This document shows positions 1-64,000 of a stretch of DNA of 64,000 nucleotides, in pieces. The notes under the pieces were generated by a model that saw only the letters and a list, made by a program, of their open reading frames with translations, made no database searches and had not been told where the DNA came from. The stretch is from Sedimentibacter sp. MB35-C1 (GTDB lineage: Bacteria > Bacillota > Clostridia > Tissierellales > Sedimentibacteraceae), in assembly GCF_030913635.1 (NCBI RefSeq), contig NZ_CP133188.1:3286001-3350000 (forward strand). Direction: 5' to 3'. A program made the translations under genes and the position numbers. How positions within the stretch are numbered: the stretch's first letter is position 1; every line of letters begins with the position of its first letter.

Positions 1-1296
1 ATTTATAATAGCAGTTCTTATTTCATCTTCATAGGAACTTAGTTCTTCAGAATACACATCTATTTCATAATCTACCTGATAAAGATCCCCATAGTCATTT
101 TCATCCTGATAGGTAACAGCCCTAAGAGGCATATACAGTTTAAGCTCCTGCGGTTCGTGCAGCTCTTTAATTTTAAGCCCGATATTTTTATTCAAAATTC
201 CCTGCATTTCCAGGTCATATCCGTGGTAAAGTAGATAACCTTTAGAAGTAAATGCCCCGGTTTCACGGCTGATTTTGTCCTGCCCATAGGATTTAAAGTC
301 GATGTAGTCCTCCAAATTTTTGTCATATTCAAAGCGACCGCTTTCGCAAATCATATATCTGCCGTATTGCTCCAGAGTGTGGATATCGGGAAAACTTTCA
401 AACTCATACATACAGCCTGCCAGCGTTTTAAGTTCCTCTCCTTTAGTGATTTTTACAAAGGCTGCAAGTTCAGATAAAGATATAACCTCACGCTGTCCCA
501 TCTCCTTAAAAATTTCGGCAAATTGGTTGAGGGCATATAGGTCTGACTGATCTTTAACTGCCATATCTGCAAGGTTATCAGGTATATTGTGTTCTTCTAC
601 CTGCCAGTGGATTTCTTCAAGACTCTTTGCGCCTAATCGCTCTAAAGCCTTGTTCATCTCACTCTGCTCCATAGGCAGATAAAGATATTCGCTACGATTT
701 TGAGCACTCAGAAGCAGTGTAATAGGAGTATTCTCATATTGGTAATAGGGAAAGTTTCTGCCGTCATAGGTCTGTACAATCTCATTGCTGTTTCTATACA
801 CCACTCCATATGGTGTTATCACAGGATTAGGGTTTTCTGCAATCATGCTTTCAAAGTATTTTCGTCCGTCAAGGCTCTCTAATTCCTCTGTGCTGACTGC
901 CATTTGCTCCGTTAGGTATATCTGCCTGCCTACGGCATTTAAGTCGCTAAAATCGGCTACAAGGCTGTAACAATGGGTATTAAAACTGAGGTTAATAAGC
1001 TCCGTCATTGTTTCAGCTTTTTCGGCATAAGCAGCTGCATAAAAGGTTGCAAGCTCCTTTTGATCGAAGCTGTCCAATCGCTTCATCAGGAAGTTTAACT
1101 CATCAAGATTTACTGTTTTATCAGAGAGCAGGGTCGACAACCTTTCATTGTTATGGACGCTGCCGATTTTAATCTCTGTTTTTGTAGTATTGGCGACACC
1201 AAGACTGTCGCATAAAATCTGCAGTTCTTTTTCCTTACTGGGATAAGTAAGGTTTTGATAATTGTTTTCATGCATACATTGAATCATTGCTCGCAT
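1..1296 (-). CDS. ArdA-type antirestriction protein of an integrative element (partial, C-terminus beyond window)
   Basis: The reading frame is open from an ATG at 1296 through all 432 codons to the window edge, so the gene continues to the left. The start has a strong AGGAGG site seven bases upstream. The central part resembles the ArdA antirestriction fold: the segments EQYGRYMICESGRFEYD and YIDFKSYGQ match the conserved ArdA region around YIDYQAYG, and the acidic composition fits a DNA mimic. Large proteins of this type are common accessory genes of clostridial conjugative transposons, where they shield incoming DNA from host restriction. It follows a small Cys-rich gene whose 3' end overlaps its start. 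The family call is from motif memory; the element itself lies outside the window. Confidence 0.65.
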   Translation of the reverse strand, partial: MRAMIQCMHENNYQNLTYPSKEKELQILCDSLGVANTTKTEIKIGSVHNNERLSTLLSDKTVNLDELNFLMKRLDSFDQKELATFYAAAYAEKAETMTELINLSFNTHCYSLVADFSDLNAVGRQIYLTEQMAVSTEELESLDGRKYFESMIAENPNPVITPYGVVYRNSNEIVQTYDGRNFPYYQYENTPITLLLSAQNRSEYLYLPMEQSEMNKALERLGAKSLEEIHWQVEEHNIPDNLADMAVKDQSDLYALNQFAEIFKEMGQREVISLSELAAFVKITKGEELKTLAGCMYEFESFPDIHTLEQYGRYMICESGRFEYDKNLEDYIDFKSYGQDKISRETGAFTSKGYLLYHGYDLEMQGILNKNIGLKIKELHEPQELKLYMPLRAVTYQDENDYGDLYQVDYEIDVYSEELSSYEDEIRTAIIN

Positions 1297-1511
1297 ATCT
1301 TTTTCCTCCTTTGATTAATTTTTTGCATATCGGTTCTTAGGCAATCTCCTTCACGGCTATAACATAAAAAGCCGTGGGATGCATAAGGGCATTCTCCACA
1401 GCTTTTAAAGGGGCCAACAAGGCGAGGGGGCGGATCAGGCTTGCCGGTACTTGTAAGGCTTTCAGAATCGTAACAGGCAAATTTTCTATTTCGTTTGTAT
1501 TTTACAAGCAT
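1284..1511 (-). CDS. Small Cys-containing protein of the integrative element, unknown function
   Basis: A 75-residue product from an ATG at 1511 preceded by AAAGGA at good spacing. A longer reading from 1565 would run through a terminator hairpin and has no ribosome site. It contains four cysteines in the pattern CGECPYASHGFLCYSREGDC, suggesting a small metal-binding knuckle, followed by a basic C-terminal tail. Its stop overlaps the ArdA-like start by 13 bases, so the two are probably translationally coupled. I do not recognise the family. Confidence 0.5.
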   Translation of the reverse strand: MLVKYKRNRKFACYDSESLTSTGKPDPPPRLVGPFKSCGECPYASHGFLCYSREGDCLRTDMQKINQRRKKICEQ

Positions 1512-1536
1512 ATCGTGTCCTTTCTGAAAACAAAAA

Positions 1537-1580
1537 AGCCGGAGAGTTAGAGTGCAATGATGCACTTTAACTCTTCGGCT
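1537..1580 (-). terminator. Rho-independent terminator (minus strand)
   Basis: Two 20-base arms (AGCCGGAGAGTTAGAGTGCA and its near-perfect complement, 18 of 20 paired) are separated by four bases. On the minus strand the stem is followed by TTTTTT, which would stop transcripts arriving from the rlmD side before the small ORF starting at 1511. Confidence 0.75.
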
Positions 1581-1694
1581 ATATATGTTTTTCTATAGTT
1601 ATTTTATTTTATAATTCCTTTTATCATAAAATGATTTTGCATCATTTTGAGGGCTATATCTGAAAAATCACCTTCTGCATCAGTATTTTTCGCT

Positions 1695-1735
1695 GAAAAA
1701 GGGGTCTAAAATCGTGCATTTTTAACCCCTTTTTC
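1695..1735. repeat. Inverted repeat in the element/chromosome boundary region
   Basis: GAAAAAGGGGTCTAAAA at 1695-1711 pairs with TTTTAACCCCTTTTTC at 1720-1735. A second, shorter dyad (AAAATGAT/ATCATTTT) lies at about 1627-1649. Clustered dyads like these are typical of the ends of integrative elements, but could simply be terminators. Confidence 0.5.
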
Positions 1736-1755
1736 TACTCATTTTTTACCCCTAA

Positions 1756-1773
1756 ACCACTACATGTAGTGGT
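1756..1773. repeat. Perfect 18-bp palindrome next to the rlmD 3' end
   Basis: ACCACTACATGTAGTGGT is a perfect palindrome lying 6 bp beyond the rlmD stop codon. Its half ACCACTAC recurs at 1798-1805 inside the last rlmD codons. It may be part of an attachment site of the element to the left. This is inferred from position only. Confidence 0.45.
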
Positions 1774-1779
1774 CAAACT

Positions 1780-2967
1780 CTATATTTTGTCTTTTGAACC
1801 ACTACGCTGCATCAGAATCACGCATTCAACGTGCTCCGTACCCGGGAACATATCAACAGGTATTGCTGTCTTGGCTTCGTAGCCTCTTTTTGTGAGATAG
1901 GCTAAATCCCTCTCTAATGTTACGGGATTGCAGGAAATGTAGACTATCTTTTTGGGATTGATTGAAATCATCGAATCTAAGAACTGCTCTGTGCTGCCTG
2001 ACCTTGGAGGATCTAGGAATACAACGTCAGCTGATTGCTTTTCGCTGGCCATCTGATTCATGAATTCGCCGGCGTCACAGTTGTAAAAAAATATATTTTT
2101 TGATTTATTTCTTTTTGCATTTGTTATAGCATCCCTGAAAGCATCTCTGTTAAGTTCGACTCCAAGTACTTTTTTGGCATGGTCTTCTGCTATTATTCCG
2201 ATTGTGCCTATTCCGCAATAGGCGTCTATTACAGTTTCACTTCCCTTAAGCTCCGCAAGCTCGATTGCCTTTCCATAAAGAATTTCTGTCTGGACAGGGT
2301 TAATCTGATAAAATGACTTCGGTGAAATTCTGAAAACTTTTCCGCACAGAGTATCCTCTATGAATCCTCTGCCGTACAGCACCTGTTCTCTTTCTCCCAG
2401 TATCATGCTTGTTTTTTTATTGTTAACATTCATTACTATTGTTGTAATTTCAGGATGTTTTTTTAAGAGCGCTTTAATAAAATTATTCTTTGAAGGGAAT
2501 ATGTGTGAGGCAAGCACCAACACAACCATTATTTCTCCGCTTTCATGTCCCGTTCTAATCAGAACATGGCGCAGAAGTCCTACTCTTGTGTCTTCGTTGT
2601 ATGCTTTAATTTTAAATGATTTAAGCATTCCTCTGATTGTAACTATAATATTATCTGCTCTCTGATCTTCAATCAGGCAGCTGTCTACGGGAACAACTTT
2701 GTGTGTTCCGGATTCATAAACTCCCGAAATAATATTTCCTTTTTTATCAGTATCAAATACTGCATGAACTTTGTTCCGGTAATAATACGGATTTTCCATT
2801 CCGACAATTTCTTCAACCTTGCAGTATTTATCGAGAAGGATATTTACTCCCTTCTGCTTTTCTTCAAGCTGTTTTTCATAACTATAGTGCTGCATCTGAC
2901 AACCGCCGCATCTTTTCATAACCGGACAGCTCAGCATATCTTTAGTATTATTTTTTTCTTTTTGCAT
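1780..2967 (-). CDS. rlmD: 23S rRNA (uracil-C5)-methyltransferase, RlmD/RumA family
   Basis: This SAM-dependent enzyme methylates C5 of a uracil in 23S rRNA. The N-terminus has the 4Fe-4S ligand pattern CPVMKRCGGCQMQH, the middle has the SAM motif DAYCGIGTIG, and the C-terminal half has the catalytic SCNP motif in YISCNPVTLERDL and the FPGTEHVECV end typical of TrmA/RumA enzymes. The start is placed at the ATG at 2967, which has AAGGAG upstream; the upstream TTG at 3009 has no such site. At about 395 residues it is a little shorter than RlmD with a TRAM domain, which is absent here. The 3' end of this gene family is a known integration site for ICEs, relevant to the ArdA gene next door. Confidence 0.92.
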   Translation of the reverse strand: MQKEKNNTKDMLSCPVMKRCGGCQMQHYSYEKQLEEKQKGVNILLDKYCKVEEIVGMENPYYYRNKVHAVFDTDKKGNIISGVYESGTHKVVPVDSCLIEDQRADNIIVTIRGMLKSFKIKAYNEDTRVGLLRHVLIRTGHESGEIMVVLVLASHIFPSKNNFIKALLKKHPEITTIVMNVNNKKTSMILGEREQVLYGRGFIEDTLCGKVFRISPKSFYQINPVQTEILYGKAIELAELKGSETVIDAYCGIGTIGIIAEDHAKKVLGVELNRDAFRDAITNAKRNKSKNIFFYNCDAGEFMNQMASEKQSADVVFLDPPRSGSTEQFLDSMISINPKKIVYISCNPVTLERDLAYLTKRGYEAKTAIPVDMFPGTEHVECVILMQRSGSKDKI

Positions 2968-3021
2968 AAAACTCCTTATTTCAATACTTAAAAAACTAAT
3001 AATTTTCAATATATTTTAAAT

Positions 3022-3648
3022 TTAATCTTTTAGATTAAAGCAATAGTCCAATCTGATTAGCTTTTTCCCGTTGGGCAAATTTTCTTCTGTTCTATAAGAT
3101 AAGTTATAATCAATTTTCTTCATGGAAAGTGATATTTCTTTTTCGTCAATGCAAAAATGCACTTTTTCTAATTTTTTTAATTCAGTCATATATGGAGAAT
3201 CCGACACAAAGCCGTCATCTTCATTAACCTGAATAATTACCGAAACATATTTCGGTTTTATTTTTCTGATTGTTGATGCAAATATCTCACAGCCGACGTA
3301 TTCTACAAATAAATCCGCAATTACAATATCTGCTTTTGGCAGCTCACAAAATTCATTTGTTATATCTGCCCTTATCGGAACGAATAAATCTTCCAAAACC
3401 GGATATCTTTCTTTACATATTTTTAAATAGTCTTCGTTTATATCTACTCCGTATATTACATTTATTCTATCTCTGTCAACATGATTTAATCCGTTACCGC
3501 CTGCAACTCCAAGAATTAATACTGATGATACATCATAATCATTAAGCTGGCCCCACATCATTTTATTCAATGTCTGCAACTGATAAACCGATTCCAGTTT
3601 CATATGATTTTCATAATCACTCAAATTGATTTCTTCCCATGGATTCAT
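3022..3648 (-). CDS. Class I SAM-dependent methyltransferase
   Basis: A 208-residue protein with the Rossmann motif I VLILGVAGGNGLNHV (about residues 43-57) and an acidic motif II end, YGVDINEDYL. These are the usual SAM-binding features of class I methyltransferases. The substrate cannot be read. The ATG at 3648 is preceded by AAGGGG. It lies directly upstream of rlmD on the same strand with a gap of about 54 bases to that start, so the two may be co-transcribed. Confidence 0.8.
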   Translation of the reverse strand: MNPWEEINLSDYENHMKLESVYQLQTLNKMMWGQLNDYDVSSVLILGVAGGNGLNHVDRDRINVIYGVDINEDYLKICKERYPVLEDLFVPIRADITNEFCELPKADIVIADLFVEYVGCEIFASTIRKIKPKYVSVIIQVNEDDGFVSDSPYMTELKKLEKVHFCIDEKEISLSMKKIDYNLSYRTEENLPNGKKLIRLDYCFNLKD

Positions 3649-4070
3649 AGAATTCCCCTTAATATAAAATAAATTCTGCTATCTCATATATATCAACCGT
3701 ACAATATCAGCAAATCCGCCCGGAATTTTAACTGTTTCCCTCAAATGAATAAAAGCTGTAACAAAATTACCTTTGTAACATAGTATATGTGCAGTATCGG
3801 GAACATATAAAGCACGGTATGTCTTCCATAAAATAAAGGATATCTCAAATTAATATGTAATAAATATACAAATATCATAAATTTAAAAGATTCAAAAATT
3901 GATACTTTACATACACGAGAAACAATTTTAACTTACTTTCAAAAAAATATCTCTGATTTTTTGTTGGAATTCCGCAATTTAATATTTTCAGCAAGCAGAC
4001 GTAAGTTTATAACAATATGCGCATAATAATAAAATAATGCAGGACGTATTACTAAATATAATCGATTAAT
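3649..4070. other. Intergenic region with a possible gene remnant
   Basis: No intact gene. On the minus strand a stop-free frame ending in TAG at 3679-3681 reads about 50 codons (…YRALYVPDTAHILCYKGN…) with sensible codon use but no start or ribosome site, so it may be a decayed gene end. The rest is AT-rich and featureless to me. Confidence 0.3.
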
Positions 4071-4595
4071 CTATTTACTGCCGTAGCTTTCAAAATGAAC
4101 TTTTGAAAAGTCAGCGTCATCTTCTTCATAGGGCTTTTTCAACTCATTTTTGTATCCTAGGGCAAGGATATCCAGAACGCCATATTTATCAGGTATGTTC
4201 AGTACTTTTCTGACTTCTTTTTCAGAATCGTCTGAACAGCTGCGTCGCTTCCGCATTTGAATCCATACTGAGCCCAGCCCCATACTTTCAGCCTGAAGCT
4301 GCATGAAGGCCGTAGCTATCGAAGCATCTTCTACCCATACATCGCTTTTTTCGGCATCTCCTATAACTACTATTGCACATGGTGCTGTATCAAGTCCGTT
4401 GCTTCCTTTGTCCTTGCAGAATTTCAGCCTGCTTAAAGTCTCTCTGTCTTCAACAACGACAAATTCAACAGGTCTCTTATTTTTTGACGTAGGAGCAAGA
4501 AGACCTGCTCTTAGAATATCCTTTACAGCTTCTTCACTTAATTTTTCTTCCTTAAAACTGCGAATACTTCTTCTCTCTTTTATTAATTCCAGCAA
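4071..4595 (-). CDS. Nitroreductase-family FMN oxidoreductase
   Basis: A 174-residue nitroreductase-fold protein. The N-terminus ELIKERRSIRSFKEEKLSEE and the LLAPTSKNKRPVEFVVV segment are the FMN-phosphate-binding signatures; the middle QLQAESMGLGSVWIQ is the conserved dimer/FMN helix. It likely reduces a nitro, quinone or enone substrate with NAD(P)H in the cytoplasm. The start is a TTG at 4595 with GAGGAG seven bases upstream; no better ATG exists. The substrate is unknown. Confidence 0.88.
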   Translation of the reverse strand: MLELIKERRSIRSFKEEKLSEEAVKDILRAGLLAPTSKNKRPVEFVVVEDRETLSRLKFCKDKGSNGLDTAPCAIVVIGDAEKSDVWVEDASIATAFMQLQAESMGLGSVWIQMRKRRSCSDDSEKEVRKVLNIPDKYGVLDILALGYKNELKKPYEEDDADFSKVHFESYGSK

Positions 4596-4635
4596 TTTTT
4601 AACTCCTCACTTCACCTTATTTTAAATTACAATTT

Positions 4636-5067
4636 TTATTGAGCTGACATCCATTTTTTCACAGCCCATTTCTGTGATTTAAAAAACAGCTTGCTCTCCG
4701 ATTCTTCTATTGGAATCCATTTGAATACATGGTCCATTTCAATTGGATTAACTGTTTTTTCACCTATTTCGCCTTCGTAGTAATACTGAATGGGATGGAA
4801 ATATCCTCTTTTTTCGCGTGTTATGTATTCCTCCGCAGAGCATATATATTTTTTAACGGTTACAATATGTCCTATTTCTTCTATGGCTTCTCTTTTTATA
4901 CAGTCAGCATGGCTTTCGTCCGTATTTATTCCTCCTCCTATAAGGAAATATCCTTTAGGAGTTTCTACAACGGCCATTTTCCCGTTCTTAACAGAAATAA
5001 GATATGCCCCTGCTCTGTCATTATAGCTAACATCGGATAATTTTTCACCAAATGTGATCTCAATCAT
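4636..5067 (-). CDS. NUDIX hydrolase
   Basis: A 143-residue NUDIX-fold protein with an intact NUDIX box, GINTDESHADCIKREAIEEI, matching GX5EX7REUXEEXGU, so it should bind metal and cleave a nucleoside diphosphate-X bond. The substrate is not predictable. The ATG at 5067 has AGAGG upstream. It sits between the nitroreductase and dCMP deaminase genes on the same strand. Confidence 0.9.
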   Translation of the reverse strand: MIEITFGEKLSDVSYNDRAGAYLISVKNGKMAVVETPKGYFLIGGGINTDESHADCIKREAIEEIGHIVTVKKYICSAEEYITREKRGYFHPIQYYYEGEIGEKTVNPIEMDHVFKWIPIEESESKLFFKSQKWAVKKWMSAQ

Positions 5068-5159
5068 GCGTTTACCTCTGCTGAATTAATTTTCGATTCT
5101 TATATATAGTATTATAGCATTATGAATTTAAAATTAAAATTTAAAATTTAAACTTCTTG

Positions 5160-5648
5160 CTAATATCCGTGCTGTCCTTCCAAGGACTCATCATTATTGA
5201 TCCACTCTTCAATATTAACAACTCGGTAAGTATCCTTTGTATCCCTGATATAAACATTTTCAATGCCAGCGTTAATAATCATCCTCTTGCACATAGAGCA
5301 ACTGCTTGCATTTTTAACATATTCATTTGTTTCATTTTCTATTCCTGTTAAATATAAAGAACTTCCTATCATCTTGTCTCTGGAAGCACTTATAATGGCA
5401 TTTGCCTCCGCATGAACACTTCTGCAAAGCTCATAACGCTCACCTCTGGGAATATTAAGCTTTTGTCTGATGCACACTCCTAAATCATTGCAATTTTTTC
5501 TTCCTCTCGGTGCACCTGTGTAACCAGTAGCCAAAACCTCATCGTTTTTTACAATAACAGCTCCAAATCTCCTTCTAAGGCATGTCCCTCTCTGCGAAAC
5601 AACCTCTGCCAAATCTAAGTAATAATTAACCTTGTCTCTTCTATCCAT
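5160..5648 (-). CDS. dCMP/cytidine deaminase family protein (ComEB-like)
   Basis: This zinc-dependent deaminase has the catalytic HAEANAI motif and the zinc pair CSMCKRMI, as in dCMP deaminases supplying dUMP for thymidylate synthesis. The loop GYTGAPRGRKNCND is the nucleotide-binding segment of the same family. Translation most likely starts at the ATG at 5648, which has AGAAGG upstream; a TTG-type upstream start adds 12 residues without support. Product about 162 residues, near family length. Confidence 0.88.
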   Translation of the reverse strand: MDRRDKVNYYLDLAEVVSQRGTCLRRRFGAVIVKNDEVLATGYTGAPRGRKNCNDLGVCIRQKLNIPRGERYELCRSVHAEANAIISASRDKMIGSSLYLTGIENETNEYVKNASSCSMCKRMIINAGIENVYIRDTKDTYRVVNIEEWINNDESLEGQHGY

Positions 5649-5747
5649 ACTTTTACCTTCTAAACTTTTTTTAAAATTTAACATATTTTAATCAAATAAT
5701 CAAATAATTTTTCTATTATTATAAAGTACATATCACAATCCCTCCAC

Positions 5748-5782
5748 AAAAAATGCACCGTAATTATTAACGGTACATTTTT
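5748..5782. terminator. Bidirectional rho-independent terminator
   Basis: AAAAATGCACCGT and ACGGTACATTTTT form a stem with A-runs and T-runs on both sides. It lies between the DUF4367 gene end and the deaminase promoter region, so it can end the sigma-factor operon transcript. Confidence 0.8.
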
Positions 5783-5801
5783 ATAAAGGGAGAAAAAAAT
5801 G

Positions 5802-6482
5802 CTATTTTGGAACGTACAGTGATTCAACTATTTTTATTATCTCTTCTCTACTTTCATAACCACATACTAAGTGCACATAGTTGTCGTCATTGACTATTAT
5901 TGTTGTCAAGCCTTTTTTTGAATATATGATTCCTTCCATTCCCTTAATCATTATTCTGTCAGTTGTTGTTCCTTCCGTATCCACAGACATGCTGACTCCC
6001 AAAGTGTATTGTTCAACAAATATGAACTGATCCATTTCATTTGTATACATGAAATGATGCATCATAGTCATTTTTTCTTCGCTTTCTTCCTTTAAAGTAT
6101 AACCTTCAGGAATATATCCCGGAACATATAAGTCCTTAATTTTTCTGGGAGTATCAATATTTTCTTCATTATCAAATAATATTTCAGAAAACTCCGTATA
6201 AATTTTTTCTGTAAGCCTTATTAACGGGGCCCTGAATGCTTCAACACTAAGCGTTGCCATATATATAAATATTATCAGAGATGCTGCAATAATGCTTCTC
6301 CTTATTGTAAACTGTCTTATATTTACATACTTTATTTTTGCTTTTTTAATGACAGACTCCATATTTTTTTCAAACTCAAGCGAAAAACTGTGAATCTCAT
6401 TTATGCCGCTATCAGGAAACATTGAATCAAGCTCCCTTTCCATTGAAACTTCTAGTGCTTCTTTTAATCTCTCTTCGGACAT
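5802..6482 (-). CDS. DUF4367 membrane protein, probable anti-sigma-type regulator
   Basis: A 226-residue protein with a cytoplasmic N-terminus, one membrane segment near residues 62-82 (RRSIIAASLIIFIYMATL) and an extracellular C-terminal DUF4367-like domain starting around LYVPGYIPEGYTL and ending IVESLYVPK. Such proteins sit next to ECF sigma factors and are thought to act as membrane anti-sigma factors or envelope sensors. Its ATG follows the sigma-factor stop by one base (TGACATG) with GAGGTGATC as ribosome site, so translation is coupled to the sigma gene. Confidence 0.7.
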   Translation of the reverse strand: MSEERLKEALEVSMERELDSMFPDSGINEIHSFSLEFEKNMESVIKKAKIKYVNIRQFTIRRSIIAASLIIFIYMATLSVEAFRAPLIRLTEKIYTEFSEILFDNEENIDTPRKIKDLYVPGYIPEGYTLKEESEEKMTMMHHFMYTNEMDQFIFVEQYTLGVSMSVDTEGTTTDRIMIKGMEGIIYSKKGLTTIIVNDDNYVHLVCGYESREEIIKIVESLYVPK

Positions 6483-6483
6483 G

Positions 6484-7017
6484 TCAGATCACCTCTTTAA
6501 TACTTTCAGCCAATTTCTTTCGCCCTCTTTGAAGCCTTTTTTTTACCGTTTCATTCGAAATATTTATAAGTTTTGATATTTCCCTAGTATTTAAGTCCTC
6601 AACATATGATAAATAAAGCACATCCTTATAGATAACAGGTAAACATGTAATTTGATTAACTATAAGATCAAATGAAATTTTAGACAAAACCTCATCCTCT
6701 AATACAGATTCATCCGCAATATACTCTCCCATACCCTCAATTTCCTCGGAAAGCTTCTGTTTCTTCAGCATATTCAGAGAAATATTTCTTACTATAATAA
6801 CAACATACCTCCTGGTTCGTGGACAGGCCACATCAGATATATTTTTCAAACTTTTAGCTATATTTATAAATGCATCGTGAACCGCATCTTCCGAAAGAAA
6901 ATCATCATTCAAAATACTTTTAGCTATATAAAACATAAGCTGCCTGTAATTGCTGTATACTTGTTCAAATTTACTTTTTTCTTCCTGAGTTTCTAATAGG
7001 GTTAAATATACGAACAT
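6484..7017 (-). CDS. ECF-type RNA polymerase sigma factor
   Basis: A 177-residue sigma-70-family protein with region 2 (LMFYIAKSILNDDFLSEDAVHDAF, given here as separate blocks LMFYIAKSILNDD and SEDAVHDAF) and a C-terminal region 4 helix-turn-helix (TREISKLINISNETVKKRLQRG). It directs RNA polymerase to a small set of promoters, probably under control of the adjacent DUF4367 protein. Its start overlaps the upstream sigma-like gene by 16 bases and its stop abuts the DUF4367 start, so the three form one coupled unit. Confidence 0.85.
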   Translation of the reverse strand: MFVYLTLLETQEEKSKFEQVYSNYRQLMFYIAKSILNDDFLSEDAVHDAFINIAKSLKNISDVACPRTRRYVVIIVRNISLNMLKKQKLSEEIEGMGEYIADESVLEDEVLSKISFDLIVNQITCLPVIYKDVLYLSYVEDLNTREISKLINISNETVKKRLQRGRKKLAESIKEVI

Positions 7018-7442
7018 CGATTACCTCTTAATCCCGGCTTTATTTGCAGCATACTCTTCAAATTTTTCCTACCTAATGACAATTCCCTTAGAAGTTCCTG
7101 TCTTGTATAATTTGACGCTGGTATGCCGTCATCAATTTGAAATCCCAGTACATCCTTCCATATAATTGCGGCTCTGCAGATGGGATCCAAACTTAATAAA
7201 GCCTTTTGAATATTATTTATATCTTCATTCGTATTATAGCATACATTTTGTGTGTTCAGGTATATGTCAATTAATTCAATTACAGTTGATTTAAATGTTC
7301 TTTCCGTTACTTGATTATTTGAAATCACCTCTTTGGCAGATCTGGAAATTGCCAAAGAGGATGCTTCGCATGCATCTTTTTCTTTGCCTGTCAGCATATA
7401 TGCCGCAGAATACACCTTTTTCAGGTACAATTCATTTTCCAT
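7002..7442 (-). CDS. Sigma-factor-like protein with weak region 2/4 similarity
   Basis: A 146-residue protein beginning with a region-2-like helix (YLKKVYSAAYMLTGKEKDA) and ending with a degenerate region-4-like part (SLDPICRAAIIWKDVLGFQ … ASNYTRQELLRELSLGRKNL), the layout of an ECF sigma factor but with poor recognition helices. It may be a degenerate sigma paralogue acting as a partner or modulator of the overlapping downstream ECF factor. ATG at 7442 with GGAGA upstream. Function inferred from fold resemblance and operon position only. Confidence 0.6.
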   Translation of the reverse strand: MENELYLKKVYSAAYMLTGKEKDACEASSLAISRSAKEVISNNQVTERTFKSTVIELIDIYLNTQNVCYNTNEDINNIQKALLSLDPICRAAIIWKDVLGFQIDDGIPASNYTRQELLRELSLGRKNLKSMLQIKPGLRGNRCSYI

Positions 7443-7787
7443 TTGTCGCTCTCCATACCCTTCTTATGAAAAAGAATTTTATTAATGTAATTTGTCATTA
7501 TAATAAATATTATTTAGTTAAATTACATCTATAATATATAAACAATTTGAAATTGGTTTTGGGGACAGAAATTATAAAATTTTTTTAAAAAATTTTTATG
7601 TTCCGAAAAAAAACTTTTTGTCAAATAAAAAAGAAAGGTTTCATTTCCTTTCCTTATATATTTCACATCAAACAGCTGTTATTTATAATTGCTGCATTGT
7701 CATTATCGAATACACATGTACAAAAAACACCGCAATTTTTTAAATTGCACCGCTCGCCAATGTGCATTTAGTTGTGACAAACGCTTC
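7443..7787. other. Divergent intergenic region
   Basis: AT-rich DNA between the minus-strand sigma operon and the plus-strand HTH/two-component module. It holds poly-A/T tracts and a short GAAAGG/CCTTTC dyad near 7632-7655. I see no gene. Confidence 0.5.
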
Positions 7788-7816
7788 TTGATATTATTCG
7801 TACTTACGTATATAAT
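7788..7816 (+). promoter_or_regulatory. Sigma-A-type promoter of the HTH/two-component/ABC module
   Basis: TTGATA at 7788-7793, a 17-base spacer and a perfect TATAAT at 7811-7816, 35 bases upstream of the first gene's start at 7851. Confidence 0.7.
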
Positions 7817-7850
7817 ATAAAGTGTAAAAAAGCGAAAGGACGGTTAGCAT

Positions 7851-8036
7851 ATGGAATATATATCTGCTTCGGAAGCTGCGAAAAAATGGGGTATTTCAAA
7901 ACGTCGGGTACAGAAACTTTGCGAGGAAAACCGAATACCCGGTGTTGCAAAGTTTAGCTATATGTGGTTGATACCCAAAGACGCAAAAAAGCCAGTTGAT
8001 GGGCGTCGAAAGGAAAATAGTATAGGAAAGGAATGA
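7851..8036 (+). CDS. Small helix-turn-helix protein (excisionase/MerR-like fold)
   Basis: A 61-residue protein consisting almost entirely of a winged-helix motif (SASEAAKKWGISKRRVQKLC … GVAKFSYMWLIPKD). Such genes are frequently the first member of response-regulator/kinase/ABC-exporter modules in Firmicutes and may regulate the module. RBS AAAGGACGG upstream; the response-regulator gene follows after six bases. Confidence 0.75.
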   Translation: MEYISASEAAKKWGISKRRVQKLCEENRIPGVAKFSYMWLIPKDAKKPVDGRRKENSIGKE

Positions 8037-8042
8037 GTATAG

Positions 8043-8708
8043 ATGGCAATTATTTTGATTGCTGAAGATGAAAAAAATATGCAAGATATTATTGTTGAGT
8101 ATATGAAGCGTGGAGGTCACTCGTGCATTACGGCAGATGATGGCATAGACGCTGTTACGATTTTGAAAAACACCCCCGTCGATTTAGCGATTTTAGATAT
8201 TACAATGCCACATTTGGACGGCTTTTCCGTTTGTAAGATAGCAAGAGAAATGTATAATCTTCCCATCATCTTTTTAACGGCAAAGGAAAGTGAGGAAGAT
8301 AGATTAAAGGGATATGACTATGGAGCAGATGATTACATGACAAAGCCATTCAGTCCAAAGGTTTTATTGGCAAAAGTTAATGCCTTGCTTCGCCGTTCTT
8401 TGCCGGGAACACCACAAGATATTTTAACTGTCGGAAACCTTGTGTTACTGCCATCGTCACACAACGTTACCGTTGCAGGGAACGACATTGATTTAACCCA
8501 TAAAGAATTTGAACTGTTGCGCTTTTTTATGCAGAACAAAAATCAAGTGTTCTCCCGTGAACAGTTATTAAATCGTATTTGGGGCTATGATTTTGAGGGG
8601 AACACACGAACTGTAGATACCCACATTAAAACCCTGCGTCAAAAATTAGGAGCAGAGGGGCGTTATATTGTCACACTGATACGTTCCGGTTATAAGTTTG
8701 AGGTATGA
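8043..8708 (+). CDS. OmpR-family response regulator
   Basis: A 221-residue protein. The receiver domain (1-120) has the acidic pair EDE, the phospho-acceptor in LAILDITMPHLDG (Asp about 52) and the TAK/KPF switch residues. The C-terminal winged helix (130-221) has the Trans_Reg_C signature VDTHIKTLRQKLG. It probably activates the downstream ABC genes on signal from the kinase, whose start overlaps its stop (ATGA). Confidence 0.92.
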   Translation: MAIILIAEDEKNMQDIIVEYMKRGGHSCITADDGIDAVTILKNTPVDLAILDITMPHLDGFSVCKIAREMYNLPIIFLTAKESEEDRLKGYDYGADDYMTKPFSPKVLLAKVNALLRRSLPGTPQDILTVGNLVLLPSSHNVTVAGNDIDLTHKEFELLRFFMQNKNQVFSREQLLNRIWGYDFEGNTRTVDTHIKTLRQKLGAEGRYIVTLIRSGYKFEV

Positions 8709-9796
8709 TTATGAAAAAAATAATTGAATGGTTTCGGTTAAATACCGTTAGGAAAAAGGTCTTTTTTCTTTCAAAATTAACAGGTGGCGTTATTATTTTG
8801 TTTTATGTGTTTACTTCCGAATTGCCGACAAGCCGGAGCATGTCCTTTGCAATTTGGCTGATACTGTTAATAGCGGTTATAACTGGCGTTAATGTTATGC
8901 TTGGACGCTTTATTTCAAAGCCGCTTAGTGAAATCAACCACACAGCCGGGCAAATGGCAAAACTGGATTTCTCGGCACATTGTAATATTTGTACAGATGA
9001 CGAATTTGGAGAGATTTCGCAAAACTTAAACACTATGTTTTCTAATCTTCAAGAAACACTTGAAAAACTGGAAACTGCAAACAAACAGCTTGAAAAAGAT
9101 ATCATTCAAGAGCATTTATTACTAACGCAGAGAAAAGAATTGGTTGACAGCTTATCCCACGAAATGAAAACACCCCTCGGCGTTGTCCGTGCCTATGTGG
9201 AGGGGTTAAAAGAGGAAACAGACGAACAGAAAAAGCAACAGTATATGGATGTTATTTTAGCTGCAACAGACCGTATGAACACTATGATAGTATCTCTGCT
9301 TGATTTGTCTGCCTTGGAAGCCGGAGCTGCAAAACTGAACGAAGAACGCTTTGATTTTATTGAGTTGGTGGAAACAGTCGCCGGACGGTTATTGATAGAC
9401 ACGCCTAATGCAAGTTATCAGTTCACCTATGAATTGCCGGATAAAAAGACTTTTCTTTATGCAGATAAGCACCGTATGGAACAGGTGCTTAACAACCTAA
9501 TATTGAATGCGAAAAATCATACTTGCGACGGTGATAAAATCCATTTATCCGTTACCTGCCATGAAAACAAAGTGAGGTTTTCTATCTTTAATCAAGGTGT
9601 ACCAATACCTACGCAGGATATAGCTAAAGTTTGGATAAAATTCTACCGTGGGAAAAGCACACAAAATAAAGCGACCGGGTCTGGTCTTGGCCTTTCAATT
9701 GTAACTCAAATTCTTTCCATGTATCATACAGATTACGGCGTTCAAAATCTGCCGGACGGTGTTGAATTTTACTTTGATTTTCCCACAATAGCATAA
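8705..9796 (+). CDS. Membrane sensor histidine kinase
   Basis: A 363-residue kinase with two membrane helices near residues 20-65 and almost no extracellular loop, a HAMP linker (about 70-120), the H-box LSHEMKTPL and an ATPase domain with N-box NNLILNAKNH and G-box GSGLGLSIV. The very short loop suggests sensing within the membrane or through the associated ABC transporter, as in antibiotic-detection modules. Overlaps the response regulator by four bases. Confidence 0.9.
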   Translation: MIMKKIIEWFRLNTVRKKVFFLSKLTGGVIILFYVFTSELPTSRSMSFAIWLILLIAVITGVNVMLGRFISKPLSEINHTAGQMAKLDFSAHCNICTDDEFGEISQNLNTMFSNLQETLEKLETANKQLEKDIIQEHLLLTQRKELVDSLSHEMKTPLGVVRAYVEGLKEETDEQKKQQYMDVILAATDRMNTMIVSLLDLSALEAGAAKLNEERFDFIELVETVAGRLLIDTPNASYQFTYELPDKKTFLYADKHRMEQVLNNLILNAKNHTCDGDKIHLSVTCHENKVRFSIFNQGVPIPTQDIAKVWIKFYRGKSTQNKATGSGLGLSIVTQILSMYHTDYGVQNLPDGVEFYFDFPTIA

Positions 9797-9805
9797 CCCT
9801 ATAAC

Positions 9806-9844
9806 AAAAACGCCTTGCTTTCTTAAATGGAGCAAGGCGTTTTT
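9806..9844 (+). terminator. Strong rho-independent terminator inside the module
   Basis: AAAAACGCCTTGCT and AGCAAGGCGTTTTT pair perfectly (14 bp) around an 11-base loop. It separates the two-component genes from the ABC genes, so the latter are either transcribed from their own promoter in 9845-9930 or only by read-through. Confidence 0.85.
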
Positions 9845-9932
9845 ATTTCACACCGATTTCACAACTGCCGCACTTCAATTTCACCGCATTGTTATAAACT
9901 GACCCTATCAAACATACAGGAGGTAAACAAAT

Positions 9933-10085
9933 ATGTTTTTAGGAATGGAATGGTATTGGTGGCTGATAATTGTTGTTGTCATAGCTCTGTCTATCCCTTT
10001 CAAGATAAAGTTTATGAAATGGTGGAGCAAACGTCAGCAGGAGCAAAAAGAAAATCGCAAAGATAAATGGGGTGGCGAGGAATGA
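9933..10085 (+). CDS. Small membrane protein (50 aa) preceding the ABC transporter
   Basis: An ATG at 9933 with a clear CAGGAGG site starts a 50-residue protein: a Trp-rich hydrophobic segment (EWYWWLIIVVVIALSIP) followed by a basic and charged tail (KFMKWWSKRQQEQKENRKDK). Its TGA overlaps the ATPase start as ATGA, so it is part of the ABC operon. A single-span accessory subunit or regulator of the transporter is likely; no family recognised. Confidence 0.65.
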   Translation: MFLGMEWYWWLIIVVVIALSIPFKIKFMKWWSKRQQEQKENRKDKWGGEE

Positions 10086-10927
10086 TTGCTGTAGAAAACT
10101 TGATTTTTTCCTATCAGGCTCAAAAACAAATTCTGCATGGCTTAAATTTTTCAGTGCCTAATGGTGAAATATTCGGCTTTTTAGGACCGAATGGCTCGGG
10201 TAAATCTACAACACAAAAAATCTTAACCGGTATTCTGCATGGATATGGAGGAAATGTAAGGCTATTTGGAAAACCTTTAGACAAGGGGCAAATGGATTTC
10301 AAAGAAAAAATCGGTGTATTATTTGAGTTTCCCTATCTCTATACCAATTTAAGCGCACTCGACAATCTAAACTATTTTGCGTCGTTTTACCCCTTAGACA
10401 AGCGGCGCAACATAGACGAGTTGTTAGATATGTTGGAGTTTAAGAAAGACTTTGTAAAAAAACCCGTGTCCTCTTATTCCAAAGGAATGCGGCAGCGTGT
10501 TAGTATGGCAAGAGCTTTGTTGAATAACCCTAGCCTTTTGTTTTTGGACGAGCCGACCAGCGGACTTGACCCGCGGGGGGCGGTACTGTTTCGGCGTATC
10601 ATTGAGGAAGAAAGAAAAAAAGGTACAACGGTTTTCCTTACTACTCATAACATGATGGACGCAGACTTGCTATGTGACAGGGTTGCTTTCATTGCGGACG
10701 GTAAAATTAAAGTAATAGACACACCCAAAAAGTTAAAACAGAAAAACAGCACTCATCAAGTCGAGATTGACTACTTGTATAAAGGAAAACGCAGTACAGC
10801 CGTCATTGAAATGCCGGAGCTAAAGGAGGGTATTTCAATTCCGTATGATGAAATTATCAGTATTCATTCCAAAGAACCAACGCTTGAGGATATGTTTATT
10901 CAATATACCGGGAGGGGGTTGGTGTAA
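10082..10927 (+). CDS. ABC transporter ATP-binding protein
   Basis: A 281-residue ABC ATPase: Walker A GPNGSGKST, Q-loop region EFPYLY, signature SYSKGMRQR, Walker B LLFLDEPT and H-loop TTH. This is the CcmA/DrrA-type ATPase of ABC-2 exporters. The start at 10082 (coupled to the small membrane protein by ATGA overlap) is preferred over an upstream ATG at 10067 lacking a ribosome site. Its stop overlaps the first permease start. Confidence 0.92.
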   Translation: MIAVENLIFSYQAQKQILHGLNFSVPNGEIFGFLGPNGSGKSTTQKILTGILHGYGGNVRLFGKPLDKGQMDFKEKIGVLFEFPYLYTNLSALDNLNYFASFYPLDKRRNIDELLDMLEFKKDFVKKPVSSYSKGMRQRVSMARALLNNPSLLFLDEPTSGLDPRGAVLFRRIIEEERKKGTTVFLTTHNMMDADLLCDRVAFIADGKIKVIDTPKKLKQKNSTHQVEIDYLYKGKRSTAVIEMPELKEGISIPYDEIISIHSKEPTLEDMFIQYTGRGLV

Positions 10928-11919
10928 TGTGGAAAGGCTTTCTTGCTTTACTAAAAAAGGATTTTAAGTTAATGTTGTCAAGCAAGTTTCTTCTGCTTGC
11001 GCTCGGCTCTCTTATTCTTTACTCTTGCTACATTAACTTTATCTATGTAGGTTTAGACCAGGAAATTTACCCGGTATATCTTTACGACCCGCTTCATACG
11101 CAACGTGTTATATCTTCTGAAATAATAAGTGTTGATAATTTGGAGGAATTGCAGATAAAAAGCGGGGACGGTTACGCTGTCGGTATCTACGCTTCAAGCG
11201 GAACGCCGAAAATCATCATGGTTTCATCAGGTGTACGCAGTACAGACCAATACCGGGCGGCATATGCACTATCTTTGTTATCTCCATCAACCTCTGCCAA
11301 AGCAGAAATAATAGGTGAAAATAACAAAGAATTGAAAAACCGCAGGGAAATCACTTGTGAATTTCTGTTTTTTGAATTGACGGCGGTTGGTTTTTTAGGG
11401 CTTGCTTCTATGTTGTTCAAAGAAAAACAGATGGGAATTATTCGTGTACATGGGATATTACCCGTTAGTAAAACAGCATTTATCATATCAAAACTTTGCT
11501 TATTTCTAATAGCCGATATTGTATTTGCGATATTATTGACCGTTATAAACTTGGGCGTTTCTGTCGGGTTATTGACATTACCCGCAGTTGTACTGCAAGC
11601 GGGTATACTGTCTTTGATTATGGCGTTAGTTGGTTTTTTCTGCGCCGTACTGTTACCCGACTTCAAACAATTTTCATTACTATATCTCGTATTAGCTGTT
11701 TTCATCACAACACCTGTTTTTCTTGCAGGACAGACAGGGATTGCATGGGACTTTATAAAATATCACCCCATGTATCATCTGTTTATGGCAATAAAAAATG
11801 CCTATTTTAATACACCATCTGTAAACGGCATTTATTACACAATCTGCGGATTGGCAATCGTGCTGTTATTCCTGCTTGTGCGCCGGATGCTTATCCGTGA
11901 AATGGCAAAGGAGGGATAA
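10927..11919 (+). CDS. ABC-2-type exporter permease, subunit 1
   Basis: A 330-residue integral membrane protein with an N-terminal helix (residues 20-40), an extracellular loop of about 130 residues and five or six further helices from about residue 145 on, the ABC-2 layout. Similar pairs are annotated as fluoroquinolone/bacteriocin-type export permeases in Firmicutes; the substrate here is unknown. One base separates it from the second permease. Confidence 0.8.
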   Translation: MWKGFLALLKKDFKLMLSSKFLLLALGSLILYSCYINFIYVGLDQEIYPVYLYDPLHTQRVISSEIISVDNLEELQIKSGDGYAVGIYASSGTPKIIMVSSGVRSTDQYRAAYALSLLSPSTSAKAEIIGENNKELKNRREITCEFLFFELTAVGFLGLASMLFKEKQMGIIRVHGILPVSKTAFIISKLCLFLIADIVFAILLTVINLGVSVGLLTLPAVVLQAGILSLIMALVGFFCAVLLPDFKQFSLLYLVLAVFITTPVFLAGQTGIAWDFIKYHPMYHLFMAIKNAYFNTPSVNGIYYTICGLAIVLLFLLVRRMLIREMAKEG

Positions 11920-11920
11920 C

Positions 11921-12925
11921 GTGAAAGGTTTGAAGTATCAACTTAAAAACATACGTCAAGATAAATTATGTATTTTGACTTTTCTACTTCCGATTATTGT
12001 GGGATTGGCGATTTCCCTGCTTTCGGGGGTGAGTTTTTCATCTATAAATGAAACTGCCTTTTATGTTGTAGAAAATGACCTATCTTATGATACCACACAG
12101 TGGCTACAAGAGAATGGTAGAATTACCGCATTCCCCGATATAGTTTCTTTGGAAAGTGCTATAAATAACCCCTCGACACAAGGGATTGGAGTGTTACAAG
12201 ATGGAATGGGGATAAAAACGCTGTTATCGGGCGACGAATTACAAATAAATACTGTAATTGGCAATACGCTCCCCGACCTTTACACAGAAAGAAACAATGT
12301 GGATTTATCCGCAATAACTATTATCCCTACTGAAAATAATGATGACGTTTTAATATCACTATTCATTGTGATAACAATGGTTACTGCCATGTTCATGGGC
12401 TGTACGTTTAATGCCATGAGTATTATCGGAGAGAAAGAAGATGGCATTTCGTTTATTAACGAAGTTTTACCTATGACGAAAAAGGAGTATATCATTCAAA
12501 AAATTGCTTTAGGATTTGCGGGCGGTGTCCTCTCTACGATTTTGACAGCTATCGTCTGTATAAAGATTACAGCCAGTCAAGCTATGCCTTTACTGCTGTT
12601 GATTATTCTGTCTGCTTTTGTGGCAGCGTTAGTGGGACTGTTCATAGGATACCTTTCAAGTGGGCTTATGATAGGCATTATATATATCAAAGTTGTAATG
12701 ATTTTGTTCCTTGCTCCACCTATTTTGTTTTATTTGGCTGTTCCGTCAGATAGTTTGCTTTATGCCTTATCCTATTTGTTACCATCAAGTGCAACTTTTT
12801 ATGGGTTGATGGATGTATTAAACGGTCAGCCACAAAGAGTTGGAGTAAATATCATCATATTATTTGTACATTGTTTTGTATGGCTGTTGTTGTTTTTTGT
12901 CATAACGCACAAAAAACTGAAATAG
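11921..12925 (+). CDS. ABC-2-type exporter permease, subunit 2
   Basis: A 334-residue permease with one N-terminal helix (LTFLLPIIVGLAISLLSG), an outer loop and five C-terminal helices. The start is a GTG at 11921 with AAAGGAGG upstream, one base after the previous stop; an ATG reading at 11876 would be buried in the previous gene. With the preceding permease it would form the heterodimeric membrane channel. Confidence 0.8.
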   Translation: MKGLKYQLKNIRQDKLCILTFLLPIIVGLAISLLSGVSFSSINETAFYVVENDLSYDTTQWLQENGRITAFPDIVSLESAINNPSTQGIGVLQDGMGIKTLLSGDELQINTVIGNTLPDLYTERNNVDLSAITIIPTENNDDVLISLFIVITMVTAMFMGCTFNAMSIIGEKEDGISFINEVLPMTKKEYIIQKIALGFAGGVLSTILTAIVCIKITASQAMPLLLLIILSAFVAALVGLFIGYLSSGLMIGIIYIKVVMILFLAPPILFYLAVPSDSLLYALSYLLPSSATFYGLMDVLNGQPQRVGVNIIILFVHCFVWLLLFFVITHKKLK

Positions 12926-12946
12926 GGTAGCTGCCATGCAGTGTGC

Positions 12947-12983
12947 AGAAAGGCCACATATAATTTTGATATGTGCCCTTTCT
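12947..12983 (+). terminator. Terminator of the ABC module
   Basis: AGAAAGGCCACATAT and ATATGTGCCCTTTCT pair with one mismatch around a seven-base loop, 22 bases after the last permease stop. Confidence 0.75.
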
Positions 12984-13131
12984 CTTTGCCTTCCTAATCA
13001 AAGTCTGATATTATTTAGTAAAGAGTTTGTATTCAACAGCGGGAGAATATGGGACAGCACTGTAATAGTTGCAGGTTTCAATGTGCAATACTGTTTTGCA
13101 AAATGTGTAAAACCGATATTATTGCTAAGTG

Positions 13132-13953
13132 TTATCGTCTTTGGAGAGGTATTCTCCTTTCGCACGGAACACCTGTCTGGCATTTGCCGCATCCATATCT
13201 GGGCTTATATTTTTCGGCTGTATAATCGAGAAAATCCGAGCATATTCTATGTATCTTTCCTTTTTCAAGGGATATGGCTCCTGCCGGACACCTCTTAACA
13301 CATGCACCGCACATGGTGCAGTATTGATAAATATCGCTGTACTTTCTTTCAGTAGGTTCTAAAGGCATATCTGTAATTAAGCTGCCAATTCTCCCTGCCA
13401 TTCCTTTCTCTGTAATTATCCCCTTTGATAGTCCGAAAGTTCCGAGGCCGCATATAAATGCCACGTGCCTTTCCGACCAGTTGCTGGAAAACAAATGACC
13501 TTTATCATCTTCCTTAGTAGTGTAAAACCTTTTATCCAAAGACGGTGAAAGACTTCGAAATCCATCTTCGATGATTTTCGAATTGAGATACCTGCAAAAC
13601 TCTGCTACAAATCTCTGTCCCTCTATTCTTCCGTGCAGCCATTGATTCGAAATTACATCCTTATTTCCTCTGTTACTTTTGATTACTTCTTCGGAAAATG
13701 GCATGAAAAATGAAACAACAGTTACAGCACCGGTAAGCCATTCTTCAGGGAGCATAAAATGTTCTCCTATAACAGACTGGTTTTTTAAGTTCCAAAACTC
13801 CTCGTCTTTAGATGAAGCAAATCCAAACAAAGGATTATCAAACAGCCTCATTCCGGAAAGCTCCGGAACAATGGCTTCTTTTTCATCAACAAAATTAGAA
13901 TGAGATTTATTAAAAAAATCGTATGAAAGTTTCTCTATTTCTTCTTTATTCAT
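13132..13953 (-). CDS. Epoxyqueuosine-reductase-like iron-sulfur protein
   Basis: A 273-residue protein with a QueG-like N-terminal region (FASSKDEEFW … HVAFICGLGTFGLSKGIITEKGMAGR) and a C-terminal ferredoxin part with CTMCGACVKRCPAGAI and a second Cys group YGCGKCQTGVPCE. True QueG proteins carry two complete 4Fe-4S motifs and the cobalamin region; this one is shorter and belongs to the QueG-like (COG1600-related) side family whose substrate is unknown. The ATG at 13953 has AAGGAG upstream; longer readings have none. Confidence 0.75.
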   Translation of the reverse strand: MNKEEIEKLSYDFFNKSHSNFVDEKEAIVPELSGMRLFDNPLFGFASSKDEEFWNLKNQSVIGEHFMLPEEWLTGAVTVVSFFMPFSEEVIKSNRGNKDVISNQWLHGRIEGQRFVAEFCRYLNSKIIEDGFRSLSPSLDKRFYTTKEDDKGHLFSSNWSERHVAFICGLGTFGLSKGIITEKGMAGRIGSLITDMPLEPTERKYSDIYQYCTMCGACVKRCPAGAISLEKGKIHRICSDFLDYTAEKYKPRYGCGKCQTGVPCERRIPLQRR

Positions 13954-14046
13954 TTCTTTGCTCCTTATAGTGGTGTATACTACCTGAAACACTTGCAAAT
14001 ATGGACGCTTTGACGTTACTCGCAGTGTTATATTAATATAGTTAGG

Positions 14047-14853
14047 CTACAGCATAAGTGTTAGTCCTACACCAACTTCATTTATGCGGATTCTCTCATT
14101 CAGTTTTGCTTTTGCCCTAAAAGATACACAGTGGCAGGGGTATATGTTATCTATTTTATTGCTTTCAAAAAATTCTATTGTCTTCAATAGTTGCTCATCT
14201 ATATCAAACAGATGGAATCCTCCAATAATACCGGTAATTCTCGTATCACAGCAAACTCTTTTAGCATATTCGACAATATTACATATACCGCTGTGCGAGC
14301 ATCCTGTTATAATAAACAATCCCTTTTCGTTTTTGTATACAATTGCCGAATCATCTGCAAGTCTGTCATCTTTCCATTCTCCATCATTGCTGTACATTCC
14401 TATTTTCTTCCGTTCTTCATAGTCATATATATTCGGTATTTCTCCTAAAAATACAATGTTGTCACTGATCTGCAACGGTGAAGACGTTAATTTTAACCTA
14501 CACATACCTTTCATTTGCTCCGAATTAAACGGTGCACCAATATTATCTTTTTCATACATTTTACTGTTAAAACACAGCGGGTGCGCAACAACTGCTACAT
14601 CTTTGAGATCTGTATGATCTGCCATATATCTTAATCCTCTTGTATGGTCATTATGGCCATGCGAAAATACAATTGTATCAACCAGCTTTAAATCAATATC
14701 CATTTTCTTTGCGTTTTGAATAAAAATATCCGAATACCCCAGATCAAAAAGTATCTTTGTTCCATTATCCTCTATATAGTAGCACACAGCCGGTTCTCCC
14801 AGAAAATATTCGTCAATATATGTATTATTGTCAACCAATACCTTTAATTTCAT
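14047..14853 (-). CDS. Metallo-beta-lactamase-fold hydrolase
   Basis: A 268-residue MBL-fold protein with the metal motif SHGHNDHTRGL, further ligands in TGCSHSGICN and HLF…HC (YPCHCVSF). It resembles the group annotated as dihydropterin ribofuranosyl-aminobenzene phosphate synthase-like MBL hydrolases; the physiological substrate is uncertain. The ATG at 14853 follows AAGGAGATAACTGAA; an upstream in-frame start has no ribosome site. Confidence 0.82.
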   Translation of the reverse strand: MKLKVLVDNNTYIDEYFLGEPAVCYYIEDNGTKILFDLGYSDIFIQNAKKMDIDLKLVDTIVFSHGHNDHTRGLRYMADHTDLKDVAVVAHPLCFNSKMYEKDNIGAPFNSEQMKGMCRLKLTSSPLQISDNIVFLGEIPNIYDYEERKKIGMYSNDGEWKDDRLADDSAIVYKNEKGLFIITGCSHSGICNIVEYAKRVCCDTRITGIIGGFHLFDIDEQLLKTIEFFESNKIDNIYPCHCVSFRAKAKLNERIRINEVGVGLTLML

Positions 14854-14920
14854 TTCAGTTATCTCCTTATCATGAAATTTTACACTGTTCTGAAAACTTT
14901 TCTGTCGGTACAATTATAAA

Positions 14921-14963
14921 GACGGTTCTTCTGAAACACTCTGCTGCCATCAAAAGAACCGTC
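14921..14963 (-). terminator. Possible terminator downstream of the 104-aa gene
   Basis: GACGGTTCTT at 14921-14930 pairs with AAGAACCGTC at 14954-14963 around a 23-base loop. The T-tract is weak, so this may be a regulatory hairpin for the MBL gene. Confidence 0.45.
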
Positions 14964-15005
14964 ATATTACCTATAACTATTTATATTGTGCGAAATATAA
15001 TTATA

Positions 15006-15320
15006 TCAGTCCACAATATATTCTTCGCCATATTTTAGTGCTCCTACACCTTTAAATAACACGTCTGAAACTAATATCCCAGTTACAGCAATTTTCCCTT
15101 TAAATACTTTGCCTTTTTTGCATACAAACTCAAACTCTGACGGTTTATTACTATTAAACAGGTCAAGCAGCGGTCCGTAATCTTCTATATCTTGCATTGA
15201 GCCTTCCCATTCTCTAAGGCCTTCCTGTTCCGATACTCTTATAAACCCTAAGGGAAATTTTACATTCTTGTTAGTTTCTGCATGCTTTGCACTTGTTACT
15301 ATCTCTTCCAAAATTATCAT
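15006..15320 (-). CDS. Hypothetical protein, 104 aa
   Basis: ATG at 15320 preceded by AAGGAGG. The soluble acidic product (IILEEIVTSAKHAETNKNV … LFKGVGALKYGEEYIVD) has no membrane segment or motif I recognise. It is transcribed away from the prd operon, sharing the divergent intergenic region with its sigma-54 promoter. Confidence 0.6.
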   Translation of the reverse strand: MIILEEIVTSAKHAETNKNVKFPLGFIRVSEQEGLREWEGSMQDIEDYGPLLDLFNSNKPSEFEFVCKKGKVFKGKIAVTGILVSDVLFKGVGALKYGEEYIVD

Positions 15321-15469
15321 GGTATTTTCCTCCTTGCTTAATTTGTGATTATTATATCACGGAAAATATTTGCATACAACATTGTATTTTAAAAACACCT
15401 CTTATTTTATTCGTTCCCATATGGATAATTCTTTGCAAATATCAACCATTAGAATATTAATGCCATGAA

Positions 15470-15503
15470 TGTCCAAAAATGTACAATTGTTTGTTTTTGG
15501 ACA
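15470..15503 (+). promoter_or_regulatory. Candidate upstream activator site for PrdR
   Basis: TGTCCAAAAA and TTTTTGGACA are perfect 10-bp arms separated by 14 bases. The centre is about 205 bases upstream of the sigma-54 promoter, a usual distance for a sigma-54 activator site. The assignment to PrdR is inferred. Confidence 0.5.
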
Positions 15504-15688
15504 GTTTTGTTTTATGCCATTTTCAGCGCATAACCAAATCTTTTGATATTTTTTGTACAATTTTCATACATCCTCTATGAAGAAAATTATAATTCAAATG
15601 TTCTTTGTCGCAATTTATACTACCGGCATATATCATTGAAATAATTATTTTGTTGAAATAACAAGCTTTTAAAATATTAAAATAAACT

Positions 15689-15705
15689 TTGGCACACAAC
15701 TTGCT
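15689..15705 (+). promoter_or_regulatory. Sigma-54 (-24/-12) promoter of the prd operon
   Basis: TTGGCACACAACTTGCT matches the sigma-54 consensus TGGCAC-N5-TTGCW exactly, 60 bases before the prdC start. The operon also encodes a sigma-54 activator (PrdR). Confidence 0.9.
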
Positions 15706-15763
15706 TATTATATAGGCAGATTTAGTTAATTAAATAACAATTTTAAAGAATGGGAGCGATATT

Positions 15764-17053
15764 GTGAACAATACAATTAAATTATTGCTAAAACAAGGAA
15801 TCGGCGGTCCCTCGGAACCAATCGTCAAAGCAGGCGATACCGTCAAAAAAGGAACCCTTCTTGCCGTCCCGAAAGGTTTGGGCTCAAATCTGCATTCAAG
15901 TGTATACGGAACAATAGCAGAAATTACAGAAAATTGCATAACAATCCATGCAGATGATAACCAGCCCGATGAATTTGAAAAAATTTCTTGCAACGGCAGC
16001 ATAGCTGACATAGTTAAAGAAGCAGGAATTATAGGAATGGGTGGAGCCGGTTTTCCCTCTAACGTAAAGCTGGAAACGGATTTAAGCGGAGGAGTGATAA
16101 TTGCTAACGGTGTTGAATGTGAACCTCTTCTCAAACACAACATAAGGCAAATCACGGAAAATCCTGAGGTAATTTACAGAGGAATACTCTATGCCATGAA
16201 GGCTGCTAATGCTAAGAGAGGAATTTTAGCCATAAAGAGAAAAAATGCAGAAGCAGTCAATTCTTTCAAAGCAGTAATTAAGCCTCATGATAACATAGAA
16301 ATCGCAGAACTGGAAGACCTGTACCCGATGGGAGAAGAACGTGCCATTGTAAGAGAAGTTTTAGGAGAATTGCTTAAAACTGATCAGTTGCCTTCAGCAG
16401 CAGGTGCAGTAATATTAAATGTCGAAACATTATCAAGAATTACGGAGGCTGTTGAATTGCACAAGCCTGTAGTTTCAAAAAATATTACTGTTGTAGGAAA
16501 ACTTAAAAGCGGAAAAGATTCCAAAACTTTTTTAGATGTCCCCATAGGAGCCTCTGTATCATCTTTGATTGAAATGGCTGGAGGGATTGACGGTGAATTT
16601 GGAGAAATAATTATGGGCGGCCCGTTTACAGGTCATTCGACTACTCTTGATTCACCTATAACAAAAACCTCCGGCGGAATTATAGCTACAATGGAATTTC
16701 TAAAAGCAAAAGGAAAACTTGGATTGCTTGTATGTGCATGCGGAGCAAATGAAGACAGGCTGCGCGAAATAGCAGAAAAAATGAATGGAGATGTAGTTGC
16801 TGTGGAAAGATGCAAGCAAGCTGTTGAAAGCCGCGGCGCATTGAAGTGTGAAAACCCCGGCAATTGCCCAGGACAGGCAGAAAAAATAATGAAACTGAAA
16901 AAAGCCGGTGCCGAAAGCCTTCTTATCAGCAATTGCAGCGATTGTACAAATACAGTAATGTGTGTGGCTCCAAAATTGAAAATGCCTGTCTACCACTGCA
17001 CCGACCATGTTATGAGAACAGTTGGGCACCGTCTCATAAGAAGATTGCCGTAA
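15764..17053 (+). CDS. prdC: Proline-reductase-associated electron-transfer protein PrdC (RnfC-like)
   Basis: A 429-residue homologue of the RnfC-like PrdC. It has a biotinyl-like N-terminal domain (VKAGDTVKKGTLLAVP), the conserved GIIGMGGAGFPSNVKL loop, the VECEPLL flavin/NADH-site segment and a C-terminal Cys-rich half (CACGANEDRL, C…PGNCPGQ, SNCSDCTNTVMC). PrdC is thought to pass electrons from NADH to the proline-reductase complex. The start is GTG at 15764 with GGGAG upstream. No in-frame UGA is present, so no selenocysteine is encoded, unlike the clostridial selenoprotein PrdC. First gene after the sigma-54 promoter; 56 bases before prdA. Confidence 0.88.
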   Translation: MNNTIKLLLKQGIGGPSEPIVKAGDTVKKGTLLAVPKGLGSNLHSSVYGTIAEITENCITIHADDNQPDEFEKISCNGSIADIVKEAGIIGMGGAGFPSNVKLETDLSGGVIIANGVECEPLLKHNIRQITENPEVIYRGILYAMKAANAKRGILAIKRKNAEAVNSFKAVIKPHDNIEIAELEDLYPMGEERAIVREVLGELLKTDQLPSAAGAVILNVETLSRITEAVELHKPVVSKNITVVGKLKSGKDSKTFLDVPIGASVSSLIEMAGGIDGEFGEIIMGGPFTGHSTTLDSPITKTSGGIIATMEFLKAKGKLGLLVCACGANEDRLREIAEKMNGDVVAVERCKQAVESRGALKCENPGNCPGQAEKIMKLKKAGAESLLISNCSDCTNTVMCVAPKLKMPVYHCTDHVMRTVGHRLIRRLP

Positions 17054-17109
17054 GTGAATATTTAAGGTTTACCCTTTTATATAAATATAAATCAGGAAGG
17101 AGACATATT

Positions 17110-18849
17110 ATGTCAATTACTAAGGAACTGGCTGAACAGCTGAAAGATTCTCCGGCGGTTGTATGCTGCCGAACTACACAAGGAACTGCAATCAGCCCCT
17201 CTGATCTCGAAGATCCTAATATCTTCCCTGAAATGGAAGAATCCGGACTTATTACAATTACCGCCGACACTTTAAAAATCGGCCAGGTAATAGGCGCAAC
17301 GCTTAAGCGTGATGTTGATGGTCTTACATCTCTGACCGCAGAAATGATGGAAGGCATAGTTGAAGCTAATAGTGCTTCAGAAGAAAAATCAATTACTGAA
17401 AAACCAATCAGTAAAGGAGGAAATGTCAAAGTGGATAAAGGTATGTTGCATATTGAAGCAGATCAAATTAACGGATTAAAATTGAGCCTTCCATTAGGTT
17501 CATTAGGAAGCAAATTTGAAAATTTTTCAGAATCTGCATGTGAACCTGAAAAAGTTGAAAATCAAGTGGTTGGAACTCTTGTAAAAAGAGAATTTTCTGT
17601 AAAGGAAGTTAAGCTGGGAGAAAAAACTTCTTTTGAGCACGGCATTCTCACCATAAGAAAAAATTTGGCTAAAGAAGCTGTAGCAGCCACTCCCCTTGTT
17701 AAAAAAATGGAAATAGATATTATAACTCCCGATAAAAGACATGTGTATTCTGATACAATAATGGATGTTACTCCTGTTGCAACAAAGGCTGAAGGAGATT
17801 TGGGAAGCGGAACTACACATATATTGAATGACATGGTATTTATGCTTACAGGAGTTGACGAGGCCGGAGTACAAATACATGAATTCGGTTCTTGTGAAGG
17901 CTATCTTGATGAAAAAATCACCTATGGAATGCCGGGATGCCCAGATCAAAATGATATTATAGTAAGAGCTCATGTAACTATTCAAGAACTTACGGGAATG
18001 GAAAGAAGAGGACCTTACGCTGCTCATAAAGCTTGTGACTTAGTTATTCAGGAAATAAGAGAAGTCCTTAAATCAACTCCTGCCTCCGAAGCAGTAAAGG
18101 TTGAAACATGCGAACAAGTAAAAAGGAACGGAAGACCAAGAGTTCTCCTGGTTAAGGAAATTATGGGACAAGGTGCAATGCATGACAATGTAATGCTTCC
18201 AACAGAGCCTGCAGGCGTAGCAGGAGGAAAACAGAACGTTGATTTAGGTAATGTACCTATAATCTTATCTGTAAATGAAGTTCGTGACGGAGGAATACAC
18301 GCACTTACTTGTATAGGCCCTGCATCGAAAGAAGATACGAGACATTATTTCAGGGAACCTGTATTGGAAGCTCTGGCAGCCGATGAAGAGCTGGATCTTG
18401 TAGGAGTTGCATTCATAGGAAGCCCTCAGGTAAATGATGAAAAGATGTTTGTTTCAAAGAGATTAGGTGCATTGGCTGACACAATGAAAATAGATGGAGC
18501 AATTGTTACTACAGAAGGATTCGGAAACAACCATATAGACTTTACTCAAAACATAGAGGAAATAGGTAAACGCGGAATAAAGGTTGTTGGAATTACCTAT
18601 GCTGCTTACCAGGGTCAGCTCGTTGTAGGAAATAAATACACAGATGCAATGATAGAAGTTAACAAGGATAAAGACGGTATGGAATCAGAAATACTGGGCC
18701 AGAACACCATTGACAAAAATGATGCTAAACGTGCAGTTGTAATGCTTAAAAACAGGATTGCAGGAGTTCCCATTGCACCTGCGGACAGAAAATGGAATCA
18801 GTCAGTTATAGATGAAAATCAAAGACTGGTTAATTCGATTCAGCTATGA
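17110..18849 (+). CDS. prdA: D-proline reductase proprotein PrdA
   Basis: A 579-residue proprotein of the pyruvoyl-dependent D-proline reductase, which reductively opens the proline ring to 5-aminovalerate. The conserved self-cleavage site is present in HALTCIGPASKEDTRHYF: cleavage before Cys401 would give an N-terminal chain of about 400 residues and a C-terminal chain whose N-terminal Cys becomes the pyruvoyl group. The N-terminus VVCCRTTQGTAISPSDLEDP is typical PrdA. ATG at 17110 with AAGGAGG upstream is preferred over an ATG inside prdC. The stop overlaps the next small gene (ATGA). Confidence 0.93.
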   Translation: MSITKELAEQLKDSPAVVCCRTTQGTAISPSDLEDPNIFPEMEESGLITITADTLKIGQVIGATLKRDVDGLTSLTAEMMEGIVEANSASEEKSITEKPISKGGNVKVDKGMLHIEADQINGLKLSLPLGSLGSKFENFSESACEPEKVENQVVGTLVKREFSVKEVKLGEKTSFEHGILTIRKNLAKEAVAATPLVKKMEIDIITPDKRHVYSDTIMDVTPVATKAEGDLGSGTTHILNDMVFMLTGVDEAGVQIHEFGSCEGYLDEKITYGMPGCPDQNDIIVRAHVTIQELTGMERRGPYAAHKACDLVIQEIREVLKSTPASEAVKVETCEQVKRNGRPRVLLVKEIMGQGAMHDNVMLPTEPAGVAGGKQNVDLGNVPIILSVNEVRDGGIHALTCIGPASKEDTRHYFREPVLEALAADEELDLVGVAFIGSPQVNDEKMFVSKRLGALADTMKIDGAIVTTEGFGNNHIDFTQNIEEIGKRGIKVVGITYAAYQGQLVVGNKYTDAMIEVNKDKDGMESEILGQNTIDKNDAKRAVVMLKNRIAGVPIAPADRKWNQSVIDENQRLVNSIQL

Positions 18850-19046
18850 TTTCAGCAAAAGATGTATCTCTTACCCCGAAGCTTCTAACAGGTAAAATTG
18901 TAGACATTTCAGAAATGTGCGTAAAAATCGAGCTTAAAGGAAAAATGGGAATCGTAAATTTGCCGCTCAGGTGCATAATTACTGATAAACCCCTAGAGCT
19001 TGATGCAGAAGCAGAATTATATATAAGCTATATACGAGTTTTATAA
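18846..19046 (+). CDS. Small prd-operon protein between prdA and prdB
   Basis: A 66-residue protein starting with ATG overlapping the prdA stop. It reads as a small beta-rich domain (LTGKIVDISEMCVKIELKGKMGIVNLPLR), reminiscent of the small CBO2463/CBO2479-type proteins annotated in proline-reductase operons. Role unknown; possibly complex assembly or translation coupling. Confidence 0.7.
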   Translation: MISAKDVSLTPKLLTGKIVDISEMCVKIELKGKMGIVNLPLRCIITDKPLELDAEAELYISYIRVL

Positions 19047-19065
19047 AATAAAGGAGGAAAATATC

Positions 19066-19791
19066 ATGAAACTTACCACAATAGAAGGAATGAAATCCGA
19101 AGTTTTCGCACCAACGACACCTGCTCCTGTTTGGACACCGCTAAAAAAGCCGCTGAGTGAATGCAAAGTAGGGTTTGCTACTGCAGGCGGAATTCATATG
19201 AAAACTCAAAAACCTTTCAACACTGCCGGTGACAATACATTTAGGGAAATACCTATAGACACACCGTCAAAAGAACTTATGGTTACTCACGGCGGGTTTG
19301 ACAACAGCGATATAAACAAGGACGTTAATGCAATGCTTCCTATCGACAGACTTCACGAGCTTAAAAAAGAAGGATTTATCAAAGATCTCTCTCCAATACT
19401 GATAGGATTCATGGGCGGCGGCGGAAATGTCGAAAAATTCAGAAACGAAACAGGCCCTGCAATCGCAAAAAAATTTAAGGATGCAGGCGTTGACATAGTT
19501 CTTTTAACAGGCGGATGCGGTACCTGCCACCGCTCAGCAACCATCGTCCAAAGAGCAATTGAATCAGTTGGTATATCAACCATAATAATAGCAGCACTTC
19601 CGCCTATAGCTAAGCAGCAGGGTGCTCCCCGTATAGCGGCGGCACATGTGCCCATCGGCTCCAATGCAGGCGAACCGAATAACATAGAAATGCAGACTTC
19701 CATACTGAAAGATTCTCTGAATCTTGTAGCAACCATGAAGGAATTCGGCGAAATGAAAATGCTTCCTTACGAATACAGACACAACGTATAA
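19066..19791 (+). CDS. prdB: D-proline reductase subunit PrdB, cysteine variant
   Basis: A 241-residue PrdB homologue with family blocks PVWTPLKKPL, LMVTHGGFDNSDINKDVNAM and IGFMGGGGNVEKF. In C. sticklandii and C. difficile PrdB the active site is U-G-T-C-H with selenocysteine; here the codon at 19516 is TGC, giving C151-G-T-C154-H. The rest of the family signature is intact, so the gene is not decayed. The Cys version may be slower or tuned to another substrate. AGGAGG upstream. A hairpin follows at 19804. Confidence 0.92.
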   Translation: MKLTTIEGMKSEVFAPTTPAPVWTPLKKPLSECKVGFATAGGIHMKTQKPFNTAGDNTFREIPIDTPSKELMVTHGGFDNSDINKDVNAMLPIDRLHELKKEGFIKDLSPILIGFMGGGGNVEKFRNETGPAIAKKFKDAGVDIVLLTGGCGTCHRSATIVQRAIESVGISTIIIAALPPIAKQQGAPRIAAAHVPIGSNAGEPNNIEMQTSILKDSLNLVATMKEFGEMKMLPYEYRHNV

Positions 19792-19803
19792 TACAAAATT
19801 TTG

Positions 19804-19848
19804 GCGCAGAGCCGGTCGGATTTTCCGGCTGTGCTCCGCGCTTTATTT
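19804..19848 (+). terminator. Terminator/attenuator between prdB and the prdE-like gene
   Basis: A GC-rich imperfect hairpin (GCGCAGAGCCGG … CCGGCTGTGCTCCGCGC) is followed by TTTATTTTT. It would reduce transcription of the downstream PrdA-like pieces relative to prdCAB. Confidence 0.65.
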
Positions 19849-19902
19849 TTATATGGGCATGCGTATTGAATATTGCGCATATAAGTCCCGGAAAGGTGAA
19901 TT

Positions 19903-20469
19903 ATGGGAATAGGTCCGTCAAGCAAAGAAACAACTCTTCATCATTTTAACGACCCGGTAACTGAAAGGCTTAGAAACGAACCCGGTATTGATTTTCCGGG
20001 CATAATTCTTCAGGGAACTCCGGAGGTATACGGAAACAAAAAATTTATTGCAGAAATGACCGGCTGCTGGTGTCAGGCAATGAGAGCTCACGGAGCAATA
20101 GTATCAATTGACAGCTGGGGCAACAGCCATGTAGACTTCACTTCTGTAATAGAAGCGATAGGGAAAAAAGGAATTCCTGTTGTGGGAATAAGCTTTGTGG
20201 GAAATCAAGCATCCTTTGTAGTTACAAATCAATACATGGATACAATCATAGATTTAAATAAAAACACCAGTGGAATTGAAACCTGCATTGTCGGTCAAAA
20301 TACGACATCCTATGAAGACGCAATGAAGGCAGTTGAAATACTTAAGAATAAAATCTTTAGAAAATATAATTTCACTCCATGTAATTTTGATGAACCGATT
20401 TTACAAAGAAGACTAATTCAGCGGTGTTTTCAAATTGATGAGGTCCAATTTTCAACAAGCCGAAAATAG
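19903..20469 (+). CDS. prdE: PrdE-like protein (homologue of the PrdA pyruvoyl-chain half)
   Basis: 188 residues homologous to the C-terminal chain of PrdA: MGIGPSSKETTLHHFNDPV aligns with CIGPASKEDTRHYFREPV, so the protein begins at the position of the cleavage Cys but has Gly there and cannot form a pyruvoyl group. Blocks SWGNSHVDFTSVIEAIGKKG and IVGQNTTSYEDAMKAVEILK match PrdA. ATG with AAAGGTGA upstream. Its last 20 or so residues (LIQRCFQIDEVQF) resemble the start of a PrdD-type domain, and the homology then continues in the -1 frame into the next gene, so the stop at 20467 looks like a frameshift. Confidence 0.78.
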   Translation: MGIGPSSKETTLHHFNDPVTERLRNEPGIDFPGIILQGTPEVYGNKKFIAEMTGCWCQAMRAHGAIVSIDSWGNSHVDFTSVIEAIGKKGIPVVGISFVGNQASFVVTNQYMDTIIDLNKNTSGIETCIVGQNTTSYEDAMKAVEILKNKIFRKYNFTPCNFDEPILQRRLIQRCFQIDEVQFSTSRK

Positions 20470-20540
20470 TAAATAACAAGCTTCTTATAAATAATGCAAA
20501 AATTCAAAACATTCTAAAAAAGCACCCTGAAATAAGGAGC

Positions 20541-21155
20541 ATGAAAATTAACATAATCAATCCAGGAAAGGACAGCATCTTTACAAATGCAAATCTAGAT
20601 TTTTCTCCTGTTGCTGTAAAAGTTTCAGGATGCCTCGGAGAGGGAACGACACATGCAGCATCTGGGATAACTGTCATGTTAACCGGAGCTGAAGCAAAAG
20701 AATTCGGCGGCTTTCAGGCATCAAACATCGGTTCTTCCGAAGGAAAACTTAAGGATCATGTTGTACGCAACAAATTCGGAACTCCCGATAGCTCCGATAT
20801 TATACTTCACTTTGATTTTATCTTCAATGAAGGCCATGCAAGGACAAGAGAAGGAATCATTGCAGCACACATGGCAGCTGACGAGTTTATAGAGGATATC
20901 CGCAGCTGCCTCAAGTCTCTTAGCGCAGATACTGCTTACAAAAGCAAAGAATATTTTGACACACTCAAAATAAATTCACCTAGAATTGTCCTAGTTAAGC
21001 TTGTGTCCGGTCTCGGGTGCATGTATGAAACAGCAATATTTCCAGGCGAACCCGGAGGCTGCTTGAATTCCCGTTCAATTATGGATGTTTCAAACATGCC
21101 GCTGTTCGTCACCCCAAGCCAGTACAAGGACGGCGTCGTGCATTCACTGTGCTGA
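20541..21155 (+). CDS. prdD: PrdD-like protein (homologue of the PrdA N-chain half), possibly frameshifted from prdE
   Basis: 204 residues homologous to PrdA residues of about 195-401: SPVAVKVSGCLGEGTTHAAS, TREGIIAAHMAADEFIEDI and LVSGLGCMYETAIFPGEPGG. It ends HSLC-stop, exactly where PrdA has its T-C cleavage pair. The annotated ATG has AAGGAG only one base away, a poor site, and an open frame with PrdD-like sequence (NKPKIVNNKLLINN) extends upstream to about 20442, into the end of the prdE frame. One extra base in the TTTT run near 20449 would fuse the two genes. Downstream, the +1 frame stays coding-like to about 21262. Confidence 0.72.
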   Translation: MKINIINPGKDSIFTNANLDFSPVAVKVSGCLGEGTTHAASGITVMLTGAEAKEFGGFQASNIGSSEGKLKDHVVRNKFGTPDSSDIILHFDFIFNEGHARTREGIIAAHMAADEFIEDIRSCLKSLSADTAYKSKEYFDTLKINSPRIVLVKLVSGLGCMYETAIFPGEPGGCLNSRSIMDVSNMPLFVTPSQYKDGVVHSLC

Positions 21156-21288
21156 GCAGCATGATTTATACTTTCCTTATTCAGATATTTCTGATATAAT
21201 ATTAACAAATATCGTTGCATCAATTTTACCTGAACATCATAATGCGGCGGTTAGATCAGATTAATCTTGTAAGGAAGGAGGAAATAAA

Positions 21289-22689
21289 TTGATAATCGAA
21301 AAAAGCATGTCCCTTAAAAGCACTCTGGAACAGCTGGACTATGAACTGCTTGCCTCAATAATAGATTGCATATATGAAGCCGTATGCGTAATCGACGAAA
21401 AAGGAACCGTGGTTATTTGGAATAAAAGTGCGGAAAAGCTTTACAACATAGATTATAATCAAATCTATGGAAAAAATATCCGTGAATTTTTCCCTAATGC
21501 CATAGTCGATACTGTAAGACTGACAAGAACAACTGCAGAAAATATTCAGCACTCTCCAAGAGAAAGCTCCCATATACTGGCAAGCTCCAAGCCCTTAGTT
21601 GTAAGGAATAAATTTATGGGAGCGGTATCCACAGACAGAGACTTCAATGAAGTCAAAAAACTATATTGCGATTTGGAAACCGCAAATAAGCGCCTGCTGT
21701 TTCTTGAAAATGAAGTTCGGCGACTGGAAGGCTCCTTTGGAAATATTATAGGTACCGATCCCAATCTTATTAAAAAAATAGAAATTGCAAGGCAAATCGC
21801 TCCTATTGACACCAGTGTAATGATAATCGGAGAAAGCGGAACCGGCAAAGAGGTATTTGCCAGAGGAATACATGAGGCAAGTGGCAGAAAAGGACATTTC
21901 GTTCCCGTAAATTGCAGTGCAATTCCGGGCGAACTTTTTGAAAGCGAGTTTTTTGGTTACTCTCCGGGTGCTTTTACGGGAGCAAGCAGAAAAGGAAAAG
22001 CCGGAATTCTTGAGCTGGCAAACGGTGGAACAATCTTCCTAGATGAAATAGGAGATCTCCCTCTCAATATGCAGGCAAAACTCTTAAGATTCCTGCAGGA
22101 TAAGACACTCACGCGAGTAGGCGGAGAAAAAGCCGTTCAGTTAGATGTAAGAATAATTTCCGCAACTAACTTAAACCTGAAAGAGATGGTAAAAGAAAAT
22201 AAATTCAGAGAAGATCTGTTTTACAGATTAAATGTAATAGAACTTTCTATTCCACCTCTAAGAGAAAGAAAAAATGACATTCCTTTGTTAATAGGCTTTT
22301 TTCTAAAGCTTTATTCAAAAAAACTTTGCAAAAAAATCAAGGGCGTGGAAAAAGAAGCCGCAGACATACTCAGAGAATATCCGTGGCCCGGTAATGTACG
22401 AGAGCTGATGAATGTAATTGAACAAATTGTAGCAATAAATACAGAGGGCTTCATAACGAAGGAACATCTGCCGGCATCTGTATTGGAAAAGCACGAAAAT
22501 ATCTCTGCAGCTTCCAAGAAATACCCTCTGGACCTGACAGCAGCTGTTAAGAAATTAGAAACAGAAAATATAAAAAAGGCTCTTATGGCAGCAAGCTATA
22601 ACAAATCTAAAGCAGCAAAGCTTCTTAATATACCAAGAACGACTTTATATCATAAAATGGAAGAATATAAAATTGCAAATCAAAAATGA
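21289..22689 (+). CDS. prdR: Sigma-54-dependent activator PrdR
   Basis: A 466-residue activator: PAS domain (about 20-120, IYEAVCVIDEKGTVVIWN), a coiled linker, an AAA+ domain with Walker A GESGTGKE, the sigma-54 loop GAFTGA and Walker B GTIFLDEIGD, and a Fis-type helix-turn-helix at the C-terminus (SKAAKLLNIPRTTLYHKMEE). In C. difficile PrdR activates the prd operon in response to proline; the matching -24/-12 promoter lies at 15689. TTG start at 21289 with AAGGAGG. Confidence 0.9.
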   Translation: MIIEKSMSLKSTLEQLDYELLASIIDCIYEAVCVIDEKGTVVIWNKSAEKLYNIDYNQIYGKNIREFFPNAIVDTVRLTRTTAENIQHSPRESSHILASSKPLVVRNKFMGAVSTDRDFNEVKKLYCDLETANKRLLFLENEVRRLEGSFGNIIGTDPNLIKKIEIARQIAPIDTSVMIIGESGTGKEVFARGIHEASGRKGHFVPVNCSAIPGELFESEFFGYSPGAFTGASRKGKAGILELANGGTIFLDEIGDLPLNMQAKLLRFLQDKTLTRVGGEKAVQLDVRIISATNLNLKEMVKENKFREDLFYRLNVIELSIPPLRERKNDIPLLIGFFLKLYSKKLCKKIKGVEKEAADILREYPWPGNVRELMNVIEQIVAINTEGFITKEHLPASVLEKHENISAASKKYPLDLTAAVKKLETENIKKALMAASYNKSKAAKLLNIPRTTLYHKMEEYKIANQK

Positions 22690-22734
22690 GCCGCTGAAAA
22701 ATGTAATCAGTTAGATTACAAAATAAAAGTCCAT

Positions 22735-22786
22735 AAAAAAACACTTCGAGCATTCAGACCCAATATTGCCCAGGAAGTGTTTTTTT
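22735..22786. terminator. Bidirectional terminator between prdR and the amidohydrolase gene
   Basis: AAAAAACACTTC and GAAGTGTTTTTTT form a stem around a 26-base loop with A and T runs on both sides, between convergent genes. A second small dyad, GTAATC/GATTAC, lies at 22703-22719. Confidence 0.75.
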
Positions 22787-22799
22787 ATTTCTTTAAATT

Positions 22800-24224
22800 T
22801 TACAGTTTTCCTTCTGCCATAAACCTTGCATTGGTACCGTTAATATCAAAAAATTCCTTAGCTGCCGCTTCACCGATTCTATTCGGATGTGCTTTAATTG
22901 CCTCGATATGTTCCATTTCTTCTACATGCTGAAGTTTTCGGTTTCTCATAATAATATCACCGTGAACAACAGAAGTATCAACTTCACACCCTCTTGCACT
23001 ATATACTAAATTTGGCACAATATTTCTCATTGGATATGTGTAAACCGGCTGCATTGACGGATGGTTCAAATTAACTGCAATAAAATCAGCTTCTTTTCCG
23101 ATTTCCAATGATCCCACAATGTCACCCAAGCCAATAGCTCTCGCTCCTTCGATTGTCGCCATGCGAAGTGCTCTCCATGCGGGCATAACTTCCGGATTGC
23201 CATACTTAATTTTATTAAACAAGCATACATTTTTCATTTCATGAATAATGTTGTGACAGTTATTTCCCGGTGCCTGATCAGATCCAAGAGCCACATTTCC
23301 GCCGAAATTCTGGAATACTACACTTGGGCACACAATTCCATCGATAATACCTATGGATGCAGGATTGACAATCATTGAAGCTCCGCTTTTAGCAATAATT
23401 TCAGTCTCTTTATCAGTACAATCTGTAAGATGTACCGCGATAAGACTTTCATCTAAATATCCCATATCTGATAAAAACTGAGCAGGCCTTTTACCGTATC
23501 TTTTTTCAATCTGGTAGGTCTCACGATCACCCTGCTGCACATGCATATGGATTTTTGTTTTTCTTTCCTTTACAACTTTCTGAACTTTTAGCAACATTTC
23601 AGGGCTTACAAAATCTGCACCTTGCGGCCCAAAGAGAATTTTTATTCTCCCGCCGGCCTTGTTGTTCCATTTATCAAACAATTCTATATTTCTTGCCAGG
23701 AACTCTTCTCCCTGTGTATCATCGAATTCATAGAGTTCACCGGGCTTGTAGACTTTATACTTTGCAGCTCTGATGTTTTGAGTAATGTTTCCTCTTGCCC
23801 CAAGTTTCTCAATGAATGCACAAACATTATTCATGTTTGCTTCATAATCGCCTAAAGTTGTTGTTCCTGCCTTTACCGCTTCAATAATTGCAACTCTGCT
23901 TCCTGCATCACGCTCATCATCATTTACGGCATTATCGAACGGCTGAAGCCCATACATCATCCAGTTATTTGTGTCCTGTGCCAGACCCCTCATAACATTG
24001 CACGCTGTATGCATATGTCCATCGATCAATCCCGGGAGAACAACATGTTCTTCCAAATCGAGAACTTCATCAGCAGCATACTCTTGATTAACTTTGTTGA
24101 TATCGATAAAATCACGGATTTTTCCACCATCAACAATCATTGCAGCTTCTTTCTTATATCCTACACCTTCACCTTCCATGGTATAGAAGTGAGGAGCCTT
24201 TACTATCATATCTACATGTTTCAT
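22800..24224 (-). CDS. Amidohydrolase (TRZ/ATZ, cytosine/guanine-deaminase-like superfamily)
   Basis: A 474-residue metal-dependent hydrolase with the motifs LIDGHMHTACN (first metal His pair), KIHMHVQQGD, AVHLTDCTDKE and GSDQAPGNNCHN (catalytic Asp), and the C-terminal composite sheet (GSLEIGKEADFIAVN). It deaminates or dechlorinates a heterocycle, or hydrolyses a cyclic amide; the exact substrate cannot be read. It is co-transcribed with an NhaC-type transporter 40 bases upstream, under a sigma-54 promoter, suggesting uptake and breakdown of one nitrogenous compound. Confidence 0.88.
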   Translation of the reverse strand: MKHVDMIVKAPHFYTMEGEGVGYKKEAAMIVDGGKIRDFIDINKVNQEYAADEVLDLEEHVVLPGLIDGHMHTACNVMRGLAQDTNNWMMYGLQPFDNAVNDDERDAGSRVAIIEAVKAGTTTLGDYEANMNNVCAFIEKLGARGNITQNIRAAKYKVYKPGELYEFDDTQGEEFLARNIELFDKWNNKAGGRIKILFGPQGADFVSPEMLLKVQKVVKERKTKIHMHVQQGDRETYQIEKRYGKRPAQFLSDMGYLDESLIAVHLTDCTDKETEIIAKSGASMIVNPASIGIIDGIVCPSVVFQNFGGNVALGSDQAPGNNCHNIIHEMKNVCLFNKIKYGNPEVMPAWRALRMATIEGARAIGLGDIVGSLEIGKEADFIAVNLNHPSMQPVYTYPMRNIVPNLVYSARGCEVDTSVVHGDIIMRNRKLQHVEEMEHIEAIKAHPNRIGEAAAKEFFDINGTNARFMAEGKL

Positions 24225-24264
24225 TCTTTACCTCTTTAATTTTTATAGTTATGTTTAATTTAAG

Positions 24265-25797
24265 CTAAGCAATCGCTTCCTTCTTGCTTGAAATTTTTGC
24301 AAAGATAAACAGCAAACAAGCCAAAACTACTGCTGTTACAACTATACTCAAAACATATTGTCCTGTCAGTCCTCCGAATAAAAAACCGACTGCAGCAGAA
24401 GCTCCGACCGTTAGTCCATACGGCAGCTGAGTCTGTACGTGAACAATGTGATTACAAGATGCGCCGGTTGATGAAAGAACTGTAGTATCAGAGATTGGTG
24501 AACATTGATCTCCAAATAATCCGCCACCGATTACTGCTCCGACAATATAAGCATATGGCAGATTAAATGCAATTGCCATTGGAAATGCAATAGGCATCAT
24601 AATTGACCATACACCCCATGATGATCCTGTTGCAAATGAAATTGCAGCTCCAAATACAAATACCATTACAGGTACCAGCCCCGGAGTCAGGTAGTTCTCA
24701 ACGATTCCTGCCAGATAAACGCCAACTTCCATCTGACTTGTGATACTTCCAACTGACCAAGCGCATACCAAAATAAAAGGAACTGAAATCAGCTGCGCCA
24801 TTCCATCAACAAAATGGTTAAATGCTTTATCAGGCTTAAATAATTTTGTTGCTACGCCTACTGCACCTGCGCCGATTCCTCCGCAGACAAAACCCATAGA
24901 AATTGCCAATGTGATATTACCATTTAAGAATGCTCCTTTAAACCCGTTTTCACCAATATTTCCTGTCCAGAAAATAGTTGCGAAAAGCGAAACAAATAAA
25001 CAGATCATTGGAATAGCAAAATTCCACATAGAAGGTAAATATCCTTCTGGAAATTCTTCTTTTGTTTCCGGAACCAGCGGCTCAACACCGTCAGCAAGCA
25101 ATTTGCCTTCTTTTCTTGCTCTCAATTCTTCCTTATGCATTGGCCCGATATTTAGTCCAAAAATTGCAACTATAAGAACTGTAATCATTGCAAAAAGTCC
25201 GTACATATTAAATGGAAGCATATGCAGCCAGATTGACCATTCATTTCCTTCAACATTACCTGCTGCGAGTTCGGCTGCAATCAATCCTACAATAAAAGGC
25301 CCATAACTTGAAATTGGTGAGAATGCAGCCAAATTACACCCCATCGAGTCCAGGATATATGCAAGTTTTGCTCTGGATACTTTTACTAAATCCGTAACCG
25401 GTCTCATAATTGTTCCAAGAATAAGACAAGGTTCCGTGTATGAGAAAATAAATGCAGAAAGCGCAGTAACTATTTGACCTTTCTTTGCATTATTAATTTT
25501 CTTCGTAATCGCTTTAGCAAAGGCTTTTGCAGAGCCAGTCACTCGCAGCATTGCAACCAATCCACCTGAAAGAGTTACAAGTAACAATAATCCTGCGTTC
25601 CACTCACTTGCAATTGAAGGGATGAAGAAGTCTCTAAAAATAGCAGCAAATCCTACAATCGGATTCCAACCGTTCAGCATTGTAGCACCAACCCATACGG
25701 CTACAAATAGTGATAAGATTGTTTGTTTTGTTTTTAATGCCAAAGCCACCGCAACAATCGGCGGGATAAGGCATAAAACTCCAAATGTTGTGTCCAT
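24265..25797 (-). CDS. NhaC-family Na+/H+-antiporter-type transporter
   Basis: A 510-residue membrane protein with about 11-12 helices and the family blocks FSYTEPCLILGTIMRPVTD, AAISFATGSSWGVWSIMMP and GLFGDQCSPISDTTVLSS. NhaC relatives next to catabolic genes often move organic substrates or amines in exchange for ions. The operon with the amidohydrolase suggests it imports that enzyme's substrate. ATG at 25797 with AGGAG upstream; first gene behind a sigma-54 promoter. Confidence 0.9.
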   Translation of the reverse strand: MDTTFGVLCLIPPIVAVALALKTKQTILSLFVAVWVGATMLNGWNPIVGFAAIFRDFFIPSIASEWNAGLLLLVTLSGGLVAMLRVTGSAKAFAKAITKKINNAKKGQIVTALSAFIFSYTEPCLILGTIMRPVTDLVKVSRAKLAYILDSMGCNLAAFSPISSYGPFIVGLIAAELAAGNVEGNEWSIWLHMLPFNMYGLFAMITVLIVAIFGLNIGPMHKEELRARKEGKLLADGVEPLVPETKEEFPEGYLPSMWNFAIPMICLFVSLFATIFWTGNIGENGFKGAFLNGNITLAISMGFVCGGIGAGAVGVATKLFKPDKAFNHFVDGMAQLISVPFILVCAWSVGSITSQMEVGVYLAGIVENYLTPGLVPVMVFVFGAAISFATGSSWGVWSIMMPIAFPMAIAFNLPYAYIVGAVIGGGLFGDQCSPISDTTVLSSTGASCNHIVHVQTQLPYGLTVGASAAVGFLFGGLTGQYVLSIVVTAVVLACLLFIFAKISSKKEAIA

Positions 25798-25836
25798 GAT
25801 TATATCTCCTTTTTTTATTTTTCAGGTATATAAACA

Positions 25837-25852
25837 GCATAATTCGTGCCAA
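25837..25852 (-). promoter_or_regulatory. Sigma-54 promoter of the NhaC/amidohydrolase operon
   Basis: On the minus strand TTGGCACGAATTATGC reads as TGGCAC-N5-ATGC, one base from the -24/-12 consensus, about 40 bases upstream of the transporter start. The adjacent upstream gene encodes a sigma-54 activator. Confidence 0.75.
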
Positions 25853-25860
25853 CATTAAAA

Positions 25861-25903
25861 CCCCGGTAATTTCAATGTTTTTCTACAACATCAATTACCG
25901 GGG
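25861..25903 (-). terminator. Terminator after the sigma-54 regulator gene
   Basis: CCCCGGTAATT and AATTACCGGGG form a strong GC-capped stem, extended by imperfect pairing. On the minus strand it is followed by TTTTAATG, 20 bases beyond the regulator stop. Confidence 0.8.
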
Positions 25904-25923
25904 TCAATTTTTTTTAACTTATA

Positions 25924-27324
25924 TTAGTCAAAATTCTTTGACTTTTTACTTTTTGTTTTTAATCCATATTTTAATATTTTATAACTCATCGACTGCTTTG
26001 AAATTTTCAACTTTCTTGCCGCTTCTGTAACATTGCGCGTAGAATCTAAAGCCATAACCAATTGCCTTTTTTCATATTCCTCTAATCTCTCCAAAAGACT
26101 CAAATTGTCATCTATATCCATCAGTTCACTATGTTCATCATGAAAATGGTTCAGCATATATGCAGGCAATTCTTCTAATGTAATCATCTCTGAACCAATA
26201 ATGTTGAAAACACCCTCTATAATATTTTTAAGTTCTCTTACATTGCCGGGCCATTTATAATTCATAAAAATTTTCATAGCATCTTCAGAAATACCCATAA
26301 CGTTTTTATTCATTTTTATATTATTGTGTCCAATAAAATAATTTACCATAACAGGTATATCTGCAATTCTATCTCGCAACGGTGGAATTTCTATAAAAAC
26401 AGTGCTCAATCTGTAGTAAAGGTCTTCTCTCAATTTTTCTTCACGGATACATTTTCTCGGTTCCTGATTAAGTGCACTGAGAATTTTAACGTCAAAGGAA
26501 ATGGACTCATTTCCACCAATTCGCCTTACTCTTTTTTCTTCAATAGCTTTTAATATTTTTGCCTGCATCCCTAAAGGCATAGAAATAATTTCATCCAGAA
26601 ACAATGTACCGCCGTTGGCCAATTCAAAAAGCCCGGGCTTATCTTCCGCGCCTGTAAATGCACCCTTTTCCGTTCCAAACAATATACTTTCCAACAACGT
26701 CTCCGGAATAGCCGCACAGTTTTGTGAAACAAAACGTTTTGATGATTTGTTACCTGCTGTATGTATACTCTGCGCAATCATTTCTTTTCCTGTTCCCGTT
26801 TCACCATAAATCATTACCGGTGAATCAGTATTTGCAATCAATGGGATAATATTCTTAATTTCATTCATTTTTTTAGATGTTGTTACAATGTTATCGATAC
26901 GATACATGGAATCTGTATCGTTATTTATACTTGGCAATACAATCTTCTTTCTCTCTACATCTACATGAACCCTGTCATCTATGCATCTTGAAAAATCAAT
27001 AGCTCCAACTATCTTTCCGCCTTGATGTATAGGTATTGTGCTGCAGATATTAGTTATTGTGTCGCCATGAGGTGAAGTCAAATGCTCCACATGATCATAT
27101 ATAGGCTTTCCAGTTTCCAATACCCGCATAATAGTACTGTCTTCCTTTTTCATTTCCGGATGAATTTCCAGGATAGTTTTTCCGATGATTTCATCCAACC
27201 GAAGATTATACACATCTGTTCTAAAATTTGCATAATACTGAATGACACCTTTTTCATCTGTAATGATTATTCCATCGAAATAATTATAGATGTTTAGCAT
27301 CTTTTCAATGTTAATATTGCTCAT
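25924..27324 (-). CDS. Sigma-54-dependent transcriptional activator with PAS sensor
   Basis: A 466-residue activator. N-terminal PAS (FDGIIITDEKGVIQYYANF), AAA+ domain with Walker A GETGTGKE, the GAFTGA loop and Walker B GTLFLDEI, and a C-terminal Fis-type helix (NVTEAARKLKISKQSMSYKI). Same domain order as PrdR but clearly divergent. It very likely activates the NhaC/amidohydrolase operon immediately downstream, through the -24/-12 site at 25837. The PAS domain presumably senses the substrate. Confidence 0.9.
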   Translation of the reverse strand: MSNINIEKMLNIYNYFDGIIITDEKGVIQYYANFRTDVYNLRLDEIIGKTILEIHPEMKKEDSTIMRVLETGKPIYDHVEHLTSPHGDTITNICSTIPIHQGGKIVGAIDFSRCIDDRVHVDVERKKIVLPSINNDTDSMYRIDNIVTTSKKMNEIKNIIPLIANTDSPVMIYGETGTGKEMIAQSIHTAGNKSSKRFVSQNCAAIPETLLESILFGTEKGAFTGAEDKPGLFELANGGTLFLDEIISMPLGMQAKILKAIEEKRVRRIGGNESISFDVKILSALNQEPRKCIREEKLREDLYYRLSTVFIEIPPLRDRIADIPVMVNYFIGHNNIKMNKNVMGISEDAMKIFMNYKWPGNVRELKNIIEGVFNIIGSEMITLEELPAYMLNHFHDEHSELMDIDDNLSLLERLEEYEKRQLVMALDSTRNVTEAARKLKISKQSMSYKILKYGLKTKSKKSKNFD

Positions 27325-27518
27325 AGCTTCACCCCGCTAACCTGCCAATCTATATTAGAAAAGTATATCATAATTGACATGAAGAGGCAAACATTTCGAT
27401 TGCTGTATATTAACGCATTGCTTCATTATGTGTGTCAATTACTCCATTTTAAGCTGGAAGCTTTCTTGCATTCAAATTTCAACCAATACCACTATCGCGC
27501 CTGCCTATTGTTTTTTTA

Positions 27519-28373
27519 CTAAAAATCATTTTCGTGACGTTTGAAAAATTCATAATACATACGCACATTTTCCAACTCAGTCCATCGTTTTACTTCAACA
27601 GGCTTCTCATCAAGATCATATATTTTAGCTCCTCTCATGGATAGCAGGAATGGTGAATGTGTAGATATAATAAACTGGCATCCTAAAAACCGCTCGGAGT
27701 CCTCAATAAACTTAACTAGTTCTATCTGTCGTTTTGGAGAAAGACTGTTTTCGGGCTCGTCAAGTATATACAATCCGTTTTCACCTATTTTTTCAGTAAA
27801 ATAGAAAAATGCACTTTCCCCATTAGAATACTCTCGAACATTATCCATCAATGTTTTTCTAACAAAACGAGACTGCGTTTTACTTCTTGAATAATTCACT
27901 TTTCGAAGCTGCTCATAATCTTCCATAGACTTCATCTGAAAATTAGAATATTTTGCATCCAAGTATTCCTCAAAAAGCCTTTCTCGCTTTTGATCAATTC
28001 CTTCATTGAGATTACGTATATTCAACATGTAATCAAACACATCATCACTGGTAATAATTCTGCTATTTGCAGGGATATCAGCTTCAACCTGTATATTGCA
28101 CATATTGACATAATCAGGATAGAAATTGGATTTATTATAAATAGAATCTCGCTTAATACCTGTTTTTTCTGCTATAACATTCAATGCTGTAGATTTTCCC
28201 GATCCATTTCCGCCATATAAAATCGTAATAGGCTCAAAGTCAATTCTTTCAAGACCCTGCCTTGATAATATTTTAAATGGATAAAATGAATCATAGCACG
28301 TTCTCTTTATCTCCAAAAAAAAATCAAACTCTATTTCCTCATTTGGAAATGTAATAACACTTAAATAAACCAT
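27519..28373 (-). CDS. AAA-family ATPase (ATP-binding-cassette-type, COG3910-like)
   Basis: A 284-residue ATPase with Walker A GGNGSGKST, a signature-like segment YSNGESAFFYF, Walker B LYILDEPENSLSPKRQ and the H-loop STHSPFLLS. It is a stand-alone soluble ATPase of the type often annotated as an AAA_21/RecF-like protein; many are associated with stress or defence, but no partner nuclease is adjacent. The ATG at 28373 with AAGGAG is preferred over one 11 codons upstream. Confidence 0.82.
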   Translation of the reverse strand: MVYLSVITFPNEEIEFDFFLEIKRTCYDSFYPFKILSRQGLERIDFEPITILYGGNGSGKSTALNVIAEKTGIKRDSIYNKSNFYPDYVNMCNIQVEADIPANSRIITSDDVFDYMLNIRNLNEGIDQKRERLFEEYLDAKYSNFQMKSMEDYEQLRKVNYSRSKTQSRFVRKTLMDNVREYSNGESAFFYFTEKIGENGLYILDEPENSLSPKRQIELVKFIEDSERFLGCQFIISTHSPFLLSMRGAKIYDLDEKPVEVKRWTELENVRMYYEFFKRHENDF

Positions 28374-28595
28374 TATTATCTCCTTGCCGTAAATTTCTCC
28401 TTTCATAGAACATATTCAAAGAGTAACCGATTATAAAATAATATTCAACCTAATTTTTTGAAAGCATTTTTCCATTAATTCTATTTTCTTCATAATAACG
28501 ATAAATATATAAAGAATAACGATAAATAATTATTGTAATTCATTTAAACCTATGTTATACTGATCCAGTCAAATATAAGAAAGGAACTATTTCTC

Positions 28596-28694
28596 ATGAA
28601 AAAAGATTTCAAAGTTTTTTATCATTTCAAAGTTATTGCCGGCGTTTTTCAAAAAGCCGCTGAGATTAAAGAAGATAATGACCTGGTATTTTAA
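28596..28694 (+). pseudogene. Internally deleted DUF2975 membrane-protein remnant
   Basis: ATG with AAAGGA upstream starts a 32-residue reading frame, MKKDFKVFYHF then VIAGVFQKAAEIKEDNDLVF. The second half matches the C-terminal end of DUF2975 membrane proteins, which normally precede a small XRE regulator exactly like the one 11 bases downstream. The membrane body of about 130 residues is missing, so this looks like a fused start and end left by an in-frame deletion. Confidence 0.55.
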
Positions 28695-28705
28695 GGAGGC
28701 GCAAT

Positions 28706-28930
28706 ATGATTGTTGTAAACTTAGATGTTATGATGGCTAGGAGAAAAATATCATTGACGGAGCTGTCGGAAAAATTGGGTATGACGATGGCAAATGTTTC
28801 AAATTTCAAAAACCAGCGGGCTAGAGCTTTTCGCTTTACCACACTTGACGCACTGTGCAGAATTTTAGACTGCCAGCCCGGCGATATTTTAGAATATAGA
28901 AAGGATAATGAAAATGAAGAAAATAATTAA
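28706..28930 (+). CDS. XRE/YozG-type helix-turn-helix regulator
   Basis: A 74-residue DNA-binding protein: LDVMMARRKISLTELSEKLG and a helix-turn-helix TMANVSNFKNQRARAFRFTT, ending CQPGDILEYR. This is the small regulator normally paired with a DUF2975 protein, whose remnant lies just upstream. AAGGAGGC ribosome site. It overlaps the TlpA-like gene, so it may now regulate that redox operon. Confidence 0.88.
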   Translation: MIVVNLDVMMARRKISLTELSEKLGMTMANVSNFKNQRARAFRFTTLDALCRILDCQPGDILEYRKDNENEENN

Positions 28931-29534
28931 AATAGCAGGAATTGTAGTTGGATCAATATTGGGTGTTGCCGTAATTATGTTTGCAATTATGCTTCTCAGA
29001 GGCCCCAGTGATGTGGTGGTTCTCACTGACGAGCAAGTTGCTGAACAAAATGCCGAGCAAACAAAACTTTATTCCGATGTAGATTTATCGGGTTTTGATA
29101 CTATTACCGTTACTGGAGAAAAAGTAACTTCTGATTTTTTCAAGGATTACAAAGTAACAATGATTAACCTGTGGACAACAAATTGCAGTCCATGCATCGC
29201 TGAGATGCCTGATATTGCAAAGCTTTATGATGACAGACCAGAAGGAAGTAATATTATTTCCATATGCGTAGATACAGTAGACGATAAGAAAGCTGTTAAA
29301 TTTGCTTCAGAGGTTATGGAAGATGCAGGCGCAAATTTTATGACGCTTGTTCCAGATGAAACATTGCAAACGGCACTGACAAATCAAGCTAATATTTTTC
29401 CCACTACTATATTTGTAGATTGCAACGGAAAAATTGTTGGTACTCCCCATTTTGGAGGCAGAACTGGAGAAGACTACAGACAAGCAATCCTTGACAGAAT
29501 TGCACTTATAGACGAAACAGCATCAATACAATAG
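28914..29534 (+). CDS. Membrane-anchored thioredoxin-like (TlpA/ResA-type) protein
   Basis: About 206 residues: an N-terminal membrane anchor (IAGIVVGSILGVAVIMFAIML), a short linker and an extracytoplasmic thioredoxin fold with the redox pair NCSPC (in LWTTNCSPCIAEMPD) and the cis-Pro segment IFPTTIFVD. It should exchange thiols outside the membrane. The start at 28914 has AAAGGA at good spacing; an ATG at 28908 is too close. It opens an operon with a CD1871A-type CXXC protein and a 4Fe-4S membrane protein. Confidence 0.85.
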   Translation: MKKIIKIAGIVVGSILGVAVIMFAIMLLRGPSDVVVLTDEQVAEQNAEQTKLYSDVDLSGFDTITVTGEKVTSDFFKDYKVTMINLWTTNCSPCIAEMPDIAKLYDDRPEGSNIISICVDTVDDKKAVKFASEVMEDAGANFMTLVPDETLQTALTNQANIFPTTIFVDCNGKIVGTPHFGGRTGEDYRQAILDRIALIDETASIQ

Positions 29535-29543
29535 GGTACAAAT

Positions 29544-29696
29544 ATGAAAGCATCACATAATACACAACCATATATCAAATATATCATTCTCGTGTTGGCG
29601 CTGGCATTTATCGGCATTGGCCTAATGCGAGAAGAACAATTTGTAGTACTAAAAAAGGCAGTCAACATTTGCCTTGAGTGCATAGGGATAGGCTAA
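29544..29696 (+). CDS. CD1871A-family small CXXC membrane protein
   Basis: A 50-residue product from ATG at 29544: one membrane helix (YIILVLALAFIGIGLMRE) and a C-terminal CLEC motif (NICLECIGIG). This matches the small CD1871A-type CXXC proteins found between thioredoxin-like and 4Fe-4S membrane proteins in Clostridia. It probably relays electrons or thiols between its neighbours. Its TAA overlaps the next start (TAATG). Confidence 0.75.
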   Translation: MKASHNTQPYIKYIILVLALAFIGIGLMREEQFVVLKKAVNICLECIGIG

Positions 29697-30538
29697 TGAA
29701 AAGTAAAACAAACAAAAGACATATTATACAGCTTATTGCTGCTATTATTATAAACGGGTATGCCGCAGGATTTGTAAAAGGAAAAATTTTCACCGGCAAG
29801 ACAAAGCTTATTTGCGTCCCGGTACTTAATTGTTACTCCTGCCCCGGCGCGCTGGGTTCCTGCCCCATAGGAGGATTACAGGCGGTATTGGGCGATCGTA
29901 GCTTCAAGTTCTCGTTTTATATTCTCGGCTTCATTATGCTGTTTGGCATTCTGTGTGGCCGCCTTATCTGCGGGTTTTTATGCCCGTTTGGATTCGTACA
30001 GGACTTGCTTTACAAAATCAGAAGACCAAAGTTTACAGTTCCAAAAAATATTGACAAGCCCTTGCGTTATTTGAAATATTTTGTTTTAATAGTATTTGTT
30101 ATTGCTTTACCGCTAATTATTACCAACCAATACGGTATGGGGAATCCTTACTTTTGTAAGCTGATTTGTCCTGCCGGGACGTTAGAGGGCGGCATTCCGC
30201 TTTTGGCAATGAACGAAGAATTAAAAAACACCATAGGTGCATTATTTTTTTGGAAACTTGGCGTATTGCTTGCGATTATAATTTTTTCCATTATTACATA
30301 TCGCCCGTTTTGCAAATATCTCTGCCCTCTCGGTGCACTATACGCATTATTTAACAAATTTAGTTTTTATCAAATGGATGTTGATAAAACAAAATGTACC
30401 GGATGCAAAATATGTGAGAGAAACTGCAAAATGAACGTAGAAATTACTAAAAACATCAACAGCACAGAGTGCATACGATGCAGCGAATGTAAAAATATAT
30501 GCCCCCATAACGCAATTTCAAGTGGCTTCAAAAAATGA
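29696..30538 (+). CDS. NapH/CcoG-like 4Fe-4S membrane protein
   Basis: A 280-residue protein with about four membrane helices, the paired motifs CGFLCPFG and CKYLCPLG, an N-terminal Cys group NCYSCPGALGSCPIG, and a C-terminal ferredoxin domain (CTGCKICERNC, CIRCSECKNICP). This is the NapH/NosR-type electron conduit across the membrane, likely delivering reducing power to the thioredoxin-like and CXXC proteins of the same operon. Start at 29696 coupled to the previous stop. Confidence 0.85.
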   Translation: MKSKTNKRHIIQLIAAIIINGYAAGFVKGKIFTGKTKLICVPVLNCYSCPGALGSCPIGGLQAVLGDRSFKFSFYILGFIMLFGILCGRLICGFLCPFGFVQDLLYKIRRPKFTVPKNIDKPLRYLKYFVLIVFVIALPLIITNQYGMGNPYFCKLICPAGTLEGGIPLLAMNEELKNTIGALFFWKLGVLLAIIIFSIITYRPFCKYLCPLGALYALFNKFSFYQMDVDKTKCTGCKICERNCKMNVEITKNINSTECIRCSECKNICPHNAISSGFKK

Positions 30539-30580
30539 CCTACTACAAGGTAATAAAAAACATATTCGGAGGAAGATTAA

Positions 30581-31222
30581 ATGGCTTTTAATAAAATTGA
30601 TATAAAAAGCTGGGAGCGCGCTGACGCTTTCAAGCATTACTCAACTGATGTCCCATGCACATACAGCATGTGTGTCAACCTTGATATAACCAAGCTGCTA
30701 AAACAGATAAAGGGGAAAAAACTAAAAATCTTCCCCGTAATACTTTATGGAATCTCTTATATTGTGAATCGTCATAGTGAATTTCGCATGGCAAAAGACA
30801 GCAACGGCAATATCGGATGGTATGATAAAACCAATCCCTGCTTCACTGTATTTCATGATAAAACAGAGAAAATCAGCGAAGTCTGGACAGAATACGAAGA
30901 AAATTTCGAACTTTTTTATAATAGCTACCTTAGCGATATGAAAACATATGGCAATGAAAGAGCAGACGTTTCAAAGCCTGCAAATGGAAATAACCTGTTC
31001 AATGTTTCTTGTATTCCATGGGTTTCATTTACCGGGTTTAATCTAAATTTACAAAATGGATATGACTTCTTCCCGCCCATCTTTACAATCGGAAAATATT
31101 TTTCCGAGAACGAAAAAGTTGTGCTCCCACTATCAATTCAAGTACACCATGCTGTTTGCGACGGGTTCCATTTAGCGAGATTTATAAATGAACTGCAAGA
31201 TTGGGCGAACGAATTTATATAG
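30581..31222 (+). CDS. Chloramphenicol acetyltransferase (CatA family)
   Basis: A 213-residue CatA homologue of normal length (about 213-220). The catalytic motif is intact, VHHAVCDGFHLARF with the active His, as are the N-terminal SWERADAFKHYS and the FNVSCIPWVSFTGFNLN substrate-site block. It should transfer acetyl from acetyl-CoA to chloramphenicol or a similar hydroxyl substrate. Activity on chloramphenicol is likely but not provable from sequence. GGAGGA upstream; a terminator follows at 31232. Confidence 0.88.
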   Translation: MAFNKIDIKSWERADAFKHYSTDVPCTYSMCVNLDITKLLKQIKGKKLKIFPVILYGISYIVNRHSEFRMAKDSNGNIGWYDKTNPCFTVFHDKTEKISEVWTEYEENFELFYNSYLSDMKTYGNERADVSKPANGNNLFNVSCIPWVSFTGFNLNLQNGYDFFPPIFTIGKYFSENEKVVLPLSIQVHHAVCDGFHLARFINELQDWANEFI

Positions 31223-31231
31223 TAGTATAAT

Positions 31232-31265
31232 AAATAACAGCATTCATTTTTGAAAGCTGTTATTT
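31232..31265. terminator. Terminator between cat and tetR-type genes
   Basis: AAATAACAGC and GCTGTTATTT pair around a 14-base loop between convergent genes. Confidence 0.65.
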
Positions 31266-31321
31266 GTTACAAAATATTGTGCTGATATAATTATATAATT
31301 CAAATTGTTTTTCGAAACCTT

Positions 31322-31909
31322 TTATAGGCTGCTTAAATATCCATCTACAATTGAAGCCAGTTTTTTTGATATTGGATAGTTACCGGAACATAAAGCCCAA
31401 TTATATATAACCCCTCTTCCTACTATTAACAGCTCATCTGTTATTTGATCTGCACTTTTTGATTTTGACAGCTGCCCAGTTTCCTGCCCGCTTACAATTA
31501 AATCATGTAATCCTCTCGGCAAAGCCCTATCTTTGGATAAGAAAAACATACTTCCATTATCCATTTGTGCCTTGTAAATATTTCTTATAACATCTATTCC
31601 TGTATATTCTGCATAGGCTGCTTGTTCGCATAAATACAAAACAATAGCTTTTTTAATATTAGATTTATCTATTCTTTTAATAACATCTGTCTCGAAAAAA
31701 ACATCTGTTCTTTCATAAGCGGCTATAACAATTCCAGATTTGCTTATAAAATGATGGTAAAATGCCCCTACAGATACACCGGCATTCTTGCAAATTTCCT
31801 TAATACTTATATCATCATAGTTTTTTTGCTTCATTAATTTTAACGCTTCATCTAAAATTCTATTCTTTGTATTTTCAGCCTGCAATGTCCTAGACGTTTT
31901 TTCTTTCAT
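31322..31909 (-). CDS. TetR/AcrR-family regulator
   Basis: A 195-residue regulator with the N-terminal helix-turn-helix ISIKEICKNAGVSVGAFYHH and a divergent ligand-binding C-terminal part. The ATG at 31909 has AAAGGAG seven bases upstream. It is divergent from the enoate-reductase gene, whose promoter carries a 15-bp inverted repeat just past the -10 box, so it probably represses that gene until an inducer binds. Confidence 0.88.
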   Translation of the reverse strand: MKEKTSRTLQAENTKNRILDEALKLMKQKNYDDISIKEICKNAGVSVGAFYHHFISKSGIVIAAYERTDVFFETDVIKRIDKSNIKKAIVLYLCEQAAYAEYTGIDVIRNIYKAQMDNGSMFFLSKDRALPRGLHDLIVSGQETGQLSKSKSADQITDELLIVGRGVIYNWALCSGNYPISKKLASIVDGYLSSL

Positions 31910-31990
31910 ATACAATCTCCTTTAGTTGTTTCTTTACTAGACTAATATATAATAAAAAAACATTTTTTTCAATTGTCAAAAAATAAATTA

Positions 31991-32019
31991 TTGACATTTG
32001 TTAAAAATTTATATATATT
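31991..32019 (+). promoter_or_regulatory. Sigma-A promoter of the enoate-reductase gene
   Basis: TTGACA at 31991-31996, a 17-base spacer and TATATT at 32014-32019. Confidence 0.75.
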
Positions 32020-32063
32020 ATATTTAAGATAACCGGTTCGGCGAATTCGTTATCTTAAATATA
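32019..32063. promoter_or_regulatory. Candidate TetR-type operator (15-bp inverted repeat)
   Basis: TATATTTAAGATAAC and GTTATCTTAAATATA are perfect 15-bp arms with a 15-base spacer, covering the expected transcription start just after the -10 box. The location suits repression by the divergent TetR-type protein. Confidence 0.7.
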
Positions 32064-32086
32064 TAAAAAATAAAGGGAGGAACAAT

Positions 32087-34069
32087 ATGAAATATTTTGA
32101 GCTTTTTGAACCCACTAAAATTGGTAATGTTGTGCTGAAAAACAAATTATCAATGGCACCGATGGGACCTGTTGGATATGCAGATGCATTTGGTGCATTT
32201 AATCAAAGAATCCAAGATTATTATGTTGAAAGAGCAAAAGGCGGAATTGGACTGATTATTACAGGTATTTGCAGCGTGGATATTAATATAGAAGGTTTAT
32301 CAAAACCTGGACTGCCCTGCCCAACACAAACACCATTGGCTTTTATTCATGCTGCGTATCAGATGAACGAACGTGTTCACGCATACGGCACAAAAATATT
32401 TATTCAATTGACAGGCGGATTGGGAAGAAGTGCATTACCTGGGTTTGTAAGCAAATGTATTGCTCCTTCGGAAAATGAAAATCGCTTTGATCCTAAGATA
32501 ATTCATAGGGAAATGACAAAAGAAGAAATAAAAAATTTGATTCAAAAATTTGTAATGGCAGCAGTTATTTCTAAAAAATCGGGTTTTGACGGAGTTGAAA
32601 TTCATGCAGTTCATGAAGGATATCTTTTGGATCAGTTTGCAATTCCTATTTTTAATAAGAGAACCGATGAATATGGAGGATCATTAGAAAATAGATTAAG
32701 ATTAGCAACAGATATTGTAAAAGGAATCAAAGCAGCTTGCGGAAAGAATTTTCCAGTTTCATTGAGGTACAGTCTTAAAAGCTGTATGAAGGGTCTTCGC
32801 CAAGGCGGTCTTCCAGGTGAAGAATATGAAGAAGCCGGCAGAGATATTGAAGAAGGAATTGAAGCTGCTAAAATTTTAGTAGAAGCAGGATATGACGCAC
32901 TTAATGTTGATGCAGGTACATACGATTCTTGGTACTGGAATCATCCGCCGATGTATTTTGAAGAAGGAATGTATCGTGAATTTGGAGAAATACTTAAAAA
33001 GCATATAAATGTTCCGATTATTTTAGCAGGAAGAATGGAAAACCCTGAGCTTGCTGTTGAAGCACTAAAAACAAGCTGCGATATTATTGGTCTGGGCAGA
33101 CAATTATTAACAGATCCTTATTATCCGGAAAAAATTCGTACAGGAAGACTGGATGAAATAAGACCGTGCCTTGGCTGCCACGAGGGATGTCTTGGAAGAA
33201 TAGGACACGGTCCGGTTAGTTGTGCGGTTAATCCTGCTTGCGGTCGAGAAAAAATTTACGGTCTTGTTCCAGCACATAAAATAAAGAAATTTTTAGTAAT
33301 AGGCGGTGGCCCCAGCGGTATGGAATCGGCCAGAGTTCTAGCTGAAAGAGGTCATAAGGTAATTCTTTGCGAGAAAAGCGGTGAGCTTGGAGGCAATCTT
33401 ATTCCGGGAAGTGTTCCCCACTTTAAGCGTTATGACAGAGCTTTAATCAACTGGTATAAAAAACAATTGGAACTGTTGAATGTCGAAGTGAATTTGAATT
33501 GTAATGTTACAGAAGATACAATATCTTCTTATGGAGCAGATGAAGTTATTGTAGCAACCGGTTCTACTCCTGTTGTAATACCTTTCGGAGGTAATGGCAA
33601 AGCAGTATTGGCTAATGAAGTATTATTGGGCAAAGCAAAAACCGGAAAGGATATTGCAATTATAGGTGGTGGACTTGTAGGATGTGAAACAGGATTATGG
33701 CTTGCACAGCAAGGAGCAAATGTTACAATAATTGAAGTTGCACCTGAAATACTCGGAGGTGCCAATGCATTGCCTCACATGAATCATTTCATGCTGGAAG
33801 ATCTGCTGAAATTCCACAAAGTAACTGTGCTTGAAAGTACAAAGGTTGTATCCGTTGATAATGGATCAGTTACTTATGAGAATGCAGATGGAACTAAAAG
33901 CATTTCGGTTGATACTGTTATTTCAGCTGTCGGCTATAAAGAAAACAATGGTTTATTTGAAAGTTTGAAAAATACTGATTTAATTGTACACAACATAGGC
34001 GACTCTCAAAAGGTTCACAATATTATGTATTCTATTTGGAATGCATATGAACTTGCCAAAGAGTTATAA
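32087..34069 (+). CDS. Old-Yellow-Enzyme-type NADH:flavin oxidoreductase / enoate reductase
   Basis: A 660-residue enzyme of the 2-enoate/2,4-dienoyl-CoA reductase family. The N-terminal FMN TIM barrel (1-350) includes SMAPMGPVGYAD and the catalytic HAVHEGYLLDQF segment; then the 4Fe-4S cluster CLGCHEGCLGR…C; then FAD (VIGGGPSGMESARVLAERG) and NADH (IIGGGLVGCETGLWLA) domains. It reduces activated C=C bonds with NADH. Single gene between its own promoter/operator and a terminator, so induced by its substrate via the divergent TetR-type gene. Confidence 0.92.
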   Translation: MKYFELFEPTKIGNVVLKNKLSMAPMGPVGYADAFGAFNQRIQDYYVERAKGGIGLIITGICSVDINIEGLSKPGLPCPTQTPLAFIHAAYQMNERVHAYGTKIFIQLTGGLGRSALPGFVSKCIAPSENENRFDPKIIHREMTKEEIKNLIQKFVMAAVISKKSGFDGVEIHAVHEGYLLDQFAIPIFNKRTDEYGGSLENRLRLATDIVKGIKAACGKNFPVSLRYSLKSCMKGLRQGGLPGEEYEEAGRDIEEGIEAAKILVEAGYDALNVDAGTYDSWYWNHPPMYFEEGMYREFGEILKKHINVPIILAGRMENPELAVEALKTSCDIIGLGRQLLTDPYYPEKIRTGRLDEIRPCLGCHEGCLGRIGHGPVSCAVNPACGREKIYGLVPAHKIKKFLVIGGGPSGMESARVLAERGHKVILCEKSGELGGNLIPGSVPHFKRYDRALINWYKKQLELLNVEVNLNCNVTEDTISSYGADEVIVATGSTPVVIPFGGNGKAVLANEVLLGKAKTGKDIAIIGGGLVGCETGLWLAQQGANVTIIEVAPEILGGANALPHMNHFMLEDLLKFHKVTVLESTKVVSVDNGSVTYENADGTKSISVDTVISAVGYKENNGLFESLKNTDLIVHNIGDSQKVHNIMYSIWNAYELAKEL

Positions 34070-34084
34070 AATTTAAAATTAAGA

Positions 34085-34115
34085 AGCCATCTCAAAATTG
34101 ATGAGATGGCTTTTT
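34085..34115 (+). terminator. Terminator of the enoate-reductase gene
   Basis: AGCCATCTCA and TGAGATGGCT pair perfectly and are followed by TTTTTAG, 16 bases after the stop. Confidence 0.88.
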
Positions 34116-34269
34116 AGTTTGTAGGGCTTAAATTCTATAACACGTAGATAACAATTTCTTATAAACTTCTTATCCTTCCTATCACTAATACATTACATTT
34201 TCATATAATGGAAGTAATTAATGGCGTTAATTATTGGCAAATCTCACTATTCAAATAGGTGGTAAAATA

Positions 34270-35175
34270 ATGACTACAGAAGAATCACATTTAGCATATA
34301 AAATATCTTTACAGAGTATGATTATAAATCTATTACTATTTGTTTTTAAAGGCTTGTTTGGATTCTTAATTTCTTCCACAAGTTTGATTTGTGATGCAAT
34401 TCATTCGCTAACTGATATTTTCAGTACATTTGTCGTTTTACTTGGAATAAAATTTTCTAATAAACCCGCTGATAAAAGTCACCCCTATGGACATGAAAAA
34501 ATTGAATGCATAATAGCATTTTTATTAGGAATTATGCTTTTTGTAATTGGAGGCAGGATTGGATGGGATGGATTTCAAAAGTTGCTTCATCCTGTGGAAA
34601 CACTTAAACAGAATTTGTTGCTCAATACATCCGCTATTATTATAGCTGCAATTTCTATAGGGACCAAAGAATGGATGTATCACTTTACCATAAAATGCGC
34701 CCAAAAAATAAATTCATCTTCAATGGTGGCTGACGCTTGGCACCACAGAACTGATGCCTTATCATCTGTAGGCAGCTTAATTGGAATTATAGGAATTCGT
34801 TTAGGCTATCCTGCGGTAGATGCAATTGCCTGCCTAATTATTTCTCTTTTTATATTTAAAGCTGCTTTTGAAATCTGTGTAGATGCTTGTAAAAAGGTAA
34901 TAGATACTTCGTGCTCTTCTGAAATAATATCTACAATAGAGGAGATTATTAACATCAATAAAGAGGTATTGGCTATTGATGTTATTAAGACACGTCAATA
35001 TGGTTCAAAAATATATGTTGATTTGGAAATAACGTTAAACAAAGATACTAGCTTTGTGCATTCCCATAATGTTGCCCATTCCATTCATAACGAAATCGAG
35101 AAAAATATTGCTGGAGTTAAACACTGCATGATTCATGTAAACCCATCAAAACTTATCAATCATCACCATATATAA
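34270..35175 (+). CDS. Cation diffusion facilitator (CDF) family transporter
   Basis: A 301-residue CDF protein with six membrane helices in the first 200 residues, metal-site motifs DAIHSLTD and DAWHHRTDALSS, the HPYGHEKIE loop and a C-terminal cytoplasmic domain. It exports a divalent metal (Zn, Mn, Fe or Co) against protons. The start is placed at ATG 34270 behind AGGTGG; an upstream TTG at 34234 lacks a ribosome site. Confidence 0.9.
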   Translation: MTTEESHLAYKISLQSMIINLLLFVFKGLFGFLISSTSLICDAIHSLTDIFSTFVVLLGIKFSNKPADKSHPYGHEKIECIIAFLLGIMLFVIGGRIGWDGFQKLLHPVETLKQNLLLNTSAIIIAAISIGTKEWMYHFTIKCAQKINSSSMVADAWHHRTDALSSVGSLIGIIGIRLGYPAVDAIACLIISLFIFKAAFEICVDACKKVIDTSCSSEIISTIEEIININKEVLAIDVIKTRQYGSKIYVDLEITLNKDTSFVHSHNVAHSIHNEIEKNIAGVKHCMIHVNPSKLINHHHI

Positions 35176-35182
35176 TTTGGTA

Positions 35183-37150
35183 TTAATTAATCGTATGCAT
35201 GTACTTCTCTGCTTCATACCACGGCACAGTATAAGAAGTTCCCTTTGTACAAAAAACAGACGTTGATGTATTCTCTACATCTCTTTCTTTGTCATATCCT
35301 ATTTTATTTATTACTTCAATTGAATTTTCGCACAAGTCATATCCATCATACATTAGGCTCATGCTTCCTGTACCCTTAGTAAATGACATTAGCTCTATAC
35401 TGTAATCCATAAAAGATTCCACAGGCCCTCTTCCTTTTATATAAACATTTCCACAATTAAGAACTGGTGGTTCACAATTGCCCCTTAATTTGTGTATATC
35501 AGACATAATTTTTCCCATATAAGTTTCTTCAGCATAAATCTCAAAACTGTAAAATGGCTCTAATAAAATAGATTCTGCTTTTTCTAAACCTTGCCTTATT
35601 GCTCTATAGGTAGCTTCTCTAAAATCGCCGCCCTCAGTATGTTTAATATGAGAACGTCCATCCATTAAAATTATTTTTATGTCCGTTATTGGAGAACCGG
35701 TCAGCACTCCTTTATGGACTCTTTCAAATGTATGATTCTCTATTGTATTTTGATAATTTAGAATCAAGTTGTCAACGTGGCACTGACTCTCATAGGTGAT
35801 TCCACTGCCGCGGGCAGTTGGTACCAGATCTAGCTGCACTTCTGCATAATGGCGAAGTGGTTCAAAATGCCCATACCCCGTTACCGCTGATAATATTGTT
35901 TCTCTGTATTCAACCTGCGGTTTTTCAAAACCAACTGATATCCCAAACCTAGACTTCATAACATTTTCTAATATCTCAAGCTGAATCCTTCCCATTATAC
36001 TAATTAATATATCTTCCGTTTCCTCTCTATAGGTAACTGATAACGCCGGATCTTCAGATTCTAATATTCGCAGTTTTTCCATCAATATTGTTACATCTGT
36101 TTTATCTAATATGTTTACCTTCGACTTAAGAGCTGCAGTCAAGTGAAAATTACTAGCTTGCTCTATTATTGTTTCACCTGAAATTATCATCGTACCACAT
36201 ACAGGAGATTTGAAGCCTACAACAGCAAATACGTCTCCTGCTGATATTTCATTTTTAGTTTCATATTTTTTACCATTATATACTCTTATTTCATTTACTT
36301 TTTCAGATGAAGCTTGGCCATCTTTTATGAATGTAAATTCATCCTTAATGCGCAATTTCCCTGATAGCGCCTTTATAAAAGTAAGTCGTATTCCCTTATC
36401 ATCATGGCGTATCTTATAGACCTTTCCAACAAAATTGTTGTCTTCTTTCTCTTGATATTCAGTTTTAGTCAGCTTAGAAAATACTTCTAAAAAATTATCT
36501 ATTCCAATCCCCTTTAAGGCAGAGCCTGCCATTAGAGGAAAGCAAATTCTCTTTTTTATTATATTGATAGCAGCTACTATTAAGTCTTCTGAATTATAAT
36601 TTTCTTGCAAATAAGATTCTAAAAAATTATCGTCTCTGTCTGCTACAAATTCAGCGGTGCATTGATTATTTATATCCTTAACTGAATTAAGATATAGTAT
36701 ATCACAAGTAAGCTTGTCTTTAATGTCAGCTATTATTCCTTGCAGATTAAAACTATCTATATCAGCTTTATTAATAAAAATAAAAGTAGGAATATTGTAT
36801 GAATTTAATAAGTTAAATAATGTCGTAGTGTGAGCTTGAACGCCCGAGCTCCCGCTTATTATTAAAATTGCGTAATCAAGGGCAGACATAGATCGTTCAG
36901 TCTCTGCCGAGAAATCCATATGTCCGGGGGTATCTATGATATAATAGGTATCATTATTAAATTGAAAAATACCTTGATCAGAAAAAATCGTAATTCCCCT
37001 GCTCTGTTCTATTTCGTCGGTATCCATGCTTGAAGTTTTATGATCAACTCTTCCTAAATTTCGTATACTGCCTGTATTATAAAGAAGTTGTTCTGTGAAA
37101 GTAGTCTTCCCTGCATCCACATGAGCAAAAATCCCTATTGTTTTTTTCAT
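35183..37150 (-). CDS. TetM/EF-G-like ribosomal-protection-type GTPase
   Basis: A 655-residue translational GTPase with G1 AHVDAGKTT, G3 DTPGHMDF and G4 NKAD, EF-G-type domains II-V following. Length and the N-terminus IGIFAHVDAGKTTFTEQLL match tetracycline ribosomal-protection proteins (TetM, TetB(P)) rather than housekeeping EF-G. Many clostridial homologues have never been shown to confer resistance. Start at ATG 37150 with AAAGGAG upstream. I see no TetM-type leader peptide upstream. Confidence 0.82.
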   Translation of the reverse strand: MKKTIGIFAHVDAGKTTFTEQLLYNTGSIRNLGRVDHKTSSMDTDEIEQSRGITIFSDQGIFQFNNDTYYIIDTPGHMDFSAETERSMSALDYAILIISGSSGVQAHTTTLFNLLNSYNIPTFIFINKADIDSFNLQGIIADIKDKLTCDILYLNSVKDINNQCTAEFVADRDDNFLESYLQENYNSEDLIVAAINIIKKRICFPLMAGSALKGIGIDNFLEVFSKLTKTEYQEKEDNNFVGKVYKIRHDDKGIRLTFIKALSGKLRIKDEFTFIKDGQASSEKVNEIRVYNGKKYETKNEISAGDVFAVVGFKSPVCGTMIISGETIIEQASNFHLTAALKSKVNILDKTDVTILMEKLRILESEDPALSVTYREETEDILISIMGRIQLEILENVMKSRFGISVGFEKPQVEYRETILSAVTGYGHFEPLRHYAEVQLDLVPTARGSGITYESQCHVDNLILNYQNTIENHTFERVHKGVLTGSPITDIKIILMDGRSHIKHTEGGDFREATYRAIRQGLEKAESILLEPFYSFEIYAEETYMGKIMSDIHKLRGNCEPPVLNCGNVYIKGRGPVESFMDYSIELMSFTKGTGSMSLMYDGYDLCENSIEVINKIGYDKERDVENTSTSVFCTKGTSYTVPWYEAEKYMHTIN

Positions 37151-37232
37151 AGTAACTCCTTTTTTCATCTGATATATCATTTTACAACATGTTTATAAAC
37201 AATTCAATTTAATTCTAGCCCCAATTCAACTC

Positions 37233-37271
37233 AAAAAGATGACTCCTGTTGAACACAGAAATCATCTTTTT
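37233..37271 (-). terminator. Terminator of the kbl-tdh operon
   Basis: AAAAAGATGA and TCATCTTTTT pair around a 19-base loop, about 150 bases past the kbl stop and before the GTPase gene. Confidence 0.7.
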
Positions 37272-37418
37272 TATTATGCCTAGACTTTTTAAAATGTTAT
37301 TGACAAAAGACGCGTTTTATTCCTACAGCAAACAGTTTTCATTATTTACACTATCTGCAATAAGAAAGTATCTAACGGCTGTTGACAAATTTGTATCCTT
37401 TTTATAAAAGTTATATAA

Positions 37419-38600
37419 TTATTTTATAACTCTCATTGCTTTTGCTATTTTCTCAATATTGTCAATGCAATAGTCTAATTGTTGCTTCGTATGATTTGCC
37501 GTTATAATACAGCGTACGCGAGCTTTTCCTTTTGGTACTACGGGGAAAACAATAGATGACGCTAAAATATTACATTCCTTAAGTTTTTGGCTAAAGTTTT
37601 TTGCCTTTTCCTCATCACCAATCATTATTGGAATAATAGGAGTTTTGCTATTACCAATATTAATTCCTCGTTTAGTTAACCCATCTTTAAAATAATTTGT
37701 ATTTTCCCATAGTATATTATTAATATCCTCTGATTTTTCAAGTAGTTCTATTACCTTAATTGATGCAGCTATTGCACTTGCCGGAATAGAAGTACTAAAT
37801 AAAATTGGTCTTGAGTTTCTCTCAAGCCAGTTTTTCATTAAATTTGATCCAACAATATACCCACCTACAGCAGGAATCGCCTTAGATAATGTTCCTACTG
37901 TAAAATCAATTTTACCGGTTAAGCCAAAGTGATCAGCGACACCTCGACCTTTCTTCCCCAAAATTCCCGTACCATGAGCATCATCAACATAAAGTAAAGA
38001 GTCATATTTTTCCGCTAAAAATGTCATGTCCTGTAATGGAGCAATATCACCATCCATACTAAATACAGAATCTGTTGCAATTAAAACATTTTTATATTTT
38101 GCACGATTTTCTTTTAACTTTTTTTCTAAGTCTTCCATATCCATATGGCGTATTATTATTTTATTTGCCTTGCTAAACCTAGTTCCATCAATAATACTAG
38201 CGTGATTAAGTTCATCGGATATAATCAAATCACCCTCACCAGCAATTATTGGTATGGAGCCCAAATTTACTGTAAATCCCGATTGAAAAACCAGTGCTGC
38301 TTCTTCGTTTTTAAATTTTGCCAATTTTAGCTCTAATTCTTCGTATAAGTCTGTATTTCCTATAATATTTCTTGCTGAGGATGCACCAACACCGTATTTT
38401 TCGATTGCTTGAATAGCTGCTGCTTTTACCTCAGGATGATCAACCAATCCTAAATAATTATTTGAACTTAAGTTAATCGTTTTTTTACCGTCCAACACAA
38501 TTTCTGCACCATTTGCACTTTGAAGAACTGGCAACGGCTTATACATCCCTTTCGCTTTGCTTTCCTCAATTTCTTTCAAAAATAATTTTTGGCTAAACAT
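37419..38600 (-). CDS. kbl: Glycine C-acetyltransferase (2-amino-3-ketobutyrate CoA ligase)
   Basis: A 393-residue alpha-oxoamine synthase. It has SSNNYLGLVDHP, the YVDDAHGTG cofactor motif and the PLP lysine in GTLSKAIPAVGGY. With threonine dehydrogenase it converts 2-amino-3-ketobutyrate plus CoA to glycine and acetyl-CoA. Directly follows tdh on the same strand (34-base gap), which fixes the function against other family members. GGAGG upstream. Confidence 0.92.
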   Translation of the reverse strand: MFSQKLFLKEIEESKAKGMYKPLPVLQSANGAEIVLDGKKTINLSSNNYLGLVDHPEVKAAAIQAIEKYGVGASSARNIIGNTDLYEELELKLAKFKNEEAALVFQSGFTVNLGSIPIIAGEGDLIISDELNHASIIDGTRFSKANKIIIRHMDMEDLEKKLKENRAKYKNVLIATDSVFSMDGDIAPLQDMTFLAEKYDSLLYVDDAHGTGILGKKGRGVADHFGLTGKIDFTVGTLSKAIPAVGGYIVGSNLMKNWLERNSRPILFSTSIPASAIAASIKVIELLEKSEDINNILWENTNYFKDGLTKRGINIGNSKTPIIPIMIGDEEKAKNFSQKLKECNILASSIVFPVVPKGKARVRCIITANHTKQQLDYCIDNIEKIAKAMRVIK

Positions 38601-38634
38601 TTATATAATTTACCTCCGTATATATAACGAGCAT

Positions 38635-39705
38635 TTATTTGCTGTATTTATTAAATATCTCGTTATCTGGATATAGTGCAATTTTACCACTATTACCTTT
38701 TTGCATCAAATCAAATGCTTCTTCGAAATCTTCAAGTTTAAATCTATGAGTAACTGCTGGCATAATATTAAAGTCTTTAGATTCTAGTATTCCTTTAACT
38801 TGGTACCATGTCTCAAACAGCCGTCTCCCAACAATCCCTTTTATTGTAATGCCCTTAAAAATTACATCATTTGCAATATCCAGTGATATTTCTTCACTTG
38901 CTAATCCTAAAAGGGAAATTCTGCCGCCAGGTTTTACATACTTTAATGCTTGTTTTAGTGCAATTGGATTGCCTGACATCTCTGCAACAATATCTACACC
39001 TTGTCCATCAGTAACTTCTTTTATAGCTTTTATTGGATCATCTTTAAGCGGGTTAATAACTATATCTGCACCAAGCTTGTAAGCTAACTTAGCTCGATAT
39101 TCGTTTGGCTCCACAGCAATTAGTGTTTTAACTCCAGCTACTTTTGCTACAGGAATTGCTAATGCTCCTACAGGGCCACATCCTACAATAGAAATTGATT
39201 TTCCTACTGTATCTCCAGATAAAATCGTGTGTACCGCATTGCCAAGAGGTTCTTGAATTGCTAAATATGCAGGATCCACATCTAATGTATTTTTCCATGC
39301 GCTTGCTTCAGGTATTGCAACATATTCGGCAAAAACGCCATTAACATTAATCCCTAGTATGACAGTGTTGGGACAAATATGCGCTTGGTTTGTCCTGCAT
39401 TGTTCACAATGCCCACACACAAAATGAGTTTCCGAGGATACAATATCACCTACATTCAACGTTGTAACATCAGAACCCAGCTCAACAACTTCTCCTGAGA
39501 ATTCATGCCCGATAGTAACAGGCGGATTCACTTTACTTTGTGACCATTTATCCCACTGATATATGTGCAAATCAGACCCACAAATTGATGCTGCATGTAC
39601 TTTTACTAAAACTTCTTTAGGCCCTATTTTAGGAATATCTACCTCCTTCAATTCTGCTCCAGGTGCAGCCTTTGTCTTAACAATAGCTTTCATTTTTCCT
39701 TTCAT
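38635..39705 (-). CDS. tdh: L-threonine 3-dehydrogenase
   Basis: A zinc-type medium-chain dehydrogenase of about 356 residues: catalytic Zn ligands in ASICGSDLHIY and GHEFSGEV, structural Zn cysteines CGHCEQCRTNQAHIC, NAD Rossmann VGCGPVGALAIPVA. The WDKWSQ insert is characteristic of Tdh. It oxidises threonine to 2-amino-3-ketobutyrate for the following Kbl. Start ATG 39705, nine bases after AGGAG. Confidence 0.9.
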   Translation of the reverse strand: MKGKMKAIVKTKAAPGAELKEVDIPKIGPKEVLVKVHAASICGSDLHIYQWDKWSQSKVNPPVTIGHEFSGEVVELGSDVTTLNVGDIVSSETHFVCGHCEQCRTNQAHICPNTVILGINVNGVFAEYVAIPEASAWKNTLDVDPAYLAIQEPLGNAVHTILSGDTVGKSISIVGCGPVGALAIPVAKVAGVKTLIAVEPNEYRAKLAYKLGADIVINPLKDDPIKAIKEVTDGQGVDIVAEMSGNPIALKQALKYVKPGGRISLLGLASEEISLDIANDVIFKGITIKGIVGRRLFETWYQVKGILESKDFNIMPAVTHRFKLEDFEEAFDLMQKGNSGKIALYPDNEIFNKYSK

Positions 39706-39740
39706 TTTTTTCAACTCCTATTTTATTTACATTATTTTTT

Positions 39741-41222
39741 TTATTTACATAATTCTTTTTTCGAATTTACTTTTGACGGTTTGCCGTCCTCTCCAATATA
39801 TTTTAAGTCCCAACTAGTTAGAGCTGCAAACAGCATTACAAGCACTAATATCCATCCGTGAAAAGCTAAATACCAAATTTCCCCCGGTGTTACACTTGTT
39901 AAAAAAGGATATTTATCCAACATACCATTTACTACTGTAGTCGCTAAAAGTACTCCACCGCTCCAAGGTAGAATAAATCCTCCTGCTGCAGTAATCGCAT
40001 CTAACATATTAGCTCTACGATAGGGATGTATATTAAATCTTTTACCAATGCTTTTTACAAATGGTGCAGCTGTAATCTCTGCGGCCGCATTAACGCTCAT
40101 CAATGCATTTAGAATAGAAACTATAGTCCAAATTGCCAACTCTGCCTTTTTAACTGAACTTCCCACTTTCTTTAATATAGCTTCTTCCATTAATCTCATA
40201 AGGTTTCCTGCAGTTATTAAATAGCCACATGACATGATTAATAATAACAGCACACACATATGCAAGTAACCACTAACACCATCAACTACAGCCCCAACTA
40301 ATGTTCCATTTGAAACATCGAACCACAGGATGTCTTCCATTGTACCAAAACCTGCAACCAATATAATAATTATTGCAGTGACGATTCCCCACGAAATTGA
40401 AACAATAAGGTTTTTTCCGCGGAAAGCCAACAATAGTACAAGTGCAAAAGGAAATAGTAATAAAAGTCCTTTTGGATTAATATATTCATTAATCATTTCT
40501 AATGAATTAGCGTCTGCAATAACCCCTGTTTTAGAGCTGCCAAATATAAAAAACAAAATTATTGCAAAAAAAGCTGCTACAATAGAATATTTAAACCTAG
40601 TTCGAACAACGCCCATAATATCTGTATCTTGCGTTGCAGCTGAAATAATAGTCGTATCTGATACAGGTGCGAGATTGTCTCCAAATGCTGAACCACTTAA
40701 TATAGCGCCAAGAAGAACTAAAGGATGTGAACCCATTAAAACACCTGCCGGATACATTAACATAGTGAACGCAACTAAAGTACCATATCCAGTACCTACA
40801 GCTGTTCCAAATAACGCTGCTAATATAAATGTTAATACGGTAAAAACAGACCCACTTACTCCTGTTGAAACGCCTGCCCATACCAATCCATCTACCAAGC
40901 CACCCACTTGTAACACCGCTGCAAAAATTCCAGCCCAAAACCATGCAATAATGGCTACAGCTGCAACTGACTGAGTCATTCCTTCAGTAACAGCCTTTAA
41001 ATATTTTTCGGCAGAACTTTTACAAATAAGCAATCCTAAGCCTAAACCAATTACAGCTCCAATTATTAAACTCTGTTCATTAGCAATATTCTTAAAACTA
41101 CAAACGATTGCCCATACGATGAAAAATAACATTGGGATAGCTGATCCAACGGGACCAAATCTAAATTCTAAATTTGTTATCTTTCTTCCGTCGTCATACA
41201 TAATATTACCATTACTCTCCAT
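39741..41222 (-). CDS. NhaC-family transporter of the threonine operon
   Basis: A 493-residue membrane protein with about 11-12 helices and NhaC blocks GTAVGTGYGTLVAFTMLM and GSAFGDNLAPVSDTTIISA. It is the first gene before tdh-kbl (36-base gap), so it probably imports threonine or exports glycine in exchange for an ion rather than acting as a simple Na+/H+ antiporter. Only distantly similar to the NhaC protein at 24265. GGAGG upstream of ATG 41222. Confidence 0.88.
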   Translation of the reverse strand: MESNGNIMYDDGRKITNLEFRFGPVGSAIPMLFFIVWAIVCSFKNIANEQSLIIGAVIGLGLGLLICKSSAEKYLKAVTEGMTQSVAAVAIIAWFWAGIFAAVLQVGGLVDGLVWAGVSTGVSGSVFTVLTFILAALFGTAVGTGYGTLVAFTMLMYPAGVLMGSHPLVLLGAILSGSAFGDNLAPVSDTTIISAATQDTDIMGVVRTRFKYSIVAAFFAIILFFIFGSSKTGVIADANSLEMINEYINPKGLLLLFPFALVLLLAFRGKNLIVSISWGIVTAIIIILVAGFGTMEDILWFDVSNGTLVGAVVDGVSGYLHMCVLLLLIMSCGYLITAGNLMRLMEEAILKKVGSSVKKAELAIWTIVSILNALMSVNAAAEITAAPFVKSIGKRFNIHPYRRANMLDAITAAGGFILPWSGGVLLATTVVNGMLDKYPFLTSVTPGEIWYLAFHGWILVLVMLFAALTSWDLKYIGEDGKPSKVNSKKELCK

Positions 41223-41433
41223 TATGTTTCCTCCATATTATTAAAATGTTGATATACTACGTAGATATCTTATTGCATTTCAATTATATCAACCACTTAG
41301 TTTTTTTCAATCTACTATATTAACCTTATTCTATCTAAATCACTCTAATCCATGGTATGTTATTGTAATTCAGCTTAAACTTCTTACATAAATAAAACTA
41401 TATGTACCTTGGAAATTCAATATTTAACAAAAC

Positions 41434-41455
41434 AAAGACACCCTGAGGTGTCTTT
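41434..41455. terminator. Terminator downstream of the heme/cytochrome operon
   Basis: AAAGACACC CTGA GGTGTCTTT is a perfect 9-bp stem followed by T-rich DNA, 28 bases beyond the Staygreen-like stop. It ends the operon read from 46.5 kb. Confidence 0.82.
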
Positions 41456-41482
41456 ATTTGATGGTCTATAAAAATACTGAAC

Positions 41483-41908
41483 TTATTTTAAATAATCGCT
41501 TACATTTCCTCTGTATTCTACAAATTTTTTTGAATCAGAAATATATCTTACATTTACGTTACTTTCTGCGCAGTTATTTTTTAGTATGTAATCCTTATCA
41601 CCGTTAACAATTGCAGTAATTGCTCTTACAATGTGAGATTTGAATTTTTCATATCTTTCTTGTAATGTAAGTAAGCTGTGTTCTGAATATAAATTACATG
41701 TAATTTGGAGTTCAAATTTACAATTTTCTTTAATCCATCTTCCTTCCACTTCGTCTCTGCACTTGCTAAGTCTATCTTTGTCTATTTGGTTGCCTATAAA
41801 TAAAATTCTTTGTCCAGTATAATCCGAATGAGTCAGCGTATATACTCTGTCAGCCATATTTTCATATTCAGCATTAAGCTGATAATCTACTGTCAGTTTG
41901 GTAAGCAT
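41483..41908 (-). CDS. Staygreen-family protein (putative metallo-tetrapyrrole dechelatase)
   Basis: A 141-residue protein. The signature RVYTLTHSDYTGQRILFIG, then CRDEVEGRWIKEN, then the C-terminal VRYISDSKKFVEYRG closely follow plant SGR (RTYTLTHSDIT, RDEVVAEWKK, VYFHSN…VECWG). Plant SGR removes Mg from chlorophyll a; bacterial homologues exist and are known dechelatases in some cases. Here it is the last gene of an operon with a radical-SAM heme synthase and cytochrome c maturation genes, overlapping the S-component-like gene by 16 bases, so the natural substrate is more likely a metalloporphyrin or heme precursor. The substrate is inference. Confidence 0.78.
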   Translation of the reverse strand: MLTKLTVDYQLNAEYENMADRVYTLTHSDYTGQRILFIGNQIDKDRLSKCRDEVEGRWIKENCKFELQITCNLYSEHSLLTLQERYEKFKSHIVRAITAIVNGDKDYILKNNCAESNVNVRYISDSKKFVEYRGNVSDYLK

Positions 41909-42429
41909 TTACTAAGCCTCGTCTGATACAGCTTCATTGCAAAGAATGCTCCTATGGCTCCGGCTCCATAAACTGATACAGCGCTTATAACCACGGCTAC
42001 AGTTCCTCCAAAGCTATACAAGGAACTTTTTATGAAGAAGGTTGTCATTATAAAGGTTGCAATAATTCCGCATACTGAATAAATAGGTGCAAAAATTGCA
42101 ATCTTAGTATCAGATTTAAAATCTCTAAGGATAATACTAATAATTATATCAGCCACAATTCCTCCTGCTGCTATTGAGATTGTTGCAAAGATTGACATTC
42201 TTGCCATCATGAAGCCATACGCAACCGCAAACAAAGATACTGCTACCGGTTTTCTTACTTTGTACAACATCATTGCTATGATAAAACTAAAGAACGGTGC
42301 ATTGATAACACCTCGGGAAAACGGAAGAATTTTATGGAATACTCCAACAACTTTTCCCAAAACCACAGCAATCGCTACACACATTGCAATTGTAGCTAAA
42401 TCTTTTACATTTAACATTTTATATTTCAT
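41893..42429 (-). CDS. ECF-transporter S-component-like membrane protein
   Basis: A 178-residue protein with about six hydrophobic helices (AMCVAIAVVLGKVVGVFH, FFSFIIAMMLY, FATISIAAGGIVADIIIS) and the small-residue-rich pattern of ECF substrate-binding subunits (MptD/HtsT-like). No energising ATPases are adjacent. Its start overlaps the radical-SAM gene by 11 bases and its end overlaps the Staygreen-like gene, so it probably captures a tetrapyrrole precursor or cofactor for this pathway. Substrate is inferred from neighbours. Confidence 0.65.
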   Translation of the reverse strand: MKYKMLNVKDLATIAMCVAIAVVLGKVVGVFHKILPFSRGVINAPFFSFIIAMMLYKVRKPVAVSLFAVAYGFMMARMSIFATISIAAGGIVADIIISIILRDFKSDTKIAIFAPIYSVCGIIATFIMTTFFIKSSLYSFGGTVAVVISAVSVYGAGAIGAFFAMKLYQTRLSKCLPN

Positions 42430-43429
42430 TTACGCCTCCTGATAATAGACAATATGGGTCTTCTTCCAACCAGTCTCCGGTATTGCTGAAAGCTCTTGCT
42501 CTACAGCCTCCACAGATATTTATATATTGGCAATGACCGCATTGTCCTTTATAGTTTTTATAATCTCTTAATTTATTAAAAATTTCATTGTTTTCCCAAA
42601 TATAATCAAATGTATCTTCTCTTATGCTTGCAACCTTTACCGGTGCATAGGGGCATATATGCACGTCTCCGTTAGGCAGTATTGAGCAGTAACTTACACC
42701 TGCAATACATCCTCTGGTAGTATTTTTTAATGACTCAATACCCCTTAACAATGATTCAACCTTATATTGGGGGGCACATGTAGGTTTAACCAGCATGTCA
42801 AGCTCTAAATCCTTATCAATAATTCTATTGATTGCTTTTTTGTATTCTTTAATATCCAACGAAGCTTCCTTTATATTTTTACCTCTTCCTGTGTCAACCA
42901 AAAATAACATGTGACTTGATGCAGCTCCTAAATTTGAAGCAAAATCCGCAATATTTTCTATTTCTTCTAAATTCTGTTTTGTAACAGTACAGTTTAATTG
43001 AACTCTTATCCCTGCTTCTACACAATTATTTACACCTTCTATAGCTTTTTGGAAAGCTGTGTTGGAACCTCTAAACCTATTGTGTTTTTCAGGGTCTAAA
43101 CTGTCTATGCTTATTGCAATGGCGCTTAAGCCGCTACCTTTAAGTTTTTCTGCCTTTTCTTTGTCAATAAGAGTTCCGTTGCTGCCCATAAGTATAGTCA
43201 TGCCTATGGACTTGGCATAGCTTATAAGTTCAAATATATCATCTCTTATCATTGGTTCTCCACCGCTTAAAACTATAACTTTCATTCCGGCTTTAACCAT
43301 TTGGTCCAAGAGTTTTTTTCCTTCATCAGTCGATAGTTCATCATCCATCTTTTCCGGTCCTGATTCCCTGTAACAATGCTTGCAATATAAATTACACTTT
43401 TTTGTTGTATTCCAGGATATATGATTCAT
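42419..43429 (-). CDS. ahbD: AhbD/NirJ-like radical SAM heme-biosynthesis protein
   Basis: A 336-residue radical SAM/SPASM enzyme: cluster motif CNLYCKHCY, glycine motif LSGGEPMIRDD, the AhbD/NirJ block DTGRGKNI, KPTCAPQY, and the C-terminal SPASM ligands GCIAGVSYCSILPNGDV, CGHCQYINICGGCRARAF. AhbD oxidatively decarboxylates Fe-coproporphyrin III to heme b in the siroheme-dependent route; NirJ makes related changes for heme d1. Next to ccsB/resB, heme b supply for cytochrome c is the best reading. AGGAGG-type site upstream. Confidence 0.82.
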   Translation of the reverse strand: MNHISWNTTKKCNLYCKHCYRESGPEKMDDELSTDEGKKLLDQMVKAGMKVIVLSGGEPMIRDDIFELISYAKSIGMTILMGSNGTLIDKEKAEKLKGSGLSAIAISIDSLDPEKHNRFRGSNTAFQKAIEGVNNCVEAGIRVQLNCTVTKQNLEEIENIADFASNLGAASSHMLFLVDTGRGKNIKEASLDIKEYKKAINRIIDKDLELDMLVKPTCAPQYKVESLLRGIESLKNTTRGCIAGVSYCSILPNGDVHICPYAPVKVASIREDTFDYIWENNEIFNKLRDYKNYKGQCGHCQYINICGGCRARAFSNTGDWLEEDPYCLLSGGVNEI

Positions 43430-43508
43430 GTAATCCTCCTTTTATAGTTATAAATAAGTTTGTCCTTAACATGTTTTAACAGCATAATTCACCTTCTAAC
43501 CAATATTA

Positions 43509-44327
43509 CTATTTATAACTGTGTAGGCCTGGTAGCAATACATTTACACCTATAAAAGTAAATATTACGCATATAAATCCGATTACTGCAAACCATGCTG
43601 CAAGTTTTCCCTTCCAGTTTCTGTTAAATCTAAGATGCAGATATACTGAATATATTAGCCAAGTTATCAGTGACCATGTTTCTTTAGGGTCCCATGCCCA
43701 GAATCTTGACCAAGCATATTTTGCCCAAATAGCACCGGAGACTATTACAACTGTCAACATCATATATCCAAATGCAATAACTCTGTAGCTTAAGTGATCA
43801 CAAGCTTCTTCATCAGGCAAAATTTTACTTTTTACACTTTTCATATTTTTACTGCTAATTAAATACATAATGGACAAACCACATGCAACTGCAAAGGAGC
43901 CATAAGAAATAATTGCAGATCCTACGTGGAATGAAAGCCAATTACTTTGAAGAGCAGGCATTAAGGGTTTTATTTCTTTTGGAAGAACAGATGCATATCC
44001 CATCATTAAAAATGCAAGTGGCATTACAAATGCACCAACTGACGTAAATTTATAGTAAAAATGAATAATCAAATAGCATAAAACTATGCCCCATGTAAAA
44101 CTGCTTGCAAATTCAAACTGATTGCTAAAAGGCAGTCTTCCTGATTCTACTACTCTAAGAATCATTGCCACTGTGTGAACAATAAATCCTACTACTGTTG
44201 CATTCACGGCAAATTTACCAACCTTCTCTTTGCCTCCCACAAGAAAAACGAAAAATCCCAAGGATGCTGCAATATATATATAAAATGCTATGGTAAATGT
44301 TACTTCTTCAAAGAAAACTATATTCAT
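43509..44327 (-). CDS. ccsA: Cytochrome c biogenesis protein CcsA/CcsB (ResC type), heme handling
   Basis: A 272-residue membrane protein with about eight helices and the heme-binding WWD motif WAKYAWSRFWAWDPKETW, flanked by conserved histidines (FHVGSAIISYG, YLHLRFN). In System II cytochrome c maturation this subunit delivers heme to apocytochrome CXXCH sites outside the membrane. Its ATG overlaps the ResB stop by four bases (ATGA). Confidence 0.92.
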   Translation of the reverse strand: MNIVFFEEVTFTIAFYIYIAASLGFFVFLVGGKEKVGKFAVNATVVGFIVHTVAMILRVVESGRLPFSNQFEFASSFTWGIVLCYLIIHFYYKFTSVGAFVMPLAFLMMGYASVLPKEIKPLMPALQSNWLSFHVGSAIISYGSFAVACGLSIMYLISSKNMKSVKSKILPDEEACDHLSYRVIAFGYMMLTVVIVSGAIWAKYAWSRFWAWDPKETWSLITWLIYSVYLHLRFNRNWKGKLAAWFAVIGFICVIFTFIGVNVLLPGLHSYK

Positions 44328-45583
44328 TGTATTTCCCCCTTACATTTATTTTGTTCTTTCAATATTCTTTTGATTTTTATCGTAAATCCCCAAGTATTTT
44401 GTCTTGTTACAGGAATTACAGATTCAGATGAGATTAATATATATTTCGGATAAAAATAAAATGATAAAAGTATTCCCAAGGTCAAAATTATACTTCCCAC
44501 CAATACATAGTAATAACCAAAATCCTGTCTGTATTGTAATCCTGTATATAAAACAGAATCAACAAACTTAATTGTTAAGTCATTGTACTCTATAGGTTCT
44601 CCCGGAGTCACTATATATGAATCCACATAACTTTCTTCATTGTAAAGCGCTACTGCATAAGCGGGATTTTTCATATGCTGAGATAAGGTTATGGGGTTAC
44701 CATATCTATCCATACTAAAGTCAGGGAAAAAACCATATAAAACTATTATAAGATTTTCTGGCTCATAAAAAGCATGAGGATTATCCTTTAATATACTTTC
44801 AAAAAGCACGCTGCCATCTTTATCCTTAATCTGCATATTGCTTGCCCAACCATAATTAGACTGGTAAAAGTACATACCTTTATAGCTAAGAGGATTGTTT
44901 ACCCAAATTTTTTCTTCCTTTAATTTTTGTTCACCTTCATAAACAGTTAATTCGCTGTAGTATTGCTCAATTGAACCGTCTTCTCTAAAGTCCATATAAA
45001 AATCATTTAATTCAAGAGAAAATCCAAATTCTTTAAATTCTTTAATTTCGCCAGGTATTAAGTTTACATATCCTTCATGCACAAACATATTCCCTAAAAC
45101 AGCACCTAAAATTATTACAACAATTCCTAGATGAGTTACTGATGAACCTATATGACCCAAGCTGTGTTTAATTGCATAAATACCATCTTCAGTGTCTACA
45201 ATTTTGAACTTTTTCTTTTTTAGCATTTCCTTAACATTTTCAATATCCATCCCATTCTCATAAAGATTTTCATTGTTTTTTCCACTTTTAGGAACATACG
45301 TATTTTTCATTTTCTTTAATTGAACAGGCAATATTTTCAGCGTACAGCCTACCAAGTTTATTATGAAAATGAATACTATTACTATGTAAATATTCGAACT
45401 GTACACATGGTCAAATTGCAAAGAAACCATAAGACTGCCAAACGTCTTATATTGATGCAAATAAAACTCTATATCCATTCCTTGAGGTATAACTGTACCA
45501 ATTATTGAATATACAGCTATCATCACGAACAAGATAATTCCAAATTTAAGGCTTGTTAAAAAATTGGTAAATTTTTTTAGCAT
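44324..45583 (-). CDS. resB: Cytochrome c biogenesis protein ResB (Ccs1)
   Basis: A 419-residue ResB: early membrane helices (FGIILFVMIAVYSIIGTVIPQG, i.e. IILFVMIAVYSII), an extracytoplasmic domain (about 150-360) with IWVNNPLSYKGMYFYQSNYG, and a final helix VLVGSIILTLGILLSFYFYP. It partners CcsA as the System II synthetase that attaches heme. Presence of both genes implies a c-type cytochrome, and the triheme lipoprotein at 47638 is the obvious client. 26 bases after the AraC gene, same operon. Confidence 0.92.
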   Translation of the reverse strand: MLKKFTNFLTSLKFGIILFVMIAVYSIIGTVIPQGMDIEFYLHQYKTFGSLMVSLQFDHVYSSNIYIVIVFIFIINLVGCTLKILPVQLKKMKNTYVPKSGKNNENLYENGMDIENVKEMLKKKKFKIVDTEDGIYAIKHSLGHIGSSVTHLGIVVIILGAVLGNMFVHEGYVNLIPGEIKEFKEFGFSLELNDFYMDFREDGSIEQYYSELTVYEGEQKLKEEKIWVNNPLSYKGMYFYQSNYGWASNMQIKDKDGSVLFESILKDNPHAFYEPENLIIVLYGFFPDFSMDRYGNPITLSQHMKNPAYAVALYNEESYVDSYIVTPGEPIEYNDLTIKFVDSVLYTGLQYRQDFGYYYVLVGSIILTLGILLSFYFYPKYILISSESVIPVTRQNTWGFTIKIKRILKEQNKCKGEIQ

Positions 45584-45609
45584 TAGTCTTTCTCCCTGTC
45601 ACAAAATTT

Positions 45610-46488
45610 TTAATTATAAATAGTTTTAAGGGGCTTTTTAAATTTATTGTTATTCTGTATATCACTTAAATACATTTTTGATCTTTTTCTAAACACTTTT
45701 GGGGTAATCCCATATTTTGACTTGAATGTATTATAAAAATTAGTCATATGCTCATAACCACATAGAGAAGCAATCTCACATATAGTTAAATTTGTTTCTT
45801 TTAAAAGCATACATGCATTTTTAAGGCGAATGTCACGTAAAACCTCAGAAAAACTCTTTCCAAGGTTTTTCTTAATAATAGAGGATATGGAATTAGGGTG
45901 ATAATTAAAATGTTTGGCTGTTTCTTTTAAGGTTGCATTTCTATAATTCTCACATAAGTACCCAATAATCAATGAAAACTGACTATTAGATGGTATGTTT
46001 TTTAATGAAGAATTAACTGTATAATTCCTTAACAGAATTACAAAAATACTTGTTAATGCAGCCTTTATAGCTGCTTTATAAGATGTTTTCTTTTGCATAT
46101 TCTCTTTACATATGAAATTGGCAAGTTCTATAACATCCTCTCCACTTTCATAAGAGAAACTAAGATACTCAATACATTCATCAGTATGTTGGCATTCTAC
46201 AAGAAATTCAAAAAGCATATTACAGCTTGTAATCATAGGCATTAATGAACTATATGCAATTGAACGTTCAAGCATTATACATGCAACTACTGTTTTCTCA
46301 CTACAAAATAACCTATGCTTTAATTTTGGTTTTATCATACACACATCCTTTACATTTAAATCTATACTGTCATTTGCTACCTGTATTGTTAATCTTTTAC
46401 CTAAAGGAACATAAAGTGTTACAAAATCATGCTTAACAAATGATTCTTCGCATGTAACAATAAGTAGTCTGGAATTTAGGGTGTCCAT
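45610..46488 (-). CDS. AraC-family regulator
   Basis: A 292-residue regulator with a cupin-like N-terminal sensing domain and a C-terminal AraC double helix-turn-helix (ATLKETAKHFNYHPNSISSI, LTICEIASLCGYEHMTNFYN). The ATG at 46488 has GGAGG eight bases upstream. It is first in the operon leading to resB, ccsA, ahbD and the Staygreen-like gene, and is itself behind a MerR-type promoter, so two regulators appear to act in series. Confidence 0.88.
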   Translation of the reverse strand: MDTLNSRLLIVTCEESFVKHDFVTLYVPLGKRLTIQVANDSIDLNVKDVCMIKPKLKHRLFCSEKTVVACIMLERSIAYSSLMPMITSCNMLFEFLVECQHTDECIEYLSFSYESGEDVIELANFICKENMQKKTSYKAAIKAALTSIFVILLRNYTVNSSLKNIPSNSQFSLIIGYLCENYRNATLKETAKHFNYHPNSISSIIKKNLGKSFSEVLRDIRLKNACMLLKETNLTICEIASLCGYEHMTNFYNTFKSKYGITPKVFRKRSKMYLSDIQNNNKFKKPLKTIYN

Positions 46489-46535
46489 ATGTATAACCTC
46501 CATTTAATATTATTAAAAGTTATTACTTATTTCAT

Positions 46536-46566
46536 ATTTTAAATCTTACCCCAAGGGTAAAGTCAA
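46536..46566 (-). promoter_or_regulatory. MerR-type promoter/operator with 19-bp spacer
   Basis: On the minus strand: TTGACT, a 19-base spacer containing the near-dyad TTTACCCTTGGGGTAA, then TAAAAT. Over-long 19-base spacers with a central dyad are the hallmark of MerR-activated promoters. It points at the AraC-resB-ccsA operon and lies about 100 bases from the divergent MerR-family gene. Confidence 0.82.
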
Positions 46567-46665
46567 GTAATTACGACAAAATATGTGAAACATTTTACAA
46601 AACACGTTATATATGGTACAATATGCAACAGTTGTAATATTACAATAACTTATAGGGTGATTTTT

Positions 46666-47541
46666 ATGGACAAATTAAGTATTGGAAAAATGGCAAAACT
46701 TCATGGAATTTCTGAAAAGACTTTACGCCTTTATCATGAGTATAGACTTATTATTCCGCATATTATTGACAAAAGGACAGGTTATAGATACTATTCTATT
46801 GAACAGTCATCACGATTAGATATGATTACATTTTTAAAATCCATAGGACTTTCTCTGCAAGAAATAAAACAAATAATGGAAAAACAAGATGTTGACTACT
46901 TACTAAATTTAATTAATAAACAGATAGAACTACTATCAAATAAAATACACAAGTTACAATTATCAAAACAGGAAGCTCAGAGAATATCTGAAACTATTAA
47001 AGCATACAAATCAAAACCTGTTTGCAACGAAGTGATTTTGGAGCATATAAAAAAGAGAGCCATCATAAGGTTTGATATAATCAAATTTTTAATTGATGAT
47101 ATAAATAATTCCGCAGATGAAACATTACTAACATGGGATTTGTGTCTAAGACATGTGAAACAGGAGTTTTTAGAAAGCAATCTTAATTTAACACTATTCC
47201 ATAATATTGGATGCATAATATCAAAAGATGATTTACGAAATAATAATTTAATAGTAAGCAAAGCATTTGTTTTTATAGATAATGATTATATTAATACCCC
47301 TGTTGATATAATTCCTGAAAATGACTATCTTTGTATTTACTGTGATGGTATGATATCTGAAAATGGTAAATATAGAGAAACAGAATGTTTAAAACAGCTT
47401 CTTGATTATATAAATAAAAATGATTATGAAATAGTTGGAGATTATATAGGTGAAGTTTTATTTGAAACTCCCGCATTTTTATATGATGGACGTGATATGA
47501 TGATAAAACTACAGATTCCAATAGTTAAAAAACAACTGTGA
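46666..47541 (+). CDS. MerR-family regulator with large effector domain
   Basis: A 291-residue protein: MerR DNA-binding domain (1-72, LSIGKMAKLHGISEKTLRLY … GYRYYSIEQ), a coiled coil (about 85-125) and a C-terminal domain of about 160 residues (AIIRFDIIKFLIDD …) like the effector domains of the BmrR/BltR group. ATG at 46666 behind AGGGTGA is chosen over upstream in-frame starts that fall in the promoter region. It very likely acts at the 19-bp-spacer promoter just upstream. Confidence 0.87.
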   Translation: MDKLSIGKMAKLHGISEKTLRLYHEYRLIIPHIIDKRTGYRYYSIEQSSRLDMITFLKSIGLSLQEIKQIMEKQDVDYLLNLINKQIELLSNKIHKLQLSKQEAQRISETIKAYKSKPVCNEVILEHIKKRAIIRFDIIKFLIDDINNSADETLLTWDLCLRHVKQEFLESNLNLTLFHNIGCIISKDDLRNNNLIVSKAFVFIDNDYINTPVDIIPENDYLCIYCDGMISENGKYRETECLKQLLDYINKNDYEIVGDYIGEVLFETPAFLYDGRDMMIKLQIPIVKKQL

Positions 47542-47637
47542 AAAAACGCATAAATTTGTTGTGATAACTGCATTTTAACTTTCATTAGTTCATATATAAT
47601 TCAAGTAAAGGAATTTAGTAATAAGGAGGGATTATAT

Positions 47638-49488
47638 ATGAACATTCGTAGATTACTTTGTTTTATTATAGTTATTGCAATGGTCTTATCTATAGTAGGC
47701 TGTTCTTCACCATCTAAGGCTCCTGATGAGACAGCTGTTCCCGCATCTGTCCAGATGAAACCAGGTACATACACTGAAACAGTAAAAGGTTTAAATGATA
47801 TGACTGTAGAAGTTGTGCTTTCGGAGACTAAAATAGAATCTATTAAAATAGTAAACCATAATGAAACAGAAGACATCTCAGATAATGCATTAACACAGAT
47901 TCCAGAAAAAATATTAGCAGAACAAAATGTTGAAGTAGATGTGGTATCAGGTGCTACTCTTTCATCAACAGCCATAATTACAGCCGTTAAGCAAGCTATA
48001 GAAAAGGCTGGTGGGGATATGACTAAATTTATGGCAAAACAAGATGAAACTCAATCCGAACCAGAACCTTATCCAGGATACCCTGTCATAGAAGAAATTT
48101 ATAATGATATGGCACAGAGAGCAATTGATTACGCTCCAAAAATAGCGACTCTACCAAACGGAATAAAGGTTCAGCGTACCCCAGATGAATATTTCGCAGG
48201 CGTATATCACAATCCGGGAGAATCAATATCATATAATACATATTATCTTGATGCTGATAATAGGGGATGTAACTCATGTCATGAAAGCTTAGGCAAACAA
48301 TTAAATGATATGACATATCTTCATGTTAACCTTGAAAATCCTTACGGTATGGATACAACAGTTCAACAATGTATTGACTGTCATAGTTACTCGCCAGGAT
48401 ATTTGACAGAAAAATATGCTTTTGGTACTTTAATGCATGGCATACACAAATCCGATGCATTTGAAGGTGACTGTATGACATGCCATAATGCAACTGGCGA
48501 TGGAGAAGGAATGCAGCTTTGGGATTTAGTAAAGCATGATGTTTTAAGAGGAATTGTTCCAATAGCTAATGTTTCAGGTGATTTTTCATATGTACAAGAC
48601 AAAACAGTTACACAGGAAGAAACTTTTAACTTTAACTGGATGTATTACGATGAAGACTATAAGAGAAATGCTGCTGATTTAGCAGATATACCTCTTGACC
48701 CAAAAGTTTTTAATGAATGGAAAATAAAGGTTACAGGACATGTGGAAAATGAGTTCGAAATTAGTCTACCCGATCTTATAGCAGAGGCCCCAAGCGAGAC
48801 TACAACCATGCTTATGCATTGCACTATAAATCCAATGGGAGGACCTTTACTATCAAATTGTGAAATAACCGGTGTTCCTGTTAGTTACTTATTAGAAAAA
48901 GCTGGTGTAAAAGAAGGAGCTACGGTTCTTAATCCGATAGCAAATGATGGATTTTCAATTCCAACATCCATGGAGCATCTTTTAAATCATAATGCTTATA
49001 TAGTGTATGAAATTGATGGAAAGCCACTTGCACAAGTTTTGGGATATCCTGTGCAAATTTGGATTGGTGGAGCTGCCGCTTCAAGTTTTGTTAAACAAGT
49101 TGTAGAACTGAATATTGTAGATGATCCAATTGAAGATTATTATTTTTACAGAGGATGGGAAAGAGAAAACGGTGGATATTATAATAAGCCAAATATAGCT
49201 ATTTGTCAGGTAGCTGAAGGACAGATCATTGAATCTGGTAAACCATTTACATTCGAAGGATTTGCAGATGGTCTTGAACAAAATGTTGTGGCAGTTGAGT
49301 TCTCTATGGACAGAGGGGAAACTTGGACATCATATAGTACAGAAGGTGCAGATATAGAAAGATGGATATATTGGAACTTTGTATTTACTCCACCCGAAAA
49401 AGGTGCATATGTACTTATGGCAAGGGCAGTAACTGATGAAGGCTTAGTTTCAAACGAACCAGTAGAAGTTATGGTTGTTGCAAAATAA
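47638..49488 (+). CDS. Lipoprotein fusing FMN-binding domain, triheme cytochrome c and sulfite-oxidase-type molybdopterin domain
   Basis: A 616-residue surface lipoprotein: signal peptide with lipobox SIVGC (Cys22); FMN-binding domain (about 42-130) with the flavinylation motif VVSGATLSS (Thr107), modified by ApbE in known cases; three CXXCH heme sites at Cys211 (CNSCH), Cys245 (CIDCH) and Cys279 (CMTCH), exactly 34 residues apart; then a molybdopterin domain of the sulfite-oxidase fold (about 355-510, probable Mo-ligand Cys395 in MLMHCTINPMGG) and a C-terminal dimerisation domain (VEFSMDRGETW). It should reduce or oxidise a small substrate outside the cell. AAGGAGG upstream; 97 bases after the MerR gene. 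Confidence 0.9.
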   Translation: MNIRRLLCFIIVIAMVLSIVGCSSPSKAPDETAVPASVQMKPGTYTETVKGLNDMTVEVVLSETKIESIKIVNHNETEDISDNALTQIPEKILAEQNVEVDVVSGATLSSTAIITAVKQAIEKAGGDMTKFMAKQDETQSEPEPYPGYPVIEEIYNDMAQRAIDYAPKIATLPNGIKVQRTPDEYFAGVYHNPGESISYNTYYLDADNRGCNSCHESLGKQLNDMTYLHVNLENPYGMDTTVQQCIDCHSYSPGYLTEKYAFGTLMHGIHKSDAFEGDCMTCHNATGDGEGMQLWDLVKHDVLRGIVPIANVSGDFSYVQDKTVTQEETFNFNWMYYDEDYKRNAADLADIPLDPKVFNEWKIKVTGHVENEFEISLPDLIAEAPSETTTMLMHCTINPMGGPLLSNCEITGVPVSYLLEKAGVKEGATVLNPIANDGFSIPTSMEHLLNHNAYIVYEIDGKPLAQVLGYPVQIWIGGAAASSFVKQVVELNIVDDPIEDYYFYRGWERENGGYYNKPNIAICQVAEGQIIESGKPFTFEGFADGLEQNVVAVEFSMDRGETWTSYSTEGADIERWIYWNFVFTPPEKGAYVLMARAVTDEGLVSNEPVEVMVVAK

Positions 49489-49516
49489 TATAAATCAAAA
49501 AGCTTAGCATCTTGAG

Positions 49517-49567
49517 CCGACCCCCAAAAGTTAGACCGAAAATCAACTTTTGGGAGGTCGGTTTTTA
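49517..49567. terminator. Long hairpin terminator, resembles paired IS3-type end sequences
   Basis: CCGACCCCCAAAAGTT and AACTTTTGGGAGGTCGG pair around a short loop and are followed by TTTTT, 28 bases after the lipoprotein stop. The arm GACCCCCAAAAGTTAGAC resembles terminal inverted repeats of IS3-family elements from memory, so it may derive from a lost insertion sequence. Confidence 0.75.
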
Positions 49568-49816
49568 CTTCAATGCACTTTCTTATTTGGCACTTACGTA
49601 TGTTAAGCTACATTTTCCATTGTAAAGATAAAAACTAAGAATGTAGAAACTTGAAGCAAACAACTTGAGAAATCTACTAAGTGGTGCTAGTATATAAGTA
49701 TATAAAAAAATCCGCTTAACAAAAATTATCAAGCAGTATCGCAGTCAGGATAAACCATAAAAGTACCTATGCATGCTGAAATGCCAGCTAAGATAATAAG
49801 AAAGGTTGAATGATCA

Positions 49817-50524
49817 ATGAAGCCAACTATAATTGTTGAAGATAACGAATTATCAAGAAAACTCATCAAATCTTTAATAAAACATTACAACTTGCCTTTG
49901 GAAATCATTGGAGAAGCTGAAAATGGATATGATGCAATACAACTCATAAGAAAAGCTCATCCATTTCTTGTTTTTATGGATATTAATATTCCTATTTATA
50001 ATGGTTTAGAAGTCATTAATACTATACAGAATGATATTACTGAACCCATCAATTTTATTATTATTACAGCTTATGGATACTTTGAATATGCTCAGAGATC
50101 TCTACGTTTAGGGGTCAAGGATCTTCTTTTAAAGCCTGTTGACAAGAGCCAATTTTATAATGCTGTTCAAAATGTACTAGGCTCTTTTTATACAGAAAAC
50201 AAATTATTAAACAGTATAATTGACTATATACAAACAAACTATAATAGTAATATTACTTTGAAAGATTGTGCAAACGTATTTTATACAAGCACCAATCATA
50301 TATCTCGGCTATTTAAGCAACATTGCAATACTACTTTTACAAAGTATTTAAATGATTATCGTATCACTAAAGCAAAAGACTTGCTTTTAGATACAAACTA
50401 TACAATAGAAGAAATCGCTACCATGGTTGGCTATAATAGCCCTAATTATTTATATAAACTTTTCAAGAATAAATATAATACAACTCCCAATAACTACAAA
50501 AAAAATAGTCTGTGGTTTGTATAA
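49817..50524 (+). CDS. YesN-type response regulator (receiver + AraC DNA-binding domain)
   Basis: A 235-residue protein: receiver domain (1-120) with VEDNE, phospho-acceptor Asp in LVFMDINIPIYNG and the KPVD lysine; AraC-type C-terminus (ITLKDCANVFYTSTNHISRL, YTIEEIATMVGYNSPNYLYK). It is paired with the kinase gene that overlaps its 3' end region by gene order, and lies downstream of the reductase lipoprotein, which it may control. Confidence 0.9.
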   Translation: MKPTIIVEDNELSRKLIKSLIKHYNLPLEIIGEAENGYDAIQLIRKAHPFLVFMDINIPIYNGLEVINTIQNDITEPINFIIITAYGYFEYAQRSLRLGVKDLLLKPVDKSQFYNAVQNVLGSFYTENKLLNSIIDYIQTNYNSNITLKDCANVFYTSTNHISRLFKQHCNTTFTKYLNDYRITKAKDLLLDTNYTIEEIATMVGYNSPNYLYKLFKNKYNTTPNNYKKNSLWFV

Positions 50525-50541
50525 ATAGAAAGGAAAATAAT

Positions 50542-52074
50542 ATGAATAACATTCAAAAATTTGAGTGGGGTGAAATAGAATGGCTTAATGAACCATCCCC
50601 AACTAAATATATTAGTATTGGTGTCGTTAAACTATTACCATACTTAAAAATGAAAAGGCATATACATTTTGGTGACAATCAGGTTTTCTATATAACTCGA
50701 GGATGTGGTGTACAATTTATTGATAATAAATTAACTAAAATACACCCTGGCGAAACTTATCACATCAACATAGGTCAATCTCATGAAATTAATAATATTT
50801 CAGATGAAATGTTAGAAGGAATTATTATATCTACTTCAGCATATTATGATTTAAGAAGTAAGTTTGATTATGATTATTCTTGTTCTCATTTCGATAATTG
50901 TTGGATTCAAGGAATATCTGATGATCCTGTAATTAAGAAAATGCATGAATCTGCATTGATTGCCCAAGGAGTACCTATATCAATTTTTAACTACAATGGG
51001 GACTGCATTGTTTTAGCGCATAATTTCCCTGAAACATGTAAAAAATGTTGCAGTATTGACCAGAATATAGAAAATTGTGAACTCTATAATATGAAGAATT
51101 TCGAATCTAATCATTATAACTCTTCTTATGCAGACATCTGTAAAAATGGTGTATTAGTTGTAAACCAACCTTTAATTTATATGAATAGACTTTGTGGTTT
51201 TATAAAAGCTGGGCATATACTTCTTTCTTCAAATGATATTAAATACAACATACCATTAAGCCGCATTAATGCCATGCGCTATAGTATAGGTGCATTGGGA
51301 AAAGAAATACTAGACTATCTTGTCTTTAAAAATAGGAATACTGAATTTAGCGTAAACAAAAAGTTAGTTGACAATCTATCAAAAGAAAAAGTTCATTTAG
51401 AAGAGACATTACGCTTTCATGAAAAATCATTTTTAAATAACTGCATAACGACACATTTTCTTTTTAACATATTAAATTCCATCGGAGCATTAGCAGTCGA
51501 AGAAGGTTCAATAAACACTTATCAGGCTATTATTGATTTGTCAAAGTTGTTACGATACAATAGTAGGACAAACCAAACATATATAACTATTAAAGAAGAA
51601 TTAGAGTTTATAAAAAGTTATGTTAGTTTATTACAGGTCAACTTGAGTAAAGAAGTAAAAACAATCTATGATATTGATGATTCAGCCTTAGATGAATCTA
51701 TCCCATCTAACTGCTTACAGCCTATTATAGAGAATTCTTTCAAATATGCATTTGAGAAATATGATAAAAATTCTAATTTCTTATTAAATATTTCAATTAA
51801 TAAACAAAATGAATATTTGAAAATTGTCGTTAATGATAACGGCAAAGGAGTTAACGATAAAAAGCTAAATTATATTAATAAAATACTGCAAGAGCCCTTG
51901 ACAGCTTATAACCATGATATTAATAAGAGCAATGGCTTACGAATGATAAAGGCAAACCTTGAATTTCATTATGACTCGGCGTATGATTTTAACTTTACAT
52001 CTGTTTATAATAAGGGGTCCACAGTTACAATTAAAATTCCAACAATTAATTCCATCCACCTTAATAATATGTAA
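50542..52074 (+). CDS. Cupin-PocR-histidine kinase (LytS/YesM type), soluble
   Basis: About 510 residues with no membrane segment. N-terminal cupin (about 10-110, KMKRHIHFGDNQVFYITRG, GETYHINIGQSHEI), a PocR-type sensory domain (about 115-260) with a Cys cluster (CKKCCSIDQNIENC), then a LytS-type kinase: H-box THFLFNILNSIGAL and ATPase blocks QPIIENSFKYA and NDNGKG. It should phosphorylate the preceding YesN-type regulator. Start at 50542 behind AAAGGA; an earlier in-frame start overlaps the regulator gene. Confidence 0.85.
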   Translation: MNNIQKFEWGEIEWLNEPSPTKYISIGVVKLLPYLKMKRHIHFGDNQVFYITRGCGVQFIDNKLTKIHPGETYHINIGQSHEINNISDEMLEGIIISTSAYYDLRSKFDYDYSCSHFDNCWIQGISDDPVIKKMHESALIAQGVPISIFNYNGDCIVLAHNFPETCKKCCSIDQNIENCELYNMKNFESNHYNSSYADICKNGVLVVNQPLIYMNRLCGFIKAGHILLSSNDIKYNIPLSRINAMRYSIGALGKEILDYLVFKNRNTEFSVNKKLVDNLSKEKVHLEETLRFHEKSFLNNCITTHFLFNILNSIGALAVEEGSINTYQAIIDLSKLLRYNSRTNQTYITIKEELEFIKSYVSLLQVNLSKEVKTIYDIDDSALDESIPSNCLQPIIENSFKYAFEKYDKNSNFLLNISINKQNEYLKIVVNDNGKGVNDKKLNYINKILQEPLTAYNHDINKSNGLRMIKANLEFHYDSAYDFNFTSVYNKGSTVTIKIPTINSIHLNNM

Positions 52075-52149
52075 ATAATAAATCATAGAAATATCACCAA
52101 CTAATTAAATGTGGATATAAAGTATAGCTCTCTTAAAAGCTACTTTCGA

Positions 52150-52223
52150 CACAAAATTACTCCTTCTTAATTTGTATGTAAATTTTTACATTTGCATCTT
52201 TTCCAAGAAGGAGTTGTTTTGTG
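52150..52223 (+). terminator. Long inverted repeat downstream of the kinase gene
   Basis: CACAAAATTACTCCTTCTT and AAGAAGGAGTTGTTTTGTG are 19-base arms (17 paired) around a 36-base loop that itself contains GTAAATTTTTAC. It may be a terminator or a degraded mobile-element end. Confidence 0.55.
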
Positions 52224-52504
52224 CCTGTTTATACAAAGTTTTTATTGGCTCAATTTATGCTCCATAATGATCTTGGCCATTTTTGTAGTAATTATTGAAT
52301 TCTTCCATTTCCGTACAGGTATTGATCATCTTTCTGTCTTTGAACACTGTTCGAAAGCAAAACAGATATGTTCACAATTGAAAATCAAACTTTTGTGTGA
52401 TAAAATTTTCTATATATGCTGCCAATCAAAATATTTTTGAAGTAATAGCGATTAATTTTTACAGTCACAGAGAGAATTTATATTTTTCGAAAGGAGTTTG
52501 TATA
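52224..52504. other. Intergenic region, no gene recognised
   Basis: AT-rich DNA between the long inverted repeat and the next gene. Short open frames exist on both strands but none has a ribosome site or a recognisable product. Confidence 0.4.
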
Positions 52505-52960
52505 GTGAATTTTGTATATTATATTACAGTGTTTCTTATTATTACAGTTTTAATAAAGGAATTGTTATATATAAAAGACTTAAAAATCAAAACCCAAAAG
52601 AACTTAATGGGAGTATTGATACTTTTAGCGGGAATCCTTGTTATTGTCATTATTACAGTTATTTTTGCAAAAAACATAACACATTACATATTGGGATGTG
52701 TTGGGGTAGTTCTGCTGATTGCTGATTGGTCAAAGCAGGGTGTTTCTGACAGAGGATTAATTGTTGTTGCCCGTGGGAAAGAACTTTATAAATGGAACGA
52801 TATAAAGAAAGCACGAATAAAAATTACTGACAAGATGGAAATTAGCTATTTTAACACTTCTAATTCTAAAATTGTAACACATGTATACTCAACAAATGTT
52901 CATGACAAAATACTAAATGAATTTAATAAACACAATTTAGATTACGAAATAACAAAATAA
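52505..52960 (+). CDS. Hypothetical membrane protein, 151 aa
   Basis: GTG start at 52505 behind AAAGGAG. Three hydrophobic segments (YYITVFLIITVLIKELLY, VLILLAGILVIVIITVIF, YILGCVGVVLLIADW) precede a small soluble domain (GLIVVARGKELYKWNDIKKA) that resembles the PH-like domains of YcxB/DUF5673-type membrane proteins. Function unknown. Confidence 0.65.
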   Translation: MNFVYYITVFLIITVLIKELLYIKDLKIKTQKNLMGVLILLAGILVIVIITVIFAKNITHYILGCVGVVLLIADWSKQGVSDRGLIVVARGKELYKWNDIKKARIKITDKMEISYFNTSNSKIVTHVYSTNVHDKILNEFNKHNLDYEITK

Positions 52961-53100
52961 GCCTTACAAAAGCAAATCTCGGCTTTCAGATTGATGAAGT
53001 TTACAACAATTAAAAATGAGAGAGTTCAAGATAGGCACCATTTCTCTCTCATTGGCTTTTGCTTAATCTAACATGCTGCATGGATCTATACATCAGCAAT

Positions 53101-53676
53101 TTATGACCCGGAAATGACGTTTGTATTTATGTCAGTGAAAACCGTCCCCTCTGGCTCATGGCGTAACTGAACCGATCCAAATGTTAGGAAATATTCACTT
53201 TTCAACATAGAGTATATAATTTGGTCGAGATAACCTCTTTCCGATTTATAGTTTTGTCTTAGCACTCCATCGCAATGCATTCCAAGTCCTTCGTAAAGTT
53301 TTATTCCGATAATATTATCTGGATATACGTCAAGCCAGAAACGATTCATGTTCTTTTCTTTAAATGCATATTTTAAAAGTGCTAGCATTGCCTCTTTACC
53401 ATAACCCTTTCCTTTATCGGAGATAGCAATTCTCCTTAGCTCAAAAATTTCAGACTTGAAATCCAATCTTATAAGTGCATATCCTACAATAACATGATCA
53501 TTTTTACATTTAAAGACAAGCAATAGGTGGTTAATGTCTTCAATCTCGGCTTTATGTTCCTCATAAGTGCCAATCCAAAGAAAGTTCCGATTATCCTTAT
53601 GACTTTCAATGTCAATAATAGTAGCAATTTCCGATTCAACTGCTTCCACAATTGAGAGGCGTTCGGTATTTATCAT
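53101..53676 (-). CDS. GNAT-family N-acetyltransferase
   Basis: A 191-residue GNAT protein with the acetyl-CoA loop RRIAISDKGKGYGKEAM and the C-terminal sheet FWLDVYPDNIIGIKLYEGLG. The fold is complete by about residue 160 (IIYSMLKSEY); the last 30 residues are an unrelated tail. Substrate unknown. Stands alone between convergent and same-strand genes. Confidence 0.85.
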   Translation of the reverse strand: MINTERLSIVEAVESEIATIIDIESHKDNRNFLWIGTYEEHKAEIEDINHLLLVFKCKNDHVIVGYALIRLDFKSEIFELRRIAISDKGKGYGKEAMLALLKYAFKEKNMNRFWLDVYPDNIIGIKLYEGLGMHCDGVLRQNYKSERGYLDQIIYSMLKSEYFLTFGSVQLRHEPEGTVFTDINTNVISGS

Positions 53677-53792
53677 AGCTTTTCTCTGCCTTTCTTTAAT
53701 ATTAATACTATTTTCAGCTTATTTATTATGTAATTCTCTTTATTTAAATTATTGTATTATTTTATAAAATCTGCAAGACCTTTTTTATATAT

Positions 53793-55253
53793 TTAAACTA
53801 AGCTTCTTACAATCCTTGAGAGCTCTTTTATTGATTGATTTATTAATTCTTCATCAACATATGCAAATGAAAGTCTTAAAGAATTTGTCTTGCTTACGTG
53901 ATATATATTGCCGGTGTTCAACAGCAACCCCTTATTAAGTGCCTCATTAAACAGTTTCTCTACTGGAACCTCGTCTATAAAGTCAAGCCAAATATAATAC
54001 CCTCCGGTAGGATTATTCCATTTCGCAATATCTTTGAAATATTGATTTAATGCCTCAAGCATCCTATTCTTTCTTCTAACCAAAATCGTTCTAAATTGAA
54101 TTAGGAATTCATCATATGAGCCATTGATTAATACTTCATTCAAAACCATTTGGGACAATGAACTTGCACCATAATCTGACTGCATCTTCACATCCCCAAG
54201 CCTTTCGATTATTGATTCTGGGCCTACAACCCAGCCTATCCTTAGGCCTGGTGCTAAAGATTTGGATGCTGTGCCAAGATATAATACAGATCCAGATACA
54301 TCCATTGCTTTTATAGATTTAGGTGGTTTTTCTCCATGATATAATTCACAATATGCATCGTCTTCAATTATTGGAATTGCATTTCTGCTGCAGAATTTAT
54401 AAACTTCTTTTCTTCTTTGCTCTGACATTACGATGCCAGTAGGATTATGATGGGTTGGAATAGTGTACAGTAAAGAAGAAGCATCGCCACATTTCATGTC
54501 TTCACCCATATTCCAGTATTGCAAACCTTCACTATCCATTGTAATTCCTTCAAGCCTCATTCCAGCAGATTGAAAAACCTGCAATGAATTAATATATGAC
54601 GGAATTTCACAAAATATCTTCGAATTAGGCTTAAGCATGCTAATAGATATTAACTGTAAAGCTTGAAGAGAACCAGATGTAATTAAGATATTAGAAGGAC
54701 TTGCATTTATTCCAAAGGATTTTAATCTGTATGATAAGGTTTCTCTTAATTCATCTAAACCTAAAGGACCTAAATAGCTTAAATTGCTCATCTTTGGTGT
54801 AAGTGAATTCATGGCTTTCGTTATAGCTTCCTTAGGAAATAATTTTGGAGACATTTCGCCAGTTCCTAATCTGGTTATCCCCTCTACAAATTCTAGTTTA
54901 TTAATTAATTGAATTGTAGGAAGGTTCTCCTTAAAGAATCCTGATTTCACGTAGCTTCCCCAATTCGCTTCGTTTGATGAAATCATTATTGACCAGGTGT
55001 TACTTATGATAGCAGTTCCTTTACCACTTTTTCCCTCGATTATTCCATAGGACTTTAAAATGTCTAAGGCAATCGATATTGTGCTTCTGTTTACTTTTAA
55101 TTTTTCTGCAAGCACTCTCTGAGGAGGTAAGTAATATCCAATAGCCCAATCTCCATTTGATATCTTTTTAGATATATAATTCACTATTTGCTGATAAACC
55201 GGTTCTTTAGATTTTTTATCCGGAAGCCAATCCACTGTAACTATTTTATTCAT
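53793..55253 (-). CDS. MocR-type GntR/aminotransferase regulator
   Basis: A 486-residue MocR protein: N-terminal GntR winged helix (VYQQIVNYISKKISNGDW … LAEKLKVNRSTISIALDIL) joined to a fold-type I aminotransferase domain with PLP Lys in TASKSLAPGLRIGW and the HHNPTG motif. Such proteins usually sense PLP or an amino-acid adduct and control nearby amino-acid genes. Upstream on the same strand lie an aminotransferase and a RidA gene. GGAG upstream of ATG 55253. Confidence 0.9.
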   Translation of the reverse strand: MNKIVTVDWLPDKKSKEPVYQQIVNYISKKISNGDWAIGYYLPPQRVLAEKLKVNRSTISIALDILKSYGIIEGKSGKGTAIISNTWSIMISSNEANWGSYVKSGFFKENLPTIQLINKLEFVEGITRLGTGEMSPKLFPKEAITKAMNSLTPKMSNLSYLGPLGLDELRETLSYRLKSFGINASPSNILITSGSLQALQLISISMLKPNSKIFCEIPSYINSLQVFQSAGMRLEGITMDSEGLQYWNMGEDMKCGDASSLLYTIPTHHNPTGIVMSEQRRKEVYKFCSRNAIPIIEDDAYCELYHGEKPPKSIKAMDVSGSVLYLGTASKSLAPGLRIGWVVGPESIIERLGDVKMQSDYGASSLSQMVLNEVLINGSYDEFLIQFRTILVRRKNRMLEALNQYFKDIAKWNNPTGGYYIWLDFIDEVPVEKLFNEALNKGLLLNTGNIYHVSKTNSLRLSFAYVDEELINQSIKELSRIVRSLV

Positions 55254-55426
55254 CTCTACTCCTAAATATTGATTTCACCAGTAGCAAGAGTAACCGCTAA
55301 CTTTTATCTTTTCTTTTCCTGTTCTAATACGATATGCATCGCTATTTTAAAATATCTTCCCGTTTTTTCTCTTGAATGATATCATTGATACTTCCTTATG
55401 ACCAAATAAGCTTGGCCAAGTAATTA

Positions 55427-56551
55427 TTAAACAAATTTTTCTTCGATTAAGAATTCTTCAAATTTAGCTAAACTTTCCGGGACACTCCTACGCCCGTACC
55501 CCATTCTGAAATATTGATCATCCATGCCATAAATATCGGAAGGCAATAACAATACTCCCTTTTTATCAACAGCAAGCTGACAAAAATCTTTAACAGGCAT
55601 ATCAATCAAAAGCTTATGGTATGCAACCGGGCCAGCTGTTATTGCTTTTTTCTCAAATAAACTTGGATATCTATCAAAGAATTCATCAACTAACTTTAAA
55701 TTATCTCTAATAATATTGGTGCTTCTTTCCAATAGTTCATCACTATGCTTAAGTGCAACTTTTGATAAGAATTCAGATGGAGCTGAATCACAAATACTCG
55801 TATAGTGTTTAAATTTAACAACCTTTTCTAAGGTTTCGTGATCTTTTGTTACCAGCCATCCTACTCTAAGCCCAGCAAGTCCGTATGACTTAGACATTAC
55901 TCCTAGTGACACACATTTATCATAATGGTCAGCCATCCAGTCTCTCTTCTCACCATCCATTTCAAGTCCTTTATATACTTCATCTGAGAATAGATAGATA
56001 TCGTGTTTTCTGCAAATTTCACATAATTGCTTTATTTCAGCATTTGTAAAAGTATATCCGGTTGGATTATTTGGAGAATTAACGGCAATTACTTTTGTAT
56101 TTGGTTTTATTAATGCTTCAAGAGCATCAAAATCCATAACCCATTTTGTACCGTTATCCTTTATATACCACATGGAAAATTCACAGTCTGGAATTGAATT
56201 TGCTACTTCATACGCAGACTGATAGTTTGGATACATGGCAATCATATGATCACCTTCATTAAGCATTACATTCATATATCCAAAAATAGCCTCTTGAGCA
56301 CCGTGAAAAACTAGTACATCATCTGCAGTCATATCCTTATATAATTTAGCAATTAATTGTCTTAGCTCTGGATCTCCCCATGTCTCCGTATATCCTAGCC
56401 ATTGATTTAAATACGCTTCCTCGGCACCAGGTTCCATAGAAAGTAATTCCTTAGTAGTCATAGATTCACAGTCTGATTGAGTTAGCAAATAAGGTGCAGT
56501 AAACTCATAAAGCCCAAAATAACATTCAAGTTTAAAATCATTAATTTTCAT
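55427..56551 (-). CDS. Class I/II PLP-dependent aminotransferase
   Basis: A 374-residue aminotransferase with FHGAQEAIFGYMNV, the NSPNNPTGY motif, the cofactor Asp in LFSDEVYKG and the PLP lysine in MSKSYGLAGLRVGW. The substrate is not clear. It lies between a RidA-type imine deaminase gene and a MocR regulator, so amino-acid deamination or interconversion with reactive enamine by-products is likely. GGAGG upstream. Confidence 0.88.
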   Translation of the reverse strand: MKINDFKLECYFGLYEFTAPYLLTQSDCESMTTKELLSMEPGAEEAYLNQWLGYTETWGDPELRQLIAKLYKDMTADDVLVFHGAQEAIFGYMNVMLNEGDHMIAMYPNYQSAYEVANSIPDCEFSMWYIKDNGTKWVMDFDALEALIKPNTKVIAVNSPNNPTGYTFTNAEIKQLCEICRKHDIYLFSDEVYKGLEMDGEKRDWMADHYDKCVSLGVMSKSYGLAGLRVGWLVTKDHETLEKVVKFKHYTSICDSAPSEFLSKVALKHSDELLERSTNIIRDNLKLVDEFFDRYPSLFEKKAITAGPVAYHKLLIDMPVKDFCQLAVDKKGVLLLPSDIYGMDDQYFRMGYGRRSVPESLAKFEEFLIEEKFV

Positions 56552-56816
56552 TTTTCATTCCTCCGTTTTAAAATGTTTTTTTATTGCGTATCCTTTACTA
56601 TTTATCTATATACTAACATGTTTCTTCCATAGAAAATACAACCAAATAAAAAAATAAAACCAACCAATGTTTTGTTTATGAATTTCAATAAATACTTGAC
56701 CATAAAAAATACCGTACAATTAATTTCTGAATAATACGGTACTTTAAATATTATTAACTTATCTACGTGCTACATCTAATAAGAATGATGTAAATTAATT
56801 CAACTCTATACCTAAA

Positions 56817-57230
56817 TCATTTTGTATTATTTACTACTGCTGCTACTGCTTCAATTTCTACCAATTGATTTGTATATCCTAATACTGTAACTCCAGATAA
56901 GATGCTTGGAACATCATGATTACCAAATTTTTTTCTTATTGTTTCCCATGCAGTTACCAAATCCGACTGATCGTGAGATGCTACAAGAACTCTGGTATAT
57001 ACTACGTCTTCTAAAGTAGCCCCACAGTCCTTCAGTGCTTCCTTTAAATTCTCTACACAAAGCTTTGCCTGAAGCTCATAATCGCTCAAGTCGGGTACTT
57101 CTCCGTTTTTATTAATGGGACATGCACCCGCCAAAAATAATAAGTCCATTCCTGAAGGTACACGTCCAGCATAAGCATAATCTACTGGAGCTAAATTTGT
57201 AGAATGAATTAATGATATTTTTTTATTCAC
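56817..57230 (-). CDS. RidA-family (reactive imine/enamine deaminase) protein
   Basis: A 137-residue RidA/YjgF protein (GMDLLFLAGACPINKNGEVP, QAKLCVENLKEALKDCGATL, RVLVASH, VEIEAVAAV). The archetypal catalytic Arg is in TRVLV. It hydrolyses enamines released by PLP enzymes such as the aminotransferase encoded downstream. GTG start at 57230 behind AAGGAGAG. Confidence 0.87.
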   Translation of the reverse strand: MNKKISLIHSTNLAPVDYAYAGRVPSGMDLLFLAGACPINKNGEVPDLSDYELQAKLCVENLKEALKDCGATLEDVVYTRVLVASHDQSDLVTAWETIRKKFGNHDVPSILSGVTVLGYTNQLVEIEAVAAVVNNTK

Positions 57231-57370
57231 TTTAATTCTCTCCTTTTGTTATAATATCTATGAGAAGAATTACAAATTCCATTTTTAAATGAATTTTATC
57301 TTCAATATCATTTTAAGGCTTCTACAATTTATAAGAAAGATAATAATCATTTCTATATCATCTTTTACAC

Positions 57371-57405
57371 AAAAGCTACCACACATTACAAGAGTGGTAG
57401 CTTTT
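57371..57405. terminator. Terminator downstream of the CD3324-family gene
   Basis: AAAAGCTACCAC and GTGGTAGCTTTT pair perfectly around 11 bases, with T-runs on both strands; immediately 3' of the gene ending at 57408. Confidence 0.85.
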
Positions 57406-57407
57406 AT

Positions 57408-57677
57408 CTACTTATCTTTTTTATATACAATTTTCTTAATACTACTATCTGAAAGAAAGAATTCTTCAGCTAAATTGCTAATTGATTGCCCAGCTATATA
57501 TTGGTTTAAAATCTTTTCATTTCTGGCTTTTAGATAATCTCGGCTTTTAGATTTTTCACCCCATCTTTTTCTCTTTTCAGGAATAGAAGGTATGTATATA
57601 TATTCACCTTGGATATACTTTTGAATTTCTTTAACTAAATCATCTGGTAATATTCTATCAACTCTTATATATTTCAT
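57408..57677 (-). CDS. CD3324-family helix-turn-helix protein
   Basis: An 89-residue protein with the block LVKEIQKYIQGEYIYIPSIP, KRKRWGEKS and a C-terminal helix-turn-helix (ISNLAEEFFLSDSSIKKIV). Matches the small CD3324-type proteins of Clostridia, probable DNA-binding regulators of unknown target. ATG at 57677 behind GGAAGTGAG. Confidence 0.78.
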   Translation of the reverse strand: MKYIRVDRILPDDLVKEIQKYIQGEYIYIPSIPEKRKRWGEKSKSRDYLKARNEKILNQYIAGQSISNLAEEFFLSDSSIKKIVYKKDK

Positions 57678-57734
57678 AAAGCTCACTTCCTTAAATTTAT
57701 TATTTAATTAAGGAAACAAAGCCTATATATGAAT

Positions 57735-57851
57735 TTATTTATCAAAAGCGACTAAATATCTATCCCTGTGCAAATTGTCGCCCAAATTCATACCTACAGA
57801 CTTTGCGCAGGGCATTTTAATCATCTTTCTATCCATGAGATTAATATTCAT
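57735..57851 (-). CDS. Possible 38-aa peptide gene
   Basis: ATG at 57851 behind AGGGAGTG starts a 38-residue reading frame (MNINLMDRKMIKMPCAKSVG…). Codon use is coding-like but there is no recognisable family. It may also be the remnant of a longer gene. Confidence 0.35.
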   Translation of the reverse strand: MNINLMDRKMIKMPCAKSVGMNLGDNLHRDRYLVAFDK

Positions 57852-58295
57852 GATATCACACTCCCTATTTGTATTAAATGAACTACATTCTTGATTAAGA
57901 CGATACTCAATTCAATTACCGGTGTTCATCTATAGTATATAGGTCAACCATTGATTTATCAACCTAATTTTACCATTCTTCTCCTGCCTTACTTAAATAA
58001 CATATTTATTATAGTAATATCCCGTTGGGGGATGTGAACTTTTTTTACACATAAGCTATACGTGAAACATGACAATTTAAAATAGACACGGCGATACCTC
58101 CCTTGATACCACCGGGTCCTAAAAAAGGGCGAATTTAACTAAGCCCTCCAATATACAGAGAACGGCAGTTTTGATTTTTCAAAACCGCCGTTCAGCTACT
58201 TACTTTTAGCACATAACTATACAGCCACCGCAACAACGATTTTTATTTATAAGTCAGTGCGATTGAATCGGACAAGTCCATTGCTACCAACGAGA
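57852..58295. other. Intergenic region with a hairpin
   Basis: No gene seen. It contains a 15-bp inverted repeat, GAACGGCAGTTTTGA (58160-58174) with TCAAAACCGCCGTTC (58179-58193), one mismatch, which could terminate the flavoprotein transcript or mark an element end. The stretch begins the accessory zone that runs to 63.9 kb. Confidence 0.5.
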
Positions 58296-58856
58296 TTAAA
58301 TCAAGCTTCTGCCAAGTGCTTCTGCTTTCTGCAGTCCGTCAGTGCTCAATATATCGCCTTTTTCCTTCACGCCAGAAATGAGAATCTGCCCTCTATCAGA
58401 CCAACTACGGTATCGGGCGATTAGCTCATAAGAGCGAATCAATCCATCGTAACTATCCGGTCCGCCCTCTCCATCGCCACAGGCAAGGAGAATACATTCC
58501 TTAATTTTTAGTGGACGCTTTCCAATGTAAAAGGCATACATCTTATCAATGGCTGCTTTGAGCTGTGCAGGAAAAGAAGCACAATACACAGGAGTTGCAA
58601 AAACAAGAACGTCAGCCTGTTCCAATAGCGAGGCAAGTTCATTAAAATCATCATCAAAAACACAAGCCTTCCCGTTTTGAAAACAAGCTTTACACGCTTT
58701 ACACCCTCCAATCGTTTTTTCAGCCGTTTTATATTTTACTGCTGTGTGACCTGCTTTTTCCGCCCCTAAAATAAAGGCATCTGCCATTTGGTCGCTGTTT
58801 CCAGCGTTCTTGGCACTTCCTGTCAACACAAGAATATTCTTTGACACGATTTTCAC
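58296..58856 (-). CDS. Iron-sulfur-flavoprotein-like NAD(P)H oxidoreductase
   Basis: A 186-residue flavodoxin-fold protein: FMN loop LTGSAKNAGNSDQMADAF, cysteines GCKACKACFQNGKACVFDDD in the position of the 4Fe-4S motif of iron-sulfur flavoproteins, and FATPVYCASFPAQLKAAIDK. It should carry FMN and perhaps an Fe-S cluster and reduce a small acceptor. Substrate unknown. Confidence 0.85.
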   Translation of the reverse strand: MKIVSKNILVLTGSAKNAGNSDQMADAFILGAEKAGHTAVKYKTAEKTIGGCKACKACFQNGKACVFDDDFNELASLLEQADVLVFATPVYCASFPAQLKAAIDKMYAFYIGKRPLKIKECILLACGDGEGGPDSYDGLIRSYELIARYRSWSDRGQILISGVKEKGDILSTDGLQKAEALGRSLI

Positions 58857-59047
58857 CTCCTAATCTTGTCATGCCTGTTCAAAATCCTTAACATCACGGA
58901 TAAGGAATGAAGCCAAAAGAGCTCACGCAAGCAAAGAACCAATGAGAAAAAAGTCAATGAGTAGTTGCCTTACTTCAAAATATCAGTCACTAAAATCAGG
59001 CAGATACTTGCTCCGGCAAATAACACGAATGTATAAAACGATACCAC

Positions 59048-59548
59048 TCAATGTGAACCTTCTTTCAGCCATGCGTCATGCAGCCACTTTTCAGAAACAC
59101 GACCGCCTTGCCAAACAATGCCACGCTCAAAGGTGATAACCTTGCCGTCCAGTCCGACAATAACCCATGCATAGGTATCTTCCGTTGGGATAAAGCACTT
59201 GTATTTCATTCCTGTTACAATGACATTCTTCCCGTCCACTATGATTGTTTCATCGTGAAGATCAATCCACAAATTCTTGAGCTTACCCCATAAGTCTGGC
59301 TCAACTTTCGCAAGGTATTCCTTGGCAATTTTCGTTGTTTCCTCTTTTGATGGAAGCTTTGTACCCTTTTCAAATTGCTTATCCATCCAAGTTACACCAA
59401 GCAGTCGATTGTTTTTTTCCATAACGGTGAAAGAGAAATGCTCACCAAGAAGCTCGGTATTATCACTCTTTGTATAGCGAAAAACAAAAACATTTTCTCC
59501 ATCCTGTACACCCTCACGCACCTGCGTCAGTGTATAATTTTCCGGCAC
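59048..59548 (-). pseudogene. 5'-truncated secreted-type protein of unknown function
   Basis: About 166 residues (VFVFRYTKSDNTELLGEHFS, WVIVGLDGKVITFERG) resembling the C-terminal part of PepSY/YcdB-like extracytoplasmic proteins. The only start near the 5' end is a GTG at 59548 without a ribosome site; the frame stays open about 17 further codons (…SQARFGLIT) to a stop in DNA that belongs, on the other strand, to the aspS fragment. The signal peptide is therefore missing. A 25-codon hydrophobic frame follows directly after its stop (58970-59047). Confidence 0.55.
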
Positions 59549-59565
59549 TGTGATTAAGCCAAACC

Positions 59566-60522
59566 TTGCTTGACTACCGACCTATTACACTTCGCAATGC
59601 AAGAGAACGAGCAATCTTCAAGTTGCAAGCAGGTATTTGTAAGGGTGTTCGAGCATTCTTAGACGAGAACAATTTTACAGAGATACATACACCAAAGATT
59701 GTTTACAGTGGTGCTGAAGGTGGTGCCAACATCTTTTCACTTGACTATTTTGGAAAACAGGCATTTTTGGCACAAAGCCCACAGTTTTACAAGCAAATAA
59801 CGGTAGGTGTTTTTGAGCGTGTTTACGAAATTGCACCTGTGTTTCGTGCGGAAAAACACGACACATCTCGCCATATAAATGAATACACAAGCATCGACTT
59901 TGAAATGGGATTTATCGAAAGTTTTTATGATATTTGCCATATGGAAACGAAAATGCTTGCATATACTTTTGAGTTTCTAAAGAATAATTATGCAGAGGAA
60001 ATCTCATTGTTAAAAGCGAATATTCCAGTTATTACAGAAATCCCATCGATTAAGTTTTTGGAGGCGAAGGAGCTTATTTCAAAGACTTATAATCGAGAAA
60101 TTACCGACTGGGAAGACTTTGAACCTGAAGAAGAAAAGCTACTTTGTAAAATTATCAAAAAGCAAACAAATTGTGATTTTGTATTTGTAACGCACTATAA
60201 ATCTTCAAAACGTCCGTTTTATGCTATGGACAGCAAAGACAATCATAATGTTACCGAATCTTTTGACTTGTTGTTTAGAGGTATGGAAATAACAACAGGC
60301 GGACAGCGTATTAACGACTACAATATGCAAGTAGAAAAAATGAAAAAGCGTGGTATAAATGTCGAAGAGTTTGGCGATTTCTTGATGGCTCATAAGTATG
60401 GGTTACCTCCACATGGTGGACTCGGATTAGGTCTTGAACGATTAACAGGTAAGCTTCTTGGCTTCCAAAATATTAGACTTTCAACGATGTTTCCGAGAGA
60501 TATAAATAGATTGACACCTTAA
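59566..60522 (+). pseudogene. 5'-truncated aspartyl-tRNA synthetase (AspS2, aspartate-tRNA(Asn) ligase type)
   Basis: 318 residues covering only the class II catalytic core: LDYRPITLRN, GAEGGANIFSLDYFG, motif 2 FRAEKHDTSRHINEYTSIDF and motif 3 GLGLGLERLTGKLLG. The N-terminal OB-fold anticodon domain (about 110 residues) is missing; homology starts abruptly at the junction with the gene on the opposite strand. A TTG at 59566 opens the frame but has no ribosome site, so it is probably not translated. A repeat copy begins right after its stop. Confidence 0.8.
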
Positions 60523-60667
60523 GCAAACACCTTAGTAAGCCTAAATTGGTTCTACTAAAGCTAATTTTACTTATGGATACCAAACCATTTATTTGGCTTG
60601 GTATCCCTTTTGTGCTACATACCCAAAATCGTCCAGAGTATCCTTGCAAAAGGATGGTGAAATGTTT
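60523..60667 (+). repeat. Cassette-type 3' repeat, copy 1
   Basis: Begins directly after the aspS-fragment stop codon. Left flank GGTTCTACTAAAGCTAAT (60548 on), a hairpin at 60575-60606 (GGATACCAA/TTGGTATCC), right flank with CGTCCAGAGTATCCTTGCAA and GGATGGTGAAATGTTT. The flanks match copies 2 and 3; the stem sequence does not. Confidence 0.85.
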
Positions 60668-60821
60668 CCTTGTAACTGATGGACAAATTATGGTATATTA
60701 GTTAATAAAAGCTACAACATAAAAGTTTTTAGAAATAGTAGTAACATCAAAAAAGTCGGGTACGACTATTTTATATTTTGCGACAGAACGGTAACTCGTA
60801 ATTTGAAAGTGAGGATATATT

Positions 60822-61451
60822 ATGGTTAAAGAAATAGATCCAAAGAAAACAAAGCGTGCCGTGGCATTCGAACTATGGATGAATGCGCCAATGCCAATGG
60901 TGACTCTTATCAAGACATTAGATATAATGCCACTTATAAAAGCAAGCCGTAGATACGGTTATAAATTCAATATGCTGATGTGCTGGTGTATTGGCAAGGC
61001 GGCTTCTAAAACAGAAGAATTCTATGTGCTGCCTGTTGGCGACAAACTGATGCAATATGACCGCCTTGCAATCAACACAGTCGTTACCACTAAAGATAAT
61101 AATATCAATACATGTGATATTCCTTTCTCAGACAAACTTGAAAAATTCAATAAAGATTATTTTGAACTGACAAAGCAAGTTCACGATAGCTGTGAAACGC
61201 ACAATCTTGGGGGAGATTATATGGTAATTGGAACCTCAGCGCTTGCCGGATATGAAATTGACGGTGCTGTAAATATCTACGCTGGATTTTATAATAATCC
61301 TTTCATGATATGGGGAAAGTTTCGCAAAAAGTTGTTCAAAGCAACGCTGCCGATATCTTTTCAATTTCATCATACACAAATGGATGGAGCTCCTGCCGCA
61401 CAATTTCTAGAATTTTTGCAAAACGAAATCAACGGAATGAAGTATAGATAA
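60822..61451 (+). CDS. CatA-like acyltransferase
   Basis: A 209-residue protein of the chloramphenicol-acetyltransferase fold, with the catalytic-type motif FQFHHTQMDGAPAAQFLEFL and the N-terminal AVAFELWMNAPMPMVTLIKT. It differs strongly from the CatA homologue at 30581 and belongs to the CatA-like side group whose acceptor is unknown. GTGAGGA upstream of ATG 60822. It is flanked on both sides by repeat copies, like a mobile cassette. Confidence 0.8.
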   Translation: MVKEIDPKKTKRAVAFELWMNAPMPMVTLIKTLDIMPLIKASRRYGYKFNMLMCWCIGKAASKTEEFYVLPVGDKLMQYDRLAINTVVTTKDNNINTCDIPFSDKLEKFNKDYFELTKQVHDSCETHNLGGDYMVIGTSALAGYEIDGAVNIYAGFYNNPFMIWGKFRKKLFKATLPISFQFHHTQMDGAPAAQFLEFLQNEINGMKYR

Positions 61452-61507
61452 ATTACCGTTTTTCGGTAAGATTATGAGCATTGCACGGAAATTAAAAAAA
61501 TCAACCC

Positions 61508-61634
61508 CACTAAAGCTAATCTTACTAAACAGAAATTGAGCTGTTGCATCTTTATCTTGATGCAACGGCTCTTGCTTTACCTCATACCCAAAATAGCGCA
61601 GAGTATTCTTGCAAATAGATGGTGAGCGGTTTTT
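61508..61634 (+). repeat. Cassette-type 3' repeat, copy 2
   Basis: Starts 57 bases after the CatA-like stop. CACTAAAGCTAATCTTACTAA, then GAAATTGAGC leading into a 13-bp stem (61538-61571, GAGCTGTTGCATC/GATGCAACGGCTC), then CTTGCTTTACCTCATACCCA and GCAGAGTATTCTTGCAA … GGTGAGCGGTTTT. Confidence 0.85.
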
Positions 61635-61801
61635 AGTTTTCATAGCGCTGCCATTTCAATTGTTCACATCTACTCCGTTGAAAAACCTGCTTTACTATGG
61701 TAAACTTCTTATATATCCTACCGAATAAAATATTTTTGAAAAGGTAGTAGAGACATTTAACGCTCTGGGAGCGAATTTATATAATATATGGGGGGATTAT
61801 C

Positions 61802-62725
61802 TTGCAAAAATTATCTATAGATCATTTTATAAGATTAAGAAAACTGGTTTATCGCAACGCAAGGCCGCTTGACTTTACCAAGTGGAAATATCTTTTTGAG
61901 CACGGGAGCTGTGAGGATTTCCTTTCGGTTCTGTCCAGCTATCAAAATGAGGATGGGGGTTTTGGATACAACATTGAGTGCAATAACTGGAACCCTAATT
62001 CTTCCCCATATACGGTATGCATAGCATTAGATTATTTGGACACGACAGGCGATTATGTTAGCTGTACAAAAGATACGATTATTATGGGTATCATTAAATA
62101 CCTTGCTTCTGGTATATACTTGTTGGAAGACGGCTGGGTGGGAATGCAAGGAATCCCCAGCAACAATGATTTCGCACATTTGCCATGGTTTCATTTCGAC
62201 CCAAATAAAGCCACGGAAGCTGATATTGGAGTAACCAAGCGCCTTTCAAGCTTTATACTCAAATATGCAGACAAAAGCAGTGATATCTATCTCAAGGCAG
62301 TGGTTTTAAAAGACAAGTATAAGTTGAATGGGCAATTTTTACTTAATGGCGTCCCGGATTATGACCCTGTATCGTTGGAAATACAGTCCTTTGACCCTGC
62401 AATATGGCCCTTTTGGCTGCCATTGCCTGTGTACTTTGTAGGTTCGCCAAATAGTAAGTATTATCCAGAACTTAAACAAGTTGTGGATATAAATCTGGAT
62501 TCGATTATTGATACACTGCAAAATACAAATGAGATTCAATTAACACCAGAGGAAGAATTAAACGCATTTGAACAGAATAACCCACATCCAGATGGCAAAC
62601 GATGGTGTGTCGCTGAGCAAGCAATCGGAAATTATTATTGGGGTACTCATAATATTACATCCAATTTGGATATATTGAGGAAGTTTGATAGATTGGATTT
62701 TCATCTACCTATTCACACAAAATGA
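61802..62725 (+). CDS. Alpha-toroid (prenyltransferase/squalene-cyclase-like) repeat protein, unknown function
   Basis: A 307-residue soluble protein. The block SVLSSYQNEDGGFGYNIE is the QxxDGGFG-type repeat of the squalene-cyclase/prenyltransferase alpha-alpha barrel, and SSYQ … PYTVCIALDYLD fits the paired helices. The DXDD cyclase motif is absent, so a terpene-cyclase role is not supported. TTG start at 61802 behind GGGGGG. Repeat copies flank the gene. Confidence 0.7.
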   Translation: MQKLSIDHFIRLRKLVYRNARPLDFTKWKYLFEHGSCEDFLSVLSSYQNEDGGFGYNIECNNWNPNSSPYTVCIALDYLDTTGDYVSCTKDTIIMGIIKYLASGIYLLEDGWVGMQGIPSNNDFAHLPWFHFDPNKATEADIGVTKRLSSFILKYADKSSDIYLKAVVLKDKYKLNGQFLLNGVPDYDPVSLEIQSFDPAIWPFWLPLPVYFVGSPNSKYYPELKQVVDINLDSIIDTLQNTNEIQLTPEEELNAFEQNNPHPDGKRWCVAEQAIGNYYWGTHNITSNLDILRKFDRLDFHLPIHTK

Positions 62726-62882
62726 GCAAACCCCTCAGTGAGCCCAACTCGGTTCTACTAAAGCTAATCTAACTAATTATGAAATTGAGCCAATGCACTT
62801 TTGTCGGTGCATTGGCTCTTGCTTTGCCTATAATCTAAGTATCGTCCAGAGTATCCTTGCATAAGGATGGTAAACGGTTTTT
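62726..62882 (+). repeat. Cassette-type 3' repeat, copy 3
   Basis: Begins directly after the stop codon with GCAAACCCCTCAGTGAGCCC (copy 1 has GCAAACACCTTAGTAAGCCT at the same place), then GGTTCTACTAAAGCTAATC, a perfect 12-bp stem (62788-62818, GAGCCAATGCAC/GTGCATTGGCTC), CTTGCTTTGCCTATAATC and CGTCCAGAGTATCCTTGCAT … GGTAAACGGTTT. Confidence 0.85.
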
Positions 62883-62886
62883 AAAT

Positions 62887-62951
62887 AGATATTTCATTAA
62901 ATAAATTTATTTGAAATATCTATCCGTAGTAACCTTTCCGTAGTAACCTTT
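62887..62951. repeat. Inverted repeat followed by a tandem 14-bp direct repeat
   Basis: AGATATTTCA (62887-62896) pairs with TGAAATATCT (62912-62921). Immediately after, the unit CCGTAGTAACCTTT occurs twice in tandem (62924-62937 and 62938-62951), at the 3' end of the convergent methyltransferase gene. Confidence 0.75.
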
Positions 62952-62961
62952 GAAAATGACC

Positions 62962-63819
62962 CTATACTTTGCGAACTATAATGCCAAATGTATCTGAATG
63001 TTCGGTCAATGATTCTCCTTTTAAATTTTTATAGACCTTTTCAATTTTAAAACCATTTTTCGTAAGCATCTCTGTAATCTCTGTCAAACTAAATAATCGA
63101 TGATAAATTCTTATAACCTTTGTGATTCCCTCTTCATCAATAATTGTATATTGCAACCCCTCTGTCTTTGGTTCTTCATACAAATAAGTATTAAGTATTT
63201 CTATATAAGGTTTAGGACTCCAGAATCCCCCTTCGCTCACAGAAACATTAGTTAAAATTGAGGTTTCTTTTTTTTCCGTAACAACATCCAATATAAAAAT
63301 CCCGTTATCTCTTAAGGCTCTATGAATTTTTGAAAGCAATAGTTCTTGCTCATTTGTGCTAAGTGCGCAAAAATCATAAAAAATCAGTGTTACTATATCA
63401 AAAGATTTCTCGAAGTTAATATCAAGATAGTTCTTTCTAATGAAAAATGTTTTCTCATACTCTGTTTTAATATTTTCATTTGCATAATTAATAGACCTTT
63501 CAGAAATGTCTATTCCTGTAATTGTTGCTCCAGTTTTAGCAAACTCCTTCACATAAAGTCCTGGTCCACAACCCAAGTCTAATACATCTTTACCTTCCTT
63601 CATATCCGTTGACTTAATTATGAAACTTGTTTCTGCATCAATAGTTTCTTTTGTCTTACTGGCAGCCTCAATATCCGGGTTCAAATGAAAATTCAGCATC
63701 TGCTCTGAAACATATTCGTCCTCCCAAAATTTATCAGTTCCCTTTTCAAAGATATATGGTTGTTGAATTGTATTTTTTAGTACTGACAGATTAATTTTGT
63801 TATTATCTATAATTTTCAT
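62962..63819 (-). CDS. Class I SAM-dependent methyltransferase
   Basis: A 285-residue methyltransferase with motif I VLDLGCGPGLYVKEFA, motif II TGIDISERSINYA and the ILDVV strand. The N-terminus (PYIFEKGTDKFWEDEYVSEQ) and C-terminal SLTEITEMLTKNGF are typical of Methyltransf_25-type enzymes. Substrate unknown. ATG at 63819 behind AAAGGAG. Transcribed towards the repeat array. Confidence 0.85.
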   Translation of the reverse strand: MKIIDNNKINLSVLKNTIQQPYIFEKGTDKFWEDEYVSEQMLNFHLNPDIEAASKTKETIDAETSFIIKSTDMKEGKDVLDLGCGPGLYVKEFAKTGATITGIDISERSINYANENIKTEYEKTFFIRKNYLDINFEKSFDIVTLIFYDFCALSTNEQELLLSKIHRALRDNGIFILDVVTEKKETSILTNVSVSEGGFWSPKPYIEILNTYLYEEPKTEGLQYTIIDEEGITKVIRIYHRLFSLTEITEMLTKNGFKIEKVYKNLKGESLTEHSDTFGIIVRKV

Positions 63820-63950
63820 AATATTAATTCTCCTTTATTTTAATGTTTAGTTTTATTTTAGGTAAAGTTATAAATTCAGAATAAACAGTATTTATTCTGT
63901 GTTTGCTCTCAAAAGGAAAAACTAAAATAAAAACTTTTAAAAACAAAAAA

Positions 63951-63971
63951 CGCCTCAGAAATTCTGAGGCG
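63951..63971 (-). terminator. Terminator for a minus-strand gene beyond the right edge
   Basis: CGCCTCAGA and TCTGAGGCG form a stem; on the minus strand it is followed by TTTTTTG, so it should stop a gene whose end lies at or beyond position 64000. Confidence 0.75.
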
Positions 63972-64000
63972 CTAAATAATCACTCAGAATAGTTAAAACA

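Follow-up and report, generated by a model that had tools for sequence, protein, structure and literature searches.

What does a Staygreen (SGR) protein do among heme genes in a bacterium whose order includes the anaerobic Peptoniphilaceae? Bacterial SGR proteins have been proposed as the origin of the plant enzyme with which chlorophyll breakdown begins, and their physiological role is stated as unknown in the accessible part of PMC8531759. Our search of the open-licence literature, which covered titles and the starts of abstracts, gave no paper among the matches listed that connects bacterial SGR with heme or AhbD. The first-pass annotation of the window (the whole 64,000-nucleotide stretch of DNA analysed here) had placed a Staygreen homologue at 41483-41908, overlapping an S-component-like gene and following an AhbD-like heme synthase and CcsA/ResB. 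We found this layout as described. Below, the radical SAM, S-component-like and SGR genes are called the trio.

41430..41459, minus strand: terminator-like hairpin, 23 nt past the SGR stop (-16.7 kcal/mol, z -4.5)
41483..41908, minus strand: SGR homologue, 141 aa, divergent trio type, ATG start (ORF, PF12638, AlphaFold model)
41893..42429, minus strand: ECF S-component-like membrane protein, 178 aa (ORF, AlphaFold model)
42419..43429, minus strand: AhbD-type radical SAM/SPASM enzyme (sequence models, cysteine motif, tree)
43509..44327, minus strand: CcsA/CcsB, cytochrome c biogenesis, system II (TIGR03144)
44324..45583, minus strand: ResB, cytochrome c biogenesis, system II (PF05140)
45610..46503, minus strand: AraC-family regulator heading the run, 26 bp from ResB (ORF, profile)
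47638..49488, plus strand: 616-aa protein with FMN_bind, three CXXCH motifs and a sulfite-oxidase-type molybdopterin domain (domain search)

The first 16 nt of the SGR gene are shared with the 3' end of the S-component-like gene, which in turn shares 11 nt with the radical SAM gene. ResB and CcsA/CcsB make up the pair of cytochrome c biogenesis system II, with ResB matched by PF05140 (202 bits) and CcsA by the equivalog model TIGR03144 (269 vs. a cut-off of 188). One of 200 shuffles folds as well as the hairpin, which is missing from a simple terminator scan, and a promoter scan gave a number close to chance (43 observed vs. 37.3 expected, sd 6.5). The 616-aa protein has an unusual domain combination and is likely a heme c client near the trio.

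Profile, fold and catalytic residues confirmed that the window SGR belongs to the Staygreen family. PF12638 matched with 82.2 bits (E 4.3e-23, curated cut-off 27), aligning residues 4-137 with profile positions 6-145 of 147, and the motifs named in the first-pass annotation are present. A phmmer comparison with solved structures found the Anaerolineae SGR 7y5y at E 2.3e-5, with the runner-up at 0.69. The AlphaFold2 model, built with 50 sequences from the window and the named loci of the survey described below, reached a pLDDT of 89.6 and a pTM of 0.86. In Foldseek, this model matched 7y5y with E 4.3e-13 (TM 0.86/0.80, 26% identity), in agreement with the earlier assignment; this was the only structure at or below 1e-3, and the second best had E 5.3e-3.

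We then compared the active site across the family in an alignment of 50 sequences picked from the window and 80 loci, holding 10 of the 11 SGRs from intact trios. Nine residues are invariant, among them the equivalents of R26, Y28, H32, D34, T36 and D62 of the characterised AbSGR. The window residues D29, D52 and H27 correspond to AbSGR D34, D62 and H32, and all three are invariant in 50/50 sequences. According to the available text of PMC8531759, mutants of AbSGR D34 and D62 lost activity and kept solubility, and the H32 mutant was weaker in activity. Judged by these residues, the window SGR looks catalytically intact. The window genome has two SGR copies, an ordinary one elsewhere that scores 180 bits and the divergent copy of the window, with about 81-82 bits.

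The adjoining radical SAM enzyme is of AhbD type. It scored 409 bits with the NirJ2 model and 348 bits with the AhbD model TIGR04545, both below the curated cut-off of 500; the AhbD-type proteins that adjoin AhbC in the class (n=6) likewise fell below 500 with TIGR04545 (317-362 bits). In a tree of 28 sequences, which took in 9 of the 11 trio radical SAM proteins, these nine form one clade (97/93) within an AhbD clade of 16 rows (96/96), and the AhbC-type proteins are separate (100/100). The naming of AhbC versus AhbD rests on gene order, length and the tree, with AhbA/B alongside in two genomes (G451, G466). All nine trio proteins examined carry CX3CX2C and the full AhbD SPASM motif, a cysteine motif defined for the AhbD of methanogens and sulfate reducers in the part of PMC10452713 available to us. 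The motif is not exclusive, because it also matches two radical SAM proteins other than AhbD (G283, G318). In the reaction catalysed by AhbD, Fe-coproporphyrin III becomes heme (PMC10452713, available part). The trio enzyme, below the equivalog cut-off, is called AhbD-type and is predicted to make heme from the same substrate.

Nine genomes in the class survey have an AhbD-type match above 300 bits: six adjoin AhbC, two belong to trios (G000, the window genome, and G097), and one is G482. Directly after the orphan AhbD-type gene of G482 (L195:8404-12152) comes a binding-protein-dependent ABC importer (PF01497), whose permease and ATPase were assigned by eye. This genome has no SGR, and the arrangement is a second possible porphyrin-salvage set-up. 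An orphan AhbD-type gene next to an importer thus occurs both with and without SGR, and SGR is not a constant requirement of such a set-up.

The middle gene of the trio is called S-component-like from its predicted structure. The S-component-like protein gave no significant Pfam match, and its best model was TIGR04518 (12.3 bits vs. a cut-off of 60). Its AlphaFold model has ECF S-components as the best matches, although the match is modest. The protein belongs to a conserved family, in whose alignment no histidine is invariant. The S-component-like profile found a match in 8 of 391 class genomes, with SGR alongside in two (G000, G097). We rejected the idea that the protein is a partner exclusive to SGR, as 6 of these 8 genomes have no SGR beside it. 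Viewed by eye, the gene lies by a catalase gene in G466 and has no neighbouring heme gene in G440; in G451 it adjoins CcsA, ResB and the cytochrome c552 nitrite reductase NrfA. Both G451 and G466 carry Ahb genes and no SGR. These observations cover five of the six loci without SGR, all except that of G310. For two S-component-like relatives (L084:3200-3622 in G361, L085:4781-5182 in G406), inspection by eye showed a small FMN_bind-like protein in the vicinity, a hint that some members of this transporter family serve other functions or bind other ligands.

We surveyed how often SGR occurs in this setting. PF12638 has matches in 21 of 100 genomes, counting that of the window, and the window SGR as query matched 28 of the 249 genomes of its order, with none above 36% identity besides itself. 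The trio is patchy, because no other genome of the window's genus has a close SGR relative; none of them carries a trio-type SGR. At the ordinary SGR loci of the order, 15 of 19 were examined over about 9 kb on each side where the contig allowed (G006, G007, G011 and G022 were left out, and catalase was outside the query), and matches to the radical SAM, S-component-like, CcsA and ResB proteins were found at 0 of 15.

Seven trio SGRs were scanned against genome contigs, which gave 256 relatives, and the best 80 of these 256 were analysed. The relatives were ranked by similarity to a Peptoniphilus SGR, and trios whose SGR is more distant may have escaped. Eleven genomes have an intact trio, the window's and those of 10 of the best 80 loci. 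Besides the window, it is carried by Peptoniphilus ovalis, P. phoceensis, P. gorbachii, P. timonensis and P. harei, two Anaerococcus, Alkaliphilus sp. NP8 (MAG), Clostridium brassicae and HGW-Firmicutes-7 (MAG). The Peptoniphilaceae contribute seven genomes with an intact trio (five Peptoniphilus, two Anaerococcus) and one with a broken radical SAM gene; a ninth (G188) has just a short degenerate SGR match. At 69 of the 80 loci there is no AhbD-type radical SAM, S-component-like, CcsA, ResB or catalase match in the flanks available (at most 7 kb per side), the exception being a weak radical SAM match on the opposite strand at L127. These 69 of 80 named loci and the 15 of 15 ordinary loci without partners led us to reject the idea that every bacterial SGR is linked to tetrapyrrole genes.

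Three side observations came from this survey. In the Anaerococcus MAG SUG356 (L101:3125-4415), the trio is decaying, with its radical SAM gene split over several frames, a full-length catalase ORF upstream and HemC present. Clostridium brassicae (G622) has three SGRs (C11:5214-5642, C5:115354-115773 and C8:46091-46468; 189, 119 and 89 bits), of which the 89-bit copy is the trio SGR. Ordinary SGRs of some Clostridium (L106:6834-7676, L107:6965-7744, L112:6941-7738, L161:6896-7780) carry an extra C-terminal region of about 100 residues, and these four regions are similar to one another by eye.

In all 11 intact trios, the gene order is radical SAM, S-component-like, SGR, and the last two genes overlap by 1-29 nt when longest-ORF starts are taken. 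The outer neighbours vary by lineage (Peptoniphilaceae, Natronincolaceae, Clostridiaceae, HGW-7, the window's family). In the SGR tree of 50 sequences, the 10 trio SGRs form one side of a branch with support 86/85, which is under the strict threshold; an earlier tree of 23 rows grouped the window with seven Peptoniphilaceae rows (98/98). Both trees are unrooted and have long branches. The data fit a trio that arose once and then spread both vertically and horizontally. Neither of the two outcomes named as refuting in the first-pass annotation occurred: the profile match is strong, and a neighbourhood with a tetrapyrrole gene recurs, in the form of the trio, at 10 named loci. The genes ccsA/resB were found beside the trio in the window alone.

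The genes next to the trio point to users of heme. A catalase gene lies directly upstream in 7 of the 8 Peptoniphilaceae loci (the exception is L099), and the catalase of P. ovalis was matched by PF00199 with 582 bits. Taking intact and broken trios together, catalase or CcsA/ResB adjoins 8 of 12 loci, namely seven of Peptoniphilaceae and the window. L099, L102 and L105 have no match to catalase or CcsA/ResB, and the upstream side of L128 is not visible. The Alkaliphilus locus has a fragment of DsbD_2 type (cytochrome c biogenesis) upstream, and the C. brassicae locus has no such gene. In the flanks available, which reach at most 7 kb from SGR, CcsA/ResB were found at 0 of the 10 named intact loci; the upstream side of HGW-7 is off the contig, which starts 248 bases before the trio radical SAM gene. 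A tie of the trio specifically to CcsA/ResB was rejected, since the window alone has them among 11 intact trios. The client in Peptoniphilaceae is catalase. Consistent with this, P. timonensis JC401, a trio carrier in which we found no HemC, is reported as catalase-positive in the available part of PMC3570796, and such a strain must obtain heme or a precursor, although finished heme could come from a rich or blood medium. Two further trio carriers, P. harei and P. gorbachii, appear as catalase-negative in tables in the parts of PMC10876752 and PMC3764929 available to us.

How heme would be made in these genomes was examined from their pathway genes. HemC is required for de novo tetrapyrroles. 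It was missing in 9 of the 11 intact-trio genomes and present in Anaerococcus AGMB09787 and HGW-Firmicutes-7; in the Alkaliphilus MAG, its absence may be due to incompleteness, as this genome carries cobalamin genes. Ferrochelatase (PF00762) was found in 0 of 11. Eight trio genomes were tested further (the window's and the seven intact Peptoniphilaceae): AhbA/B were found in 0 of 8, as was a second, AhbC-type match (1e-40), and each genome has one AhbD-type match. Seven genomes with AhbD and without SGR (G482, G506, G552, G569, G586, G451, G466) have HemC in 7 of 7, and PF00762 in 0 of 7, as in the trio genomes. No probability is given for this HemC contrast, because the genomes are related in groups.

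The chelatase CbiK was present in 3 of the 11 intact-trio genomes (the window's, Alkaliphilus NP8 and HGW-7) and missing in the other 8, which are all seven Peptoniphilaceae and C. brassicae. Since PF00762 and CbiK are both missing there, SGR is the only chelatase-like protein of Peptoniphilaceae and C. brassicae within the families tested, PF00762 and CbiK. The same cannot be said of the window genome, where the CbiK match led us to reject SGR as the sole chelatase and leaves it as one of the candidates. This CbiK-type chelatase (G000:C1:3021585-3022952; L209:7586-8953, minus strand) was matched by PF06180 with 291 bits and has a C-terminal extension. By eye, its N-terminus is lipoprotein-like, and its gene shares a run with those of a small secreted protein and of an ABC importer that depends on a binding protein. 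It would apparently be an extracytoplasmic chelatase, in a genome without HemC.

Taken together, the adjacent clients (catalase, CcsA/ResB) and the missing HemC, ferrochelatase and Ahb genes make a role of the trio in heme supply or salvage well supported. This part of the first-pass proposal stands; its metal removal or exchange on a porphyrin is a prediction that draws on the protein family and the catalytic residues. We infer which molecule is imported, that the membrane protein imports it, that SGR acts on the ring and which way its metal reaction runs. In the pathway that we propose, the S-component-like protein, together with a shared ECF energizing module, would take up an external coproporphyrin-type ring. 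The SGR homologue would set the central metal right by exchange or loading, giving a ring with iron, and the AhbD-type enzyme would convert Fe-coproporphyrin III to heme b. The heme b would then serve the client encoded nearby: in the window, cytochrome c by way of ResB/CcsA, and in Peptoniphilaceae, catalase. We judge this sequence of import, metal correction by SGR and completion by the AhbD-type enzyme to have a slightly better than even chance of being right. It is weakened by the presence of HemC in two intact-trio genomes, by the CbiK-type chelatase of the window genome, by the arrangement without SGR in G482 and by the catalase-negative P. harei and P. gorbachii. The radical SAM scores below the cut-offs, the non-exclusive SPASM motif, the modest S-component match, the 86/85 branch support and the patchy occurrence of the trio also count against it.

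Elements of such a pathway have precedents in the available parts of the literature. ECF-type heme import is known from LhaSTA (PMC7299338). A cheese-rind bacterium makes coproporphyrin III, which was found as the zinc complex (PMC6104308), and zincmethylphyrins and coproporphyrins are cited as interspecies growth factors (PMC11139205). Iron insertion or metal exchange by SGR was considered because the AhbD substrate has iron, with PF00762 and CbiK both missing in Peptoniphilaceae and C. brassicae. A bolder form of the proposal, which we put forward tentatively and regard as doubtful, is that the trio SGR is an iron chelatase, putting Fe2+ into scavenged coproporphyrin III or swapping zinc for iron. 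It would be a ferrochelatase unrelated to HemH/CpfC, and the Mg-dechelation of plant chlorophyll would be the same chemistry reversed after horizontal transfer.

Other explanations differ mainly in what they ask of SGR. As a tetrapyrrole chaperone, it would carry imported Fe-coproporphyrin III from the membrane to the AhbD-type enzyme with no metal chemistry. The overlap of its start with the transporter gene agrees with such a role, as does the AhbD-type gene beside an ABC importer in G482, an arrangement that points to direct import of an iron-loaded ring where SGR is absent. But the equivalents of D34 and D62, needed for dechelation and not for solubility (PMC8531759, available part), are invariant in 50/50 sequences, and a plain carrier would hardly need them; we consider a chaperone unlikely. 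Should SGR just strip zinc or magnesium from scavenged metalloporphyrins, with iron put in by another chelatase such as CbiK, it would perform the reaction known for its family in the accessible text of PMC8531759. The three CbiK-carrying genomes, the window's included, are in line with this. However, the absence of CbiK from 8 of 11 and of PF00762 from 11 of 11 means that another iron inserter would be needed there, an argument that covers these two chelatase families, and stripping alone seems to us quite unlikely.

The trio might instead consume heme, with SGR stripping the iron from imported heme and the radical SAM enzyme modifying or opening the ring. Anaerobic heme breakdown by radical SAM enzymes exists elsewhere. 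The characterised relatives of SGR are dechelatases (PMC8531759), and a described ECF importer of heme works in iron acquisition (PMC7299338), each according to the part available. However, the trio enzymes have the AhbD motif and fall in the AhbD clade, and heme-using or heme-handling genes adjoin 8 of 12 trio loci, which makes degradation distinctly unlikely. SGR could also be a passenger, its adjacency inherited from one ancestral arrangement and its tie to heme not functional. The tested trio radical SAM proteins form one clade, so the arrangement may have arisen once, and most SGR loci, named or ordinary, are without the partner genes. Yet the overlapping trio persists while its outer neighbours differ between lineages, and the catalytic residues are kept in trio SGRs; we think a passenger very improbable.

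What is new here is the conserved unit of AhbD-type radical SAM, S-component-like and SGR genes; the SGR family itself was already known. The trio offers a testable answer to the question of what bacterial SGR enzymes do, and could explain how Peptoniphilus-like anaerobes build heme enzymes without a heme pathway. The salvage pathway would link such anaerobes to coproporphyrin released by their neighbours. If SGR were indeed an iron chelatase, bacterial Staygreen proteins would gain a physiological role, and the trio would be a three-gene pathway from coproporphyrin to heme in human-associated anaerobic cocci.

The coproporphyrin-dependent heme pathway consists of CpfC and ChdC and has Fe-coproporphyrin III as an intermediate, which it would have in common with the trio route. 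Unlike that pathway, the 11 intact-trio genomes have no member of the ferrochelatase family, and decarboxylation would fall to a radical SAM enzyme. The trio shares the AhbD cysteine motif and clade with the siroheme-dependent pathway (AhbA/B, AhbC, AhbD). In contrast to it, AhbA/B and AhbC-type genes are found in 0 of 8 trio genomes and HemC is missing in 9 of 11, with the S-component-like and SGR genes in their place. LhaSTA, the ECF heme importer of Staphylococcus lugdunensis, has an S-component membrane protein tied to heme, as described in the available part of PMC7299338, to which the S-component-like protein of the trio would correspond. Spectra suggested histidine ligation for LhaS in that text, whereas the trio family is without an invariant histidine and is linked to AhbD-type and SGR genes. 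Finally, the window SGR resembles AbSGR-h (7y5y) and the plant STAY-GREEN Mg-dechelatase in Pfam family, fold (TM 0.86) and the invariant equivalents of the six AbSGR residues named above, but it differs from AbSGR-h in its low identity (26%), its position on the trio-linked branch (86/85) and its AhbD-type and S-component-like neighbours.
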